The position numbers and the translations under genes are program-made. DNA of 64,000 nt, from contig WRIL01000001.1 in the NCBI GenBank assembly GCA_009782775.1, forward strand, positions 1-64,000, written 5' to 3'. This stretch comes from Desulfovibrionaceae bacterium. GTDB taxonomy: Bacteria > Desulfobacterota > Desulfovibrionia > Desulfovibrionales > Desulfovibrionaceae. Every line of letters begins with the position of its first letter. Position 1 is the stretch's first letter. Under the pieces are notes generated by a model, which did no database searches, was not told the DNA's origin, and saw nothing but the letters and a program-made list of their open reading frames with translations. Below, piece after piece: positions 1 through 64,000 of this stretch.

Positions 1-164
1 GCCCCTTTGCCCTGGATACCCTGGAGGCTTGCCGTCACGCCGTGGCCGTCCTGGAGCTTGAAAAGAAGGCGTATAAGCTCAAGGCCCAGGCCATGGCCCT
101 GAAGCTGGCCCGTGCGGAGCGGCTACTTAAACAGGCGCGGAAGCCCGCACAGGACACGGCATAA
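1..164 (+). CDS. 3' end of an unidentified coding region (partial)
   Basis: An open frame runs in from the left edge and stops at TAA 162-164, giving 53 residues beginning PFALDTLEACRHAVAVLELE. The visible part is helical and rich in Ala, Leu, Lys and Arg (for example KKAYKLKAQAMALKLARAER), as in a short C-terminal coiled coil. It is followed 24 bases later by a good intrinsic terminator, which supports it being the last gene of a unit. I do not recognise the family. The neighbourhood (island-boundary-like sequence downstream) makes a phage or integrative-element protein possible, but that is inference only. Confidence 0.5.
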   Translation, partial: PFALDTLEACRHAVAVLELEKKAYKLKAQAMALKLARAERLLKQARKPAQDTA

Positions 165-187
165 CACCGCCGCACGGCCTCCCCATG

Positions 188-220
188 CCCCCGTCTTCTA
201 CCCTGGAGGCGGGGGTTTTT
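188..220 (+). terminator. Rho-independent terminator
   Basis: An 8-bp stem (CCCCCGTC at 188-195 against GGCGGGGG at 208-215, one G-U pair) with a 12-base loop is followed directly by TTTTT. It ends the partial gene at the left edge. Confidence 0.8.
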
Positions 221-388
221 ATGTGTGAGAGTGATTCAAACCCACGGACAAATAGAGATTTGAATTAAAGCCCCCTGTGCTGCAACCACGCCTAGAGGGC
301 TTACTTGCCCTTGGCGGCTATTTGTCATATCTTTAAGCCACCGCCGCAACGAAAAAAGAAAGCTCCACCTATAGGGCAGCGTTGAGAT

Positions 389-409
389 TTGGGGGCATTA
401 TTGGGGGCA
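389..409. repeat. Short direct repeat TTGGGGGCA x2, possible integrase arm site
   Basis: TTGGGGGCA occurs at 389-397 and again at 401-409, one helical turn and a half apart. Tandem repeats of this look are often seen near the integrase end of tRNA-integrated elements (general knowledge from memory). No integrase gene and no tRNA is visible in the window, so the assignment as an attachment-region arm site is inference. Confidence 0.3.
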
Positions 410-480
410 CCGAAAACCACCCCCGATATATAGCCAAATAATTACAGCATGTTATAAGAGCGTTTGCGTCCCTCCCTCGC

Positions 481-511
481 AAAAGGGGCTATCGGCATAG
501 CCCCTTTTTTT
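481..511 (+). terminator. Strong hairpin with T-tract
   Basis: GGGGCTAT (485-492), a CGGC loop and ATAGCCCC (497-504) form a perfect 8-bp stem, extended by flanking A/T pairs and followed by seven T residues. No gene upstream within the window obviously uses it. It could be the terminator of a tRNA or gene whose body was displaced by an integrated element. Confidence 0.75.
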
Positions 512-900
512 ATGGCTTTTTAGGTGAAAAATTAAAATGCATACTTTTTGTGCATACTTCGGGTGATTTTTGCCTACTTCCGCGTGCCGCAATACGGCAT
601 CGAGGTCTTCTTTGCCGGGAACCCGCTTGTGATACTCCTCCTCGGCGTACAAACGGATTTTTTGCCAGGGATTGAGATGCAGCAGAAAGCAATGGACTAC
701 ATTCGCACCGCGCCGGATCGTGATGAGGCTTTTGCGGATGCGCTTAAAGGCATTGATATGGCCCTGGAACGAAGCCGGAGCTTAGGGCTTGGGCGGTAGG
801 CGCGATCCATGCGCGACCTCGCGCACCCCGGAAGGCGGCAAGGCTCGCCGCTGTGCGCCACTTGAGAGTAAAATTATTTTTCTATCAGTAAAAAATACTT
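512..900. other. Region without a definite gene; possible coding remnants
   Basis: Two short frames look partly protein-like. On the plus strand, a frame ending with TAG near 799 contains DYIRTAPDRDEAFADALKGI. On the minus strand, roughly 460-690, a frame contains LHLNPWQKIRLYAEEEYHKR. They overlap each other, neither has a convincing start with a ribosome-binding site, and I recognise neither. They may be remnants of mobile-element genes. Base composition falls sharply after about 840 towards the MarR promoter. Confidence 0.25.
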
Positions 901-901
901 G

Positions 902-941
902 TTGACAGGTTGAGAGAAAAACCATATCGTGTATATACACG
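902..941 (+). promoter_or_regulatory. marR promoter with palindromic operator
   Basis: TTGACA at 902-907 is a perfect -35 box. A 17-base spacer leads to TATCGT (925-930) as -10. The -10 box overlaps CGTGTATATACACG at 928-941, a perfect 14-bp palindrome. The same core, GTGTATATACACG, recurs at 1505-1517 before the next gene. An operator overlapping the -10 box is the usual geometry of MarR-family autorepression. Confidence 0.7.
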
Positions 942-1016
942 CAATGAAAAATAGGGCAAACAACCATTCGGATAAATAAAGATAAGTATGTCAACAACTC
1001 ATTATATCGACAAGCC

Positions 1017-1418
1017 ATGCCCTGCCATTGCATAAACCTCAGGAGGGTAGCGGGATCGCTTACCTCTTATTACGATCAAGCGTTGGCAGACACAGGTTTG
1101 AATGTCGGCCAATTTTATCTGCTCATGAATTTGGACGCCATGACCGAGAGCAATGTCACCAAGTTGGCCGATGTTCTGGGATTGGAAAGAACCACCGTTG
1201 TCAGAAATCTAAAGCCGCTGCTGGCGGACGGATTCGTGGCCGATATTTCCGGCGACAATAACCGCGACCGTAAAATAATCGTCACGGCCAAAGGCAAGAC
1301 CACCCTGACCAAAGCGATTCCCTTGTGGAAAAAAACGCAACGAGAAGTTTACTCTGTTATTGGCGCAGAAAATATCAATATGTTTCAAGATGTTATGACG
1401 AGGCTTCAACAGTTATAA
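1017..1418 (+). CDS. MarR-family transcriptional regulator, possibly frameshifted at its N-terminus
   Basis: The 133-residue product has the MarR winged-helix layout: an N-terminal dimerisation helix with HCINLRRVAGSLTSYYDQAL, the LNVGQFYLL segment, a recognition helix region near VLGLERTTVVRNLKPL, and a wing with DRKIIVTAKG. These proteins repress nearby genes and are released by small ligands, often phenolic or acyl compounds. The ATG at 1017 has no ribosome-binding site. An ATG at 988, in another frame, reads MSTTHYIDKPC before running to a stop at 1033-1035. Joined to the downstream frame it would give a typical MarR start, so a one-base change is likely. A palindrome at its own promoter and before the MaoC-type gene marks both as probable targets. 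Confidence 0.75.
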   Translation: MPCHCINLRRVAGSLTSYYDQALADTGLNVGQFYLLMNLDAMTESNVTKLADVLGLERTTVVRNLKPLLADGFVADISGDNNRDRKIIVTAKGKTTLTKAIPLWKKTQREVYSVIGAENINMFQDVMTRLQQL

Positions 1419-1504
1419 TTTTATAACAAGCCGGGTGCGTACATAGCAAGAAAGTAAAAACTACGTATAGACTATGTGTTGCCTGTAATGAAATCATATT
1501 AATA

Positions 1505-1517
1505 GTGTATATACACG
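1505..1517. promoter_or_regulatory. Second MarR operator, upstream of the MaoC-type gene
   Basis: GTGTATATACACG repeats the 13-base core of the palindrome at the marR promoter. It lies 61 bases before the downstream start codon, after an AT-rich stretch. A possible -35 TTGCCT sits at 1479-1484; the matching -10 is weak. Confidence 0.65.
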
Positions 1518-1577
1518 AATAAAGTGCACATAAAAAACTGCTGCCGGTTCGCAGCAAACAACAAGGAGCTTCTTCAA

Positions 1578-2024
1578 ATGGATGCACGATTATTCCTTGA
1601 AGACCTGTATGTAGGACAAACCTTCATCAGCGGTACATTTCATCTGGATGAACAGCAAGTTATAGATTTTGCGACCATCTATGACCCGCAGGTGTTCCAT
1701 ACCGATCCTGAAAAGGCCACAGATTCTTTTTTCAAAGGTCATGCCGCCAGCGGGTGGCAAACCGCAGCCGTTACCATGCACCTGATCGTCACCAGCATAC
1801 CTATTGACTGCGGAATAATAGGGATCGGCGGTGATCTCACATGGCTGAGGCCTGTCAGGCCAGGAGACACGCTCAAGGCCGAATCAAAAGTAACGAATAT
1901 TCAGATATCCAAATCCAAACCCGATAGAGGGGTTGTTTCATGGCTTGTGGAAACGAAAAATCAGCATGATGAGGTAGTGCAAAACCTGACAACAAAGATT
2001 CTGGTTTTCAGGAAAAAGCCGTGA
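1578..2024 (+). CDS. MaoC-like (R)-hydratase / dehydratase
   Basis: The 148-residue product is a single hot-dog-fold MaoC domain, the type that hydrates enoyl-CoA thioesters. The diagnostic D-x4-H motif is present as D36-P-Q-V-F-H41, followed by the helix with FKGHAASGWQTAAVTMHL and the late strands WLRPVRPGDTLKAESKV. Its length is normal for a one-domain family member. ATG 1578 is chosen because AAGGAG lies at 1563-1568; an in-frame ATG further up has no such site. It stands between a MarR operator and a truncated acyl-CoA dehydrogenase, which suggests a small acyl-CoA catabolic operon under MarR control. The precise substrate cannot be told. Confidence 0.8.
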   Translation: MDARLFLEDLYVGQTFISGTFHLDEQQVIDFATIYDPQVFHTDPEKATDSFFKGHAASGWQTAAVTMHLIVTSIPIDCGIIGIGGDLTWLRPVRPGDTLKAESKVTNIQISKSKPDRGVVSWLVETKNQHDEVVQNLTTKILVFRKKP

Positions 2025-2025
2025 A

Positions 2026-2118
2026 GATGAGCCCGAAGCCCTGATCGAAGTGGAAACCGCTATTCAGCGCATACAAAGTAATAAAGGTATGCCCTGTAAC
2101 ACCGGAGCAATACTCTAA
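2026..2118 (+). pseudogene. Short coding remnant, unidentified
   Basis: A frame just after the MaoC-type gene reads DEPEALIEVETAIQRIQSNK and ends at TAA 2116-2118. It has no start codon or ribosome-binding site and codon use like a real gene. It may be the tail of a deleted gene of the same operon. The family is not recognisable from about 30 residues. Confidence 0.3.
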
Positions 2119-2144
2119 AAAAACCTATAATCACGGAGAATACT

Positions 2145-2717
2145 ATGAATTTCAACTTGACTGACGAGCAAAAACTCATCCAGCAGACGGCACATGAGTT
2201 CGCGGAAAAAAACATTGAACCCATTGCCTTTAAGATCGACCGGGAAAATGAAATCCCACATGAAATCCTGACCGGCCTCGGAGAACTTGGTATCCTCGGT
2301 CTGTGCTATCCAGAAATCTACGGCGGTTCCGGTGCCGGTTTCCTGGCCTTTGTACTGGCAAACGAGCAGGTCGCCAAGGCTTCCAGTGGCGTTGGCATGG
2401 TCTGTTCCGTGAACAACTTGGGGCTGGCCGCCATTTTCAACCGAGGTACAGAGGAGCAAAAGAAAAAATGGATGCCCGCCTGTTGTTCCGGCACCCACTT
2501 GGCCTCCTTCGCCTTTACTGAACCCAATACCGGCTCTGATCCCAAGATGCTTGCCACCAAGGTCAACAAGAAGGGCGACAAGTATATTCTGAACGGCTGC
2601 AAGCGTTTTATCTCCCTGGCCGACTACAAAGGACCAATGGTCGTGTTCGCGGCAGACGAGGAAGCTGGCAACCCCTCGGCCTTCATCGTGGACAAGTTCT
2701 GCCCCGGTTATCCCTGA
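2145..2717 (+). pseudogene. Acyl-CoA dehydrogenase, truncated to its N-terminal half
   Basis: The frame encodes 190 residues where the family has about 380. Present are the N-terminal helical domain (LTDEQKLIQQTAHEFAEKNI) and the start of the middle beta domain, with the FAD/substrate-contacting AFTEPNTGSDP and NGCKRFISLAD. The protein stops at KFCPGYP, exactly where family members continue through the beta domain into the C-terminal helices with the catalytic glutamate. No continuation is visible in any frame downstream. The break near 2712 is therefore a deletion or recombination junction, and the product should not be an active dehydrogenase. A ribosome-binding site (GGAG) precedes the start. 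It probably belonged to the MarR/MaoC operon. Confidence 0.85.
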
Positions 2718-2865
2718 GAGCGGTTCTGAATTGAAAACATGCAAAACAAGCCTGCTTGAAAAAACACGTTTTCGAAACAATCTTTTTATATAGTTGTCAC
2801 AATTATCTTCTATCATTACTCCTCCAGGTAACAGCGCCTGGCGTATCGCAAATGGGGGTAATCTG

Positions 2866-3753
2866 ATGAAAATAGCGATCATTACGGATGTGCACAACGG
2901 CAAGTCATCAATCAATTACCCGCATCTCAGAGATCCGAAGTATTCCGTCGTTGGCGCGGTGGAACAGTTCGTAGATTACGCGACCGAAAGCGGTGCCGAC
3001 CTGTTGCTTGAACTGGGCGACCGGATTGATAACGCGGAGCACGACACTGACCTCGCTGTTGCCAAAGAACTGGCTCCGGTATTTGCGCGTTTTCCGCGCA
3101 AGCGGGTTCACATCATGGGCAATCACGATGTGTTCCACCTTTCCAAAAAAGAAAACGAGGAAATCTTCGATTGCTCATTCGATAGCCACATCATTGATCT
3201 TGGCGAATTGCGCCTGATTGCCTGGCAGCCGCGAGTTAATTTCGATTACGAACTCGGCTGTTTTTCTCCGACCCGGGAACACCTTGCCTGGCTCGTACGC
3301 GCGCTGCTCGAAGACGAACGCCCCGCAATCGTCGCTTCGCATGTTTCACCCGCAGGTCGCGCGCAAACCGGAAATTTCTATCATCACTTTCATCCCACCT
3401 ATTCAACCTTCCCGGATCACGAAGCAATACGCGCCGCCGTGGAAAAAACCGGACGTCTCGCCATCTGGATGTCCGGACATTCACACTGGAACACATGGAC
3501 CAATATCGGCGGCATTCACTACTTCACTATCCAGTCGCTGCCGGAACAGTTTACAACTTACCCTAAAACCGCGGAAACCCACGCGGACTTAATCATCGAG
3601 AAAGGGCAGTTCACGCTGCAAGTCCACGGCAATGACCCTCTTTACATGCGTCTGCCGTTTCAAAAATCAAGCGAACGATTCTGGATGCCGCCAATTGTGC
3701 GCGTTGGCAGCGGCGCAGCCGCCAACGTAACATTTCCGGCAAAACAGGGATAA
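2866..3753 (+). CDS. Calcineurin-like metallophosphoesterase
   Basis: The 295-residue product has the full metal-binding signature of the family: D8-V-H10, GDRID near residue 57, GNHD, SHVSP and GHSHWN near the C-terminus. This layout resembles class III phosphodiesterases such as GpdQ, which cleave glycerophosphodiesters or cyclic nucleotides. It lacks a signal peptide, so it should act in the cytoplasm. ATG 2866 is chosen because GGGGG lies seven bases upstream and the protein then starts directly at the first beta strand. It is the first gene before a UgpABCE-like importer, so the most economical role is hydrolysis of the imported phosphodiester. That link is inferred from context. Confidence 0.8.
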   Translation: MKIAIITDVHNGKSSINYPHLRDPKYSVVGAVEQFVDYATESGADLLLELGDRIDNAEHDTDLAVAKELAPVFARFPRKRVHIMGNHDVFHLSKKENEEIFDCSFDSHIIDLGELRLIAWQPRVNFDYELGCFSPTREHLAWLVRALLEDERPAIVASHVSPAGRAQTGNFYHHFHPTYSTFPDHEAIRAAVEKTGRLAIWMSGHSHWNTWTNIGGIHYFTIQSLPEQFTTYPKTAETHADLIIEKGQFTLQVHGNDPLYMRLPFQKSSERFWMPPIVRVGSGAAANVTFPAKQG

Positions 3754-3773
3754 CGAACCAGGAGGTTTAGGAC

Positions 3774-4892
3774 ATGGCATCAGTTGAGTTACGGAACATT
3801 AAAAAGCACTATGGCAAAACGAGCGTGCTGAAGGGTGTTTCGCTCTCGGTTCAGGATGGCGAATTCCTGACGTTGGTTGGGCCTTCCGGATGCGGAAAAT
3901 CAACGCTGCTTCGCATCATCGCCGGTCTCGAAGATGCGGATGGCGGCGAAGTGCGAATCAACGGCAAGAACGTCGCCGGCGTGCGCCCTAAGGATCGCAA
4001 TGTCGCCAAGGTATTTCAGTCCTACGCGCTCTATCCGCATCTGACGGCGTTCGACAATATTGCAACCCCGTTACGGATGCGATGGCTGACTTCCATACAG
4101 CGTTTCCCGCTGTTGGGGCGGTTGCTGCCCGAAACAAGGCGAATCGAGCGCGACATCCGCGGCGAGGTTGAACAGGTCGCCGCCATGCTGCGGATGTCGG
4201 CGTTGCTGGATCGTAAACCCGGACAATTATCGGGAGGGCAACGCCAGCGAGTAGCGCTTGGCCGCGCGATGGTGCGTCATCCGGCGGTTTTTCTGATGGA
4301 CGAACCGCTCTCGAATCTGGACGCCAGGCATAGGGTGCAGATGCGCGCTGAAATCATGGGCCTGCATCGCCAGCTCGGCACAACTTTCATTTATGTCACC
4401 CACGATCAGGCTGAAGCCATGACCATGTCGGATCGGGTTGCGGTAATGATGGAAGGCGAACTGATGCAGATATCCGAGCCGGAACAGCTATACATCGACC
4501 CCGATGATTTGCGGGTGGCGGAAATGATCGGCACTCCGCAGATAAACGTGGTTGCGATTGAAAAAATGGCGCAACACGCCGGTCTTTATCTGGCATTCCC
4601 GCCGGATGCGGCAACTATGGCGTTTCGTCCTGAATGCGCGACCATTGGAAAACCGCTTGATGCAATGCTGAACGGCATCGTGAGCATGACAGAACACTTG
4701 GGGGCGGACATCTTCGTGCACATAAAACTTGACGATGATGCCGGAACCGTCATCGTCCGCACGAAACCGGACGCAGCGCGTCACGAGGATGGCGCGCCGG
4801 TTGGCGTAAACGTGGACAGGCACAATGTGCTGTGGTTTGACGCCGACAGAAAACGCATCCGCCGCCAAGCCGTAAAGAAGATTGCGGCATGA
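3774..4892 (+). CDS. ABC transporter ATP-binding protein, UgpC/MalK type
   Basis: This 372-residue ATPase has a Walker A (GPSGCGKST, residues 36-44), Q-loop in FQSYALYPHLTAFDN, signature LSGGQRQRVALGRA, Walker B VFLMDEPLSNLD and the switch histidine in THDQAEAMTMSDR. A C-terminal regulatory extension of about 130 residues follows, as in the CUT1 sugar and glycerol-3-phosphate importers. An insertion of roughly 25 residues (around IQRFPLLGRLLPETRRIERD) sits between the Q-loop and the signature. GGAGG precedes the ATG. It overlaps the next gene by 4 bases, so the transporter genes are translationally coupled. Confidence 0.92.
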   Translation: MASVELRNIKKHYGKTSVLKGVSLSVQDGEFLTLVGPSGCGKSTLLRIIAGLEDADGGEVRINGKNVAGVRPKDRNVAKVFQSYALYPHLTAFDNIATPLRMRWLTSIQRFPLLGRLLPETRRIERDIRGEVEQVAAMLRMSALLDRKPGQLSGGQRQRVALGRAMVRHPAVFLMDEPLSNLDARHRVQMRAEIMGLHRQLGTTFIYVTHDQAEAMTMSDRVAVMMEGELMQISEPEQLYIDPDDLRVAEMIGTPQINVVAIEKMAQHAGLYLAFPPDAATMAFRPECATIGKPLDAMLNGIVSMTEHLGADIFVHIKLDDDAGTVIVRTKPDAARHEDGAPVGVNVDRHNVLWFDADRKRIRRQAVKKIAA

Positions 4893-5761
4893 AGCGACAT
4901 AAGCTTCGGGGCTGGATTTACAGCGCGCCGGCTGTTCTGGCGATGTGTGTGCTATTCTTGGGTCCCGTGCTGGCGGTGTTGTTTTTTTCGTTGACGGACT
5001 GGCAGCTTGGGCAGAAGAGTTTTTCATTCCTCGGCCTGGGGAATTTCGAGGCGTTGCTTGCCGATAAGGTTTTTTTGAAGTCGCTGCGCAACACCTTTGT
5101 TTATGTCCTGCTGGTCGTTCCGGGAACTGTTGCTCTTGGGTTGTTCGTCGCCGTGCTCCTTGAATCCAGCGAGGAACTGAAAGGAATCTATCGAACCGCG
5201 CACTTTGTGCCCGTCATGGCGGCAACTTCCGCTATGGCAATCGTTTGGGGAACCATGCTGAACCCGTCAATCGGCATGATCAACCGCGTTTTCCACTGGT
5301 TTGGCTATTCGGGCGCGAATTGGCTGCGGGATGAATCCACCGCGTTGCTCGCGTTGGCGTTAATCGGCGTCTGGCAGGGTTTTGGCTATGCCATGGTGCT
5401 GTTCATCTCCGGCTTGAAGGCCATTCCCCAACAGCTGTACGAGGCAGCGGAAATTGACGGCGCGGACAGCGCTGTTGATCGCCTCAGGCTCGTTGTCCTG
5501 CCCATGTTGGGCCCGGTCATGATGTTTGTCGTGATTATCATCGCCGTTCGCGCGTTTTCGGTCTTCGATACGATTCATGTGCTGACGGAAGGAGGCCCCA
5601 ACTACGGGACTGACGCCCTGTTATACCGGCTGTATGTGGAGAGCTTCAACTTTCTGCGAACCGGATACGGCGGGGCGATGGCGGTTGTATTCCTGATTGT
5701 TGTTGCCATGCTGACGCTTGTGCAGGCAAGGGTCATAGACAAAAGGGTACACTACACATGA
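4889..5761 (+). CDS. ABC transporter permease, UgpA type
   Basis: The 290-residue inner-membrane protein has six predicted membrane helices, the first at residues 10-35. The coupling-helix EAA motif reads EAAEIDGADSAVDRLRLVVL. It forms the translocation pore with the second permease downstream and docks onto the ATPase upstream. The start overlaps the ATPase stop by ATGA, and the stop overlaps the next start in the same way. The family (CUT1) carries sugars, sugar alcohols or glycerol-3-phosphate derivatives. Substrate cannot be read from the permease. Confidence 0.9.
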   Translation: MKRHKLRGWIYSAPAVLAMCVLFLGPVLAVLFFSLTDWQLGQKSFSFLGLGNFEALLADKVFLKSLRNTFVYVLLVVPGTVALGLFVAVLLESSEELKGIYRTAHFVPVMAATSAMAIVWGTMLNPSIGMINRVFHWFGYSGANWLRDESTALLALALIGVWQGFGYAMVLFISGLKAIPQQLYEAAEIDGADSAVDRLRLVVLPMLGPVMMFVVIIIAVRAFSVFDTIHVLTEGGPNYGTDALLYRLYVESFNFLRTGYGGAMAVVFLIVVAMLTLVQARVIDKRVHYT

Positions 5762-6585
5762 CGCCGCTCTCTTTGGGAAGAACCGGAAAAATCGTCCGTC
5801 ACGCGGTGCTGATTACCACGGCGCTGTTTGCGCTAATTCCGTTCATCTGGATGCTCAGTCTCTCCATCAAGCCGGAAAGTGAAATTTTCCAGCGCAGTTT
5901 TCATCTTTTGCCCAGCAATTTGAGCGGACTGAACAATTATGCGGCGGTGTTCGCCAGCGCCCCCATAGTGCGCTTCCTGTTCAATGGAGTCGTGGTTTGC
6001 GGGGCGATTTTCATGCTGCAATTGCTGGTCTCCATTCCTTGCGCGTATGCGCTTGCGAAACTGCGCTTTCGCGGCCGGGATACGCTTTTTGCGGCGGTGC
6101 TGGTTGTCCTTCTGATTCCGTCCCAGGTCTTGTCAATTCCGCATTTCATCATGCTTCATCACGCAAGCCTGCTCGATACCTATGGGGCGTTGATTCTGCC
6201 GTGGGTGTTTTCCGCGTTCGGCGTCTTTCTGTTACGCCAGTTCTTCCTCACAATTCCTGACGAACTGATCCACGCCGCACAACTCGATGGCATGAGCGAA
6301 GCGGGAATCATCTGGCGAATTATGATTCCGATGAGCGGGCCGGTCATCGCCGCGTTTGGCATCTTTTCGGTGGTTTCGCACTGGAACGACCTGTTCTGGC
6401 CGCTGATTGCGCTACGCAGTATGGAACTTTCCACGCCGGCCCTGGGCATCCTGCTTTTTCGCGACGAAGAACTGGGACGACAATTCGGCTCGCTCATGGC
6501 GGCGACGACCATTATTGTTGTCCCGCTGATCGCGTTTTTCCTTATGGCGCAACGCCGTTTCATAGACGGTTTGACAATTCGATAA
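5758..6585 (+). CDS. ABC transporter permease, UgpE type
   Basis: The 275-residue protein is the second pore subunit: an N-terminal membrane helix at about 15-35, five more helices, and an EAA loop reading HAAQLDGMSEAGIIWRIMIP. The start overlaps the preceding permease by 4 bases. It ends 21 bases before the binding-protein gene, which has its own AGGAG site. The order here is ATPase, permease, permease, binding protein; E. coli ugp starts with the binding protein. Confidence 0.9.
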   Translation: MTPLSLGRTGKIVRHAVLITTALFALIPFIWMLSLSIKPESEIFQRSFHLLPSNLSGLNNYAAVFASAPIVRFLFNGVVVCGAIFMLQLLVSIPCAYALAKLRFRGRDTLFAAVLVVLLIPSQVLSIPHFIMLHHASLLDTYGALILPWVFSAFGVFLLRQFFLTIPDELIHAAQLDGMSEAGIIWRIMIPMSGPVIAAFGIFSVVSHWNDLFWPLIALRSMELSTPALGILLFRDEELGRQFGSLMAATTIIVVPLIAFFLMAQRRFIDGLTIR

Positions 6586-6606
6586 ACCAATTTACAGGAG
6601 AACATT

Positions 6607-7893
6607 ATGTTGGACATATTGAGAAAATCCCTTGGCGGCCTGGCCTTGGGCGTTGTCATGGTCGTTGTGTTGATGACTGGCGCGGCGAAGGCTGCGGTCA
6701 CCATTCAGGTGACATACGCCTATGCGGTCAACTACAAGACAGTAACAGAAGAGATTGCCGCCAAATTCATGGCGCAACATCCCCGCATCAAGGTTGAGAT
6801 CCGCACCCCCGCGGTTAGCTATGAGAAACTGGCGCAAGACCTGTTGCGCGACAAAATCACCAACACCATTCCCGATGTGGCGTTTAACGGGATCAACCAG
6901 TTGGGTCTTTTTGCCCAACAGAAGCTGGCGGTGGCGCTTGACGACTATGTCAAGGCGGATGGAGGCGCGGAAAAACTGGGCTACTCTCCGGCGCTTGCCG
7001 CATTGGGCCGGCATGACGGCAAGCAATACGGCATACCGTTTGCGATTTCAACGCCTGTTGTCTACGTCAACCTGGATTTGCTTTCCCAGGCAGGCGTTGA
7101 CGTGAATTCCCTGACGAGCTGGCCTGCAATTCTTGCTGCCGGACAAGCCATAGACAGCAAGATAGGAACGCCGACAAGCGGCTTTTATTTCGAGTGGGAT
7201 CAGACCGGCAACTGGCTGTTTCAGGCGTTGATAACCGCCAATGGCGGAAAGGTTCTTACTGACGACGAGTCCGACATCGCATTTGACAGTCCCGCCGGTA
7301 TGGCGGCCCTGAAAATTTTTGAGTCGTTCCCCAAGGCGGGCATGAAAAACCTTGGCCAAACTCCGGCACGCCAGGCATTTGTCGCGGGCAATATCGGCAT
7401 TCTTGCTTCGTCATCCAGTCAGGGCGCTAATATGGAGAGAATGGTTGGCGACAAGTTCAAGATGAAAACGCTTGTTTTCCCCGTTGGCGCGCATAACCCG
7501 CGTCTGCCCAGCGGCGGCGCCATGGCGATGGTGTTGAGCACTGACAAGGAACGCCAGAAGGCGGCATGGGAATTCGTGAAGTTTGCCACAGGAGCGGAAG
7601 GTCAGACAATTATGGGCAAGGGAACTGGATACACGCCGGTTAATCAGGTGGCCATAAATACGCCGGAGTTACTGGGCGATTTTTACAAACAATTCCCCAA
7701 TCGCGCCACGCCGCTTGAGCAGTTGCCGATATTGACGCAGTGGGTTTCGTACCCGGGTGACAATTCGCTAAAGTTGATTGAAGTCATCAAAGGGCACACC
7801 GAAAGTTTGATCACCGGCGCAAAAACAGCCGAGCAGACGATGCCGGTTCTGGTTCGCGATGTGCGCGCCCTGCTGCCGAATGCGGCGAAGTAA
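6607..7893 (+). CDS. Extracellular solute-binding protein of the sugar/glycerophosphoryl ABC importer
   Basis: The 428-residue protein begins with a positively charged start, a hydrophobic core (LGVVMVVVLMTGA) and a probable signal cleavage after AKA near residue 30. The rest fits the family 1 periplasmic binding proteins of the UgpB/MalE type. It has the N-terminal lobe start VTIQVTYAYAVNYKTVTEEI, an IPFAISTPVVYVNLDLL segment, and a late FVKFATGAEGQTIMGKGTGY. It should capture the substrate in the periplasm and hand it to the two permeases upstream. AGGAG precedes the ATG. The metallophosphoesterase in the same unit favours a phosphodiester ligand, but a sugar is equally possible from sequence. 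Confidence 0.9.
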   Translation: MLDILRKSLGGLALGVVMVVVLMTGAAKAAVTIQVTYAYAVNYKTVTEEIAAKFMAQHPRIKVEIRTPAVSYEKLAQDLLRDKITNTIPDVAFNGINQLGLFAQQKLAVALDDYVKADGGAEKLGYSPALAALGRHDGKQYGIPFAISTPVVYVNLDLLSQAGVDVNSLTSWPAILAAGQAIDSKIGTPTSGFYFEWDQTGNWLFQALITANGGKVLTDDESDIAFDSPAGMAALKIFESFPKAGMKNLGQTPARQAFVAGNIGILASSSSQGANMERMVGDKFKMKTLVFPVGAHNPRLPSGGAMAMVLSTDKERQKAAWEFVKFATGAEGQTIMGKGTGYTPVNQVAINTPELLGDFYKQFPNRATPLEQLPILTQWVSYPGDNSLKLIEVIKGHTESLITGAKTAEQTMPVLVRDVRALLPNAAK

Positions 7894-7903
7894 TTAAAGT
7901 AGC

Positions 7904-8124
7904 TCATCCGGCTGTAAGACCATCAGCGGAACATGGCGGGGCGTTCCGTTTTCGATAGTCCGCAGCACGGTGCATCAAATCAATGCGAAAATGTGTTTGT
8001 GCCGTTCGGATATTGACCACGCCTTCATTGGTTGTGACGAACAGCCTGCATATTCGGTGGTTACAATAGTTCAAGACCAGGTAGTGTGCAGGGCCGAACG
8101 ATTCATTGAGGAAAGCAAGAGTCT
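7904..8124 (-). pseudogene. Gene remnant of unknown family
   Basis: On the minus strand an open frame reads LAFLNESFGPAHYLVLNYCN, continues through RICRLFVTTNEGVVNIRTAQ, and stops at TGA 7906-7904. It looks protein-like but begins right after a stop codon and has no usable start. It is taken as the 3' part of a decayed gene. I do not recognise the family. Confidence 0.35.
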
Positions 8125-8130
8125 CACTTT

Positions 8131-8886
8131 ATGAAAACGCAATTGCAGCCGCTTTCGGAGCGTGCGCTTTTGGTGGATATAGACGGGGTGTTGCTGATTG
8201 GCGGGCGCATTGTCCCCGGCACGGAGGATTTAGCCAAACGCTTTGCCAGACGCTTGGCCTTGGTATCCAACAACTCGACGCACTCGGCAGAGGATTTATG
8301 CGCTGTCTTTGTCAGGGCAGGCGTCAAGGTGAAGCCAGAACAGTTTTTTTTGGCCGGAATAGATACGGTCAAACAGCTTGCCCATGATTTTCCCGGCGGC
8401 AAGATCGTAGCCTTGGCCAGTGCCTCCATAAAAAACCTTCTGTTGCAGCATGGCCTCCATATTATACCCGGCCATCGCTGGCACAAGGCCGATGCGATTT
8501 TGCTGTGCCGTGATCTTGACATAAATTACGCCAAACTGGAGAACACGGCCAACGCCGCTCTAGCCGGCCTGCCTGTATACTGCGCTAACCCCGATATAAC
8601 CCATCCCGCCGCTCGGGGCATACATTTGGAAACCGGCAGTCTGCTGGCGCTCTTGAAAACGGTGGCACCAAACATGCGCGTGCGGGTCTTTGGCAAACCA
8701 CAGCCGGCTATGGCTTTGGCAGCCTTGGACTTTCTCAACGCGACGACATCACAGGCACTATTTATAGGCGATAATTTAGTCACAGATCTGGCTTGCGCCC
8801 AAGCCGCCGGCATTGCTTTCTGGCATGTGGGCGGCGTTAGCGGGATCAGTTCGCCGCAAGCCCTAGAGCAACTGCTCCTCACATAA
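8131..8886 (+). CDS. HAD-superfamily phosphatase, NagD-like (class IIA)
   Basis: The 251-residue product opens with HAD motif I as D16-I-D18-G-V. Then come ALVSNNSTH (motif II, typical of the NagD/phosphoglycolate/pyridoxal phosphatase branch), a mid-protein cap of the class IIA type, the motif III Lys in VFGKPQPAM, and motif IV GDNLVTDLACA. Enzymes of this branch remove phosphate from small sugar or nucleotide phosphates, glycerol-3-phosphate included. It follows the Ugp-like importer on the same strand after a gap of about 240 bases holding a remnant. A joint pathway is possible but the gap weakens it. No clear ribosome-binding site precedes ATG 8131. Confidence 0.8.
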   Translation: MKTQLQPLSERALLVDIDGVLLIGGRIVPGTEDLAKRFARRLALVSNNSTHSAEDLCAVFVRAGVKVKPEQFFLAGIDTVKQLAHDFPGGKIVALASASIKNLLLQHGLHIIPGHRWHKADAILLCRDLDINYAKLENTANAALAGLPVYCANPDITHPAARGIHLETGSLLALLKTVAPNMRVRVFGKPQPAMALAALDFLNATTSQALFIGDNLVTDLACAQAAGIAFWHVGGVSGISSPQALEQLLLT

Positions 8887-9237
8887 CCAGGTGTTTTCGT
8901 GGTGCTCTTTTACTTCTCCTCAAGGCGGTCTAAAATCTGTACCACGCCTTGAGTGGCCTTGGGCATGATAAATTTGTTTGCACACGGAGGTCTCCTTGAA
9001 GCAGAACAACCGTTAATATAACTCCCTATCTGGCAGTCGCTTCCCTACCTGCCTTACGGGGCGCAGCTTGCCGCCCTCCGTCCTCATTTATCAAGTTCCG
9101 CGAGTCTGCGGAAATATACTCCAGAGTCGTGGGCTACAGGCAGGTAATACGGAATAACTGTCACAAAAAATGTGTGAGCCTTGATTTCGCTTGGCGACGG
9201 TCTTGACTTTTGTAGGACTCAGTACTACCTCATTCCC
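8887..9237. other. Gap without a supported gene
   Basis: There is no complete gene here. A plus-strand frame around 9040-9150 (AALRPHLSSSASLRKYTPES, then stop) and a minus-strand stretch around 8920-8975 (MPKATQGVVQILDRLEEK, then stop) look weakly protein-like and may be gene debris. No terminator or promoter stands out. Confidence 0.3.
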
Positions 9238-9603
9238 ATGAGCCTGTATAAAACCCGTCCTTTTGCCCGTATCGCCAAAAAAGCAAGAATCACAGATGCC
9301 GCGCTGAAAGCAGCGACAGAGGAGATGCGGAAAGGCATTATCCACGCCGCTCTTGGCGGCAACGTGTATAAGCAGCGGGTGGCTATACCAGGACAAGGCA
9401 AGAGAGGTTGAAGCCGTGTGATTGTGGCGGCTAACCTGCAAGATAGGTGGGTATTTGTGCATTGTTTCCTCAAAAAGGATCAGGATGAGCTTGCGCCTGA
9501 TGAGGTAATTGCTTTCAAAGAGTTTGCCCGCGTGTACATGGGCTTGAGCGGGGAAGCTCTCCAGACGGCCGTGGAGCGCGGCATTTTGGAGGAAATACTA
9601 TGA
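9238..9603 (+). pseudogene. RelE/HigB-type toxin gene interrupted by an in-frame TGA
   Basis: Codons 1-57 read MSLYKTRPFARIAKKARITD and continue to VYKQRVAIPGQGKRG. TGA at 9409-9411 follows. The same frame then continues SRVIVAANLQDRWVFVHCFL through to a stop at 9601-9603. In this RelE-like family (toxins that cleave mRNA on the ribosome) the conserved segment is GQGK-S/R-GG-x-R, so TGA stands where a glycine codon (GGA) is expected: a single G-to-T change. The reading frame on both sides is intact and the 121-codon length is normal. The stop overlaps the antitoxin start by ATGA, as in toxin-first TA operons. The toxin is probably inactive unless the TGA is read through or is a sequencing error. 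Confidence 0.8.
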
Positions 9604-9917
9604 GTATGCAGCATAAAAGTGGAGCTATGGCCTCTGTTCATGAGGCGGTAGCGGATTTGCACAGTATCGGGCTGGTGGATAAGACGACCATGCGCCGTTT
9701 TGATGAGCTGTGCCTCGCGGCTGTGCCGGAGTTTTCGCCGGACGAAATCAGAGCCTTGCGTGAACGCCTGAACATCAGCCAGGCCGTGCTTGCTTCGGTC
9801 ATCAACGCCAGCGCCAATTCTATTCAGAAATGGGAACGAGGTGCTAAAAAGCCCTCCGGCACTGCACTCAAGTTACTCAGCCTCCTGGATCGGAAGGGGC
9901 TAGAATCCGTCATGTAG
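9600..9917 (+). CDS. HTH-type antitoxin (HigA/NadS-like)
   Basis: The 105-residue protein has a C-terminal Xre-type helix-turn-helix: LRERLNISQAVLASVINASA followed by NSIQKWERGAKKPSGTALKL. The N-terminal half (MSMQHKSGAMASVHEAVADL) should bind the toxin. It starts inside the toxin stop codon (ATGA), the order typical of HigBA-like modules, in which the antitoxin also represses the operon. With the toxin broken by a nonsense codon it may persist as an orphan antitoxin or regulator. Confidence 0.85.
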   Translation: MSMQHKSGAMASVHEAVADLHSIGLVDKTTMRRFDELCLAAVPEFSPDEIRALRERLNISQAVLASVINASANSIQKWERGAKKPSGTALKLLSLLDRKGLESVM

Positions 9918-9964
9918 GGGAAGACGACAGAAGACTTTTCGGTTCGATTCTCCAAATGGGATTT

Positions 9965-10102
9965 GAGTAAACCCGGAAGTGAAATGTACACTTCCATGGC
10001 CGGGCTGTTACGATCCCACAAATCCACAATCGTCAAAATCCGGATCCGGCGGCCATCCATGCCCGGTCCACTAGGCTTGCGGGCAACTTGGGCGAATATC
10101 AT
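9965..10102 (-). mobile_element. IS3-family-type transposase fragment
   Basis: The minus-strand frame from 10102 reads MIFAQVARKPSG, then GRRIRILTIVDLWDRNSPAM, then EVYISLPGLL. This matches the core of DDE transposases of the IS3 group, in which an N/D-GR-x-FR-x-LTIVDDFSRE-like strand carries the second catalytic Asp. Only about 45 codons remain, without the rest of the catalytic domain or visible terminal inverted repeats. The family call rests on pattern memory. Confidence 0.5.
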
Positions 10103-10125
10103 GATATATCTTGACAAATCATGAT
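10096..10125 (+). promoter_or_regulatory. Paired palindromic operators and -35 box of the RHH/Doc module
   Basis: ATATCATGATAT (10096-10107) and ATCATGAT (10118-10125) are palindromes with centres 20 bases apart, two helical turns. TTGACA (10111-10116) lies between them; a -10 box at the right distance is weak. Repeated short palindromes spaced by helical turns are the usual operators of ribbon-helix-helix antitoxins. Confidence 0.6.
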
Positions 10126-10157
10126 AACGTGCGTAGTTTGAAAGAAAGGAGCATGCC

Positions 10158-10400
10158 ATGTCTGTGAGCACGGTAGTGGAAAAGAAGGTCAAGTTTGCAA
10201 CGCAGCTTGCCCCCGATGTGCTGGAAAGCCTTCGGCAGATGTCTACTGATGAAGGTAGGCATATTCAGACCCTGTTGGACGAAGCCCTGCGGGAATACAT
10301 TAACAACAAACAGGCGGGCAAACCCCGCAGACATGTCCTCGCCGCTTTGCAGGCGAGTATGGCTGAGCACGACGCTTTGTATAAGGCGCTTGCCAAATGA
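10158..10400 (+). CDS. Ribbon-helix-helix antitoxin partner of Doc-like toxin
   Basis: This 80-residue protein has a short basic N-terminal strand and two helices (KKVKFATQLAPDVLESLRQM, then GRHIQTLLDEALREYINNK), the ribbon-helix-helix layout. The C-terminal tail (HVLAALQASMAEHDALYKAL) should wrap the toxin. AAAGGAG precedes ATG 10158. It overlaps the toxin start by 4 bases, so antitoxin is made first. It should repress its own promoter through the ATCATGAT pair just upstream. Confidence 0.85.
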   Translation: MSVSTVVEKKVKFATQLAPDVLESLRQMSTDEGRHIQTLLDEALREYINNKQAGKPRRHVLAALQASMAEHDALYKALAK

Positions 10401-10777
10401 CGCGGGACTATCTGACCACAGCTGACGTAGTTGCCATGCATGCCGTGCTCCTCAAACGCTATGGCGGAGCGGTCGGTGTGCGGGATTTTGGCGCGCTGGA
10501 GGCAGCTGTGTTTCGTCCACAGTCCGGGTATTATTCGGATGTAGTGCAGGAAGTCTGCGCCTTGCTGGAGAGCCTGCTGATCAACCATCCCTTTGTAGAT
10601 GGCAACAAACGAACGGCTTTTGCAGCCTGTGACGTATTTTTGCGCATTAACGACCTACGTATCGCGGCAAATTGGAAGCGGCTTCATGAACTTATGCTGC
10701 GCTGGATTGCCCTTACGCCGAATGAACGTTTCCGCGCGATGGAAGATGATTTGCGCCCTTTGATTGTGGGAGTGTAA
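10397..10777 (+). CDS. doc: Doc-like toxin (Fic/Doc family)
   Basis: The 126-residue protein carries HPFVDGNKRTAFAA with the catalytic H64, the Doc-type version of the Fic loop (K in place of the first Fic glycine/arginine pattern). Doc phosphorylates EF-Tu and halts translation. The length (about 125) fits Doc, and the N-terminal YLTTADVVAMHAVLLKRYGG and FGALEAAVFRPQ segments are typical. It is coupled to the RHH antitoxin by ATGA. All key residues of the motif are present, so the pair looks functional. Confidence 0.9.
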   Translation: MTRDYLTTADVVAMHAVLLKRYGGAVGVRDFGALEAAVFRPQSGYYSDVVQEVCALLESLLINHPFVDGNKRTAFAACDVFLRINDLRIAANWKRLHELMLRWIALTPNERFRAMEDDLRPLIVGV

Positions 10778-10904
10778 AGCGCTACTCGCGCCATTGGGCT
10801 TGCAGGCAGCCTGTTTTTAGCCCCAAAAACATACCGTTGAACAATAACTTTTTGGCTGAAAATGGATACTTTGAGGTGTCGCGCAATGCTCTTAAATGCT
10901 GTAG

Positions 10905-11081
10905 CAGTTGTCGGGCGACAAAGTGGCGCAGGGCGTGGAACCCGAATTCTTTGACCTTGGCGCGTTCACATATGATCCGCGAAGATTTGATACCTCGCCT
11001 TTCCCGGTATTGCTTGAATCATGCCGCGACAATACCCGTTGCCGACGGAAAGTCAAAAAACGCCCCACGCAAAAGAAATAA
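10905..11081 (+). pseudogene. C-terminal gene remnant, unidentified
   Basis: Within the gap between the Doc gene and the TAXI protein, a frame opens just after TAG 10902-10904. It reads LSGDKVAQGVEPEFFDLGAF, continues through DPRRFDTSPFPVLLESCRDN, and ends at TAA 11079-11081 after a basic tail. The composition is strongly protein-like but there is no ribosome-binding site or normal start. It is probably the end of a deleted gene. The rest of this gap shows nothing recognisable. Confidence 0.4.
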
Positions 11082-11134
11082 TTTTCATTTATTAAAAGCA
11101 ATCTTGATTATATATTTTGCCCACACCCGATATC

Positions 11135-12499
11135 ATGGACAAATTACGAGCGAAAATCATCTCCTTCAGGGACCTTCTGGCAACAGCCTGGCCGATCATC
11201 CTGATTACCGCCGTGGGGTTTTACATCGCCTACCAGTTCGTCCAACCTGCGCCCCCGCGCTCGATCATCATCAGCAGCGGCCCCGAATCCGGGGCTTATT
11301 ACGCCTATGCCCAACAATACGCCGGGCTTTTGAAAAAACACGGCATTACGCTGGAAGTAAAAACTTCGGTGAGTTCCTGGCAGAACCTGCAACGCCTGAA
11401 AAAGGGCGAGGCCCACATCGCCATTATCCAGGGAGGAATCAGAGATGACACTCTGAGCGAAGACGGCAAGAGCAGCCAATTTCGCACGCTTGGCAGCATT
11501 ACCTATGAGCCGATATGGGTTTTTTACAAAAACGGCCAACACATTAACAAACTCTTTTTGCTGCGCGATCTGCGCATCGCCGTTGGCCAGGCAGGCAGCA
11601 GCATACGGGGATTATCGCTAAGATTATTGCAGGCCAACGGCATCACGGCCGACAGTGAAACTCTTTCCCCACTGGATGATGATGAAGCCGCCAGCGCCTT
11701 GCTGAAAGGGGATGTGGACGCTGTTTTTGTGATTGCCCCGCCCGAAGCGGAAATCGTGCAAAGCCTGTTGAACGCCCCGGAAGTCAAGGTCATGGACTTC
11801 AGCCAAGCGGACGCCTATTTGCGGCGCTTCCCCTTTTTGTCAAAAATAATACTGCCGCGTGGCGTGGTTGACCTTGTGCATGAACTTCCTCCGAGGGATA
11901 CTACATTACTGACCACCACCGCCAATGTTGTGATCAGCGATGAGTTTCACCCGGCTCTATCCAACCTGTTGTTGCAAGCCATGACCAAAGTCAACGGCCA
12001 AGGCGGCTTCTTTCAGAAGCCTGGGGAATTTCCCGCCTACAAAGACCAGGGATTTTTGCTCGCGGATGAAGCGGAGCGTTATTACCAATCAGGCCCACCC
12101 TTCCTGCAACGCTATTTTCCCTTCTGGCTGGCCGTTCTGATCGAACGCATGCTGGTGCTGGCGCTACCGATCATTATCCTGCTCCTGCCCCTTTTGAGGT
12201 TCGCTCCATCCATCTATAGTTGGCGCGTGCGTTCAAGGATTTTCCGCTGTTACGGCGACCTGAAATTCATGGAAAACGAATTACGCAAAAATTATGACCG
12301 CGCACGCAAAAATGAATACTTGGAGCGCCTTAATCGCATTGAAGATGACGCCTCTTCCAAAAATATTCCTTTGGGCTTTACGGATCTCTTGTACACCCTG
12401 CGCGAACACGTCAACCTAGTGCGCGAAAGACTTACCTGTTTAGATTCTGGAGAGACTCCCGTGGATAACCCTCCCGAACGGCAAGAACGTGATGTATGA
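11135..12499 (+). CDS. Membrane-anchored TAXI-family TRAP solute-binding protein
   Basis: The 454-residue protein starts with a membrane helix (about 16-36, WPIILITAVGFYIAYQF). The periplasmic binding domain begins with IIISSGPESGAYYAYAQQYA, the hallmark of TAXI proteins of TRAP transporters. A second helix near residues 330-352 (LALPIIILLLPLL) is followed by a charged cytoplasmic tail of about 90 residues. Most TAXI proteins are soluble and about 320 residues long; this two-helix form is the variant seen without an obvious permease. No TRAP membrane subunit lies nearby, so it may be a sensor or scaffold rather than a transporter part. TTG 11117 is an alternative start; neither has a strong ribosome-binding site. 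Confidence 0.8.
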   Translation: MDKLRAKIISFRDLLATAWPIILITAVGFYIAYQFVQPAPPRSIIISSGPESGAYYAYAQQYAGLLKKHGITLEVKTSVSSWQNLQRLKKGEAHIAIIQGGIRDDTLSEDGKSSQFRTLGSITYEPIWVFYKNGQHINKLFLLRDLRIAVGQAGSSIRGLSLRLLQANGITADSETLSPLDDDEAASALLKGDVDAVFVIAPPEAEIVQSLLNAPEVKVMDFSQADAYLRRFPFLSKIILPRGVVDLVHELPPRDTTLLTTTANVVISDEFHPALSNLLLQAMTKVNGQGGFFQKPGEFPAYKDQGFLLADEAERYYQSGPPFLQRYFPFWLAVLIERMLVLALPIIILLLPLLRFAPSIYSWRVRSRIFRCYGDLKFMENELRKNYDRARKNEYLERLNRIEDDASSKNIPLGFTDLLYTLREHVNLVRERLTCLDSGETPVDNPPERQERDV

Positions 12500-12560
12500 A
12501 GATTTCGCGCCAGAACATCCTGTTCGGGATGTACATGAGACGTTTAGCATGAAATAGCGG

Positions 12561-12610
12561 CGCTCCCGCCCGCTGACGGCTCTTGACAGACGCGGGCGGG
12601 AGCGGATAGT
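12561..12610 (+). promoter_or_regulatory. ffs promoter embedded in a 13-bp GC-rich inverted repeat
   Basis: CGCTCCCGCCCGC (12561-12573) and GCGGGCGGGAGCG (12592-12604) are perfect inverted repeats. TTGACA lies in the loop (12583-12588), and GATAGT (12605-12610) follows at a 16-base spacing as -10. The promoter should drive the SRP RNA that starts within about 15 bases. The repeat itself may terminate transcription from upstream or bind a regulator. Confidence 0.6.
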
Positions 12611-12618
12611 GGTAAAAA

Positions 12619-12704
12619 CGGAGCCGGGCGGCGGCCTCCGCCGCCAACCCCGCCAGGTCCGAAAGGAAGCAACGGTAACGGCTGAACCGGGTGTCCGGCT
12701 CTCT
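12619..12704 (+). ncRNA. ffs: Signal recognition particle RNA (small, 4.5S type)
   Basis: The conserved SRP domain IV apex is present: CAGGTCC, a GAAA-type tetraloop and GGAAGCAACGG around 12654-12675, the site bound by Ffh. The ends pair as GAGCCGG (12621-12627) with CCGGCTC (12696-12702), giving a single long hairpin of about 85 nucleotides, the size of the bacterial short form. A promoter lies just before and a 12-bp hairpin just after. The exact ends are estimates. Confidence 0.9.
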
Positions 12705-12732
12705 GAAGGCGTGAAGGAGACTTCACGCCTTC
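12705..12732 (+). terminator. Hairpin ending the SRP RNA gene
   Basis: GAAGGCGTGAAG (12705-12716), a GAGA loop and CTTCACGCCTTC (12721-12732) form a perfect 12-bp stem immediately after the SRP RNA. The following tract (AAGTCTTC) is only mildly T-rich. It may also serve the convergent DinB-like gene. Confidence 0.65.
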
Positions 12733-12751
12733 AAGTCTTCAATGCCCAACT

Positions 12752-13240
12752 TTAATATACTCCCGGAAGCCCGCGTTCACGCAGGATGGCGTCACAGGCC
12801 CCTATGTGGTAATTGAGATGCCGGATCGTGCCCAGGGCGGCGTGCAGTCTGGTGTGCGGCTTACCCAGACGCTTGCTCAGGGCCGGGTGTTCCATGGCCA
12901 GGGAGGCAACGCTCAGGCTTTCGTAGTAACCCACAGCCAGTTTTTTTATCCGGCCGCCCTCCTCCAAAATTTCAGCCTTGGCAGGCGCTTGAGCCAAGGT
13001 ATTGGACAAGAGAGCCACATCCCGCGAATACTTGTCCACAGAGAGGGCTTTGACCTCCGGATCTTCGATGGCGTTCAATTCCGCGATGACCATGGCATGC
13101 CAGATCTGTTGCCAGTAAACATAGCCCCCGGCCTTGACTCCCCATAGCCCTTCCGGGCAGATCTCCACCTGTTTTTCCATCATGGCCCAAAAACGCTCAA
13201 ATTCTTCCATGAAACACTGGATTATCGGTTCCAACGCCAT
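12752..13240 (-). CDS. DinB/DfsB-family putative metal-binding protein
   Basis: The 162-residue protein has the four-helix look of the DinB-like superfamily. A first helix is EPIIQCFMEEFERFWAMMEK, a conserved His lies in YWQQIWHAMVIAEL, and a late HLNYHIGACDAILRER supplies two more histidines. These positions usually bind a divalent metal. Some relatives are thiol-dependent S-transferases, others have no known reaction, so no activity is assigned. GGGGGAG lies upstream of ATG 13240. It stands alone, convergent with the SRP RNA gene. Confidence 0.7.
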   Translation of the reverse strand: MALEPIIQCFMEEFERFWAMMEKQVEICPEGLWGVKAGGYVYWQQIWHAMVIAELNAIEDPEVKALSVDKYSRDVALLSNTLAQAPAKAEILEEGGRIKKLAVGYYESLSVASLAMEHPALSKRLGKPHTRLHAALGTIRHLNYHIGACDAILRERGLPGVY

Positions 13241-13520
13241 TTTCTCCCCCTTATAAATTCAGCATAAATACCAGCATACAAAATTTGCCCACGCAAGGCA
13301 AATCCTCCAGAAGCCGGGTAACGGTCCAGCCCATCTGGTGCGGCTGGATGATCGCGAACGTTTCCGACCTTAAGTCCAACTGCCGGGAACTTGCGTTTAA
13401 CCGCCGGCATCGCCTGTTCCATTGCCCAAAGTGACCAATAAATACCGGCGGGGTTAATTGACATAACCGGCAAACTGTGAAAAGATTTTTAATTTACTGT
13501 AATATACGCCTGGAGGGCGC
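13241..13520. other. Gap with possible minus-strand coding debris
   Basis: On the minus strand one frame reads MSINPAGIYWSLWAMEQAMP and another, slightly downstream, reads ETFAIIQPHQMGWTVTRLLE before a stop. Together they look like a frameshifted gene remnant of about 80 codons. The region also carries the infA promoter, which I cannot define sharply. Confidence 0.25.
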
Positions 13521-13739
13521 ATGGCTAAAGAAGAAGCCATTGAAGTTGATGGAGTGGTGCAGGAAGCCCTGCCCAACGCCATGTTCAGGGTAGAACTGGA
13601 TAACGGGCATGTGGTGCTGGCGCATATTTCCGGTAAAATGCGCAAGTTTTACATCCGCATTCTGCCGGGGGACAAGGTAAAGGTGGAGCTTTCCCCCTAT
13701 GATCTGACCCGCGGGCGCATCACCTACCGGATGAAATAA
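13521..13739 (+). CDS. infA: Translation initiation factor IF-1
   Basis: The 72-residue protein is an S1-like OB-fold matching IF-1 along its whole length: [20 protein letters not shown], then [20 protein letters not shown], then [22 protein letters not shown]-1 binds the ribosomal A site during initiation. GGAGG lies upstream of the ATG. It is followed after 20 bases by yraN on the same strand. Confidence 0.97.
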
Positions 13740-13759
13740 CCTTCCGCGCACCAACGGCC

Positions 13760-14227
13760 ATGGGCGCCTCCACGCAAAAAACCGCCGGGCATCTGCTGAC
13801 CGGACAAAGAGGCGAAAAGCTGGCGGCTGACTATTTACACGGCCTGGGGCTGGAAGTGCTGGATCGCAACTGGCGACCCTCCGGAATCGCGTCTGCCCTG
13901 GAAATCGACCTAGTGGCCCGGGGGAAAGACCTGTTGCTCTTTGTGGAGGTCAAAACCCGCACGCATAAACCGGGAACCGCCTTTACCCCGCAAGATTCCT
14001 TCACTCCGGCCAAGGGCCGCAAACTCCTCCGGGCCGCCTCCCTGTACCTGGAAGAGCGTAGCCTGTGGCGGCAACCTTGCCGTTTCGACCTGATTTGCGT
14101 ATCCTTGCCTTTGGCCGGGACTGAAGGTTCCGCCCCTACCCTGGAGCATTTCAAAAATGTCCTCAGTTTCCAGTCCGCCGGCAGGGGAACTGCTGCTGGT
14201 CTCCACACCCCTTGGCAACCCTGGTGA
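13760..14227 (+). CDS. yraN: YraN/UPF0102 family predicted nuclease-fold protein
   Basis: The 155-residue protein has the family pattern of a restriction-endonuclease-like fold: TGQRGEKLAADYLHGLGLEV, then DRNWRP, an ALEIDLVARGKDLLLFVEVK segment with the D...E-x-K core, and a late FDLICVSL. The function is not established. Neighbouring rsmI is the usual partner. It overlaps the rsmI start by 71 bases, so its last 23 residues share DNA with rsmI. Confidence 0.9.
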   Translation: MGASTQKTAGHLLTGQRGEKLAADYLHGLGLEVLDRNWRPSGIASALEIDLVARGKDLLLFVEVKTRTHKPGTAFTPQDSFTPAKGRKLLRAASLYLEERSLWRQPCRFDLICVSLPLAGTEGSAPTLEHFKNVLSFQSAGRGTAAGLHTPWQPW

Positions 14228-15002
14228 TCTTTCGCCCAGGGCCAGGGAAGCCTTGTCCAGGGCCGACGCCGTGCTGGCCGAAGATACGCGACGGACAGGC
14301 CTTCTTCTCGCCGGATGCGGAATCAGCGCCCGGCGGCTGATCAGTTTCCATGAACATAACGAAGATGAACGCCTGCCCGGCCTGTTGGAAGAACTCGCCC
14401 AAGGGCGCAGTCTGGCCCTGGTTTCCGATGCGGGAACCCCGCTCCTGGCCGACCCCGGCTATGCCTTGACGCGGGCCTGCCGGGCCGCCGGATTCAAAGT
14501 CACGGTCCTGCCTGGGCCATGCGCCGCCGTCGCCGCCCTGACCGCCAGCGGGATGCCTCCGCAACCTTTTGTTTTTTTAGGCTTCCCGCCTCGCCGACCT
14601 GGAGATAGACGCCATTTTTTCGCCCCTTTCGCCGCCCTACAGCTGACCCTGATCTTTTACGAGCGCAAAGACAGGCTCCGCCAGACCATGGAAACCCTGC
14701 TGGATCTGGGGGGCCCCAGGGAGATCTGCCTGGCCCGTGAGTTGACCAAGGTCCACGAGGAATTTATTTTCTTCACCTTGGGCGAATGGGAGCATCTGCC
14801 CGGAGATCTCCTGGGAGAAATCACGGCGGTGGCCGGACCGCCGCTCTCCCATAAACGCCTGGCCGAAGAAGACGTGCGCGCCATGATTGCCGCCTTGCGC
14901 CGGCAAAACCCGGATACGCTCAAGCCGCGCGATCTCCTCCGCCAAATTCGCGCTCAGGCGCCGGGCTGGAGCGCAACGGAAATTTACCGTTTGTTGAGGT
15001 AA
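14157..15002 (+). CDS. rsmI: 16S rRNA 2'-O-ribose C1402 methyltransferase RsmI
   Basis: The 281-residue protein has the tetrapyrrole-methylase-type SAM fold of RsmI: LLLVSTPLGNPGDLSPRARE at the N-terminus, AEDTRRTGLLL, SFHEHNEDER, LVSDAGTPLLADPGYALTRA and VTVLPGPCAAVAALTASG. It methylates C1402 in the ribosomal P site together with RsmH. The ATG at 14157 lies inside yraN. The stop overlaps the EIID start by one base (TAATG), suggesting coupled translation. Confidence 0.95.
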   Translation: MSSVSSPPAGELLLVSTPLGNPGDLSPRAREALSRADAVLAEDTRRTGLLLAGCGISARRLISFHEHNEDERLPGLLEELAQGRSLALVSDAGTPLLADPGYALTRACRAAGFKVTVLPGPCAAVAALTASGMPPQPFVFLGFPPRRPGDRRHFFAPFAALQLTLIFYERKDRLRQTMETLLDLGGPREICLARELTKVHEEFIFFTLGEWEHLPGDLLGEITAVAGPPLSHKRLAEEDVRAMIAALRRQNPDTLKPRDLLRQIRAQAPGWSATEIYRLLR

Positions 15003-15754
15003 TGATGGATCTGGGACTCTCCCCCAAAGCTTACCGCAAATGCCTGCTACGCAGCAGTATGCTGAATTTTCTGTACTCCGAACCGGGGGAGCAAAGCTTG
15101 GGCTTTTTATATTCCATCATGCCGGGGCTGCGCGACCTGCACCGGGACGACCAAGCCTTTGCTCAAAGCTGCGCCCGTTATGCCCGACATTTCAAATGCC
15201 ATTCGCTCTGGGCCCCTTTTCTGGCCGGAGCCTTCCTCCGCCAGGAGCGCCAATTCGCCGGCGGCGGATCAACCCCGGATCCGATCCTGCCCTTGCAGCG
15301 CACCCTGCTCAATTCACTCTCGGCCCTTGGGGATTCTTTTTTCAACGGGAGCCTGCTGATTATGCTCACCCTCAGCCTAGCCTGCCTGGCCGTTCTGGGC
15401 TGGACAACGACCCTGGCCTGGCTGGCTCTGGCCTGGTTCATGCTCAGTTTTCTCTTTAAGTGGTTTTCCTTCCACCTGGGGCTGGCCAGGGGGTTCCCCT
15501 GCCTGCGGCATGTCTGGAGGCTGCGGCTGGCAGACAAGGCCGCCTGGCTGAAATGCTGCAACGCCCTGCTGCTCTGTCTGTTATTGGTCCTGTTGCTGCG
15601 GCCTGAAGAGAACCCGCTCTTCCTGGTCCAAACCGCCAGGGACTGGTTTTTGCCCGTGGCCGCGCTGATCTTCACCGGCGGACTCATCGCCCGCCTGCAT
15701 CTGCCGCGTCTGCCTCTTATCTGCGCCTGGTCGCTGATTATCGCATTGCTTTAA
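15002..15754 (+). CDS. PTS EIID component, mannose family
   Basis: The 250-residue protein resembles EIID of mannose-type phosphotransferase systems. It has an N-terminal cytoplasmic segment with QSLGFLYSIMPGLRDLHRDD and FKCHSLWAPFLAGAFL, then four hydrophobic helices (around 118-140, 143-160, 190-205, 215-250). EIID normally works with EIIC as the membrane channel. It is smaller than E. coli ManZ (about 285) and no EIIC, EIIB or EIIA gene is nearby. Its position directly before HPr and EI points to a PTS that has been reduced or split in the genome. Confidence 0.8.
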   Translation: MMDLGLSPKAYRKCLLRSSMLNFLYSEPGEQSLGFLYSIMPGLRDLHRDDQAFAQSCARYARHFKCHSLWAPFLAGAFLRQERQFAGGGSTPDPILPLQRTLLNSLSALGDSFFNGSLLIMLTLSLACLAVLGWTTTLAWLALAWFMLSFLFKWFSFHLGLARGFPCLRHVWRLRLADKAAWLKCCNALLLCLLLVLLLRPEENPLFLVQTARDWFLPVAALIFTGGLIARLHLPRLPLICAWSLIIALL

Positions 15755-15828
15755 GAGTGGCTGGACAGCATGCATCCTTGGGTATAGGTAAAGGCGTTTT
15801 ATGTATTTTCAGGAAAAACGGACAACCC

Positions 15829-16128
15829 ATGGCGCATAATACGGAATATCAGGCAGAAATTGAAACCGAAGTGATCTTTACGGCCACGGTGACGGTTTTG
15901 AACGATTGGGGGTTGCACGCCCGACCGGCGGCCAACCTAGCCAGGATCGCCCAAGGTTTTGCGGCGGATATCTATCTGAACGCGGGCGAGCACAACGCCA
16001 ATGCCAAAAGCATTCTGGATATTCTCACCCTGGCCGCCACCCGCCATACCACGCTGACGCTCACCTGTCTGGGGACGGAGGCCAAGGAGGCCGGCGAGGC
16101 CATACTGCGCTTTTTTGCCGGAAAATGA
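15829..16128 (+). CDS. ptsH: Phosphocarrier protein HPr
   Basis: The 99-residue protein has the HPr active site NDWGLHARPAANLARIA with H30 as the phosphorylated residue. NAKSILDILTLAA carries S61, the position of the regulatory serine. An N-terminal extension of about 14 residues precedes the usual HPr start. HPr takes phosphate from EI and passes it to EII proteins or regulators. ATG 15829 is preferred; a GTG at 15757 in the same frame would add 24 residues. It ends one base before the EI start. Confidence 0.92.
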   Translation: MAHNTEYQAEIETEVIFTATVTVLNDWGLHARPAANLARIAQGFAADIYLNAGEHNANAKSILDILTLAATRHTTLTLTCLGTEAKEAGEAILRFFAGK

Positions 16129-16129
16129 C

Positions 16130-17920
16130 ATGAAAGAAAACCTTAAGAAACACCGCATCCTCACCGGCGTGGCCGCTTCCTCCGGCATAGCCGTGGGCCG
16201 GGCGCTCTTTATCAACCGCGCCTCCGGAGGTTCTTTTTCCACGGAAATCATCCACCCCAAGCATTTCGTCCGTGAAGAAAAACGCCTGGAGCGAGCAGTC
16301 GCGGATCAGGCCTGTGAATTTGAAAACGCCGAGACCAAGGTCCGCGGAATGTCACAAGAACAGTCGGATCTGCTGGAGGCCTACAGCATGATCTGCCGTG
16401 ACCCCAAACTCATGGAGCTGGCCCGCAAGGCCATCCGCCAGGATCGTCTGCCGGCCGGGCTGGCCTGGGAAAAGGCCGTGCGGTCGGTTCTGAAATCTTT
16501 TGAAAAAATTGACGTGCCCTATCTGCGTGAACGGGCCGAAGATGTAAAAAGCGTGGGGTCACGCGTGGCCGCGCGCTTACGCGGACGTAAGGCCGAACCT
16601 TCCCCGGCCTTGGGGTGCCGCGTTATCATGGCCCATGACCTAACCCCGGCGGACACCCTGGCCCTGGCTCCGGAAAACATCCTGGCTCTGGCCACGGAAA
16701 TGGGCGGGCAGACTTCGCATACCGGCATCCTGGCCAGGGGGCAGCGTCTGCCTTGCGTGGTGGGGGTCACCGGGCTGGAAGAAGCGGCCAGGGACGGGGC
16801 CATGGTCATCGTGGACGGAATCCGCGGGCTAGTGATCGTAAACCCCATGCCGGATGAACTGGCGGCCTACCAGAAAAAACAGGAACTGCTCAATCTTTTC
16901 GAGGCGCGTCTCCGCCAGGAGGCGCATCTGCCCGCCAAAACCGAGGACGGATGCCGGGTCCGGGTGTACGGCAACATCGAGACCACTAATGACGCCTTAC
17001 GCATCCGGGATCTGGGCGGCGAAGGCATCGGCCTGTACCGCACGGAATTCGGCTATCTCTCCAGGCTGGATCTGCCCACGGAAGAAGAGCTGTACGCCGA
17101 CTACACCCGGATCGTCCGCGGCATGGCCCCGGATCGTGTGGTGCTGCGCACCCTGGATATCGGCGCGGACAAAAGTCTGGCCGGCATCCCCAAACTGGAG
17201 GAAAGCAACCCGGTCCTGGGACTGCGCTCCATCCGCCTCTCTCTGTATTGCCCGGACCTGCTCCGCAGCCAGTGCCGGGCCATCCTGCGCGCCGCGACCC
17301 ATGGCAACGCGGCGCTGATGTTCCCCATGGTTTCCGGACTGCGCGAATTACGCCAGGCCAAGGGCATTATTGAAGAAGCGCGCCGGGAGTTGCTGGAGAG
17401 AGGGGAACCCTGCGCGGAGAACTTGCCCGTGGGCGTAATGATCGAACTGCCCTCCTCCGTATTCCTCGCCCCAGCCCTGGCCAAGGAAGCGGATTTCTTC
17501 AGCATCGGCTCCAACGACCTCATCCAGTATATCCTGGGAGTGGACCGGGAAAACAAATATGTTTCCTACCTGTACCAGCCCCTGCACAGCGCGGTGCTCG
17601 AGGCCGTCCGCCAGGTGGTCGAGGCCGCCCGTCAGGCCGGCATCCGGGTCAGCGTGTGCGGGGAAATGGCTTCAGATCCCTTCTGCCTGCCGCTGCTTAT
17701 GGCTATGGGCATTGACGAATTTTCCGTCACCCCCCAGGCCATCCCCATCCTCAAATACCTGATCCGGCGGCTGAATATGCCGGAATTGCGCAAACTCCTG
17801 GCCCAGGTTTATGACAAGGTCTCCACCGAGACCACCAGGCGCCTGATGGAAAAATACATGAACGGCCGCTTCAGCCAGGAGCTACAGTTCATCAACCTGG
17901 GCGCAAAGGAGGACGCGTGA
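16130..17920 (+). CDS. ptsI: Phosphoenolpyruvate-protein phosphotransferase, enzyme I
   Basis: The 596-residue protein has the complete EI layout. An N-terminal domain starts LTGVAASSGIAVGRA; the phosphorylated His is H197 in MGGQTSHTGILARG. The C-terminal PEP-binding barrel has LYRTEFGYL, LRTLDIGADK and the active-site Cys in VCGEMASDPF. EI uses PEP to phosphorylate HPr. ATG 16130 is chosen over 16115 because it follows the HPr stop directly and gives the standard N-terminus. It overlaps smpB by 4 bases. Confidence 0.96.
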   Translation: MKENLKKHRILTGVAASSGIAVGRALFINRASGGSFSTEIIHPKHFVREEKRLERAVADQACEFENAETKVRGMSQEQSDLLEAYSMICRDPKLMELARKAIRQDRLPAGLAWEKAVRSVLKSFEKIDVPYLRERAEDVKSVGSRVAARLRGRKAEPSPALGCRVIMAHDLTPADTLALAPENILALATEMGGQTSHTGILARGQRLPCVVGVTGLEEAARDGAMVIVDGIRGLVIVNPMPDELAAYQKKQELLNLFEARLRQEAHLPAKTEDGCRVRVYGNIETTNDALRIRDLGGEGIGLYRTEFGYLSRLDLPTEEELYADYTRIVRGMAPDRVVLRTLDIGADKSLAGIPKLEESNPVLGLRSIRLSLYCPDLLRSQCRAILRAATHGNAALMFPMVSGLRELRQAKGIIEEARRELLERGEPCAENLPVGVMIELPSSVFLAPALAKEADFFSIGSNDLIQYILGVDRENKYVSYLYQPLHSAVLEAVRQVVEAARQAGIRVSVCGEMASDPFCLPLLMAMGIDEFSVTPQAIPILKYLIRRLNMPELRKLLAQVYDKVSTETTRRLMEKYMNGRFSQELQFINLGAKEDA

Positions 17921-18375
17921 ACTCCAAAAAACCGGGGCCCCCCCAACTGGTCCAGAACAGAAAAGCCAGGCATGAATACGAACTGCTGGATTTCTTTGAA
18001 GCCGGCCTGGCCCTCCTTGGCCCGGAGGTAAAAAGCATCCGGAACGGCCTGGCCAGTTTTCACGACGCCTATGTATCTTTCCGCCAAGGAGAGGCCTTTG
18101 TGCTGGGTCTGCGCATAGCCCCTTACGCCAATGCCGGCTATGACCGCCCCAACCCGGATCGGGAAATAAAACTCCTGCTCCACGCCTCGGAAATCCGCCT
18201 GCTCAGCGCCAAAGTGGAGCAGAAGGGCCTGACCGTGGTTCCCCTGAACCTGCATCTCCGCCACGGACGCATCAAACTGGAACTGGCCCTGGCCCGGGGC
18301 AGGAAATTGCACGACCAGCGCCAGGCCCTCAGAGAAGCCGCGGAGCAGCGCGATCTGCAACGTGAAAGATTTTAG
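17917..18375 (+). CDS. smpB: SsrA-binding protein SmpB
   Basis: The 152-residue protein shows all SmpB landmarks: NRKARHEYELLDFFEAGLAL, then GPEVKSIRNGLASFHDAYVS, and the C-terminal LARGRKLHDQRQALREAAEQ with the basic tail that enters the decoding centre. SmpB carries tmRNA to stalled ribosomes. It starts within the EI stop (ATGA). It ends 3 bases from the convergent hypF with no terminator between. Confidence 0.97.
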   Translation: MNSKKPGPPQLVQNRKARHEYELLDFFEAGLALLGPEVKSIRNGLASFHDAYVSFRQGEAFVLGLRIAPYANAGYDRPNPDREIKLLLHASEIRLLSAKVEQKGLTVVPLNLHLRHGRIKLELALARGRKLHDQRQALREAAEQRDLQRERF

Positions 18376-18378
18376 GCC

Positions 18379-20781
18379 TTACCGCCCCATCACCGCCCAG
18401 ACCACCTGACCGTAAGCAATGCAGGCATCGCCCGGAGGCAGTTGCTTGTGGCTCAGAGGGATGAGCCCGCGGCGACGCAATTTTTCCCGCAGGAGCAGGT
18501 GCAGGCTGAGGTTTTGCATCACCCCGCCGCTCAGTCCCACCAATGATGTGCCGCTGATCCTGCTTCCGGCCAGGGCCAGATCCGCCAGACCCTCGGCCAG
18601 AGACCAATGAAAGGCGCGGGCCAGCATGGCGCGTCTCGCTTCATCCAAAGGCGGACGGGCCGCCTCATACAGGGCGCGGAAGAGGACATGCGTATCCAGG
18701 ATCAGGCGCGGGCCAGGGCCTGGATTATCTTCCAGCGCCTGCAACACCGGGCAAAGGAGGCGCAAGGCGCGGCCGGCTGCGAAATCGGCATAGAGTTCCA
18801 GGCAGGGAAGCGGTGCAGCCAGCCCGTAATACTGGGCTTCCTCAAGGCGGACGGCCGCCTGCCCCTCATAGCTGGTCTCCAGGCAGAGACCGAGGAGTGC
18901 GGAAACCGCGTCAAAGAGGCGGCCCGCCCCGCTGCTGCGCGGACTGTTCAGCCCCAGGCGCAACAGATCCGGGATCCGGACGGCGGTTTTTTCCTCCAGG
19001 AGCAGCCAGGGCAACGGCGCATCCCCGGACAGGCCAAGACGCAGGATCAGGGCCTGGGCGATACGCCAGGGGGCGCGAACCGCCGCTTCGCCTCCGGGTA
19101 AATCCAGGGGAGCGAGGCTCCCCAGGCGGGTAATCTCCGGAGCCCTGCCGGGGCGGGCCTTATCTACAAAGAGCAGTTCCCCTCCCCAGATGTGCCCCTC
19201 CGGATTGATCTCCGCCGGGGCGAAACCCGCGCCGTCCAGAGTCAGGGCCAGAGCCGGGCCATATTGCCGGTTTTCGGCCAGCACCGCTAAAGCATGGGCG
19301 AAATGGTGGGGCAGACGCAAAAGGGGCAGGTTCTCCCTGGCCGCTCCATAATGAAAATCAGGATGGGCATCGGCCACCTGGATTTGCGGGTTGACCTGCA
19401 AGAGTTCGGCCAGATGCAGAGCGCATTCCTCCTGAAAGACGCCGGCCCGCTGATTCCGCAGATCCCCGATGTGCTGCCCGACAAAGGCCTCGCTCCCCCG
19501 GCTCAGACAGACGGTGTTTTTCAGTTCCGCTCCCAGGCCGAGCGCGCAGGGCGCACCCTCGGACTCCGGCAGGGGCAGAGGCAGGGGGACGAAACCCCTG
19601 GCCCGACGAAAAAAGATACTCTCCGGATCCTCCCCGGACTGTGCCGGGCGGATCACCGAGTCGTCCACCCGCACCAGGATATCCCGGTCATGGAACAAAA
19701 AATCCTCCGCCAGGCCGTCCAGCCGCTCCAGGGCCTCCCGGTTGCCCAGAGCGATGGGTTCATCCTCCCGGTTGCCCGAGGTCATCACCAACGCCGCGGG
19801 TCTATCCGGGCGCAGTTCGGCGCAGTCTCGCAAAAGCAGGTGGTGCAGCGGGGTATAGGGGAGCATCACCCCCACCTGACGCCCGTCCGGGGCGATGAGC
19901 CCGCTCAAGGGGGAATCCTGGAGCCGCGTACAGAGGACAATGGGGCGTTCCGGGCTCTCCAGCAGCCTTTTTTCCAGGGAGCCCAGGCGAGCCAGAGTAG
20001 AAGCGGCCTCCAGGTCCACAACCATGACGGCCAGGGGCTTGTGCGGCCGGCGCTTGGCCGCGCGCAGGCGGGCCACCGCCTGAGTCTCCAGGGCATCGCA
20101 GGCCAGATGAAAACCGCCCAGCCCCTTGATGGCGGCAATGCGCCCGGCCAGAAGCCGCCTGGCCAGTTCCCGCAGAGCCTCTTCCGGAGGTGAGGAAGCT
20201 CTGGGCGGCGGGATGAGCTGGAGACGCGGGCCGCAGAGCGGACAGGCGTTGGGCTGGGCATGAAAGCGCCGGTCACCGGGGTCCGCATACTCTCTGGCGC
20301 ATTCCCGGCAAAGGGGAAAGCAGGACATGGAGGTTCTGTCACGGTCATAGGGCAGCCCCGCGGTCAGGCTGTAACGCGGCCCGCAGTTGGTGCAGTTGGT
20401 GAAGGGATAGCGGAAACGCCGGTCGCCGGGAGTCAGGATGTCGCGCAGACAGTCCGGGCAGGTGGCCGTATCCGGGCCGATCAGGGCCTCCGGCTCTCCT
20501 CCCTCCCCGCTCGCCGCAATGCTGAAGCCGGATTCCCCGGCCAGCGCCGGCAGCTCCCGCTCCCGGCAGGAGGCGATGCCGGCCAGAGGGGGCAGTTCCG
20601 CCCGCAGGGCCAAGGCAAAGGCGGCCAGGCCCTCATCGGTTCCCTGGATCTCAAGCCATACGCCCTCGGGAGAATTGCGCACCAGGCCGCTCAAGGCATA
20701 ACGCCCGGCCAAACGGTAGACAAAGGGGCGGAAACCCACTCCCTGCACCCGGCCGGTAATGCTGAATCCCTTGCGTCGCAT
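18379..20781 (-). CDS. hypF: Carbamoyltransferase HypF, hydrogenase maturation
   Basis: The 800-residue protein builds the cyanide ligands of [NiFe]-hydrogenases from carbamoyl phosphate, together with HypE. Domains in order: acylphosphatase (GRVQGVGFRPFVYRLA near residue 10), two zinc fingers (CPDC...CTNCGPRY and CREC...CPLCGPRL), a YrdC-like domain (GRIAAIKGLGGFHLACDA) and a Kae1-like C-terminal domain. The upstream in-frame extension to 21369 is rejected: it crosses the lipoprotein gene and the family starts at MRRKGFSITG. No other hyp or hydrogenase gene is in the window. Confidence 0.95.
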   Translation of the reverse strand: MRRKGFSITGRVQGVGFRPFVYRLAGRYALSGLVRNSPEGVWLEIQGTDEGLAAFALALRAELPPLAGIASCRERELPALAGESGFSIAASGEGGEPEALIGPDTATCPDCLRDILTPGDRRFRYPFTNCTNCGPRYSLTAGLPYDRDRTSMSCFPLCRECAREYADPGDRRFHAQPNACPLCGPRLQLIPPPRASSPPEEALRELARRLLAGRIAAIKGLGGFHLACDALETQAVARLRAAKRRPHKPLAVMVVDLEAASTLARLGSLEKRLLESPERPIVLCTRLQDSPLSGLIAPDGRQVGVMLPYTPLHHLLLRDCAELRPDRPAALVMTSGNREDEPIALGNREALERLDGLAEDFLFHDRDILVRVDDSVIRPAQSGEDPESIFFRRARGFVPLPLPLPESEGAPCALGLGAELKNTVCLSRGSEAFVGQHIGDLRNQRAGVFQEECALHLAELLQVNPQIQVADAHPDFHYGAARENLPLLRLPHHFAHALAVLAENRQYGPALALTLDGAGFAPAEINPEGHIWGGELLFVDKARPGRAPEITRLGSLAPLDLPGGEAAVRAPWRIAQALILRLGLSGDAPLPWLLLEEKTAVRIPDLLRLGLNSPRSSGAGRLFDAVSALLGLCLETSYEGQAAVRLEEAQYYGLAAPLPCLELYADFAAGRALRLLCPVLQALEDNPGPGPRLILDTHVLFRALYEAARPPLDEARRAMLARAFHWSLAEGLADLALAGSRISGTSLVGLSGGVMQNLSLHLLLREKLRRRGLIPLSHKQLPPGDACIAYGQVVWAVMGR

Positions 20782-20907
20782 CCTTGACGGATAACTCAAT
20801 TCACGCCTGGGGGGAAGGCGTTCGCTGGTGAACTTGCCATCCGCCGGGAAATGGCATAGTAACGGATTCTGAATTGTTTCGGCGTTGCGGCCGGAAGGGA
20901 GAGCGAC

Positions 20908-21222
20908 ATGAGAAAAAATTTTTTGGCCTTCATCCTGGTCTTGGCTTTGCTCATGGCTGGCTGCGGCGGAGTGACTTCCCCGGTGTCCGGGTCGCTTTAC
21001 ACCAACCTGAAAGGCCCCGGCTATGAGAACGCCGCCGGGGAATACAGCAAGGTGGGTGAAGCCGAGTGCACCGGCTACCTCGGTCTGGTGGCTGTAGGCG
21101 ATTGCAGCGTGGAAACGGCGGCCAGAAATGGCGGCCTGAGCACGGTGAAGTTTGTGGACTACAAGGCGCACAGCATCCTGGGCATTGTCAATACCTACAC
21201 CACCGTGGTGTATGGCGACTGA
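20908..21222 (+). CDS. TRL-like family lipoprotein
   Basis: The 104-residue product has a lipoprotein signal: MRKN, a hydrophobic run FLAFILVLALLM and lipobox AGC with the lipidated Cys at residue 19. The mature part matches TRL-like proteins (SGSLYTNLKGPG, then GEAECTGYLGLVAVGDCSVE, then VKFVDYKAHSILGIVNTYTT). The two further Cys may form a disulfide. The function is unknown. GGGAG precedes the ATG. A possible TTGCCA/CATAGT promoter pair lies at 20834-20860 with a short 15-base spacer. Confidence 0.85.
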   Translation: MRKNFLAFILVLALLMAGCGGVTSPVSGSLYTNLKGPGYENAAGEYSKVGEAECTGYLGLVAVGDCSVETAARNGGLSTVKFVDYKAHSILGIVNTYTTVVYGD

Positions 21223-21235
21223 TTCGAGGCTAACC

Positions 21236-21727
21236 ATGCGCAAGGCGGCAATTTTCATGGGCAGCAAGTCCGATGAGGAAACAGTGCGCCCCTGTGCGGA
21301 ACTGCTCAAACAGTTGGGTGTGCCGCATATCTTCGCCATCACCTCGGCCCACCGTACCCCGGAACGCACCGAGACTCTGGTGCGCGAGCTGGAGGCCGAA
21401 GGCTGCGGGGTTTACATCTGCGCCGCCGGTATGGCCGCGCACCTGGCTGGCGCGGTGGCCGCCCGCACCATCCGTCCGGTAATAGGCATCCCCCTGAGCA
21501 GCGGGAACCTGGGCGGTCTGGACGCCCTCTTCTCCACCGTGATGATGCCTTCCGGCTTCCCCGTGGCCACCGTGGCCCTGGACAAGGCCGGCGCGCGCAA
21601 CGCGGCCTGGCTGGCCGCCCAGATCCTGGCCCTGGAAGATCAAAGCTTGGCGGAACGCCTGCTCAAGGCCAGGGCCGCCATGCGGGAGGAAGTGGAAAAG
21701 GCCGCCGTAAGCGACGCGCTTGGATAG
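21236..21727 (+). CDS. purE: N5-carboxyaminoimidazole ribonucleotide mutase PurE
   Basis: The 163-residue class I PurE converts N5-CAIR to CAIR in purine synthesis. Landmarks are [30 protein letters not shown] with the catalytic His, [20 protein letters not shown], and [23 protein letters not shown] 21236 gives the normal N-terminus; longer forms run into the lipoprotein gene. It sits 13 bases after the lipoprotein and 3 bases before the PFK-2/FBPase-2 gene, forming one unit. PurK is not present here. Confidence 0.95.
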
Positions 21728-21730
21728 CCT

Positions 21731-22942
21731 GTGTCGCATCTGTATATAGCGCTGGTGGGATTGCCGGCCAGGGGCAAATCCTTTCTGGCCGCCCGCCTGC
21801 TGGAAGGTTTGGAGGCCGACGGGCTGAAAGTCCGCCTGTTCAATAACGGGGATCTACGCCGGAGCAGGCTGGGCGCGGCCTCTTCCCTGCCGGAATTTTA
21901 CGCCCCTGAAAATGAGTCGGCGCGCCGGCAAAGAGAGGAACTGGCCAGGATCAACATGGAGCAGGCCAGGGATTTCCTGGCTGGCGGCGGAAATGTGGCC
22001 GTGCTGGACGCGGCCAACATCAGCCGCCAAAGACGGCGCGTTCTTGAAGAAAACCTGACGGACGCGCCCATTTTGTTCATTGAATGTATCAATAACGATG
22101 CGGAACTGCTCGAGGCGAGCATCGAACGCAAGGCCGGACTGCCCGAATTTTCCGGATTCGGCCTGGCCGCGGCCAAGGAGAGCTTCGTGCGGCGCATCGG
22201 CTACTATGAGCGGCTGTATGCGCCCTTGCGGGAAGAAAGGCATTTCGTCCGGGTGGAAACGCTGCACAACCGCATCCTGGAAGAGCGCGACTGCGCCGGC
22301 ATTCCCTTTTACATCCAGATCCGCGACATTTTGGTTTCCGACTGGGTGCGCCATCTCTATCTCTTGCGGCACGGACAAAGCGAATACAACGCCCAGAATC
22401 GCATAGGCGGCGATTCCGGCCTGACCGGCAAGGGCCGTAAACAAGCCGAAGCTCTGGCCGCCCATTTCCAACCCTTTGACCTACCTTATATTTTCACATC
22501 CTCCCGCAAGCGGGCCAAGGAAACCGCCGCCCCACTGCTGCAAGGACATCCCGGCAGCATCCACATCATGCTCCCGGAATTTGACGAAATCAGCGCCGGG
22601 GAATGCGAAGGCATGAGCTATACGGAGATCCGCCGGAATTTACCCAAGGAATACGCCGCCCGCCAGGCTGATAAATACGCCTATGTCTATCCAGGCGGAG
22701 AGGGTTACATCACCTTGAAAGACCGGGTGGGCAAAGGTTTCCGCAAGGCCCTGTTCCTCTCCGGGGCCGCGCCGGGGATCGTGATTATCGGACACCAGGC
22801 CATCAACCGGATGATCCTCTCCCTGTTCTTTTTCCGCCGGAACGAGTCCGTGCCGTACATCTATGTGCCGCAGAACGAATACTTCCACATCGTGTCCACC
22901 CATCGCCAGACCCTGCTGGAGCTGGTGCGTTTTACCGAATAA
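21731..22942 (+). CDS. Bifunctional 6-phosphofructo-2-kinase / fructose-2,6-bisphosphatase-like protein
   Basis: The 403-residue protein reproduces the animal and fungal PFKFB layout. The kinase half has Walker A GLPARGKS (10-17), the RLFNNGDLRR segment, LDAANISRQRRR and a PFK-2-type ADAPILFIECINND-like strand. The phosphatase half is a histidine phosphatase: LLRHGQSEYN (H214), NRIGGDSGLTGKGRKQAEAL, FDEISAGECEG (E286) and IIGHQAINR (H355). These are the phosphohistidine, acid and second His of FBPase-2. Such enzymes make and destroy fructose-2,6-bisphosphate, a regulator rare in bacteria. The start is GTG. Whether a bacterial target for F2,6BP exists here is unknown. Confidence 0.85.
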   Translation: MSHLYIALVGLPARGKSFLAARLLEGLEADGLKVRLFNNGDLRRSRLGAASSLPEFYAPENESARRQREELARINMEQARDFLAGGGNVAVLDAANISRQRRRVLEENLTDAPILFIECINNDAELLEASIERKAGLPEFSGFGLAAAKESFVRRIGYYERLYAPLREERHFVRVETLHNRILEERDCAGIPFYIQIRDILVSDWVRHLYLLRHGQSEYNAQNRIGGDSGLTGKGRKQAEALAAHFQPFDLPYIFTSSRKRAKETAAPLLQGHPGSIHIMLPEFDEISAGECEGMSYTEIRRNLPKEYAARQADKYAYVYPGGEGYITLKDRVGKGFRKALFLSGAAPGIVIIGHQAINRMILSLFFFRRNESVPYIYVPQNEYFHIVSTHRQTLLELVRFTE

Positions 22943-23154
22943 TTTTTTTATTTTTCCTTGCTTTTTTATTCTTTACGGGCTAAAGACTTAGGTTCATCAT
23001 TTGTTCTTGCTTTCCAAAATAAATGAACCCCATTCTAAGTATATTGATTTATTCGTAAAGTTATTACAGGCCAAAAGGCCTGTGGCCTTGCCGGTCGCAG
23101 GCCATATTGTTTTTGCGCGGCATATAACGGCGGCGGGCCGCCCCGAGGTGAAAA
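22943..23154 (+). promoter_or_regulatory. rpoB leader region
   Basis: A T-rich stretch after the PFK-2/FBPase-2 stop may end that unit. GGTTCAT (22991-22997) can pair with ATGAACC (23022-23028), and CAGGCC (23067-23072) with GGCCTG (23077-23082) around an AAAA loop. The rplJL genes that normally precede rpoB are absent, so rpoBC must have its own promoter in this stretch. I could not fix its boxes. Confidence 0.4.
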
Positions 23155-26100
23155 ATGGGCCAGATTGTCAAAAAGTTCGGCAAAATTTCGGTCACCCTCC
23201 CCACTCCCCACCTGCTCAATCTGCAAGTTGATTCCTATAAAAAATTCCTCCAGCCGGACCCGGCCCAGCGTGCGCCTTCGGAAGGGCTGGAGGGCGTATT
23301 CCGCTCGGTTTTTCCCATCACCGACTTCAACAAAACCGCCAGCCTGGAATATGTGGGCTATGAAATAGGCGAACCCAAATATGATCAGGCCGAGTGTATC
23401 AGCAAGGGACTGACCTACGAAGCCCCCCTGCGCATCAAGGTGCAGCTCTTCGTTTTTGACGTGGATGACTCCACCGGCAACCGGAGTGTGCGCGACATCA
23501 AGGAGCAGGATATCTATTTCGGCACCCTGCCGCTAATGACGGAGAAAGGCACCTTCATCGTCAACGGGACCGAGCGGGTCATCGTCAACCAGCTGCAACG
23601 CTCCCCCGGCATCCTGTACGAACATGATTCCGGCAAAACCCACTCCAGCCGCAAGGTGCTGTATTCCTGCCGGATCATCCCCATGCGCGGCAGTTGGCTG
23701 GATTTCGACTTTGACCATAAAGACATCCTCTACGCCCGCATAGACCGCCGCCGGAAGATGCCGGTGACCATCCTGTTCAAGGCCATGGGCATGAACAGGA
23801 ACCAGATCCTGGATTATTTCTATGAGAAAGAATACCTGCGGGTGACCAAGGAAGGACGGATCTTCTGGGAACTGCCCAAGGAAATGCAGATCAAGGTCAA
23901 CGCCCACGCCGATATCCTGGATAAGGACGGCAAGACGCTGGCCCAAGCCGGCAAACCCATCAACAAGCGTATCTGGAAGCTATTGCGCGAACAGCCGGAC
24001 CCGACGCTGGAAGTCGCCCCGGATTTCGCCTACGGCTATTATCTGGCCGAGGATGTCCCCCATCCTGAAAACGGCGCGCTCCTGGGCGAAGCTGCCGAAG
24101 AGGTTACCGAGGCCTTCCTGGAGAACATCCGCGAGGCCGGGATCACCCGCTTTGCCGTCTTGCGCACCAAGGGGGCGGACGCCTCTTCCTCCATCCTGGA
24201 TACCCTGATGCTGGACAAGATCCCGGACACCGACGGCGCCCAGGTGGAAATTTACCGCCGCCTGCGCCCCAGTTCGCCGCCCACGGCGGAAATCGCGGCC
24301 AGTTTTTTCAATAATATCTTCCGCAACCCGGATTATTACGATCTTTCTCCGGTGGGACGCTACAAGCTTAACCAGCGCCTGAGCCTGGCCGATGACCCTT
24401 CCCTGCGCACCCTCACGGACGAGAATATCCTCAAAGCCATCAAGACCTTGGTCTACCTGAAAGACAGCCACGGTCCGGCCGATGACATCGACCACCTGGG
24501 CAACCGCCGGGTGCGCCCGGTTGGCGAACTGGTGGAAAACCAGTACCGCATCGGCCTAGTACGCATGGAACGGGCCATCAAGGAACGCATGAGCCTGCAG
24601 GAAGTCTCTTCTCTCATGCCCCATGACCTGATCAACCCCAAGCCGGTGGCCGCGGTGCTCAAGGAATTTTTCGGCACCTCCCAGCTCTCCCAGTTCATGG
24701 ACCAGACCAACTCCCTTTCGGAAGTCACCCACAAACGCCGCCTTTCCGCCCTTGGACCCGGCGGGCTCACCCGGGACCGAGCCGGATTCGAGGTGCGCGA
24801 CGTGCATACCTCGCACTACGGGCGCATCTGTCCCATTGAAACCCCGGAAGGACCGAACATCGGTCTCATCGTCTCCCTGACCACCTATGCCAAGGTCAAT
24901 GACTTCGGCTTCATCGAAACCCCCTACTTCAAGGTGGCGGACGGCCGGGTGACCAAGGAAGTGATCTTCACCGACGCCTATTTTGAAGACAACGAGGTCA
25001 TCGCCCAAGCCAACTCACGCACGGACAAAGAAGGCAACATCCTGGACGAATTCGTGATCACCCGCATCAAGGGCGATGTGGCCATGAGTCCCAAATCCAA
25101 GGTCACCCTCATGGATGTATCCCCCAGCCAGATGGTCTCCATCTCCGCCGCACTCATCCCTTTCCTGGAGCATGACGACGCTAACCGCGCCCTCATGGGC
25201 TCCAACATGCAGCGCCAGGCCGTGCCCCTGCTCCGCAACGATGTTCCTCTAGTAGGCACGGGCATGGAAGGGGACGTGGCCCGCGACTCCGGCGCCTGCA
25301 TCCTGGCCGAAGAAGACGGGGTGGTGCATTATGTTGACGCCACGCGCATCCTGGTGGGCTACGGCGGTGGCCTGTACCCGGAAACCGGCGGAGTGCGCGC
25401 CTATAACCTACAAAAATTCCACAAGTCCAACCAGAATTCCTGTTTCGGGCAAAAACCCAGTTGCCGCTCCGGACAAAAAGTAAAAAAGGGCGAGGTGCTG
25501 GCAGACGGCCCCGGCATAGAAAAGGGAGAACTCGCCCTGGGAAAAAATTTGATCGTGGCCTTCATGCCTTGGTGCGGCTATAACTTTGAGGATTCCATTC
25601 TCATTTCCGAGCGCTGCGTCAAGGACGACACCTTCACCTCCGTGCATATCGAGGAATTTGAAGTGGTGGCCCGCGACACCAAGCTGGGACCGGAAGAAAT
25701 CACCCGCGATATCCCCAATGTCAGCGAAGATCTGTTGCGCAACCTTGATGCCAGCGGCATGGTGCGCATCGGGGCCGCCGTGAAACAGGACGACATCCTG
25801 GTAGGCAAAATCACCCCCAAGGGCGAAACTCAGCTTACTCCCGAAGAAAAACTCCTGCGGGCCATTTTCGGCGACAAGGCCAGGGATGTGAAGAACACCT
25901 CCCTGAAAGTGCCGCCGGGCATCGAGGGCACGGTGATTGACGTTAAGGTCTTCAACCGCCGTTCCGGTGAAAAAGATGAACGCACCCTGACCATTGAGCA
26001 GGCGGAACTGGCTTCCCTGGATCTCAAGGAAGCGGATCACGTCAAGGCCCTGGGGCAGGCCACCAAACGAAAGATCGCCGCGCTGGCGGCCGGCAAACAG

Positions 26101-27288
26101 ATCGCCGCAACCATCCCCGGCAAGAAAAAAGGCGAGGTGCTGGCCGAGGCCGGACGCGCCCTTTCCCCGGAAATGCTGGAAGATATTCCCATCAAGAAAT
26201 TGCAGGGCATTTTCAAAAGCAAGGAAGTCAACGAACAGATTGGCGAAATCATTGACCATTACGACAAACAGGTCAAATTCACCAAGGCCTCTTATGACGC
26301 CAAACGCGATAAAGTTACCGAAGGCGACGACCTGCCACCAGGAGTGATCAAGATGGCCAAGGTCTATGTGGCCATCAAACGCAAACTCAACGTGGGCGAC
26401 AAGATGGCCGGACGGCATGGGAATAAGGGCGTGGTCTCCTGCATCCTGCCCATGGAGGACATGCCTTTCTTCGCAGACGGTCGCCCGGTGGACATCGTGC
26501 TCAACCCCTTGGGCGTGCCTTCACGCATGAACATAGGGCAGATCATGGAAACCCACCTGGGCTGGGGAGCCAAGGAACTAGGACGGCAACTAGCGGAACT
26601 GGCCGCCGGCGGGACTCCCATGAAACAGGTGCGGGCCGATGCCAAGGCGGTGTTCGGCGACGCGGAAACCTCCTCCCTCATAGACTCCCTGGATGACGAG
26701 GAGTTCCGGGAGGCGATGAATGCCATGCGGGGCGGCATAATCACCAAGACCCCGGTCTTTGACGGGGCCTCGGAAGATGAGATCTGGAAGTGGCTGTCCA
26801 AAGCCGGCCTTCCGGACGACGGCAAAACCATTCTCTACGACGGGCGTACCGGCGATGCTTTCGGCAACCGGGTGACCACCGGGATCATGTACATGCTCAA
26901 ACTCCACCACCTGGTGGATGAGAAGATCCACGCCCGTTCCACCGGCCCCTATTCCCTGGTCACCCAGCAGCCTCTGGGCGGCAAAGCCCAGTTCGGCGGG
27001 CAGCGCCTGGGCGAGATGGAGGTCTGGGCCCTGGAAACTTACGGGGCGGCAAACCTGCTCCAGGAATTTCTCACCGTCAAATCCGACGATGTGACCGGCC
27101 GAGTGAAGATGTACGAAAAACTGGTCAAGGGCGATAATATGCTGGAGGCGGGCATGCCTGAATCCTTCAACGTGCTGGTCAAAGAACTCATGTCTCTGGG
27201 CCTGAATGTAACCCTGCATCAGGAAGAGGGCAAAAAACGCCCCATCCGCCAGGGTTCTTTCAGTGGCGGCGCCTTGAGTGATGAATAG
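23155..27288 (+). CDS. rpoB: DNA-directed RNA polymerase beta subunit
   Basis: The 1377-residue protein is full length. It has the N-terminal lobe ([20 protein letters not shown]), the rifampicin-binding cluster ([20 protein letters not shown], then [15 protein letters not shown]), [11 protein letters not shown], the catalytic-site lysine region ([13 protein letters not shown]) and the C-terminal clamp ([20 protein letters not shown]). The rif region shows wild-type residues at the usual resistance sites, with T and S in QTNSLSE where E. coli has N and P. GAGGTG precedes the ATG. rpoC follows after 11 bases. Confidence 0.98.
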
Positions 27289-27299
27289 GGAGGTATGAC

Positions 27300-31463
<4,164 letters not shown>

Positions 31464-31475
31464 AACTATGCGGCC

Positions 31476-31517
31476 CCGGGGAGGCCTTCACCTCCCCGGC
31501 CCCCTCAAATAACCTGT
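31476..31517 (+). terminator. rpoBC terminator
   Basis: CCGGGGAGG (31476-31484), a CCTTCA loop and CCTCCCCGG (31491-31499) form a 9-bp stem 13 bases after the rpoC stop. T-rich sequence starts about 13 bases further on (CTTTTTTC), so termination may be imperfect. Confidence 0.65.
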
Positions 31518-31700
31518 TGCTTTTTTCTAGAAAAACCGTTCTTATTCCCAAGTGTGGCCCCAACCCTCGCCAAACAGGCGCGGGATTGTGGTATTTTTCG
31601 CCAGGCCGCCGGAATTTTTTTTATGGTTCAGTTTGCTTTTTGAGGGCCTTGCCCCAGCAAACCCTCCCGGAGGAAATGATTTCCTTCGAACTCCCTCGAT

Positions 31701-31760
31701 ATTTTCAGCCGCCTCGCGGCCGGAAAATTAACGAGTTTCCAGAAGGCCGTCGGCCTTTGG
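31701..31760 (+). promoter_or_regulatory. Structured 5' leader of the RNase E/G gene
   Basis: Two stem-loops stand in the 360-base gap. The first pairs ATTTTC...GCCGC (31701-31712) with GCGGC...GAAAAT (31716-31728). The second pairs AAGGCC (31743-31748) with GGCCTT (31752-31757) and extends through CCA/TGG flanks. E. coli rne controls its own mRNA through a structured leader of similar length, so these are candidates for autoregulation. The rest of the gap holds no gene I can support. Confidence 0.4.
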
Positions 31761-31823
31761 ACGAGAATACCAGGGTGCCTCCCAAGCAAACTGATCCCAA
31801 ATTTTCAAATTTTTGAGGTCAGT

Positions 31824-33719
31824 ATGTCTACTCCTGCCGCTATGTCCGAAGAGCTTCCAGCGCCTCCCCCTGCGGAAGCCTCCCCCAGCCCGTCTCCGAC
31901 CAAAAAAAGACGGCCCCGTAAAAGAAAAAACAAAACCCAGGCCTCCCTGGCTCCAGAAGCCCCGGCCAAGCCGAAGCCGAAACCGGCGCGTAACCGGGGC
32001 CGCAAAAAAAGCTCCCCCCAAACTGAAACGCCAAGTCAGCCGGATTCGCCGGGTCCGATGAATCCGGCGACTACGGCGGAAGCCGTGACCCCTTCAGAAG
32101 AACACTTTCAAGAGCTTGCCACCAACCTTCCGGCTATAGTCCAGACCACGGAGACTCTGCCGGATCTCAAGCCTGAACGCCTGCCGGCCCTGGTGCAGGA
32201 AGATCCCAAGCCCTCCCGCCGGAACCGTTCCTCCAAGGCCGCAGATCCTCAACCCGCTTCCGCTTCCAAGGGCAAACGCAAAATGTTCGTGAACGTGTTG
32301 GCCGGCGAACAGGTGGAAGTAGCCATCACCGAAGAAGGCGGCCTGCGCGAGTATTATGTGGAGATGCTCCACCAGGCGAAGGTCAAGGGCAATATTTACA
32401 AAGGGGTGATCAATAACCTGGATCCCAACCTGCAAGCCGCCTTCGTCTCATACGGAGCGGCCAAAAACGGCTTTTTGCAGATTGATGAAATCCACCCCGA
32501 GTACTACCTGAGTCCGCATGAGCCGGCAAAGGGTCATAAATACCCGCTGATCCAGAAAGTGCTCAAGCCCGGACAGGAAATCCTGGTGCAGGTGGTCAAG
32601 GAACCTTCAGGCAGCAAAGGCGCCTTTCTGACCTCCTACCTCTCCCTGCCTGGCCGTTACCTGGTGCTGACCCCCGGCAACGAGCAGATCGGCATCTCCC
32701 GCAAGGTGGGGAGCGACACCGAACGCGCCCGTCTGCGCGAAATTCTGGAACAGCTCAAGCCCGGACAGGGCTTGGGTGTGATTGTACGCACGGCCAGCGA
32801 AGGGGCCAACAAGACCAACCTGCAACGCGATCTCCGCCTCCTGAAACGCCTCTGGCAGGATGTGCGGAAAAAGGGATCCACCGAAAACGCGCCGGTCATG
32901 ATCTACCAGGAACTCGGCCTGGCCGCCCGGGCCGTTCGCGATTACCTTACCGAAGACATCATTGAGCTCTGGGTCAACGACGAAGGCATCGCCGAGCAGA
33001 TGCGCGAGATCATCACCCTGCTCTTCCCCAAACGGGGCGCCATCCTCCAACTACATAACGACCCGGCCCAAATCCTCTTTGAACGTTTCGGCCTCGCCAA
33101 ACAAATCCGGCAGGTCCAGTCCAGGGAGGTCGCCCTGCCCTCAGGCGGACGCCTGATATTTGATCACACCGAGGCCCTCACCGCCATCGACATCAACTCC
33201 GGGCGCAGCGGCGGCAAAAACAACTTCGAGGACATGGCCTTTAAAATCAACATGGAGGCGGCCAGGCACATCCCTCTGCAACTGCGCCTGCGCGACATCG
33301 GCGGCCAGATCGTGGTGGATTTCATCGAGATGCGCGACCACAGCCACTGGCGGGAAGTGGAGAAAACCTTCCGCGCCGGCATGAAAGAAGACCGCGCCCG
33401 TCACGATGTTGGAAAAATCAGTTCTTTCGGTCTCCTGGAGGTCGTCCGCCAGCGCCTGGGCTCCTCGGCCATTTCCATCGCCTCGGAACCCTGCCCCCAC
33501 TGCAAAGGCACAGGGATCAGACGCAACATGGAATGGCAGGCCATGCAGGCCATGCAGGAGATCCAACAGCTCGTCCGCCAGAATGCCGAACCCGGCAAGA
33601 CCATCGCCTACTCCGCCAGCGGCGAGCTCATCGTCTATATCCTGAACCGCAAAAAAGAGTGGCTCCTGGATACCGAACAGGAGGCGGGCATCACCCTGGA
33701 ACTCTCCCCCAGCCTGTAG
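31824..33719 (+). CDS. RNase E/G family endoribonuclease with long basic N-terminal extension
   Basis: The 631-residue protein has about 150 residues rich in Pro, Lys, Arg and Ala (SPTKKRRPRKRKNKTQ, NRGRKKSSPQTE) before the conserved core starts at KRKMFVNVLAGEQVEVAITE. The core has an S1 RNA-binding domain (VKGNIYKGVINNLDPNLQAA), the RNase-H-like part and the DNase-I-like catalytic part with AIDINSGRSGGKNNFEDM and FIEMRDHSHW. CPHCKGTG supplies the zinc-link cysteines. Termini are inverted compared with E. coli RNase E, whose disordered arm is C-terminal. The role should be mRNA decay and rRNA processing. GAGG precedes ATG 31824. Confidence 0.92.
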   Translation: MSTPAAMSEELPAPPPAEASPSPSPTKKRRPRKRKNKTQASLAPEAPAKPKPKPARNRGRKKSSPQTETPSQPDSPGPMNPATTAEAVTPSEEHFQELATNLPAIVQTTETLPDLKPERLPALVQEDPKPSRRNRSSKAADPQPASASKGKRKMFVNVLAGEQVEVAITEEGGLREYYVEMLHQAKVKGNIYKGVINNLDPNLQAAFVSYGAAKNGFLQIDEIHPEYYLSPHEPAKGHKYPLIQKVLKPGQEILVQVVKEPSGSKGAFLTSYLSLPGRYLVLTPGNEQIGISRKVGSDTERARLREILEQLKPGQGLGVIVRTASEGANKTNLQRDLRLLKRLWQDVRKKGSTENAPVMIYQELGLAARAVRDYLTEDIIELWVNDEGIAEQMREIITLLFPKRGAILQLHNDPAQILFERFGLAKQIRQVQSREVALPSGGRLIFDHTEALTAIDINSGRSGGKNNFEDMAFKINMEAARHIPLQLRLRDIGGQIVVDFIEMRDHSHWREVEKTFRAGMKEDRARHDVGKISSFGLLEVVRQRLGSSAISIASEPCPHCKGTGIRRNMEWQAMQAMQEIQQLVRQNAEPGKTIAYSASGELIVYILNRKKEWLLDTEQEAGITLELSPSL

Positions 33720-33728
33720 GTTTGGGGC

Positions 33729-35231
33729 TTAAAGATTCCGGGCCAGGGCGTCCACCAGGGCGGGGATGGTATATTCCTCGGGCTGAAGGTCGCAGGAGAG
33801 GCCGTGCTTGGCCAGGGCGCCGGCGGTAATCGGGCCGATGCAGGCGAATTTCACTTCCGGGTGTTCCTTGAACATGGAAGCCGGGATGAGGGAGAAAAAG
33901 TTCTCCACCGTGGAAGAAGAACTGAAGGTCACGCAGTGGATTTCCTTCTGTTCCAGCAATTCCAAAATCTCTTCCCTACGGGCGTTCCCGGTTCTGGTTT
34001 CATAAAGCGGCAGCACCTCCACCCCTGCCCCGGCTCTCTCCAGTTGTTCCGGCAGGACATCGCGGGCGATTTTGGCCCTTGGAATAAGGACACGCTTGCC
34101 TTTAACCCCCAGGGCGCAAAGCCCCTGCACCACGCTTTCGGCCACAAAGCGCTCCGGGATGAAATCCGCGCGGATGCCGCGCTTTCTCAGGGCCTGGGCA
34201 GTGGCCGGGCCGATGGCGGCTATCTTGCATCCGGCCAAAGCGCGGGCATCCAGGCCGATGGCCTGCATCTGCTCAAAGAAACAGATCACCCCGTTGACCG
34301 AGGTGAAGGCCAACCAGTCGTAAGAATTAATATAGGTCAAGGTCTTGCGCACTTCCGCGTAAGATTCCAAGGGCTGAATTTCAATGGTGGGAAAAGGAAT
34401 GGCGTTGGCGCCGTAATCCGTCAGCATGGCAAGGAGGTCACTGGCCTGTTCCCTGGCCCTGGTCACCACCACCCCTTTGCCCAGAAGGGGCTTTTTTTCA
34501 AACCAGTTCAAACTGTCGTGCAGGCCGACCACCTTGCCGACGATGATCAGGGCGGGGGCGCTGAAGCCGTGCTTTTGCGCTTCCGCCGGCAGGGACTTCA
34601 CCGTGCTGATCAGGCTCTTATGCCTGGGGGTCGTGCCCCAGCGGATCACGGCCGCCGGAGTGCGCGGTGGAAGGCCGGCCTCCAGCAGGCAGGAGCAGAT
34701 CTCCGGGAGGTTCTTCATACCCATGAAAAAAACCAGTGTAGCGTTGCTCTTGACCAGGGCTTCCCAGTTATGCGCGGATTTCTGCTTCTCGGCATCCTCG
34801 TGCCCGGCGGCGAAGATCACCGACGAGGCAAAGGAGCGGTGGGTCAGGGGTATGCCCGCGTAAGCCGCGGCGGCAATGGCGCTGGTAATTCCCGGAACCA
34901 CCTCAAAGGGGATCTGCTGCCGGACCAGTTCTTCGGCCTCTTCCCCACCCCGTCCGAACATGTACGGATCGCCACCTTTCAGGCGGACCACCACCTTGCC
35001 TTCTTTGGCTTTGGAGATGATCAGACGGCTGATCTCTTTCTGCGACAGGGTGTGATCCCCTCCCTGTTTACCAGCATAAACCACCTCGGCCCCAGGCCGC
35101 GCATAGTCCAGAAGGGCGCGGTTGGCCAGGTAATCATAGATCACCACCTCGGCCTTCTGAAGGACCTCGCGCCCCTTGAGGCTTAGTAGTCCAGGATCCC
35201 CGGGTCCGGCGCCAACGAGATAGACTTTCAT
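33729..35231 (-). CDS. Fused uroporphyrinogen-III C-methyltransferase / uroporphyrinogen-III synthase (CobA-HemD)
   Basis: The 500-residue protein joins two enzymes of the tetrapyrrole branch point. Residues 1-240 are a SAM methyltransferase (MKVYLVGAGPGDPGLLSLKG, VVRLKGGDPYMFGRGGEEAE, VVPGITSAIAAAAYAGIPLT) that makes precorrin-2. Residues from about 250 are HemD (KGVVVTRAREQASDLLAMLT to SSSSTVENFF), which closes the tetrapyrrole ring. The fusion suits an organism that sends uroporphyrinogen III to siroheme, haem and cobalamin through precorrin-2, as sulfate reducers do. ATG 35231 follows GGAG and lies 31 bases after nusB. Confidence 0.93.
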   Translation of the reverse strand: MKVYLVGAGPGDPGLLSLKGREVLQKAEVVIYDYLANRALLDYARPGAEVVYAGKQGGDHTLSQKEISRLIISKAKEGKVVVRLKGGDPYMFGRGGEEAEELVRQQIPFEVVPGITSAIAAAAYAGIPLTHRSFASSVIFAAGHEDAEKQKSAHNWEALVKSNATLVFFMGMKNLPEICSCLLEAGLPPRTPAAVIRWGTTPRHKSLISTVKSLPAEAQKHGFSAPALIIVGKVVGLHDSLNWFEKKPLLGKGVVVTRAREQASDLLAMLTDYGANAIPFPTIEIQPLESYAEVRKTLTYINSYDWLAFTSVNGVICFFEQMQAIGLDARALAGCKIAAIGPATAQALRKRGIRADFIPERFVAESVVQGLCALGVKGKRVLIPRAKIARDVLPEQLERAGAGVEVLPLYETRTGNARREEILELLEQKEIHCVTFSSSSTVENFFSLIPASMFKEHPEVKFACIGPITAGALAKHGLSCDLQPEEYTIPALVDALARNL

Positions 35232-35262
35232 CACTTTTCACTCCCCCATAGAGCATATTTGC

Positions 35263-35865
35263 TCAAGACCAACCGCCGGCCCGCCGCAGGTTTCCGGCCT
35301 CCAGGGCCTTCAGGGCGGCGTCCAGAATACCATTCACAAAGGCGCGGGAAGTTTCATCGCCAAACTGCCTGGAGAGGTCCAAAGCTTCATTGAGAACGAC
35401 CTTGGGCGGCGTCTCCGCCACGAAGAGCAGCTCCTGCATGGCCAGACGCAACAAGGCCAGTTCAATTTTTCCCAAGCGCTCCACTTTCCAGTTTTGCGAA
35501 AAATCCGCAATCAGCCGATCAATCTCTTCCCGGTTAAGCCAAGCCCCCCGTGTAAGCTCCCAGGCAAAACCAGCCGGATCTTCCACGGATTCCGGGGTGA
35601 TCACCGGCTCACCTCCTCCGTCCTCAGTCTTCAACAGATCCCGCAAAAACAACTCTGGCCCGCTTTCAGCTTCTTCGCCGGTTTCGCTGGTGATCGCCTC
35701 CGGCTCTTTAGCTGACGGGACAGCATACAAAGAGCGGGCAAAACGCCGCTTGAGATCCACCAGGGAATGCGCCGGACAGAAAGATAAACCGTACAAAACC
35801 TGAAAGGCTCTGGAACGCTCCGAACGCCGGGGGCGCCCGTCCTTGTTTCCTCGCTTCAAAGGCAT
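35263..35865 (-). CDS. nusB: Transcription antitermination factor NusB with acidic insertion
   Basis: The protein has the NusB ends: RRSERSRAFQVLYGLSF near the start and LGKIELALLRLAMQELLFVA, PPKVVLNEALDLSRQFGDET, FVNGILDAAL at the C-terminus. Between them lies a poorly conserved acidic stretch (around PEAITSETGEEAESGPELFL) that makes it about 200 residues instead of about 140. NusB binds boxA RNA with S10. The start is uncertain: ATG 35865 has GGAGG too close, and in-frame ATGs exist at 35901 and further up. It forms an operon with cobA-hemD. Confidence 0.88.
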   Translation of the reverse strand: MPLKRGNKDGRPRRSERSRAFQVLYGLSFCPAHSLVDLKRRFARSLYAVPSAKEPEAITSETGEEAESGPELFLRDLLKTEDGGGEPVITPESVEDPAGFAWELTRGAWLNREEIDRLIADFSQNWKVERLGKIELALLRLAMQELLFVAETPPKVVLNEALDLSRQFGDETSRAFVNGILDAALKALEAGNLRRAGGWS

Positions 35866-36097
35866 CCTCCGGAGATTCTCGCCGTCCACGCCGGGCAGCC
35901 TCATGTCCGCCCGGTCCATGCAAGCGCGCACACCCTAATCAATTTTCCGCCCTCTGCCAAGAGGCGATTGAACAGGAAAAACGTCCGGCAACAGGGGGGA
36001 TATCCCGGCTATTTTGAAAAAGCGGAAACAGGACCCAATTTAAGGGCAAGCGGGCAAAGTCCGTAGACCGCCGCAAAAGGGAATTTGTAGGCGGCCG

Positions 36098-36529
36098 CTA
36101 ACTTTTACGGCCTTCGCTCTGGAAGGCTTTATTGATCAATCCGGCCAGGGCGCGGGCCTGGCTCTCGTCCACATTGACGTAGCGCGCCCCCACCAGGTAA
36201 TGGCCGCCCTTGGGTTCACACCAGACAATCTCTACGATGGCCGTGAAATATTGGTCGGCATCGTTTTCATATACCTTGAAAAAGCCTGGGGCAAAACGGT
36301 TGAGCATGGGGATGTGGATGCGCGCCTGTAAATGCGTCCCCTGCTGAAAAGATTTGGGAGATTCCAGGCTAAAACCGCCTTCGCTGATGTCATAGCAACG
36401 GGCCGTAACCGCTTTATCCCGCCCGCCCGAAAAACTCAAAGGATAGAGTTCCACCACAAAGGTACGGCTCAGGCGGCCGTGCCGGCGCTTTTCATGTCCC
36501 TTGACATGCTTGGTCTGCTTGGTCTGCAT
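36098..36529 (-). CDS. PilZ-domain protein
   Basis: The 143-residue protein contains the c-di-GMP binding signature of PilZ domains: RRHGRLSR (R-x3-R type) near residue 15 and DISEGGFSL (D/N-x-S-x2-G) near residue 48. The rest is the expected beta barrel (TAIVEIVWCEPKGGHYLVGA) and a short C-terminal helix. It has no other domain, so it should act as a c-di-GMP-responsive adaptor with an unknown partner. AAGGAGGG lies upstream of the ATG. It is monocistronic here. Confidence 0.85.
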   Translation of the reverse strand: MQTKQTKHVKGHEKRRHGRLSRTFVVELYPLSFSGGRDKAVTARCYDISEGGFSLESPKSFQQGTHLQARIHIPMLNRFAPGFFKVYENDADQYFTAIVEIVWCEPKGGHYLVGARYVNVDESQARALAGLINKAFQSEGRKS

Positions 36530-36623
36530 GGCTACCCTCCTTTCACTACAAGCAATAATCTAACATCTTGCGGGACTTTTATCCAGAAAAAGCTTTCCCC
36601 GGCAACGGCCGGTTTCAGCGAGC

Positions 36624-38330
36624 TCATTCCGGCGGGAAACGGCTCATAAAGTCCTGCTCCGCCTCCCGGGAACCTATTAAAATGAGTTCATCGCCGTTTT
36701 CCATGGTCATGTCCGGATCCGTGTTGACCAGCATTTTTCCGTCGCGACACAAGGCCACCGCGTTACAGTTGCTCTGCTGCCGGATGCCGCTTTGACGCAG
36801 GGTCTGCCCGCGCAGTACAGGCGGCAGAGGCAGACGGAAAACATTGACCCCCTCGGTGAGCATGAAAATTTTGTCCGGAATCAGGATGTTCATGATGGAA
36901 TTGGTGGCTATGCTGGAGATAGCTATGACCAGACTGGCCCCGGCCTGGTAAAGAGGCCTGATGTTGCGGACCAGGTTGCAGCGGGCGATGATCTGGGTTT
37001 CCGGCCTGAGTTTGCGGCAGAACAGCGTCAGATAAATGTTCAGGTCGTCATTGTGCGTGGTGATGACCACGCTGTTGGCCTGTTCCAGACCGGCCTCGCG
37101 CAGGCACTGGATATCCTCGGCTTCGCCCAGTATGAAGCGGGGATCGTCCTTTTTTATCCTTGCGGGATTCTTATCCAGCAGGATAAAAGGGAGGGCGCGG
37201 CGGTCCAGGTTGTCCACCACCGCCATACCCACCCGGCCACCACCAAGCACCAGCACCGGGTTGCCGGCCTCGGCCTCCTCCAGGTTGTCCAGCATCGGGC
37301 GCATATATTCGCCGAATTTCTCCAGATTGTCCCTTTGCCCGGCCAGGAGCAGCACCATGCTCTCGTCAATGATCATATCCGGATGGGCAGAGGAAAATTC
37401 CCGACCCTGGCGTATGCCCACCACATTCAGACCCAGTTTGACCCGCAGATTCAGTTGGCGCAGGCTCTTGCCCACCAGGGGAGTGTCTCCGGCCCTGGTT
37501 TCGGCGATGTACAAATCCTCAAACCAGGCAATGACGTTACTGTCGCGCTTGCCGGCAAAGACGCGGCGGCCCATAGCCTCGCCCAGCATACGGGTAAAAT
37601 TGAAGACTTGGTTGCACCCAGCCAGTCGGAGAATATCCTCGGCATGTTCGCTGGTGGCTGAACTCACCAGAGGCACCGACGGCGCCAAATAGCGCACCAA
37701 GGCCGCGATGCTGGTATTTTTCAGATTGTCCTGCAACAACACCACCATGCCCGCTTTGCGCAACTGCGCCGCGATCCAGGTTTCGGGGTTGTCCGTTTCG
37801 CCATGCAGCACCGGAAGCCCTTGATCAAAAAGACTGAGGGCCATATTCTGTTCGGAAACCATGAGGTAACAGGGCGTTTTATGTTGCATGAGGAGAACTG
37901 TTATTTGCAGGGCAATGTCATCCACCCCCAAGATCAAGACATGATCCCGCAAGCCCTCCGGCAGACCGCGCGGGACCTTGCTCTGTTTATGCGCTTCCAG
38001 CCAGGGCTGATAGATAAAACGGATAAAAATGAAGGGCATGAGCAGCATGAAAAAGAGCACCCCGGAAAAAAGCACCAGGATGCTGAATATTCGACCGATG
38101 GCGCTCTCGAAGACTATATCCCCAAAGCCCAAGGTGGACATGGTGCTGGTGGTCCAGTACAGCCCGTCCCAGAAGCCGTATTCACGCTCCTCCAGGCGCA
38201 TAATCTGCTGGAAAATAAGACTGTACAAAACAATCAGCAGGAGCATGCCCAGGATGAAACGCAGGATGAAACGCAGGTGACGCTTATTGTTTTCCTTGAA
38301 CATGAGCACTTGAGTCAAGGGGCTTTTCAT
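36624..38330 (-). CDS. Potassium channel with two RCK (TrkA-N/TrkA-C) modules
   Basis: The 568-residue protein begins with a two-helix pore: a helix at about 20-45, the selectivity filter TTSTMSTLGFGD near residue 70, and a second helix at about 85-110. Two cytoplasmic RCK units follow, with Rossmann starts HVLILGVDDIALQITVLL and PVLVLGGGRVGMAVVDNLD. The filter GFGD replaces the usual GYGD, a known variant in K+ channels. Tandem RCK domains in one chain, as in eukaryotic BK channels, suggest gating by a ligand such as NAD or divalent cations. The start overlaps the PNP stop by ATGA. Confidence 0.88.
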   Translation of the reverse strand: MKSPLTQVLMFKENNKRHLRFILRFILGMLLLIVLYSLIFQQIMRLEEREYGFWDGLYWTTSTMSTLGFGDIVFESAIGRIFSILVLFSGVLFFMLLMPFIFIRFIYQPWLEAHKQSKVPRGLPEGLRDHVLILGVDDIALQITVLLMQHKTPCYLMVSEQNMALSLFDQGLPVLHGETDNPETWIAAQLRKAGMVVLLQDNLKNTSIAALVRYLAPSVPLVSSATSEHAEDILRLAGCNQVFNFTRMLGEAMGRRVFAGKRDSNVIAWFEDLYIAETRAGDTPLVGKSLRQLNLRVKLGLNVVGIRQGREFSSAHPDMIIDESMVLLLAGQRDNLEKFGEYMRPMLDNLEEAEAGNPVLVLGGGRVGMAVVDNLDRRALPFILLDKNPARIKKDDPRFILGEAEDIQCLREAGLEQANSVVITTHNDDLNIYLTLFCRKLRPETQIIARCNLVRNIRPLYQAGASLVIAISSIATNSIMNILIPDKIFMLTEGVNVFRLPLPPVLRGQTLRQSGIRQQSNCNAVALCRDGKMLVNTDPDMTMENGDELILIGSREAEQDFMSRFPPE

Positions 38331-39151
38331 AATCCTTCCAGTACCGACTCGATTAGCCGGCTGATCCGGTCAACGGCTTGGGACGAGACCTGGATAACAT
38401 CCTCCAGGGAGGTTTCCGCCATGTTGTCCGGAAGATTCAGGTTGGAAATAACCGACAGGCCCAGAACACGCAGACCCAGATGCCGGGCCGCGATCACCTC
38501 CAGCACCGTGGACATGCTCACGGCATCGGCCCCCCAAGCCCTGAACATGCGGGTTTCGGCCCGGCTTTCCATCTGCGGCCCGGCGAGCCCCAAAAAAATC
38601 CCCTGGCGCAGAAAAAAACCAGCTTTTACAGCGCCTTGCAGGGCCAAAACTGAAAGCTTCGCATCAAAGGGCGCGCTCATGTCCACAAAACGGCTGCCTC
38701 CGGACGCATCCTCCAGGCCGGTCAAGGGGCTCCGGCCTGTAAAATTGATCTGATCCGCGAGGAGCATGATGTCGCCGGGAGCAAAAAGCGGGTTCAAGCC
38801 CCCGGCGGCATTTGTGACAATGAGGACCTCCACCCCCAATTCGGCCATGACGCGCACGCCCATGACCACTTCCTGCGGGCTGCGGCCCTCATAAAGATGG
38901 CAGCGCCCTTCCTGTATGATCACCGGCATGCCGGATAGGCGTCCGACGCTGAAACGCCCGGCATGGGAAGCCACGGTGGACAAAGGATAATCCGGCAGGT
39001 CCACGTACGGCACCCTGAGCGGGGTCTCCAGCTTCTCCGAAACACCGCCAAGGCCCGTGCCCAAAACCAGCCCCACCTTGGGGGCAAAACCCGCGGGCAG
39101 CAAAGAACGGATTACCGCGGCGCAGTTCTGGACTTTTTTCCCTTTTGGCAT
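38327..39151 (-). CDS. Purine nucleoside phosphorylase, PNP/MTAP family
   Basis: The 274-residue trimeric-type phosphorylase has GLVLGTGLGGVSEKLE, the phosphate loop with SHAGRFSVG, GRCHLYEGRSPQEVVMGVRV, the conserved VTNAAGGLNPLFAPGDIMLL and the base-binding segment GPQMESRAETRMFRAWGADA followed by VSMSTVLEVIAARHLGL. It splits purine nucleosides to base and ribose-1-phosphate. AGAGGG lies upstream of ATG 39151. It is co-transcribed with the potassium channel, and divergent from the carboxylase genes with 79 bases between. Confidence 0.92.
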   Translation of the reverse strand: MPKGKKVQNCAAVIRSLLPAGFAPKVGLVLGTGLGGVSEKLETPLRVPYVDLPDYPLSTVASHAGRFSVGRLSGMPVIIQEGRCHLYEGRSPQEVVMGVRVMAELGVEVLIVTNAAGGLNPLFAPGDIMLLADQINFTGRSPLTGLEDASGGSRFVDMSAPFDAKLSVLALQGAVKAGFFLRQGIFLGLAGPQMESRAETRMFRAWGADAVSMSTVLEVIAARHLGLRVLGLSVISNLNLPDNMAETSLEDVIQVSSQAVDRISRLIESVLEGL

Positions 39152-39230
39152 AGACTACCCTCTTGATCTGTTTTACGACAGTTTGCCGCAGGCGTCAAAA
39201 GAACGCGGCACGAGGGAGGAGGAACGCGTT

Positions 39231-40649
39231 TTGGACCTGCATGAACACAAAGTGCTTATTGCCAACCGGGGCGAAATCGCCATACGCATCCTCAAGGCCT
39301 GCCGCAAACTTGGTCTGGAGTTTGTCTGCGTCCACACCCAGGAGGATCACGCCTCCGGACATGTGCGCCTGGCCCGCGGACTGGGCGGAAGCAAAAGCCT
39401 GTACCGCATTTCTTCCTATCATGACGCCAATGAGCTTATGGCAGTGGCGGACGAATCCGGGGCCACGGCCATTCATCCGGGCTACGGCTTTTTTTCGGAG
39501 GATTACCGTTTTGCCCGCCGGGTCATTCAGCGCGAGCGGGAGATGATCTTCATCGGCCCCTCCTGGCGCATAATCCGCGAACTTGGGGACAAGATCAACA
39601 CTAAACGCCTGGCCCGCAGCCTGGATGTACCTACGGTACCCGGATCCGACCGTCCCATCTACGATGAAATGGAAGCCGAGGAGCTGGCCCGCACCCTGTT
39701 CAATTTTCAGACGGACAACCAGATCCGCAATCCCCTGGTGCTGATCAAGGCCTCGGCTGGCGGCGGCGGCATGGGCATTGAAGAGGTGCATGACCCGGAT
39801 CTCTTCCGTTCGGTCTATCGCCGGGTGCGCAACTATGCGGCCAGGCAGTTCAAAGACGAGGGCGTGCTTATCGAGCAACGCATCCGTGACTTCAACCACC
39901 TGGAAGTGCAAATCCTGGCGGATCGCAACTGCAAGACCCTGGTGCATTTCGGCACCCGCAACTGTTCCATCCAAAGCACCGGCTTGCAGAAACGCCTGGA
40001 GGTGGCGCCGGGCTTCGATCCTTCCTCGGTTTCCTATAACTTCGACGCCGCCGGGGTCCTGGAACAAATCATCCGGCACTCCCTGAACATCGCCCACAAG
40101 GTGCGTTACGACAACGCCGGCACCTGGGAATGGATCGTCACCCGCGAAGGCAACCCTTACCTGATGGAAGTCAACGCCCGCATCCAGGTGGAAAACGGCG
40201 TTTCCTCCGCCATTACCCGTATCCGGGGGCAGGAAGGCGTTGATCTCCTGGTGGAACAGATCCGCACCGGCCTGGGCGATCCCCTGGGATATACCCAGGA
40301 GGATATCAGCTTTGAAGGCGTAAGCCTGGAATACCGGATCATCGCCGAGGACCCCGAACAGCGCTTCACCCCCTGGGTGGGGAGGATTGAGCGTTTCCAC
40401 CAGCCGGAGGAACCCTGGCTGACCATGCACAGCCATGTGCCAACTGACGAGCCATATGACATCCCCACGGAGTTTGACCCCAATCTGGCCCTGGGGATCA
40501 TCTGGGGGCGAGATTTGCAGGAGGCGCGGGGCAGAGGGCTCTCCTTTCTGAAAAAAATGATCCTGGAAGGCCGTACGGCCCAGGGCGAGCCCATGAAGAC
40601 CAACCTGGAATTCCTGAAAAAGAAGACCGGGGATATTCTGAAATTCTAA
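39231..40649 (+). CDS. Biotin carboxylase subunit (AccC/PycA-like)
   Basis: The 472-residue enzyme has the ATP-grasp biotin carboxylase core: KVLIANRGEIAIRILKACRK, IHPGYGFFSEDYRFARRV, LVLIKASAGGGGMGIEEVHD, the ATP/bicarbonate site ending EVNARIQVENGVSSAITRIR, and a C-terminal domain with SLEYRIIAEDPEQRFTPWVG. It carboxylates the biotin of the carrier protein with ATP. The start is TTG 39231, chosen because GGGAGGAGG stands 8 bases upstream and the family N-terminus follows; no ATG fits. HVRLARGLGGSKS replaces the usual A-D-x-A-V-x-I-G stretch, so it belongs to a divergent branch. Confidence 0.88.
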   Translation: MDLHEHKVLIANRGEIAIRILKACRKLGLEFVCVHTQEDHASGHVRLARGLGGSKSLYRISSYHDANELMAVADESGATAIHPGYGFFSEDYRFARRVIQREREMIFIGPSWRIIRELGDKINTKRLARSLDVPTVPGSDRPIYDEMEAEELARTLFNFQTDNQIRNPLVLIKASAGGGGMGIEEVHDPDLFRSVYRRVRNYAARQFKDEGVLIEQRIRDFNHLEVQILADRNCKTLVHFGTRNCSIQSTGLQKRLEVAPGFDPSSVSYNFDAAGVLEQIIRHSLNIAHKVRYDNAGTWEWIVTREGNPYLMEVNARIQVENGVSSAITRIRGQEGVDLLVEQIRTGLGDPLGYTQEDISFEGVSLEYRIIAEDPEQRFTPWVGRIERFHQPEEPWLTMHSHVPTDEPYDIPTEFDPNLALGIIWGRDLQEARGRGLSFLKKMILEGRTAQGEPMKTNLEFLKKKTGDILKF

Positions 40650-40671
40650 GCCTCATGGCGGGCGTAAAATA

Positions 40672-42954
40672 ATGGACACCGATAAGAAATTTCAGCAGAT
40701 CATCGAACAGCTGAACTACATACGGGATATTCTGGCAGGCAAGAACAACGAAAATCTGCGCCTGCTCTCCTCCCGCCTGGAGGACATGCAGTCACGCCTT
40801 CCCTCCATGAACCAGGAAGAACGCCTGGCCGCCGCGGAATCCCTGGATGACCTGTTCAGTTTTGTGGAGAAAAAGCTGGAGGCCGAACTGACCCCCATGG
40901 ACAAGGTGCGTATCGTGCGCCATCCGCAACGCATCTGCCTGCGCGACATCCTGGAAAACGTCTACGACAATTACACGGAAATCGGCAGCATGAACGAGCA
41001 TTCCATCGACCCGGCCATCCTCATCGCCAGGGCCTATATCACCCGCAGACAGGGCAAGAAAACCCTGCGCCAGTCGGTCATGGTCATCGGCCAGGAAAAA
41101 GGGCACGGCGAGGAGATCCGCAACGGCGGCTCGGTCAAGCCCTGGGGCAACGCCAAGGCCCTGCACTACATGAAGGTGGCGGAAACAGAAAACATCCCCA
41201 TCCACATCTATGTTTTCACGCCAGGCTCCTATCCTATTGAGGACACCCCGGGAGCGGCCCAGCAGATTGCCAAAAACATCTATGAAATGGGCAGCCTGCG
41301 CGTTCCGGTGCTGGCGATCTTTTCCGAAGGCGGCAGCGGCGGGGCCGAGGCCGTGGGGCTGGCGGACAAACGCCTGATGCTTTCCCACGGCTATTATTCG
41401 GTCATCTCCCCGGAAGGGGCGGCGGCCATCGAGGCCAATCTGAAGGAAAGCAAAAGGCGCGCTCCGGCGGAACTCATTGAAGACTGCGCCCGCAACCTGT
41501 GCATCACCGCCGAGGATAACCTGCGCCTGGGCTATATTGACGAAATCATTCAGGAGCCGGTGCTGGGGGCGCGCTGCCATAACTTTGAGTTCTTCAGGCA
41601 GTTGCGTCAGGACGTGCTCCGGGCCACCGATGAAATCGTTCTGAGCGTGCGGGGAATTGAGCCCATCCGCTCCATGTCCTTACGCGCCCGCCGCAAAAAA
41701 ACCTCTGAAGGCGGACTTAACCTGGAAACCGTGTGCATGCGCTGGAACCTTTCCGCCGCGGCCCAGGAGCGCCTGCTGGACCTCCGGCACCGGAAATTCC
41801 GCGCCCTGTCCCAAAAGGCGCATGACGACACCCGCGGGCGCTTACAACTTTTCAAGGATCACCTGAGCAGCTTCTGGTGGGAATTCAGCTCCTATTTCAA
41901 GTACGATCTTTTCCGCCGCAGCCAGCAGAATTTCTCCAACTTCCTGCGGGAACTCCATTCCGAGACGACCTTTTTCGTGAAAAAACAGACCGTGCCCCTC
42001 CGCCGCTTTCTGCGTCCCCTGCTGCCCCTGTTCCGCGTACGCCGGAAAAGGCACCTGGAAGAGGCCAAGCTCACCGCCCTTTCCACCTGGGAAGAACCAC
42101 AGGAACAACGCGGGGGCAACTGGGCCTATGTCAGCCCACGGGCCACGGACGACCGCGCCATATCCTGCCCCAACGCCGCCACCCACGGTTGCCTGGATAT
42201 GTGGGCCCCGGACCTCTTCGGCGAATTCGCCGGGGTCTGCGCCAACTGCGGGCACCACTTCCCCATGGAATACAAATGGTATCTCTACAACCTCTTTGAC
42301 CCCGAATCCGTGACCGAGTTCAATACCGGGATCGAGGCCATAAATCCGCTAAAATATCCGGGATTTGACCTGAAACTGGCCAAGGCCTCCGCCCAAACCG
42401 GGCAAAAGAGCTCCTGCATGACCTTCGAGGCCAGTATCAACGGCATCAGGCTGGTCGTCGCCATGTTCCTCGCCCCGTTCCGTGGCGGGTCGGTGGGAGC
42501 GGCCGAGGGGGAAAAGTTTATCCTGGCCGCCGAGAGGGCGGGCAAGAAACGTTACCCCTTCCTGGCCTATGTGCATGGAACCGCCGGCATACGCATCCAG
42601 GAAGGAACCAACGGGCTAATCCAGATGCCCCGTTGCACCATGGCCGTGCGCCGCTATATTGACGACGGCGGCCTCTACCTAGTGGTCTATGACACCAATT
42701 CCTACGCCGGACCGGTGGCCAGCTTCCTAGGCTGCTCGCCATACCAGTTCGGCATCCGCTCCTCCAACATCGGCTTCGCGGGTTACGGAGTGATCAGGGA
42801 AACCACCGGCGAGGCCCCTCCGCCCCACTACCATAACGTCTTCAAGGCCATGGCCCGCGGGCATATCCAGGGCATCTGGGACCGTAGAGAGACCCGTTTC
42901 AACCTCTACCAGGCCATGCTGACCATGGGCGGGCGCAACCTTTATTATCAATGA
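40672..42954 (+). CDS. Single-chain acyl-CoA carboxyltransferase, alpha and beta parts fused
   Basis: The 760-residue protein joins an AccA-like N-terminal half to an AccD-like C-terminal half. The first half (about 60-330) has RHPQRICLRDILENVYDNYT, ARAYITRRQG, RNGGSVKPWGNAKALHYMKV, TPGSYPIEDTPGAAQQIA and IFSEGGSGGAEAVGLADK. A linker of about 130 charged residues follows. The second half (about 500-760) has zinc-site cysteines (ISCPNAATHGC and VCANCGHHF), FRGGSVGAAEGEKFILAAER and a catalytic GIRIQEGTNGLIQMPR stretch. It should transfer the carboxyl group from biotin to acetyl-CoA. Fusions of these two subunits are uncommon in proteobacteria. Confidence 0.85.
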   Translation: MDTDKKFQQIIEQLNYIRDILAGKNNENLRLLSSRLEDMQSRLPSMNQEERLAAAESLDDLFSFVEKKLEAELTPMDKVRIVRHPQRICLRDILENVYDNYTEIGSMNEHSIDPAILIARAYITRRQGKKTLRQSVMVIGQEKGHGEEIRNGGSVKPWGNAKALHYMKVAETENIPIHIYVFTPGSYPIEDTPGAAQQIAKNIYEMGSLRVPVLAIFSEGGSGGAEAVGLADKRLMLSHGYYSVISPEGAAAIEANLKESKRRAPAELIEDCARNLCITAEDNLRLGYIDEIIQEPVLGARCHNFEFFRQLRQDVLRATDEIVLSVRGIEPIRSMSLRARRKKTSEGGLNLETVCMRWNLSAAAQERLLDLRHRKFRALSQKAHDDTRGRLQLFKDHLSSFWWEFSSYFKYDLFRRSQQNFSNFLRELHSETTFFVKKQTVPLRRFLRPLLPLFRVRRKRHLEEAKLTALSTWEEPQEQRGGNWAYVSPRATDDRAISCPNAATHGCLDMWAPDLFGEFAGVCANCGHHFPMEYKWYLYNLFDPESVTEFNTGIEAINPLKYPGFDLKLAKASAQTGQKSSCMTFEASINGIRLVVAMFLAPFRGGSVGAAEGEKFILAAERAGKKRYPFLAYVHGTAGIRIQEGTNGLIQMPRCTMAVRRYIDDGGLYLVVYDTNSYAGPVASFLGCSPYQFGIRSSNIGFAGYGVIRETTGEAPPPHYHNVFKAMARGHIQGIWDRRETRFNLYQAMLTMGGRNLYYQ

Positions 42955-42966
42955 CGAGGCAAGCCC

Positions 42967-43626
42967 ATGCTGGACATAAGCGCGCTACTTGATGAAATAA
43001 AGGCTTCCCCCTACCAGGAATCCTCCATTCTGGCTCCCCATTCCGGGGTGCTCAGCCTCAGTCCGGATCTGGCCCCAGGCAGCCGGGTCCAGGGACCGCA
43101 CGGCCCCTGGAAGGAAAAACCCGGCACCCTCCTGGCCTGCCTGGAACGCGAACATAACCGTAAAGAGATCCGCGCCCCGGAAAACTGCGAGATCGTTTCC
43201 TGCAACTTGGAGGCGTCCGGAACCTTTGTGGAGGCCGGCACGGTACTGGCACGGGCGCGGCACAAGCTCTCCAGGGAAGAGGTGTTGCAGATACTCCTGA
43301 AAAAGGCCCTCTTCCTCTTCCTGGCCCCGGAAAAAGCCCGGTACTACTTCATTCCCCAGGTAGATCTCAAGGTCAAAAATTCTCCTCCAAAAAGCGTCTC
43401 TGTATATAACGGGATGGATTTATTCATTATTTCGCGCATGAAGCGCGAAAGCAGCCTCAGTTACTCCGGCCCTGACGGGGTGATCTATGCCGTTTACTTC
43501 AGCTTCAACAGCAACATGGAAGCGGGATCCCCGCTCATCGGCGTCTGTCCTCCGGACATGGTGCGGCAGATCGAGGAAGTCAGCCTGCGGGTGCAGACCG
43601 AATGGCAGGAGCCGGGGGAGGCGTAG
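42967..43626 (+). CDS. Divergent biotin carboxyl carrier protein
   Basis: The 219-residue protein has a C-terminal biotinyl domain in which the attachment motif reads SRMKRESSL (K159), in place of E-A-M-K-M. It is followed by a normal second half: SGPDGVIYAVYFSFNSNMEA then GSPLIGV. An N-terminal barrel-sandwich-like segment (SILAPHSGVLSLSPDLAPGS, then GTFVEAGTVLARARHKL) looks like a second, lysine-less biotinyl-like domain. Placement 12 bases after the fused carboxyltransferase and on the same strand as the biotin carboxylase makes it the carrier of this complex. The two-residue departure from the motif leaves biotinylation to be proven. Confidence 0.7.
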   Translation: MLDISALLDEIKASPYQESSILAPHSGVLSLSPDLAPGSRVQGPHGPWKEKPGTLLACLEREHNRKEIRAPENCEIVSCNLEASGTFVEAGTVLARARHKLSREEVLQILLKKALFLFLAPEKARYYFIPQVDLKVKNSPPKSVSVYNGMDLFIISRMKRESSLSYSGPDGVIYAVYFSFNSNMEAGSPLIGVCPPDMVRQIEEVSLRVQTEWQEPGEA

Positions 43627-43627
43627 C

Positions 43628-44458
43628 CTACCCCTTCAAAGAGAGGCGCAGGGCCTTGCCCCGCGAGCGGCAGGCGTCCACGCAATCCCCGCAGTTATTG
43701 CAGTTCAGGCGTTGGGACAGGCTGTTCTCACGCGGGTTCAAGGCCAGGGAACAGACCCTAAGGCAGGGACGGTCCTTGGCGGCGCAGGAACACTCTCTGC
43801 GGATATAGCGCAACCGCAGCCCAGGACGGGGAACGGCGGCGAAAAGGGAAAGCAGCACGGATTGCGGGCAGAGGTAGCGGCACCAGAAACGCTTGCCGGT
43901 TATGCCTTCCAGCAGGAGCAAGGCCGGAAAAATCAGCGCCACGCCTGAAAGCTGCCCGGCAAAGGCCACTGTCTGCAAGACGCGAGTGTACCAGCCCGGC
44001 ATGGAGAGCTGGTTCAGCACGGGTTCAGGCAAAAACAACAGCACCGCCAGCAGCCCAACGGCGGTGGCCGCTCCCCTGAATACAAAAGGATTGCCTCCAG
44101 CAGCCTTTACCCCGGCGCTCGCCTCTTTTTCAGGCGTCCGCCCCAGGCCGCGCAGAGAGAAGACCAGTTCCGAGGCCAGCCCGTAAGGACACATCCAGCC
44201 GCAAAAGACCCGCCCCAACAGCAGGGCGAAGAGCAGGACCATGATCGCCCCGGTCACGGCCTGCCCGGACGGCCAGCCGCCCGCCAGGGTCTGGAGAAAG
44301 GCCAGGGGGTCCATGAAGTTCAGTCCGAAGAAATCCAAAGATAGGAAATTACCGGAAATAAGGGTGACCTGCCGCGCATTGAGCAGCGGCACCACCACAA
44401 AGCCCAGGGCGATGACTCCTTGGCAAAGCCTGCGCCAGAAGAGCAGCGAGGGTCTCAC
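43628..44458 (-). CDS. napH: NapH-type membrane ferredoxin of the nitrate reductase cluster
   Basis: The 276-residue inner-membrane protein has four or five helices with two cytoplasm-facing Cys motifs (VFCGWMCPYG and FWCRYLCPQS). A C-terminal domain has CSCAAKDRPCLRVC and CNNCGDCVDACRSRGKA for two [4Fe-4S] clusters. NapH with NapG forms a quinol dehydrogenase feeding NapC or NapA. It is the last gene of nap here, coupled to napG by ATGA, and its stop lies one base from the convergent biotin-carrier gene. Confidence 0.88.
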   Translation of the reverse strand: MRPSLLFWRRLCQGVIALGFVVVPLLNARQVTLISGNFLSLDFFGLNFMDPLAFLQTLAGGWPSGQAVTGAIMVLLFALLLGRVFCGWMCPYGLASELVFSLRGLGRTPEKEASAGVKAAGGNPFVFRGAATAVGLLAVLLFLPEPVLNQLSMPGWYTRVLQTVAFAGQLSGVALIFPALLLLEGITGKRFWCRYLCPQSVLLSLFAAVPRPGLRLRYIRRECSCAAKDRPCLRVCSLALNPRENSLSQRLNCNNCGDCVDACRSRGKALRLSLKG

Positions 44459-44937
44459 GCTTTCTCCAGGTAACGCGTTGGAGTCACGGTGATGGCCTTG
44501 ACCGGGCAGACATATTCACATACCCCGCAACCCACGCAAGCTTCCGTGATCACCGGCCGGTAGCCGTTTTCCAGGACCATGGCCGCGCCACGCTGGGGGC
44601 AACGCTCGTAGCAGGTCCAGCACATGATATCCAACTCTTTCTGGTAGTCCACGCAAGTCTTTCTGTCCAGGTGGGCCATGCCCATGCCGGCCTTGTCCAT
44701 AGGCACGCTGCGCAGGGCGTCCGTGGGACAGGCCGGACCGCATTTCATACAAAGATAGCAGGGAACTTCACGGTGAAATACCTTGGGGGTTTCGCCGCCG
44801 AAAAGCGAATCCGGGGTCATTTTCAGGCAACGAAAGACGCAGGCCGTCAGACAACGCCCACAGGAAATACACAGCTCCCTGAATTTTTTTTCCGGGGCAG
44901 CCCCCGGAGGACGTAAAAATGGAAAAGCCGGAGGCAT
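44455..44937 (-). CDS. napG: NapG-like ferredoxin lacking a visible Tat signal
   Basis: The 160-residue protein binds four [4Fe-4S] clusters by eye: CISCGRCLTACVFRC, CYLCMKCGPACPTDA, CWTCYERCP and CVGCGVCEYVCPVKA. NapG normally carries an N-terminal Tat signal and works in the periplasm at about 230 residues; here the protein begins almost directly at the first cluster. Either a start upstream is missed (none is convincing, since napD ends 5 bases before) or this is a cytoplasmic NapF/NapG hybrid. Gene order between napD and napH matches napG of D. desulfuricans (from memory). Confidence 0.75.
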   Translation of the reverse strand: MPPAFPFLRPPGAAPEKKFRELCISCGRCLTACVFRCLKMTPDSLFGGETPKVFHREVPCYLCMKCGPACPTDALRSVPMDKAGMGMAHLDRKTCVDYQKELDIMCWTCYERCPQRGAAMVLENGYRPVITEACVGCGVCEYVCPVKAITVTPTRYLEKA

Positions 44938-44942
44938 GGAGC

Positions 44943-45233
44943 TTATTTACGTTTGCTCTTGGAAATGAGCGCGGCGCCGGAGGAAACGGCCCGGCCATCC
45001 TCTTCTTCGTCTTCGCGGGTGAAGGAGGTCACATAGACCGCCAGCACTCCCTCAATGGTCTTGACCCGGTCAATGAGGGCCTCCATCTCTTCGGAGGGGG
45101 CCTCGGCCACCGTCACCACATAGGTGTCCTTGTGCACGCCATAGGTGGTCAGTCCCGGCACGGCGGCGAGGGCCTTTTCAGTAGCCTGGGCCTGGCTGGG
45201 CAGGGTGTGGGTCAGAAATCCAAGTATGGCCAT
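44943..45233 (-). CDS. napD: NapD chaperone for NapA maturation
   Basis: The 96-residue ferredoxin-like-fold protein reads AILGFLTHTLPSQAQATEKA, then TYGVHKDTYVVTVAEAPSEE and GVLAVYVTSFTREDEEED. NapD binds the Tat signal of NapA and holds back export until the molybdenum cofactor is in place. It follows napA after a 93-base gap with two hairpins and precedes napG by 5 bases. Confidence 0.85.
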   Translation of the reverse strand: MAILGFLTHTLPSQAQATEKALAAVPGLTTYGVHKDTYVVTVAEAPSEEMEALIDRVKTIEGVLAVYVTSFTREDEEEDGRAVSSGAALISKSKRK

Positions 45234-45267
45234 ACGAAAAATCCTTGTTTCCGTGGAAAATGCTTGG

Positions 45268-45318
45268 CCCCGGCAGAGGCATAACGCCTCTGCCGGGGTG
45301 AGGAGGTTACGCCTCCTC
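45268..45318 (-). terminator. Two intercistronic hairpins between napA and napD
   Basis: CCCCGGCAGAGGC (45268-45280), an ATAAC loop and GCCTCTGCCGGGG (45286-45298) form a perfect 13-bp stem. A second stem pairs GAGGAGG (45300-45306) with CCTCCTC (45312-45318). No T-tract follows on the minus strand, so they more likely shield the napA mRNA 3' end or reduce read-through than terminate fully. Confidence 0.6.
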
Positions 45319-45326
45319 GGTAATGG

Positions 45327-47582
45327 TTATACTTTATAGACCTTGGTCGCGCAAATCTTGTATTCCGGTTCCCTGGAAACAGGATCCGCGGCATCGTGGA
45401 AGAGTTTGTTCACCAGGAGCTTGGGATCAAAGAAGGGAGTGAACACCAGGCCCGGCATACAGGTGTCGGTGACCCGGGCGGGGAAGGCCATTTTGTCGCG
45501 CCGGGTTTCCAGCATCACCATGTCGCCGTTGGCGATTTTCAACTTATTCGCGTCCTCGGGGTTTACCTCCACATAGGCGCCGGGATAGGCCTTTTGCAGC
45601 TCGGGCACGGTGCCGGTCATGGTGGCGGTATGCCAATGGTCAATGACGCGGCCGGTGGTCAGCACAAAGGGATAATCGGCGTCCGCCGGTTCAAAGGGCC
45701 CCACGTAGGGCCGCAGGAAGATGGTGGCCTTGGCGTTGGGTTTGCCGTAAAAGAAGATCGGGTCCGGGTGATTATCGGGCACCAGCGGATCATACCCTTT
45801 CACGTAGCGCCGATTGGTGCCGGGATGGCTTTCAGTGGGGCAAGGCCACTTGAGGCCGGATTCTTTCTTCAGGCGCGCCCTGGTCATGCCGGCGAAGTTA
45901 TAAACCGACTTGGCGCTCATCAGCCGCCATTCCTCCCAGACATCGGCGGCATTGGCAAAGGGGATGAGCTTGGGATCCACGCCCACGCGCTTGCCGAATT
46001 CCATGAGGATGTCCAGGGCCGGACGCGCTTCGCCGCTGGGCTTGATGGCCTGCTCGATCAGCGCGTAGCGCCGCTCGGTGCAGCCGTAAACGCCTTCGGT
46101 CTCGCACCAGAAGGCGGCGGGGAAGACCACGTCGGCATACTTCACGGTCTCGGCGCTCTTGAAGCATTCGGTCATGGCCACAAAGGCGGTCTGCAGGCCC
46201 TTGGTCATCTTGTTGAGATTGGGCAGGGTATGGGCCGGGTTGGTGCAGTGAATGAACACGGCCTTCACGTCGCCCGAGGCCATACCCTCATAGAGGGCTA
46301 TGGTGTGGCGGCCGTTCGCCGGGGCGATGGTGCCGGGAGGCAGCTTCCAGAGCTCCTCAATTTCCTTGCGGTGACCCTCGTTTTCCACCAAGCGCCCGCC
46401 GGGCAGCAGATGGGCCAGGGCGCCCACGTCGCGCACGCCGCCGCAGGCATTGGGCTGGCCGGTCAGCGACAGGGGAGTGGATCCGGGCTTGCAGATAAGC
46501 CCGGTCAGCAGATGCAAGTTATGGATCAAGTTATTGGCGAACACCCCCTGGACGCGCTGGTTGATGCCCATGCACCAGAGCGAAATGGTGGGCGCGGATT
46601 CCACGAACATCTTGGCGGCCTTCACGACCGTGGCTGCGGACACGCCGGTGATGGCCTCCACTTTTTCCGGGGTATAGTCCTCCAGGAACTTCTTGTAGTC
46701 CTCGAAGGTGACCGCATCGGCGCCTTTCATAAAATTACAGTATTTTCCGTGAAAACGGGCGTCGTCCATCTCATCCCTGACGATGACATGAGCCATGCCG
46801 TTCATCAGGGCGAGGTCGGTGCCGGGCTTGAAGCTGATATGCAGGTCGGCGATGCGCGAGGTGTTGGTGCGGCGCGGATCGGCCACGATCACCTTGACGT
46901 TGGGGGAGCTTTCCTTGCGTTTGGCGATGCGCTGGAAGAGCACCGGATGGGCTTCGGAGGTATTGGAGCCGATGATGAAGAAACAGGTGGCCGCGTCAAT
47001 GTCGTCATACGTGCCCATGGGCTCGTCCTTGCCGAAAGTGCTGATGTACCCGGCCACGGCCGAGGCCATGCACAGACGGGGGTTGCCGTCAACGTTATTG
47101 GACTTGAAGCCGCCTTTCCACATCTTGTTGGCCACATATGATTCTTCGGTCAGAGCCTGGCCGGATCCGTAATAGGCGATGGCCTTCGGGCCGTTTTCCG
47201 CCAAGACTTTCTTAAAACGATCGGCCGCAAAGTTCAGGGCTTCGTCCCAGCTTACCTCGGTCAATTTGTCGCCCTTGCCGCCCTTGCGGATCATCGGTTT
47301 CAGCAAGCGATCTTCGGCGTAGATGACCGGAATGAGCATGGCTCCTTTAAGACAGAGCAGCCCCTGGTTGTGGTTGTTGGGATCGCCCTTGATGGCCACG
47401 GCCTTGTCGCCTTTAACGCCTACCAGGACACCACAGCCGGTGCCGCAATAGCGGCATACGCCCTTGACCCATTTGTCCGCCTCGTCGCTCTGCTGCCCGG
47501 CCATGGCCGGACCGGCCAGAACACTCACGGCGATGCCCGCGGCGGTCACTTTCAAAAACTCACGTCTGGACAAGCTCATCAT
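45327..47582 (-). CDS. napA: Periplasmic nitrate reductase, molybdoprotein NapA
   Basis: The 751-residue protein reduces nitrate to nitrite in the periplasm. It starts with a Tat signal (SLSRREFLKVTAAGIAVSVL, ending near AMA). The [4Fe-4S] cysteines are C43, C46, C50 and C78 (CRYCGTGC...LLCLKG). The molybdenum-ligand Cys is C171 in NPRLCMASAVAGY. The C-terminal domain has TGRVIDHWHTATMTGTVPEL for the pterin. The length matches the monomeric D. desulfuricans enzyme, and there is no napB. The listed start is the third codon of the open frame: AAGGAG lies too close to the first ATG. A hairpin precedes the gene. Confidence 0.95.
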   Translation of the reverse strand: MMSLSRREFLKVTAAGIAVSVLAGPAMAGQQSDEADKWVKGVCRYCGTGCGVLVGVKGDKAVAIKGDPNNHNQGLLCLKGAMLIPVIYAEDRLLKPMIRKGGKGDKLTEVSWDEALNFAADRFKKVLAENGPKAIAYYGSGQALTEESYVANKMWKGGFKSNNVDGNPRLCMASAVAGYISTFGKDEPMGTYDDIDAATCFFIIGSNTSEAHPVLFQRIAKRKESSPNVKVIVADPRRTNTSRIADLHISFKPGTDLALMNGMAHVIVRDEMDDARFHGKYCNFMKGADAVTFEDYKKFLEDYTPEKVEAITGVSAATVVKAAKMFVESAPTISLWCMGINQRVQGVFANNLIHNLHLLTGLICKPGSTPLSLTGQPNACGGVRDVGALAHLLPGGRLVENEGHRKEIEELWKLPPGTIAPANGRHTIALYEGMASGDVKAVFIHCTNPAHTLPNLNKMTKGLQTAFVAMTECFKSAETVKYADVVFPAAFWCETEGVYGCTERRYALIEQAIKPSGEARPALDILMEFGKRVGVDPKLIPFANAADVWEEWRLMSAKSVYNFAGMTRARLKKESGLKWPCPTESHPGTNRRYVKGYDPLVPDNHPDPIFFYGKPNAKATIFLRPYVGPFEPADADYPFVLTTGRVIDHWHTATMTGTVPELQKAYPGAYVEVNPEDANKLKIANGDMVMLETRRDKMAFPARVTDTCMPGLVFTPFFDPKLLVNKLFHDAADPVSREPEYKICATKVYKV

Positions 47583-47601
47583 AGACATACTCCTTGGTTG
47601 C

Positions 47602-47627
47602 GGGTCGCTTCATGAGGAAGGCGACCC
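47602..47627 (-). other. Hairpin between napM and napA
   Basis: GGGTCGC-TTC (47602-47611) pairs with GAA-GGCGACCC (47617-47627), leaving one bulged C, in the 50-base gap before napA. With the hairpins after napA it brackets the napA message on both sides. Confidence 0.5.
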
Positions 47628-47640
47628 AGGGGTTCAAGAT

Positions 47641-48090
47641 TCATTCAGTTTTTCCGGAAGCGCTTATCGGTTCGTACGCGGCGCGGTGCATGGGGTTCTG
47701 ATGCCTGGGGTGGCAAGTATCGCAATTCATCAGTTCCCCGAATTTGGCCACCATGCGGTTCATGGCCGGCTCGTGGCAACGGGCGCAAATCACCTTCTCA
47801 GAGGGCTTGACGGCAAAGGGAATGGATCCCTTGCCGTCAGGCTGCCCATGGCAGACCACGCATTTCACCAGCAGGGCTCCATGTTTGGAATCCTTCCAGT
47901 CCTGGGCCAGAACCGGCGTGGCCTTGGAATGGCAGGTAAAACAATCGGAAAATTCTTCAGGCGCGTTCAGGTGCTTGGCCGCCTCACAACGCACCTTGGG
48001 GAAAGCCATCTCAATGTAAATAAAGAATCCAGCCACGGCGGCAACTGCCAGGAGGCCTCCGATAAGCAACGGTTTTTTGAGCGCAACCAT
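47641..48090 (-). CDS. napM: Tetrahaem cytochrome c NapM
   Basis: The 149-residue protein has an N-terminal membrane anchor or signal (LLIGGLLAVAAVAGFFIYI) and four CxxCH sites: CFTCH, CVVCH, CARCH and CDTCH. NapM is a small multihaem cytochrome found in the nap clusters of Desulfovibrio, thought to carry electrons from NapC towards NapA where NapB is missing. The ATG overlaps the napC stop by one base (TGATG). A late HPRHQNPMHRAAYEP provides extra histidines for haem ligation. Confidence 0.88.
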   Translation of the reverse strand: MVALKKPLLIGGLLAVAAVAGFFIYIEMAFPKVRCEAAKHLNAPEEFSDCFTCHSKATPVLAQDWKDSKHGALLVKCVVCHGQPDGKGSIPFAVKPSEKVICARCHEPAMNRMVAKFGELMNCDTCHPRHQNPMHRAAYEPISASGKTE

Positions 48091-48674
48091 CAGCGCGTCA
48101 CCTCCTCCTGCTGAAACCGGGATGCGAAGGCGGCGTTGACAACGAGCCGCCGGTCAAATTCCGGCAAATGCGCGAGATTGATGTGGCAACCGGCGCAGTT
48201 GCGCTTGGTGTTGCCGTTTTTACCAAGGTACGCCTCATGGGACAACCGGCCGTACTCGGAAACAGGCGCATCCCCCTTGGCGTTCTTAAAGAGATCCTCA
48301 TGACAGGCAAGGCAGTTGCCGTCATCCACAAAACGGCGGGCAACCGCCTGCGCATGCGGACGGTTGATGCGATCCGGCTTTAACCATAAATGCACGGCCA
48401 GATCCTTGATCCCCGAATACATTTTCACCGAGAGAAAACGCGGGCCTATGCCCTGCGGAATATGGCACTGACTGCAGGCAATCTCTTTCCCGTTCTTGTC
48501 TTTGGCATGGGAAGAAAAACGCAGTTCCTGCGGATATGGTCCCATTTCATGGCAGGATACGCAAAAATCCGTGGACGAAGTCGCATGCAGGGCATAACCG
48601 CTGATGCCGCAAAACATGACCAGGGCGCCCAGAATAACGGCTATAACACGAGGTTGACGGAGTTTTTCAATCAT
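48090..48674 (-). CDS. napC: Membrane-anchored tetrahaem quinol dehydrogenase NapC
   Basis: The 194-residue NapC/NirT-family protein has one N-terminal membrane helix (RVIAVILGALVMFCGISGYA) and four haem sites: CVSCH, CSQCH, CLACH and CAGCH. It takes electrons from menaquinol in the membrane and passes them to the periplasmic nitrate reductase through NapM. The listed start is the ATG at 48674, giving the usual short cytoplasmic lead; an ATG at 48716 would add 14 residues. It opens the nap cluster 160 bases after nrfA, past two strong hairpins. Confidence 0.9.
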   Translation of the reverse strand: MIEKLRQPRVIAVILGALVMFCGISGYALHATSSTDFCVSCHEMGPYPQELRFSSHAKDKNGKEIACSQCHIPQGIGPRFLSVKMYSGIKDLAVHLWLKPDRINRPHAQAVARRFVDDGNCLACHEDLFKNAKGDAPVSEYGRLSHEAYLGKNGNTKRNCAGCHINLAHLPEFDRRLVVNAAFASRFQQEEVTR

Positions 48675-48747
48675 TATGTTCCATCGATATTCGTTGAAAA
48701 AATGTGCGGCCTTCAATCAATAATCGCGGGCGATTTTGACAGAGGCC

Positions 48748-48821
48748 GCCGCGGGCCTGCTCTACCGGCCCGCGGCTATTCAAGCGCATGTCCGGCCCCG
48801 GGGTTATCCCGGGGCCGGACA
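48748..48821 (-). terminator. Two strong hairpins between nrfA and napC
   Basis: The first hairpin met by transcription pairs the arms TGTCCGGCCCCGGG (48789-48802) and CCCGGGGCCGGACA (48808-48821), 14 bp. The second pairs 48748-48757 with 48767-48776, 10 bp. Both lie just after the nrfA stop codon. No T-tract follows, so they may stabilise nrfA mRNA and only partly stop transcription into nap. Confidence 0.6.
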
Positions 48822-48833
48822 GATTACACGGTT

Positions 48834-50453
48834 CTAACGAAGCTTCTTCTGCAGATGCCACATCCGCTCAGCCTTGGGCTGCTTCGCCACGTATGTGGTC
48901 CAGACATGCTTGTCCATTTCGGCTTGATCCATCTGCATGGCGCGGCTCCATTCCATGATGGGCGGCACGATCTTCTTTATGTCGCCTTCGAGGTCAGGGG
49001 CGATGCCGTAAGAGGTGGCCTGCATGGCGTAGTTAATTGCCATCTGGCTGTACTCCAGCGACTTCTGGGCCGTATCCAGGGCCTTGGCCGGGTTATGGAA
49101 GCCCACGCTGTTTTCCGCGGACAGGAAGTCCCAATAGAACTGGCCCTTGCGGTTCATTTCCCTGGCCTGGATCAGCAGTTGATCATAGTTCGGATGCCTG
49201 TAGCCGGTCCATGCGGCGGCCTGGCGTATGGCCTCGTGGGCCTTGACCGACATATCCTGGGCGGCGAGCAGATTTCCAAAGGACTTCTTCTGGGTGTACT
49301 CCACCCGTCCCTTCAGATACTCGGCCGTCTTGTCGCTGTGGCATTGACGGCAGGCATTGTCGATCATCTGGGGAGTCTTCAGGGGAGAGGTCCACTGGTG
49401 GCTGGAGATCTTCTTCTTGCCGTCCGCACGCTGGTAGGGCATGTGGCAGTCAGCGCAGCTCACCCCGGCGGCGCCGTGGGGACCGTCGTACCAGGTCTCG
49501 TATTCCGGATGCTGGACCTTAATCATCGGAGTCTTGGAAACCGGATGCACCCAGTCAAAGAATTTGCCTTCAAAACCCTTGACGTGAGCGCTGGTATCTT
49601 TATTGCCGATACTGGTGGAACTGTAATACTCATACATCTGGTCCGGGTCCATGCCGTTATCCCAGGGGAACACCGGCTTGCGGTTGATGCCGCGGCTGCC
49701 TTCCTGGAAGTAGTATTCCACATGGCACTGGGCGCAGACCAGGGAACGCATCTCGTTGCGGCTCATCTGGCGCCAGTCTTTGCCCTGGCGCTTCAAGGCC
49801 TCGTCCAGGGGGAAGCTGGAGATAATCAGATCCATGGTCTCCGGATTATGGCAGTTGGCGCAACCGATGGTATGATCATCCATATCGACTGTGGCGTTGC
49901 TTTTGAACTTACCCTCGCCCTCATCGATCATGACATTGCTTCTGAAGGTGTTGAAGTTCATGGACCAGAACTTGTCATCGCCGAACTTCGCCACCCATTC
50001 AGGAATTGTGGTGGTCTTGCAGTTCCAGCAGGTATTGGGCAGACCGGCAGCCTCACCATACTGGTTGATGCGGTCGATCTCCAGGATATCGTGAATGGCG
50101 TAAGTATGCCCGCGCGCCTCGTTATACTCCCAGCTGAAGGGATAGCCCAGCCAGAGGTTCTTGAGGTAGGGCTGGACATTTTTGAAGCCCTTGGGCAACG
50201 GGTTGACGTTATCGTGTTTGCGGAAAGGAACCGAACCCTTGAACTCGGTCATTAGCTCGCTTTCATTGTTACGCTTGTAACTGGCGTATTCCTGGGGGAA
50301 CACCTTGCCGAAAGCGGAATTGCGCGTCTCGGTCTTGCTAAGCCCGGTCTTGTACACCGGGGCGAGCGGCTTCTCGGCCTTGGAACAGGCGCCCAGGAAC
50401 AGCGCGGTCCCAAACACGGCCAGAACGGCCAAACAGAATATTTTTTTAGACAT
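48834..50453 (-). CDS. nrfA: Pentahaem cytochrome c nitrite reductase NrfA
   Basis: The 539-residue enzyme reduces nitrite to ammonium with six electrons. The active-site haem motif is CWNCK (142-146), with lysine as haem ligand. Four ordinary haem sites follow: CANCH, CAQCH, CADCH and CRQCH. A lipoprotein-type signal (FGTALFLGAC, Cys 23) should anchor or export it. The catalytic QHPEYETW segment and the C-terminal helical dimer region (NPAKALDTAQKSLEYSQMAI) are present. It overlaps nrfH by 8 bases. NrfA of D. desulfuricans and D. vulgaris forms a membrane complex with NrfH. Confidence 0.97.
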   Translation of the reverse strand: MSKKIFCLAVLAVFGTALFLGACSKAEKPLAPVYKTGLSKTETRNSAFGKVFPQEYASYKRNNESELMTEFKGSVPFRKHDNVNPLPKGFKNVQPYLKNLWLGYPFSWEYNEARGHTYAIHDILEIDRINQYGEAAGLPNTCWNCKTTTIPEWVAKFGDDKFWSMNFNTFRSNVMIDEGEGKFKSNATVDMDDHTIGCANCHNPETMDLIISSFPLDEALKRQGKDWRQMSRNEMRSLVCAQCHVEYYFQEGSRGINRKPVFPWDNGMDPDQMYEYYSSTSIGNKDTSAHVKGFEGKFFDWVHPVSKTPMIKVQHPEYETWYDGPHGAAGVSCADCHMPYQRADGKKKISSHQWTSPLKTPQMIDNACRQCHSDKTAEYLKGRVEYTQKKSFGNLLAAQDMSVKAHEAIRQAAAWTGYRHPNYDQLLIQAREMNRKGQFYWDFLSAENSVGFHNPAKALDTAQKSLEYSQMAINYAMQATSYGIAPDLEGDIKKIVPPIMEWSRAMQMDQAEMDKHVWTTYVAKQPKAERMWHLQKKLR

Positions 50454-50922
50454 CAGCAGCCTTCCTCCTGTCTATGGGCATTTTGTTCAGATGAGGCACA
50501 GCCCGGTGGCACTCAACACAGTACGGCTTCACCGTCATGTTCACCTGGCGCACCGTCTCGTAGTGGCAGCGCACGCAGTTGGCCTGGATCACATCCTTCA
50601 TGCCCTTGCCGGCCCGGATGTCGCTCGGCACGTCCATAAAGGTGTTCACCACCACGTCCTGAAGGCCGGATTTGGTCTTATAGGCCAACTGCCCGACCAC
50701 CCCGTCCTTGGGGGTATGGCATTCATTGCAGGCCTGCCCGGCATGAGCGCTCAGCTGGTGGGTCCAAGTCTGTTCGGACATCACATGGCAACTGGCGCAA
50801 AACGCGACTTCATCCGTAGCGCTCATGGTCAGGTTCACAGCCCCGAAAACCACTAAGCCGGCGACAAAGGCCGCCAAAAGACAAAAATAACTTCCCTCAC
50901 ATGGACTCTTGTTTTTGGCCAT
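50446..50922 (-). CDS. nrfH: Membrane tetrahaem cytochrome NrfH, quinol oxidase subunit for NrfA
   Basis: The 158-residue NapC/NirT-family protein has one membrane helix (SYFCLLAAFVAGLVVFGAVN) and four haem sites: CASCH, CNECH, CVRCH and CVECH. It draws electrons from menaquinol and feeds NrfA. ATG 50922 is fixed by AGGAGG seven bases upstream; a longer in-frame start lacks this. A sigma-54-like promoter lies at 50977-50992, which fits control by the adjacent sigma-54 activator. Confidence 0.95.
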   Translation of the reverse strand: MAKNKSPCEGSYFCLLAAFVAGLVVFGAVNLTMSATDEVAFCASCHVMSEQTWTHQLSAHAGQACNECHTPKDGVVGQLAYKTKSGLQDVVVNTFMDVPSDIRAGKGMKDVIQANCVRCHYETVRQVNMTVKPYCVECHRAVPHLNKMPIDRRKAADV

Positions 50923-50976
50923 TCCAACCCCTCCTGAACAGTTTAATAATGTTGACGCGCTTTGTTCGGAGCGCAC

Positions 50977-50992
50977 AGCCCCGCCTCTGCCA
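50977..50992 (-). promoter_or_regulatory. Candidate sigma-54 promoter of nrfHA
   Basis: Read on the minus strand the site is TGGCAGAGGCGGGGCT: GG, ten bases, GC, as required for -24/-12 boxes, with the TGGCA half perfect and the TTGC half reduced to GGGC. Transcription would start about 40 bases before the nrfH ATG. The neighbouring regulator has the GAFTGA motif that contacts sigma-54. Confidence 0.55.
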
Positions 50993-51155
50993 ACGCGCAG
51001 GGCCGCTCGCGCCTCACGGGCAGATCGAGTCAAATTATAACTGCAAAAAACATACCGCGCAAGCCGCCCGCATAACCCCCCGGCAACTATATAAAATTAG
51101 TCATGCCTCCGACAAAAACGCCACAAAAATCCTTGCGAACAACCGAAAAATATGA

Positions 51156-51185
51156 CAGGGGTGTCATATAAATATGACACCCCTG
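51156..51185. promoter_or_regulatory. 30-bp inverted repeat between nrfH and the sensor kinase, probable regulator site
   Basis: CAGGGGTGTCATAT (51156-51169) and ATATGACACCCCTG (51172-51185) are perfect 14-base arms around AA. A further TATGACA lies at 51151-51157. It stands 18 bases before the sensor kinase start and about 190 bases upstream of the proposed nrfHA start point, a suitable distance for a sigma-54 enhancer. It could bind the activator encoded downstream and also control the kinase gene. Confidence 0.65.
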
Positions 51186-51202
51186 ATGATAAGGAAGCTG
51201 AC

Positions 51203-53434
51203 ATGAAAAACCGCGCGGCGAAGTTCAATGCGCTGCCGCTGATGCTCTCCGCCCTCTGGTGTCTGCTCCTGCTGGTGCTTTTCCAGCGTGGCATCCGGAA
51301 CGAAGAAAACCACGCCACGGAGCTGGCCCGCCTGCAGGCCCGCACCCTCTGCGCCCAGATGATGGACACCCGCGCCTGGAACGCCTCCCACGGCGGCGTT
51401 TATGTACGTGAAAGCGACTACGGCTCGGCGAATCCCTGGATCCCGGAAGGAATGCGCCGCGCCACCCTGGCCGGCGGCGAAAATCTGATCCTCGTCAATC
51501 CCGCCTACATGAGTCGCCAAATCGCGGATCGCAGCAGCACCAAAGGAGCGCGTCTGCGCATCACCAGCATCAACCCCCTCCGCCCGGAAAACCGGGCCGA
51601 TGAATGGGAAGAGGCGGCCCTGCGCAATATCGCCATGGGGGAACACGAGGTGTTCAAACTGGACGAATCCGCGGCCGGCCCGCAAAACTTCCGTTATATG
51701 GCCCCTCTGCGGGCCGAGAGCGACTGCCTGGTCTGCCATGCGGACAACCGGCTGAACGAAGTGCGCGGCGGCATCAGCGTGACCCTGGAGGCCACCCCTT
51801 TTCTTCAGATCATCGAGGAATACAATGAAACCCTGGGCTACACCTACGCGCTCATGGGGCTGGCCGGCATACTGGGCATAGGCAGCCTGTCCTTCGCCAT
51901 CAACCGCAAGCGCCTCCTGGCCGAACACAAAGAACAGATGAACAGCGCCTTTCTGGCCAACATGAGCCACGACATGCGCACCCCGCTCACCGGCATCATG
52001 GGCATGGCCGAATTGCTGCAAAAAGAAAAGGATGAAGAAAAAAAACGCCAGGCCTGCCGTTACCTGCGTTCCGCCGCCGCCACGCTACTGGACATGGTTA
52101 CGGACATAACCACGCACGCGGCCCTGGATACCGGGCGCTTGCAATGCATGCGGCAGCCTTTTGCCCTCAGAGAAAACCTGGAAAACTGCCTGGAGTTGTT
52201 CCAACCCGTATGCGCGGAAAAAGGGCTGAGCCTGGAGCTCGTTATCGCGGACGGTCTTCCTCCCGTTCTGCTTGGAGATGCCTTCCGTATGCGCCAGGCC
52301 CTCGGCAACCTGGTGGGCAACGCGGTAAAATTCACGGAACGCGGGGGCATCCGCGTGGACGCTACGGGGAAAAATACGGACAACGACGAATACCTGCTCT
52401 GCCTCAAGGTATGGGACAGCGGCTCCGGCATTGCCCCGGAGGAACAGACGCATATCTTCGAACGCTTTGCCCAGGGCCGCCAGGGGCAAACGCACTGCGT
52501 GCCGGGAACAGGCCTCGGTCTGGCCATCACCCGTGAGCTGGCCTCCTTGATGGGCGGAACCCTTAACCTGGAAAGCTCCTCCGGCGAAGGAAGCTGCTTT
52601 GTCATCGAGCTGCGCTGCGCCTTGCCCGCAGATACGCAAGAAACGCCCACCGCAAAAATTCCACAGACCGCCGCCCGGACGGGCGCTCTCCGCCCCCTGC
52701 GCATTGTCCTGGCGGAAGACAACAAGGTCAGCGCCTATTTTCTTGAGGAAGTATTGCGCCAGGCCGGACACGATGTCGCGGTAGCCTGCAACGGCTTTGA
52801 CGCCCTGGCGATCTTGCGGAGCATCCCCGTGGATCTCGCCATCCTGGATATCCGCATGCCCGGCATGAACGGCCTGGAACTTACGGAACTCATCCGCAAG
52901 GGCGGCGCGGGCGTTGATCCGGAACTGCCGATCCTCAGCATTACCGCTTCCAGAAACAAAGAAGAACAAACCAGGCTCAGGGAACTCAACGTGCGCGTCC
53001 AGGCGGAAAAACCCCTCAGCGCCGGACAGCTCCTGCAACTCGTGGAAAAAGCCTGCGTAAACAAGGACATGCGAACGGCGCAAACGGAACAGGTTTTCAA
53101 TCAGGACGCGGCCCTGGAAAAGGTGGACGGCCAACACGCGCTGCTGCGCAAACTCGCCGCCGTGCTGCTGGATGAACTGCCGCAGAAAGAGCAAGAGCTC
53201 GCGCAAGCCATGGCGCGGAACAATCCGGCTCAAGTGCATTATCTGGCCCATGCCCTGAAAAACTCCGCAGCCATGCTCCAACTTCAAGAGATCCGGACAG
53301 CCAGCGCGGCCCTGGAAAAAACCGCCCTGGCCCGAGAGGACTGCCGCGAGTCCTGGCAGGCCCTTGAACAAGCTCTGCCCGCTGCCAAACAGGCCTTGAT
53401 TTCGTATATAGACAGTTGGAAGGACTCGCTATGA
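51203..53434 (+). CDS. Hybrid sensor histidine kinase with c-type haem sensor domain (NrfS-like)
   Basis: The 743-residue protein has an N-terminal membrane helix (10-28). A periplasmic DUF3365/Tll0287-like haem domain contains CLVCH (C175, C178, H179). A second helix lies at 213-233. The kinase core has H256 in NMSHDMRTPLT and N/G boxes (NLVGNAVKFTE, WDSGSGI, GTGLGLAI), then a receiver with D549 and an HPt domain with H683. It should sense nitrite, NO or redox state at the haem and pass phosphate to the downstream regulator. D. vulgaris has a comparable NrfS-NrfR pair beside nrfHA (from memory). ATG 51203 follows AAGGAA. Confidence 0.85.
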   Translation: MKNRAAKFNALPLMLSALWCLLLLVLFQRGIRNEENHATELARLQARTLCAQMMDTRAWNASHGGVYVRESDYGSANPWIPEGMRRATLAGGENLILVNPAYMSRQIADRSSTKGARLRITSINPLRPENRADEWEEAALRNIAMGEHEVFKLDESAAGPQNFRYMAPLRAESDCLVCHADNRLNEVRGGISVTLEATPFLQIIEEYNETLGYTYALMGLAGILGIGSLSFAINRKRLLAEHKEQMNSAFLANMSHDMRTPLTGIMGMAELLQKEKDEEKKRQACRYLRSAAATLLDMVTDITTHAALDTGRLQCMRQPFALRENLENCLELFQPVCAEKGLSLELVIADGLPPVLLGDAFRMRQALGNLVGNAVKFTERGGIRVDATGKNTDNDEYLLCLKVWDSGSGIAPEEQTHIFERFAQGRQGQTHCVPGTGLGLAITRELASLMGGTLNLESSSGEGSCFVIELRCALPADTQETPTAKIPQTAARTGALRPLRIVLAEDNKVSAYFLEEVLRQAGHDVAVACNGFDALAILRSIPVDLAILDIRMPGMNGLELTELIRKGGAGVDPELPILSITASRNKEEQTRLRELNVRVQAEKPLSAGQLLQLVEKACVNKDMRTAQTEQVFNQDAALEKVDGQHALLRKLAAVLLDELPQKEQELAQAMARNNPAQVHYLAHALKNSAAMLQLQEIRTASAALEKTALAREDCRESWQALEQALPAAKQALISYIDSWKDSL

Positions 53435-54849
53435 CCAAACTGCTGGTGGTAGACGATGAAGCTCTGGTGCGCGCCCTGGCGCAAGAGGCGGCCGCAGCCC
53501 TCGGCCTTGAAACACTGGGGGCGGGCACGCTGGAGGAAGGCCTGGCCCTGGGCTACGAGGGCGTGGACCTGGTGCTGCTGGACGTTTTGCTGCCGGACGG
53601 CAACGGGCTTGAACGCATCAAGGACTTCCGCCGCCTGCCGTCCCGCCCGGAGATCCTGATCATCAGCGGACATGGAGACGGCAATGCCGTGGAGACCGCC
53701 TTGCGCTCCGGCGTCTATGAATTTCTCAGCAAACCGCTGAACGTCCAGGAACTGACCCAGGCCATCAGCCAGCTCATGGCCTACCGCCTGGGCAAACCGC
53801 GCTCCCAGGAGAACGCCTCCCTGGCCCGCATGGGCATCATCGGCAACAGCCCCCAGCTTATGGCTACCCTCCAGTCGCTGGCGGAAGCCGCCGCCAGCCA
53901 GGTCAACGTGTTGCTCCTGGGCGAAACCGGGGTGGGCAAGGAACTCTTCGCGCACGCCCTGCACAAAAACAGCCCGCAGGCCGCCAATTCTTTGGTGACC
54001 GTGGACTGCGCGGCCCTTCCCGCCAACCTGGTGGAAAGCCACCTGTTCGGACACGCCAAAGGGGCCTTCACCGGCGCGGATCGCAGCCGTGAAGGCCTGC
54101 TCGTGGCTGCCCACAAGGGCACTCTGTTCCTGGATGAAGTGGGGGACCTGCCCGCGGTGATCCAGGGCAGCTTTCTGCGCGCCCTGGAATTACGGCGCTT
54201 CCGGCCGGTAGGGGCCGTACGGGAGGTGGAAAGCCAGTTCCGGCTGGTGGCCGCGACCAACCGGGACCTGGAACAACTGGCGGCCCTAGATCTCTTCCGT
54301 AGCGATCTGCTATTCCGCTTGCGCGGGATCAGCATCCACATCCCCCCGCTACGGGATCGATCTGAAGACATTCCCACGCTGGCGCAACACGCGGTCATGC
54401 GTTTTTGCGCGCAACACGCCATCCCCGTCAAGGAAATAACCGATGGCTGCCTGAACCTGCTGCTCAGTTACGTCTGGCCCGGAAATGTACGCGAACTCAT
54501 TCACACCATGACCAGGGCCTGCATCGCCGCCGGGCGCCAGGAACGCATCTTTCCGGGACACCTGCCCACGGAGTTGCGGGTGGCCGTAGCCCGCCGCAAG
54601 ATCGACAACGGGACGCAAGCCTCCTTTCAAGGGCAGGACTTTCCTTCCTTCGCGGATATGCCCAGCCTGCGCGAATGGAAAACCCGCGCCGAACGCATGT
54701 ATGTGGAGCAGATCCTGAAGCACTGCCAGGGCGATCCGCGCAAGGCCGCGGACCTGGCCGGGCTTTCGCGGGGGCACATGTATGAACTGCTGAAAAAACA
54801 CGGCATCAGCAGGGAATCACCCCGCCCCGCCGCAGGGTTTATGCCTTAA
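53431..54849 (+). CDS. Sigma-54-dependent response regulator (NrfR-like)
   Basis: The 472-residue activator has a receiver domain (D51 in LLDVLLPDG), an AAA+ domain with Walker A GETGVGKE (164-171), the sigma-54 contact loop GAFTGA (211-216) and arginine-finger region, and a Fis-type C-terminal HTH (CQGDPRKAADLAGLSRGHMY). It overlaps the kinase stop by ATGA, so the two form one signalling unit. Its target should be the sigma-54-type promoter of nrfHA on the opposite strand. The last 11 bases overlap the convergent asd gene. Confidence 0.92.
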   Translation: MTKLLVVDDEALVRALAQEAAAALGLETLGAGTLEEGLALGYEGVDLVLLDVLLPDGNGLERIKDFRRLPSRPEILIISGHGDGNAVETALRSGVYEFLSKPLNVQELTQAISQLMAYRLGKPRSQENASLARMGIIGNSPQLMATLQSLAEAAASQVNVLLLGETGVGKELFAHALHKNSPQAANSLVTVDCAALPANLVESHLFGHAKGAFTGADRSREGLLVAAHKGTLFLDEVGDLPAVIQGSFLRALELRRFRPVGAVREVESQFRLVAATNRDLEQLAALDLFRSDLLFRLRGISIHIPPLRDRSEDIPTLAQHAVMRFCAQHAIPVKEITDGCLNLLLSYVWPGNVRELIHTMTRACIAAGRQERIFPGHLPTELRVAVARRKIDNGTQASFQGQDFPSFADMPSLREWKTRAERMYVEQILKHCQGDPRKAADLAGLSRGHMYELLKKHGISRESPRPAAGFMP

Positions 54850-55894
54850 AGGCCCCGAGGTTTCGCACCCGGATCAAATCTTCTTCCAGCAGACGCTCGG
54901 CTATCTGCACCGCGTTCAAGGCCGCGCCCTTAAGCAGATTGTCTGCCACCACCCAGAGATTCAAGCCGTTTTCGATACTCTCGTCCTCCCGGATGCGCCC
55001 CACAAACACCTCGCCATGTCCGGCGGCCATGACGGGCATGGGATAGATCTTCATGTCCGGGTTATCCAGCACCCGCACGCCAGGGGCCTGGCTGAGAACA
55101 GCCCTGGCCTCCCGGGCGCTGATTTTTTTCCTGGTCTCAATGTTTACGGCCTCGGAATGGCCGTAAAACACCGGAACCCGCACCGTGGTCGCGGTTACCT
55201 TGATGGAAGGGTCTCCCATGATTTTTACGGTTTCCATGGTCATTTTCATCTCTTCCTTGGTATAGCCGCTCGGCAGGAAGACATCTATGTGGGGCAGGCA
55301 GTTGAAGGCGATGCGGTGGGGATAGACCTTGGCCTCCGGCTCCTGCATGTTGAACATATGGCGCACCTGCATCTCCAGTTCCTCAACGGCCTTCTGCCCG
55401 GTTCCGGACACCGCCTGGTAGGTGGACACCACCACCCGGACGATGGAAGCCGCGTCATGCAGGGGCTTCAAGGCCACCACCATCTGAATGGTGGAACAGT
55501 TGGGGTTGGCGATGATCCCCTGATGTTCCCGCAACGCCCCGGCATTGACCTCCGGCACCACCAGCGGGCAACGCACGTCCATGCGCCAGGCGCTGGAATT
55601 GTCCACCACCACGCAGCCAGCGGCCACGGCCAGGGGAGCGAATTCCAGGGCGCGATCCCCCCCTGCGGCGAAAAGGGCCAGATTGACCCCCCGGAAAGAA
55701 TCCCTGGTAAGCTCCCGCACATTCAGCTCCCCGTCCCCGAAAGGGATCCTGTTCCCGGCGGAACGCGAGGAGGCAAAAGCCAGCACCTCATCCGCCGGAA
55801 AATTCCTCTCTTCCAAGGTTTTGAGCATGGCGCGGCCCACCGCGCCGGTTGCCCCGACCACCGCTACCGTAAATCCGGAAGAATTGCTGCCCAT
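54839..55894 (-). CDS. asd: Aspartate-semialdehyde dehydrogenase
   Basis: The 351-residue enzyme reduces aspartyl phosphate to the semialdehyde for lysine, threonine and methionine synthesis. It has the NADP-binding VAVVGATGAVGRAMLKTLEE, the active-site Cys in NPNCSTIQMVVALKPL, VVSTYQAVSGTGQKAVEELE and the base region with VPVFYGHSEAVNIE. ATG 55894 sits six bases after AAGGAG; the GTG just before it is too close. Divergent from the ferredoxin oxidoreductase operon. Confidence 0.96.
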   Translation of the reverse strand: MGSNSSGFTVAVVGATGAVGRAMLKTLEERNFPADEVLAFASSRSAGNRIPFGDGELNVRELTRDSFRGVNLALFAAGGDRALEFAPLAVAAGCVVVDNSSAWRMDVRCPLVVPEVNAGALREHQGIIANPNCSTIQMVVALKPLHDAASIVRVVVSTYQAVSGTGQKAVEELEMQVRHMFNMQEPEAKVYPHRIAFNCLPHIDVFLPSGYTKEEMKMTMETVKIMGDPSIKVTATTVRVPVFYGHSEAVNIETRKKISAREARAVLSQAPGVRVLDNPDMKIYPMPVMAAGHGEVFVGRIREDESIENGLNLWVVADNLLKGAALNAVQIAERLLEEDLIRVRNLGAFKA

Positions 55895-56013
55895 CACTTA
55901 CTCCTTAAAACAATGACAAATTCTCTTGGCTTTTCCATTCAATGAAGTTATGACTCCTGTCAATATTTGTGAAAAGTCTAACCGAGACGGAGATCCGTCC
56001 AAAGGAAACACGC

Positions 56014-56235
56014 ATGTCTCGCCCCGTGTTCGCGGAAGAACGCTGTAAAGGATGTATGCTTTGCGCCAGCGTATGCCCCCAGAAGATCCTCGCGATCTCC
56101 TCCAGGTATAACCCGCAAGGCTATCTTGTGGCTGAAGTCTCAGGCGACAAGCCCTGTACGGCCTGCGCCTCCTGCGCCCTGATCTGCCCGGATTGCGCCA
56201 TCAGCATTGTGCGTTCCCGCAAAGAAGGCAAGTGA
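56014..56235 (+). CDS. 2-oxoacid:ferredoxin oxidoreductase, delta (ferredoxin) subunit
   Basis: This 73-residue protein binds two [4Fe-4S] clusters (CKGCMLCASVCPQKI and CTACASCALICPDCA). It opens a four-gene operon in the order delta, alpha, beta, gamma. It passes electrons from the TPP centre of the beta subunit to a soluble ferredoxin. ATG 56014 has AAGGAA upstream; a GTG at 55969 in the same frame is less likely. Confidence 0.9.
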   Translation: MSRPVFAEERCKGCMLCASVCPQKILAISSRYNPQGYLVAEVSGDKPCTACASCALICPDCAISIVRSRKEGK

Positions 56236-56248
56236 CCAGGAGAAAGAT

Positions 56249-57313
56249 ATGGAAGACAAAAAAATTTTTATCCGAGGCAATGAAGCGGTATGCTACGGCG
56301 CCCTGTCCGCCGGGGCGCGCTGCTACTTTGGCTATCCCATTACCCCCCAGAGCGAAATTCCGGAAATGATGTCCAAGGCCATGCCCGAAGCCGGCGGCAG
56401 TTTTGTGCAGGCCGAGAGCGAACTGGCCGCGGCCAGCATGCTCATGGGCGCGGCCGCCGCCGGGGTGCGGGCCTTCACCTCTTCTTCCTCGCCCGGCGTC
56501 TCGCTGATGCAGGAATGTATTTCTTACATGTCCGGAAGCCAGCTCCCCGCCGTCATTGTCAACATGAACCGGGGCGGTCCGGGTCTGGGCGACATCGGCT
56601 CGGCCCAGGGCGACTATTACCAGGCCACGCGCGGCGGGGGGCACGGCGATTACCGGACTCTGACCCTGGCCCCCTCGGGCTGCCAGGAAGCCCACGACAT
56701 GATGATCCGCGCCTTTGACCTGGCCTTCAAATACCGCAACCCCGTGCTGGTCCTGGGCGATGGCGTGGTAGGCACCATGAAAGAGCCGGTGCGCCTCTGG
56801 ACGCCCTCCCAGATCAACAGCCACGCGGCGGCAAGCTGGCAGGTTTCGGGCGCGGCCGGTCGGGAAAAGCATGTGCTCAAATCCCTCTATTTGCTGGACG
56901 GGGTTCTGGCGGCGCACAACCGCAAACTCCAGGAAAAATTCGCGGCTATGCGGGCCGAAACCGAGGCGGAATGCGTAGAAACCGCGGATGCCTCTCTGGT
57001 CGTTGTGGCCTATGGTTCTATCGGGCGCATCGCCAAAAGCGCGGTGCGACTGCTGCGCTCCCAGGGGCTCAAGGTCGGCCTGGTGCGGCCGATCACCCTG
57101 TATCCCTTCCCGGATAAAGTTTTACAGGACTTGGCCGAGCACGGCAAAAAATTTCTCACCATTGAACACAACTGCGGACAGATGGTGGACGATGTGCGGT
57201 TGGCGATACGCGGCTACGCGGATTCCGACTTTCACGGACATATGCCAGGAGCCGTGCCGGCCATGGATGACTTCATCGGGCCCATTGAAGAAGCGGCAAG
57301 GAGAACAGCATGA
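56249..57313 (+). CDS. 2-oxoacid:ferredoxin oxidoreductase, alpha subunit
   Basis: The 354-residue protein has the pyrimidine-binding and oxidoreductase domains of KorA/VorB-type subunits: FIRGNEAVCYGALSAGARCY, GYPITPQSEIPEMMSK, QAESELAAASMLMGAAAAGV, TSSSSPGVSLMQECISYMSG. Together with beta it binds CoA and thiamine diphosphate and turns a 2-oxoacid into acyl-CoA, CO2 and reduced ferredoxin. 2-Oxoglutarate or branched-chain 2-oxoacids are both possible substrates. AGGAG precedes ATG 56249. It overlaps the beta gene by 4 bases. Confidence 0.9.
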   Translation: MEDKKIFIRGNEAVCYGALSAGARCYFGYPITPQSEIPEMMSKAMPEAGGSFVQAESELAAASMLMGAAAAGVRAFTSSSSPGVSLMQECISYMSGSQLPAVIVNMNRGGPGLGDIGSAQGDYYQATRGGGHGDYRTLTLAPSGCQEAHDMMIRAFDLAFKYRNPVLVLGDGVVGTMKEPVRLWTPSQINSHAAASWQVSGAAGREKHVLKSLYLLDGVLAAHNRKLQEKFAAMRAETEAECVETADASLVVVAYGSIGRIAKSAVRLLRSQGLKVGLVRPITLYPFPDKVLQDLAEHGKKFLTIEHNCGQMVDDVRLAIRGYADSDFHGHMPGAVPAMDDFIGPIEEAARRTA

Positions 57314-58116
57314 ACGCAACCCCATCCCTTCCCGGGCTTGTCGAAGGCGAAGAGCTGATTTTCAGCCCGCCGCGCAGTCTCACGCCCGTTCCCACCCACT
57401 ACTGCCCCGGCTGCCACCACGGAGTGGCCCACCGCCTGGTGGCCGAACTTCTGGATGAAATGGGGCTACAGGAAAAAACGGCCCTGATCTCCTCCATCGG
57501 CTGCTCGGTCTTCAGCTACAACTATTTCGAGGTGGACGCCCTGGAAGCCCCCCACGGACGCGCCCCGGCCGTCGCCACCGGACTCAAACGCGCCCGGCCG
57601 GACTGCTTTGTGTTCACCTACCAGGGTGACGGAGATCTCGCCTCCATAGGTCTCGCGGAAATCATGCACGCGGCCAACCGGGGAGATAAAATCTCCATCG
57701 TCTTCGTGAACAACACGGTTTACGGCATGACCGGCGGCCAGATGGCTCCCACCACCCTTCTGGGGCAGAAGACCACCACCACCCCTATGGGCCGGATTTC
57801 CGAGGATTGCGGCTATCCCATGCGCATGGCCGAAATTATCTCCGGCCTCGACGGAACGGTCTATTCCGCCAGGGGGGCCCTGAACGACGCAAAAAACATC
57901 CGCCAAGCCAAAAAAATGATCCGCCGGGCCTTTGAGGCGCAGTCTACCAACTCCGGCCTGGGCTTCGTGGAACTGCTCGCCGGTTGCCCCACCAACTGGC
58001 ACATGGATGCCTTAAGCTCCAACAAACGCATCGGCACAGAACTTATCCCGGTCTTTCCTCTGGGCGTTTTCAAAGATAACGGCTTTGCGGAAAGCGGCAA
58101 AGGAGGCGGCAAATGA
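57310..58116 (+). CDS. 2-oxoacid:ferredoxin oxidoreductase, beta (TPP) subunit
   Basis: The 268-residue protein carries the thiamine diphosphate site GDGDLASIGLAEIMHAANRG followed by the metal-binding NNTVYGMTGGQMAPTT. The cluster-ligand cysteines lie in YCPGCHHG and SSIGCSVF. It decarboxylates the 2-oxoacid. Start and stop each overlap their neighbours by 4 bases. The GQMAPTTLLGQKT stretch is common to the 2-oxoglutarate and isovalerate branches. Confidence 0.9.
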   Translation: MNATPSLPGLVEGEELIFSPPRSLTPVPTHYCPGCHHGVAHRLVAELLDEMGLQEKTALISSIGCSVFSYNYFEVDALEAPHGRAPAVATGLKRARPDCFVFTYQGDGDLASIGLAEIMHAANRGDKISIVFVNNTVYGMTGGQMAPTTLLGQKTTTTPMGRISEDCGYPMRMAEIISGLDGTVYSARGALNDAKNIRQAKKMIRRAFEAQSTNSGLGFVELLAGCPTNWHMDALSSNKRIGTELIPVFPLGVFKDNGFAESGKGGGK

Positions 58117-58667
58117 GTTTATACTCCAGCGCAATCATTGCCGGTTTCGGCGGCCAGGGCATCATGCTCATCGGCAATCTCCTGGCTTACGCCGCCATGC
58201 GCCAGGGTCTGAACGTCACCTTCATGCCGGTTTACGGGGTGGAAATGCGCGGCGGGACCTCCAGTTGCACGGTGGTCTTCTCCGACGAGGAAATCGGTTC
58301 CCCGATCATCCGCCACCCCCAGGGCGTGATTGTCCTGAACCAGCCCTCCCTGGAAAGATTCCAGCCCAGGGTGGAAAAAGACGGATTCATCATCATCAAT
58401 TCCTCCCTGGCTCAGGCAAACCAGGCCGATACCGGACGCCTGCGCTGTTTTGCCATCCCGGCCAACGACCTGGCGGAAAAACTCGGCAACGCCCGCCTCC
58501 TGAACATGGTGGCCCTGGGAGCCTATTTCAAGGCCCTGGGGAGCCTGCTGCCCCTGGAAAGCGCCGAAAACTGCCTGGAACAGGTAAGTCCCGGACAGTC
58601 ACAAAGCATGCTCTCCCTCAACGCCGAAGCCCTGCGCGCAGGCTACGCGGAGGCAAAAGCCCTTTAA
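58113..58667 (+). CDS. 2-oxoacid:ferredoxin oxidoreductase, gamma subunit
   Basis: The 184-residue protein is the gamma domain: AIIAGFGGQGIMLIGNLLAY, FMPVYGVEMRGGTSSCTVVF and a late GNARLLNMVALGAYFKALGS. It is the last gene of the operon and ends 15 bases from the convergent bioY, with no terminator visible. Confidence 0.9.
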   Translation: MSLYSSAIIAGFGGQGIMLIGNLLAYAAMRQGLNVTFMPVYGVEMRGGTSSCTVVFSDEEIGSPIIRHPQGVIVLNQPSLERFQPRVEKDGFIIINSSLAQANQADTGRLRCFAIPANDLAEKLGNARLLNMVALGAYFKALGSLLPLESAENCLEQVSPGQSQSMLSLNAEALRAGYAEAKAL

Positions 58668-58682
58668 AGGAGCGGCAAAACC

Positions 58683-59228
58683 CTATAACGGAAGCAGTTT
58701 CTGTTTGACCAGAAATTGATAGACAGCGGCGGCGGCCAGACATTTTGCGGCCCCGCCGGGCAGAAAGGGCAAGACCCCCACGGCCAGGGCTTTTTCCAGG
58801 GATATATGCAACACCAGCATAAGCTGGACAGTGCCGGCCAGGAGGGTGACGGCGGTGCCGCCGACGCAGATGAGCAGGGCGGGCAGGTATTTTTTCACCC
58901 CCAGACCGCGGGCCAGACCGCAGAACATGGCTGACGGGATAAAGCCCAAAAGAAAACCTCCGGTGGGTCCCAGAAGCACGGCCAGCCCGGCCTTGCCCCC
59001 GGCAAATACCGGCAGGCCGAGGCTCCCGGCGGCCAGATAAAGCGTCACGGCCAGGGTTCCGTTGCGTGCGCCCAGAGTCAGGCCGGCAAGCAGCACAAAA
59101 AGGGTTTGCAGGGTAACGGGCACAGGCCCTATGGGCAGGGCGACGAACGCGCCCACGGCCACCAGGGCGGCCAGCAGCGAGGTCCAAACCAGACGGTGGA
59201 TGCGGCGCAGCATGAATGGTTGAGACAT
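58683..59228 (-). CDS. bioY: Biotin transporter BioY
   Basis: The 181-residue membrane protein has six hydrophobic segments and the BioY signatures LPIGPVPVTLQTLFVLLAGL, LAAGSLGLPVFAGGKAGLAV and GPTGGFLLGFIPSAMFCGLA. BioY is the substrate-binding S-component of ECF biotin importers, and some forms work alone. No ECF ATPase genes are nearby. It follows the MBL-fold gene by 16 bases on the same strand. Biotin supply fits the carboxylase with biotin carrier elsewhere in the window. Confidence 0.93.
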   Translation of the reverse strand: MSQPFMLRRIHRLVWTSLLAALVAVGAFVALPIGPVPVTLQTLFVLLAGLTLGARNGTLAVTLYLAAGSLGLPVFAGGKAGLAVLLGPTGGFLLGFIPSAMFCGLARGLGVKKYLPALLICVGGTAVTLLAGTVQLMLVLHISLEKALAVGVLPFLPGGAAKCLAAAAVYQFLVKQKLLPL

Positions 59229-59244
59229 ATCCGCCCAGCTCCGC

Positions 59245-60243
59245 CTAATTCCGGATGGCGAAGTAAAGAACGCCCCCCCGCTCTTCCATGGAAACCAGTT
59301 CCTGACACTTCAGGTGGTCCAGGTGGGACTTGGCCTCACCCACCGCGAAAGGCTTCTGTCCAAGCGGGTATTCATCCCAGTTCTTGCCGCGCATGGCCCA
59401 GGTCATGCGGCGGGCCACCTGGTAGACATCCAGCCTGCCGTGCCGGCGCAGGATATCCAACACCTCTTCCAGTCTGGCCACATGGTGGCGCTTAAGCTCG
59501 TCAATGCGTCCGGCCGTATCCGGGATCATCCGCCTGTGGCCCGGAAAACTGCGCTCAATGGGCAGAGCCCCTACCTTGTCAAGGCTGCGCAGGTAATTAC
59601 CCAGGCTGTCCTCTACCCCGCCCCAGGCCGTGATATTGGGAGTTATATCACCCAGGACATGATCCCCGGAGATATAAAAACACCGGCTCGCTTCGTACAG
59701 GGTGATCTGCCCCGGAGTATGCCCTGGGGTCTCCAGCACGGTGAAGGTATATGGCCCATAGCTCAGCCGATCCCCGTCCTCCAGGAAATCCGGAAAAAAC
59801 GGCCCGTCCGGAGCGCCCTCCAGGCCTGGATGACGAATCTCCCCACGCTCTTCTTCCGGAAAGCCATACTGGATAAAACGCTGGAATACCCCGCGCTTCC
59901 AGGCTGTTTTATCCGCCAGCCAACCCTGGTAAGGCTCGCCGTCCTTCCGCCCCATCAAGACCTTGGCTCCCGGCGCCCTGGCCAGGAGTTTGCTGATCAG
60001 CCCGTTGTGATCGCTGTGCAGATGGGTCAACAAAAAATCCATCCGCCCGAAGTCGGCTTTCAGGGCCTGCAAATCCGCCAGCAGGGATTGTTCGGTAAGA
60101 GGGTGGTTGAAGCCGTTGTCAATGAGCAGATGCCTCTCTCCCCGCACCAGATAAACATTCACCGCCTTCAGAGGACTTCCGGGAAGCGGGCTCTCCAGGC
60201 GGAAAAAATCCGGCAACAGTTCCTCCGGGGATCGGTTCGGCAT
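59245..60243 (-). CDS. MBL-fold metallohydrolase
   Basis: The 332-residue protein has the metallo-beta-lactamase signature THLHSDHNG, GHTPGQITLY, SGDHVLGDI and FPGHRRMI, so two metal ions should be bound. A C-terminal winged-helix-like extension (about 250-332, LEEVLDILRRHGRLDVYQVA ending with KSHLDHLKCQELV) resembles LACTB2/glyoxalase-II-like members. The likely reaction is thioester or phosphodiester hydrolysis; the substrate is unknown. AAGGAGAAT lies before the start, and bioY follows 16 bases on. Confidence 0.85.
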   Translation of the reverse strand: MPNRSPEELLPDFFRLESPLPGSPLKAVNVYLVRGERHLLIDNGFNHPLTEQSLLADLQALKADFGRMDFLLTHLHSDHNGLISKLLARAPGAKVLMGRKDGEPYQGWLADKTAWKRGVFQRFIQYGFPEEERGEIRHPGLEGAPDGPFFPDFLEDGDRLSYGPYTFTVLETPGHTPGQITLYEASRCFYISGDHVLGDITPNITAWGGVEDSLGNYLRSLDKVGALPIERSFPGHRRMIPDTAGRIDELKRHHVARLEEVLDILRRHGRLDVYQVARRMTWAMRGKNWDEYPLGQKPFAVGEAKSHLDHLKCQELVSMEERGGVLYFAIRN

Positions 60244-60368
60244 AACACATTCTCCTTAATCGCCTCCGGGGCGCTTTCACGGCGCAACCGCCCGCAGTTT
60301 CTAGCACGCCCAGGTTTTTATATCAATACTTGCCCTCCCTGGGCAAAGAACTTATGCTTCTCTCGGCT

Positions 60369-61034
60369 ATGTTTATAGACATGCATACCCATGAAGAACT
60401 CTTTTCCCCTTGTAGCGTAATGCGCCTGGAAGAAGCGGTGGTCGCCGCCCGTTATGCCGGGCTGGACGGCCTGTGCGTCACGGATCACAATTCCACGGAC
60501 ATCCGCGCCGTGGCTGCGGATTACTTGCGCCGGGAGGACTTCCCGGTGTTCGTGGGCGTAGAATTCAGCACGGCCCAGGGAGATATCGTGGCCTTCGGCC
60601 TGGAAGAGCTGCCCGAGCCCTGGCTGACCCCGGCCCAGACCTTCATTGACCTGGTCAACGATCGCGAGGGGTTCTGCTTCGCCGCCCACCCTTTCCGATC
60701 TTACGGCGGCGGGCTGGACCGTTTTACGGATAAGCTGACCGGCCTGCACGGGCTGGAGACTTTCAACGGCGGGAACATATACCAGGAAGACAACCTCCGG
60801 GCCGCGCGCGTATGCCGGCGCCTGGGGCTTATCCCGGTGGCGGGAAGCGACGCCCATTGCGTGGAAAATGTGGGAACATACGCCACCTGGTTCCCCCAAA
60901 ATATTACCTCGGAGCGGGAACTGATCCTGGCCCTGCTGTCCGGCCAGGGCCGGCCCGTGCACAAGACGGGCAAGTCCGCCTATGCTTTCATTAAGGAAGA
61001 GCCGGAGTATAAAAAATTCCCCGGATCCTTTTAA
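60369..61034 (+). CDS. PHP-domain putative phosphoesterase
   Basis: The 221-residue protein has a PHP metal-binding pattern: DMHTHEELFSPCS, CVTDHNSTDIRA, GVEFST, AAHPFRSYGGG and GSDAHCVENVG. Such proteins hydrolyse phosphate esters with a trinuclear metal site, for example nucleotide or histidinol phosphates. The start is uncertain: ATG 60369 directly precedes the first strand, while ATG 60354 adds five residues; no ribosome-binding site decides. It is followed after 25 bases by a large membrane protein on the same strand. Confidence 0.82.
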   Translation: MFIDMHTHEELFSPCSVMRLEEAVVAARYAGLDGLCVTDHNSTDIRAVAADYLRREDFPVFVGVEFSTAQGDIVAFGLEELPEPWLTPAQTFIDLVNDREGFCFAAHPFRSYGGGLDRFTDKLTGLHGLETFNGGNIYQEDNLRAARVCRRLGLIPVAGSDAHCVENVGTYATWFPQNITSERELILALLSGQGRPVHKTGKSAYAFIKEEPEYKKFPGSF

Positions 61035-61059
61035 AAAACGAACCAGTCAGGATACCGAC

Positions 61060-63219
61060 ATGCACAACGAAAACCGCGCCTTTCAATGGAACTTCCGGCG
61101 CCTGGGCGGCCTGGATCAGGTCGTTCCGGCCCAGACCGAGGAATACCGCCGCCTGGGGGAGTTGGATCCCAAGCTCTGGGTAGCCCTGAGCTGTCCCGCC
61201 TCCGGCCTGGCCCTGGATGAACGCCTGCTGAGCCTGGTGGACGAAGATCGCGACGGACGCATCCGGGTGCCGGATGTGGTCCGGGCCGTGGACTGGGCTT
61301 GCGCCCGCCTGCGTTCTCCCGAAGAAATGGCCGCCCTGCCCGCCAGTCTGCCCATGGACGCCATTGATGATTCACGGGATGAAGGCCGGCGTCTCCTGCA
61401 AACCGCCAAGATTATGCTGGAGCAACTGAACAAGCCCGAGGCCGGAAGCCTGGGGCCGGAAGAGGCGGAAGCGGCCCTGGCCGTGGCCTCGGAAAGCCTG
61501 TTTAACGGCGACGGCATCCTGCCGCCGCCGGAAGAAGGCGCGAACGGAACGGACGAAGACGGACTGGACCCCGGGATGGCGCGCTTTATTTCCGAAGCGA
61601 TCTCCGTAGCCGGGGGAGCCTTGGACGCCGGAGGCCGGGCCGGGCTGAACGCGGAGCTCGCCAGGGTTTTCATGCAGACCCTGCACGAATGGCGGGACTG
61701 GCATAACCGGCTGCGCCGGGCGGCGGCTCCTCTGAAAACGACCCTAAAGGGAAATACGAGCGCGGCTTGGGAATCTCTGCGGGGCCTGCGGGAAAAAATT
61801 GACGACTATTTTCTGCGCTGCGATTTGGCCGCCTATGCCCCAGAAGCCGCCGGCATCCTGGATGCGGGTTCCCTGTTTGATCCGGCGGAAGCCGGAGGCG
61901 CGGTAAGCCCATCCGGTTTTCTGGACCCGGAAGGCTTATCCCGTCTGCCCCTCTCCAGGGTAGAGGCCGGACGCCCCCTGGATTTGGACGCGGGGCTGAA
62001 CCCGGCCTGGCGCGAGCGAATAAACGCCTTTTCCACCCTCTTCGCTCCCCTGCTCCGGGACCGGACCTTGAGCAGGGAAGAATGGCGAGAACTCCTGGTC
62101 TTATTCGCCCCTTACCAGGCGGTCATGGAAGCGAAGCCCACGCGCCCCGCCGGAGCGGAAGCGGATTTTCCGCCACACGCCGGACCTGAAGACCTGGGAG
62201 CCTCCAGGGTGGACGAAATCCTGAACAGTGATTTGGAACAGCGCTTTCTGGCCATGGCCGAGGAAGACCTACGCACCCCGGCCAAGGCCGCGGACTTCGC
62301 CGAAGTGGAGCGCCTCACCCGCTATTACTGCCGTCTGCAGCAACTCCTGCTGAATTTTCTCTCCTTCGCCGACTTCTACGCCATGAACAAGGAGGCGGCC
62401 TTCCAGACCGGAACCCTCTACCTGGACGGCAAAAGCTGCGACCTCTGCGTGCCGGTGCAGGATGTGGCCCGGCACTCCTCCCTGGCCGTCCACAGCCGGC
62501 TCTTTCTGGTTTACTGCGCCTGCCGGCGCGCCCCGGAGACAGGACAGGCGGAAGGCCAATCCATCATCATTGCCGCGGCGGTGACCGCGGGGAGCGACGA
62601 CCTGCTCCTGGAAAACCGCAACGGCATTTACCTGGACAAGCAGGGACGCATCTGGGACGCCACGATCATCAAAGCGATCAACAACCCCATCAGCCTGCGC
62701 CAGGCCGTGTTCAGCCCCTACCAACGCCTGGGGCGGATGATCTCCGAGCAGATCCAGCAGTTCGCCGGGCAGAAGGATGCCGAGACCTTAAACCGGGCCA
62801 CGACCGCGGTCACCGGGCTGCCCGCCGCCCTGAATGAACCCCAGGCTGCCGGAGGAGGAGCCGCGCCCGCCAAGTTCGACCTGGGCAAAAACATGGGCAT
62901 TCTGGCCGCCATGGGGCTGGCCCTGGGGGCCATCGGCACGGCCCTGGCCAGCCTGGCCGGGGCCATGGTCTCCTTGCGCTGGTGGCAGATCCCTCTGGTA
63001 TTTCTGGCCATCTTTCTGTTTATTTCCGGCCCCTCGATGATCAGCGCGGCCATAAAGCTGCGCCAGCGCACCCTGGGTCCGCTGCTGGAGGCCTCGGGCT
63101 GGGCGATCAACGGCAAGGTCAGCATCACCATGCCCCTGGGCCGAGCGCTCACCGGCATTGCCCAAAAGCCGCCCTCCGGTGGGCACGGTATGCCTGACGG
63201 CACCAAACAGTGGCTATAA
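61060..63219 (+). CDS. Large uncharacterised membrane protein with an EF-hand-like loop
   Basis: The 719-residue protein matches no family I can name. Near the start (residues 61-72) it has an EF-hand-like calcium loop, DEDRDGRIRVPD, with Asp in place of Glu at position 12. A long mostly helical acidic region follows, with no signal peptide. Two membrane helices lie near the C-terminus (about 615-635, MGLALGAIGTALASLAGAMV; and 645-665, WQIPLVFLAIFLFISGPSMI), with a short tail. The bulk should be cytoplasmic and tail-anchored. Between them and the acidic region lies a barrel-like stretch with KSCDLCVPVQDVARHSSLAV. It sits between a PHP protein and rsmG. Confidence 0.6.
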   Translation: MHNENRAFQWNFRRLGGLDQVVPAQTEEYRRLGELDPKLWVALSCPASGLALDERLLSLVDEDRDGRIRVPDVVRAVDWACARLRSPEEMAALPASLPMDAIDDSRDEGRRLLQTAKIMLEQLNKPEAGSLGPEEAEAALAVASESLFNGDGILPPPEEGANGTDEDGLDPGMARFISEAISVAGGALDAGGRAGLNAELARVFMQTLHEWRDWHNRLRRAAAPLKTTLKGNTSAAWESLRGLREKIDDYFLRCDLAAYAPEAAGILDAGSLFDPAEAGGAVSPSGFLDPEGLSRLPLSRVEAGRPLDLDAGLNPAWRERINAFSTLFAPLLRDRTLSREEWRELLVLFAPYQAVMEAKPTRPAGAEADFPPHAGPEDLGASRVDEILNSDLEQRFLAMAEEDLRTPAKAADFAEVERLTRYYCRLQQLLLNFLSFADFYAMNKEAAFQTGTLYLDGKSCDLCVPVQDVARHSSLAVHSRLFLVYCACRRAPETGQAEGQSIIIAAAVTAGSDDLLLENRNGIYLDKQGRIWDATIIKAINNPISLRQAVFSPYQRLGRMISEQIQQFAGQKDAETLNRATTAVTGLPAALNEPQAAGGGAAPAKFDLGKNMGILAAMGLALGAIGTALASLAGAMVSLRWWQIPLVFLAIFLFISGPSMISAAIKLRQRTLGPLLEASGWAINGKVSITMPLGRALTGIAQKPPSGGHGMPDGTKQWL

Positions 63220-63222
63220 TAT

Positions 63223-63879
63223 TTGGAACGCAACAAAAACAAGAGCCCCGCCCTGGCCCGTCCCGCCCTGGCCGCCTGCCTGGAGGAGGCGGGTTTTGCC
63301 CTGGAAGACCGCCCCCTGGAGCAATTGCACGCTTACCTGGGTTTGCTGGTCCGCTGGAACCGAAAGATGAACCTGGTGGGACCGGCGCGCTGGCGAGAAA
63401 TCCTGGACAAGCTGATCCTGGACAGCCTGCATCTGGCCCGCCTGCTGGAGGGCCTCCCCTGGCCGGAAGATTTACAGACCTGGGACCTGGGAGCCGGGGC
63501 CGGCATCCCCGGCCTGCCTCTGCGCATGCTCTGGAGCCACGGGGAATACCACCTGGTGGAGGCTCGGGAAAAACGCGCCCTCTTCCTACAGGCGGCCCTG
63601 GCCGGGCTCTCTCTGCCCGGCGTGCGCCTGAGCCGCCTGCGGGCGGAAGAATTCATGGACCAAACCAGGCCCGCCCACCTGATCCTCAGCCGGGCCTTCC
63701 TGCCCTGGGATAAATTCCTGGCCCTGGTCGCCGGACGTACGACCCCCGCCGGCCTGGCCCTGATCATGGCCCGAGGCCCCGCCCCGGAACTGCCGCCGGA
63801 ACTTGCCGCGCGCTGGCGTCTGCACAGCCAGCGCCCCTATGCCTCTTCCTGGTTCTGGCTGTTCCAGGCCAACGGCTGA
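63223..63879 (+). CDS. rsmG: 16S rRNA 7-methylguanosine-527 methyltransferase RsmG
   Basis: The 218-residue enzyme has the RsmG layout: LEQLHAYLGLLVRWNRKMNL, ILDSLHLARLL, the SAM loop WDLGAGAGIPGLPLRML and LVEAREKRALFLQAALAGLS. It methylates G527 in 16S rRNA; loss in other bacteria gives low-level streptomycin resistance. The start is TTG 63223, the only start codon between the preceding stop (TAA 63217-63219) and the conserved region; there is no ribosome-binding site, so translational coupling is likely. Confidence 0.93.
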   Translation: MERNKNKSPALARPALAACLEEAGFALEDRPLEQLHAYLGLLVRWNRKMNLVGPARWREILDKLILDSLHLARLLEGLPWPEDLQTWDLGAGAGIPGLPLRMLWSHGEYHLVEAREKRALFLQAALAGLSLPGVRLSRLRAEEFMDQTRPAHLILSRAFLPWDKFLALVAGRTTPAGLALIMARGPAPELPPELAARWRLHSQRPYASSWFWLFQANG

Positions 63880-63883
63880 ACTA

Positions 63884-64000
63884 TCAGACCCGGTATTGCT
63901 TGCGCCACTCGTCCAGGAAGAGCAGGGCGCACTCCAATGGGCTCAAAACTCCGCTCCTGCTTCTCAGGGCCGCGATCAGGGTCTCGAAATCCGTGGCCGG
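63884..64000 (-). CDS. C-terminal end of an unidentified gene (partial)
   Basis: On the minus strand 38 codons enter from the right edge (PATDFETLIAALRSRSGVLS, then LECALLFLDEWRKQYRV) and stop at TGA 63886-63884. The sequence is clearly protein-like but too short to assign. It converges with rsmG with 4 bases between the stops. Confidence 0.6.
   Translation of the reverse strand, partial: PATDFETLIAALRSRSGVLSPLECALLFLDEWRKQYRV

Follow-up and report, generated by a model that had tools for sequence, protein, structure and literature searches.

We analysed a 64,000-nucleotide stretch of DNA (the window) from a Desulfovibrionaceae draft genome of 1.74 Mb that is 84.6% complete. An earlier sequence-only reading had pointed to three adjacent genes for an unusual acetyl-CoA carboxylase, the enzyme with which fat synthesis begins, and we found the three genes as described. 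They encode a biotin carboxylase (BC), a carboxyltransferase (CT) and a biotin carrier. The features of the locus are as follows.

39214..39222, forward strand: Shine-Dalgarno-like sequence GGGAGGAGG, 8 nt 5' of the TTG start
39231..40649, forward strand: biotin carboxylase gene, a divergent AccC, 472 aa, TTG start
40672..42954, forward strand: carboxyltransferase gene, an AccA-AccD fusion, 760 aa
40768..41637, forward strand: CT alpha half, AccA-like, residues 33-322; contains the motifs SEGGSGGA and ISPEG
41647..42132, forward strand: CT linker, residues 326-487, poorly conserved and mostly helical, low-confidence model
42166..42915, forward strand: CT beta half, AccD-like, residues 499-748; contains AGPVASFLG and four conserved Cys
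42967..43626, forward strand: two-barrel biotin carrier gene, 219 aa
43009..43266, forward strand: carrier barrel 1, residues 15-100; a biotinyl-domain fold that lacks the acceptor Lys
43312..43551, forward strand: carrier barrel 2, residues 116-195, bearing the acceptor hairpin
43441..43443, forward strand: K159 codon, the predicted biotin site in ISRMKRE; MKR invariant in relatives
58683..59228, reverse strand: bioY, S component for biotin uptake (PF02632, E=1.8e-41), 15 kb from the cluster

The gaps between the genes are 22 nt (BC to CT) and 12 nt (CT to carrier), which suggests that they form one operon. The cluster lies between a divergent gene for a purine nucleoside phosphorylase and a convergent ferredoxin-type gene, NapH-like as read from its sequence. 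In comparisons with close relatives each of the three genes had a dN/dS of about 0.1-0.2, apart from one pair in which dS was saturated. All three genes are under purifying selection wherever dS could be estimated. The bioY gene, which had been proposed to feed the carboxylase, is real, but any link to the carboxylase is conjectural. Elsewhere the window contains a bacterial small SRP RNA (RF00169, 12615-12712) and a gene for a bifunctional 6-phosphofructo-2-kinase/histidine phosphatase-like protein (21731-22942), a pairing better known from eukaryotes.

The BC had been described as divergent and as starting at TTG, and both points are borne out. It scores over the cut-offs for PF00289, PF02786 and PF02785 and below all NCBIfam AccC cut-offs. 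The start codon at this position is likewise TTG or GTG in close relatives, most of which have an in-frame stop just upstream. The residues of the ATP, bicarbonate and biotin sites are conserved. In E. coli numbering, the catalytic positions K116, K159, H209, E211, Q233, K238 and E276 are kept in 95/95 sequences, as are E288, R292, Q294, V295, E296 and R338, and N290 is kept in 94 of the 95, the remaining sequence being unreadable there. R167 -> M, H297 -> N and G162 -> A are substitutions found throughout the lineage. By sequence, the BC active site is intact.

The CT is, as had been proposed, an alpha-beta fusion in one 760-aa open reading frame with both AccA and AccD profile matches (PF03255, E=1.4e-51; accD TIGR00515, E=3.5e-38), which lie under the curated equivalog cut-offs. 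The AccA part comes first, followed by the linker and then the AccD part, and in 16 genomes the CT is a single fused open frame of 739-863 aa. The SEGGSGGA, ISPEG and AGPVASFLG motifs are conserved among CT relatives, and C499, C507, C523 and C526 are invariant across 51 aligned rows. These four Cys are common to the E. coli zinc ribbon, but their spacing is different and zinc is putative here. The structural model is of moderate confidence (mean pLDDT 76.8); it matches E. coli CT-alpha (2f9y_A) with Z 28.9, and CT-beta folds across residues 512-758. By sequence, this is an AccA/AccD-type carboxyltransferase that is intact within one chain, alpha then beta.

The 219-residue carrier does contain RMKRE, as had been noted, and its model has a pLDDT of 94.2. 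Barrel 1 matched E. coli BCCP (1bdo) with Z 12.2 and an rmsd of 2.7 over 74 residues; the matches listed in this structure comparison were taken up by barrel 1. Barrel 2 was aligned with E. coli BCCP by profile comparison (90.7% probability), with MK placed on MK, and in the model K159 sits at the tip of a hairpin formed by strands E151-157 and E160-165. We found that M158-K159-R160 is invariant in 101/101 carriers. Every one of these has Arg at +1 of the Lys, and the (A/V)-M-K-M site is absent. Barrel 1 had been called lysine-less. It does have no acceptor Lys, with LEREHN at the place of AMKM, but lysines are present elsewhere in it, so the claim holds for the acceptor position and not for the barrel as a whole. 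Arg61 of barrel 1 is invariant in all 101 carriers; six relatives have a Lys at the barrel 1 tip, and the residue before it is Glu or Gln, never Met. Only barrel 2 has an acceptor lysine, with K159 as the predicted biotin site. PF00364 is matched by 58 of 61 carrier relatives at E<=0.1 (best 7.3e-12), and no Pfam match, PF00364 included, was reported for the window carrier itself. An origin of the two barrels by internal duplication was considered and set aside, the profile comparison of barrel 1 with barrel 2 giving 8% probability.

Sampling of the class Desulfovibrionia showed the carrier in 195 of 199 genomes. Across 395 genomes sampled from the phylum it occurs in 70, of which 53 lie outside the class. 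Named relatives that bear it include Desulfovibrio, Nitratidesulfovibrio, Halodesulfovibrio, Pseudodesulfovibrio, Bilophila and others. Of about 100 loci examined, almost every one has BC, CT and carrier in synteny; the exceptions are mostly cuts at contig ends, and one carrier (L175) lies apart from BC and CT. The subunit plan had been predicted to differ from that of AccABCD, and comparative genomics agrees, but the cluster is not peculiar to the window genome: its enzyme is standard in the class and in several sister lineages. This is a genuine acetyl-CoA carboxylase variant that extends across the class. One family of the same order is without the module and carries genes for PCC-type carboxylases, which appear to have replaced it; in two carrier-less genomes of this family (G128, G177) the PCC-type proteins have EAMKM sites. 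In a third genome of the family, G159, which is 99% complete, we found neither a carrier nor an AccA-type match.

A full canonical accABCD set was looked for and not found, the window genome having one BC and one CT match. Within this 84.6% complete assembly no canonical biotinyl domain (Biotin_lipoyl) scored over cut-off. In 16/16 carrier genomes that are complete or nearly so, nothing but the fused CT gives an AccD-type match, and apart from the BC of the cluster the sole full-length BC in them is pyruvate carboxylase (PYC) or a PYC-like BC subunit. The cluster should therefore be the housekeeping acetyl-CoA carboxylase, and very probably encodes the only such enzyme of the cell, and of the class as a whole, with both biotinylation and acetyl-CoA specificity predicted. 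In databases the three-gene enzyme is presumably annotated piecemeal. In the open-licence papers searched we found no dedicated description of this enzyme in Desulfovibrio, nor of the system, and Lombard and Moreira 2011 make no mention of Desulfovibrio.

Each of ten single-contig genomes from the sister lineages encodes two biotin ligases. One of the two, found in all ten, is a standalone ligase whose motif is canonical, and the second often adjoins the carrier gene. The carrier-adjacent ligases form one clade in the tree with support 100/100. A profile built from 13 of them was run over the 395 genomes and scored >200 bits in 50, and one further copy was split in two (G409). This dedicated clade is present in 51 of the 53 carrier-bearing genomes that lie outside the class vs 0 of 325 carrier-less genomes (Fisher p 2.6e-61, which carries no correction for the relatedness of genomes), and in 35/51 the ligase lies within 2.5 kb of the carrier. 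The two carrier genomes outside the class from which it is absent are G227 and G374. In G387 the ligase (L170 9663-10472) forms part of an open frame of 682 aa that includes a long N-terminal extension; it lies 2.4 kb from the carrier.

The dedicated ligases keep the adenylation residues R118, R121, K183 and N208 in 30/30 sequences. They also have S89 -> R, Q112 -> L/M/V and S125 -> A, all in 30/30, and Thr90 is kept in 10 of the 30. In E. coli BirA, S89 and T90 are hydrogen-bond partners of biotin (PMC2384007), so cofactor binding by the dedicated ligases must differ in detail. Since two residues expected to contact biotin (S89, Q112) are missing, these may not act as ordinary biotin ligases.

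Nine class genomes other than the window genome were searched, and each has one ligase. The class ligases group in a clade of their own (100/100), and the tree rules out their membership of the carrier-adjacent clade. In 9/9 of them R118 is replaced by Q, the motif reading GRGQ(L/V)RR in place of GRGRRGR. Judged by coordinates, the class ligase adjoins the PYC gene; a pattern search for the PYC neighbourhood on the ligase loci gave no match. The biotin site of class PYC is SIMKQE (NISIMKQE) in 7/7, so the carrier and PYC acceptors share S-x-M-K-(R/Q)-E. The PYC site is EAMKMQT in both sister-lineage genomes where it was readable. Class PYC also has a Cys-rich C-terminal tail (CxxC...CPxCG type) beyond the biotinyl domain.

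No biotin-protein ligase was detectable in the window genome, an 84.6% complete draft. Its one candidate, the only PF03099 match, was rejected as BirA because its sequence is that of an apparent lipoate ligase. This genome lacks both PYC and the ligase that goes with it. Since the two are neighbours in relatives, a single assembly gap is the likely and simplest account.

We propose that biotin would be attached to K159 of carrier barrel 2 and carboxylated there by BC using ATP and bicarbonate. Carboxybiotin would then swing to the fused CT, which would make malonyl-CoA for fatty-acid synthesis, with barrel 1 probably serving to dock the carrier on BC or CT. Since the site reads S-x-M-K-R-(E/D) and not E-A-M-K-M, attachment may depend on a co-diverged ligase, a suggestion that we rate at a little under an even chance. 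In the class, the BirA homologue with GRGQ(L/V)RR would serve the carrier and also PYC with SIMKQE; in the sister lineages the carrier would be served by a second, dedicated ligase, whose gene usually lies beside that of the carrier. The ligases and both acceptor sites have diverged together, which points to an altered biotin-acceptor code. We tentatively suggest, with the balance tipped slightly against, a second such code in which S-x-M-K-(R/Q)-(E/D) carriers are recognised by co-diverged ligases, those with Arg for BirA Ser89 in the sister lineages and the natural R118Q ligase in Desulfovibrionia, and stand functionally separate from the canonical EAMKM/BirA pair that the sister lineages also keep. 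The divergence of the biotinylation machinery alongside the carrier is new, and it offers a strong lead on altered biotinylation in these bacteria.

An alternative is that the cluster encodes the same acetyl-CoA carboxylase and that an ordinary biotin ligase of any kind suffices to modify the carrier, so that the ligase clade and R118Q would reflect lineage history or gene regulation. This would account for the class genomes and the two sister genomes that have the carrier without a dedicated ligase, and it fits the canonical-motif standalone ligase of the ten sister single-contig genomes. However, it does not predict that the dedicated clade is confined to carrier genomes, with 35 of its 51 copies adjoining the carrier, nor that both class acceptor sites are shifted while the two readable sister PYCs are canonical. 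We consider this explanation a serious but somewhat doubtful one. It is very unlikely that the cluster carboxylates another acyl-CoA, such as propionyl-CoA, and that acetyl-CoA is carboxylated elsewhere: acyl-CoA specificity is not fixed by sequence alone, but the CT is of AccA/AccD type and none of the 16 carrier genomes has a further AccD-type match. That the carrier has lost biotin and become a structural subunit, as its departure from AMKM and the lack of a Pfam match for the window carrier might suggest, is extremely improbable given an MK that is invariant in 101/101 under purifying selection, the conserved biotin-site residues of BC and the lack of any other biotin carrier over cut-off in the window genome.

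Biotin attachment is usually described as conserved to the point that a single BirA and a single AMKM-type site are enough for all of life. Here, across a whole class of sulfate reducers, an essential-type enzyme and its ligase both depart from this norm. If the pairing of ligase and carrier is specific, these would be natural and possibly orthogonal biotinylation pairs, and would include a naturally R118-substituted ligase, altered at the position that is mutated for promiscuous BioID. The cluster is also the likely source of malonyl-CoA where canonical AccA/AccC/AccD models fall below their cut-offs.

The dedicated ligases resemble E. coli BirA in matching TIGR00121/PRK08330 and in their R118, R121, K183 and N208. 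By its locus number, DVU1835 of D. vulgaris Hildenborough may, we assume, be of the PYC-adjacent ligase type. It has been reported as another putative biotin ligase besides birA (DVU2557), and no link was drawn there to the acetyl-CoA carboxylase carrier or its acceptor site (PMC10102598). Unlike E. coli BirA, the class ligases have Q in place of R118, the position altered in BioID, which is based on the R118G change that renders BirA promiscuous (PMC7302878).

The enzyme shares with E. coli AccA/AccB/AccC/AccD homologous BC, CT-alpha and CT-beta, conserved catalytic residues and a biotinyl-barrel carrier. In contrast to that four-subunit enzyme, CT-alpha and CT-beta are fused here in one 760-aa open reading frame, the carrier is two-barrelled with SRMKRE instead of EAMKM, and BC and CT score under the curated AccA/C/D cut-offs. 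Chemistry and folds are common to the propionyl/acyl-CoA carboxylases. Those enzymes consist of a BC-BCCP alpha chain and a CT beta chain of about 520 aa, whereas BC and carrier are unfused here and the CT is AccA/AccD-like with alpha first. An alpha-then-beta CT is also found in AccS/AccADCB of Shewanella oneidensis, a single-chain acetyl-CoA carboxylase (PDB 9kkm; AccS in PMC11602165), and our CT model matches 9kkm over both halves with Z 28.9 across 489 residues at 19% identity. Shewanella AccS is one 1517-residue chain that also holds BC and BCCP, whereas here the enzyme is divided among three open reading frames with BC and carrier separate.
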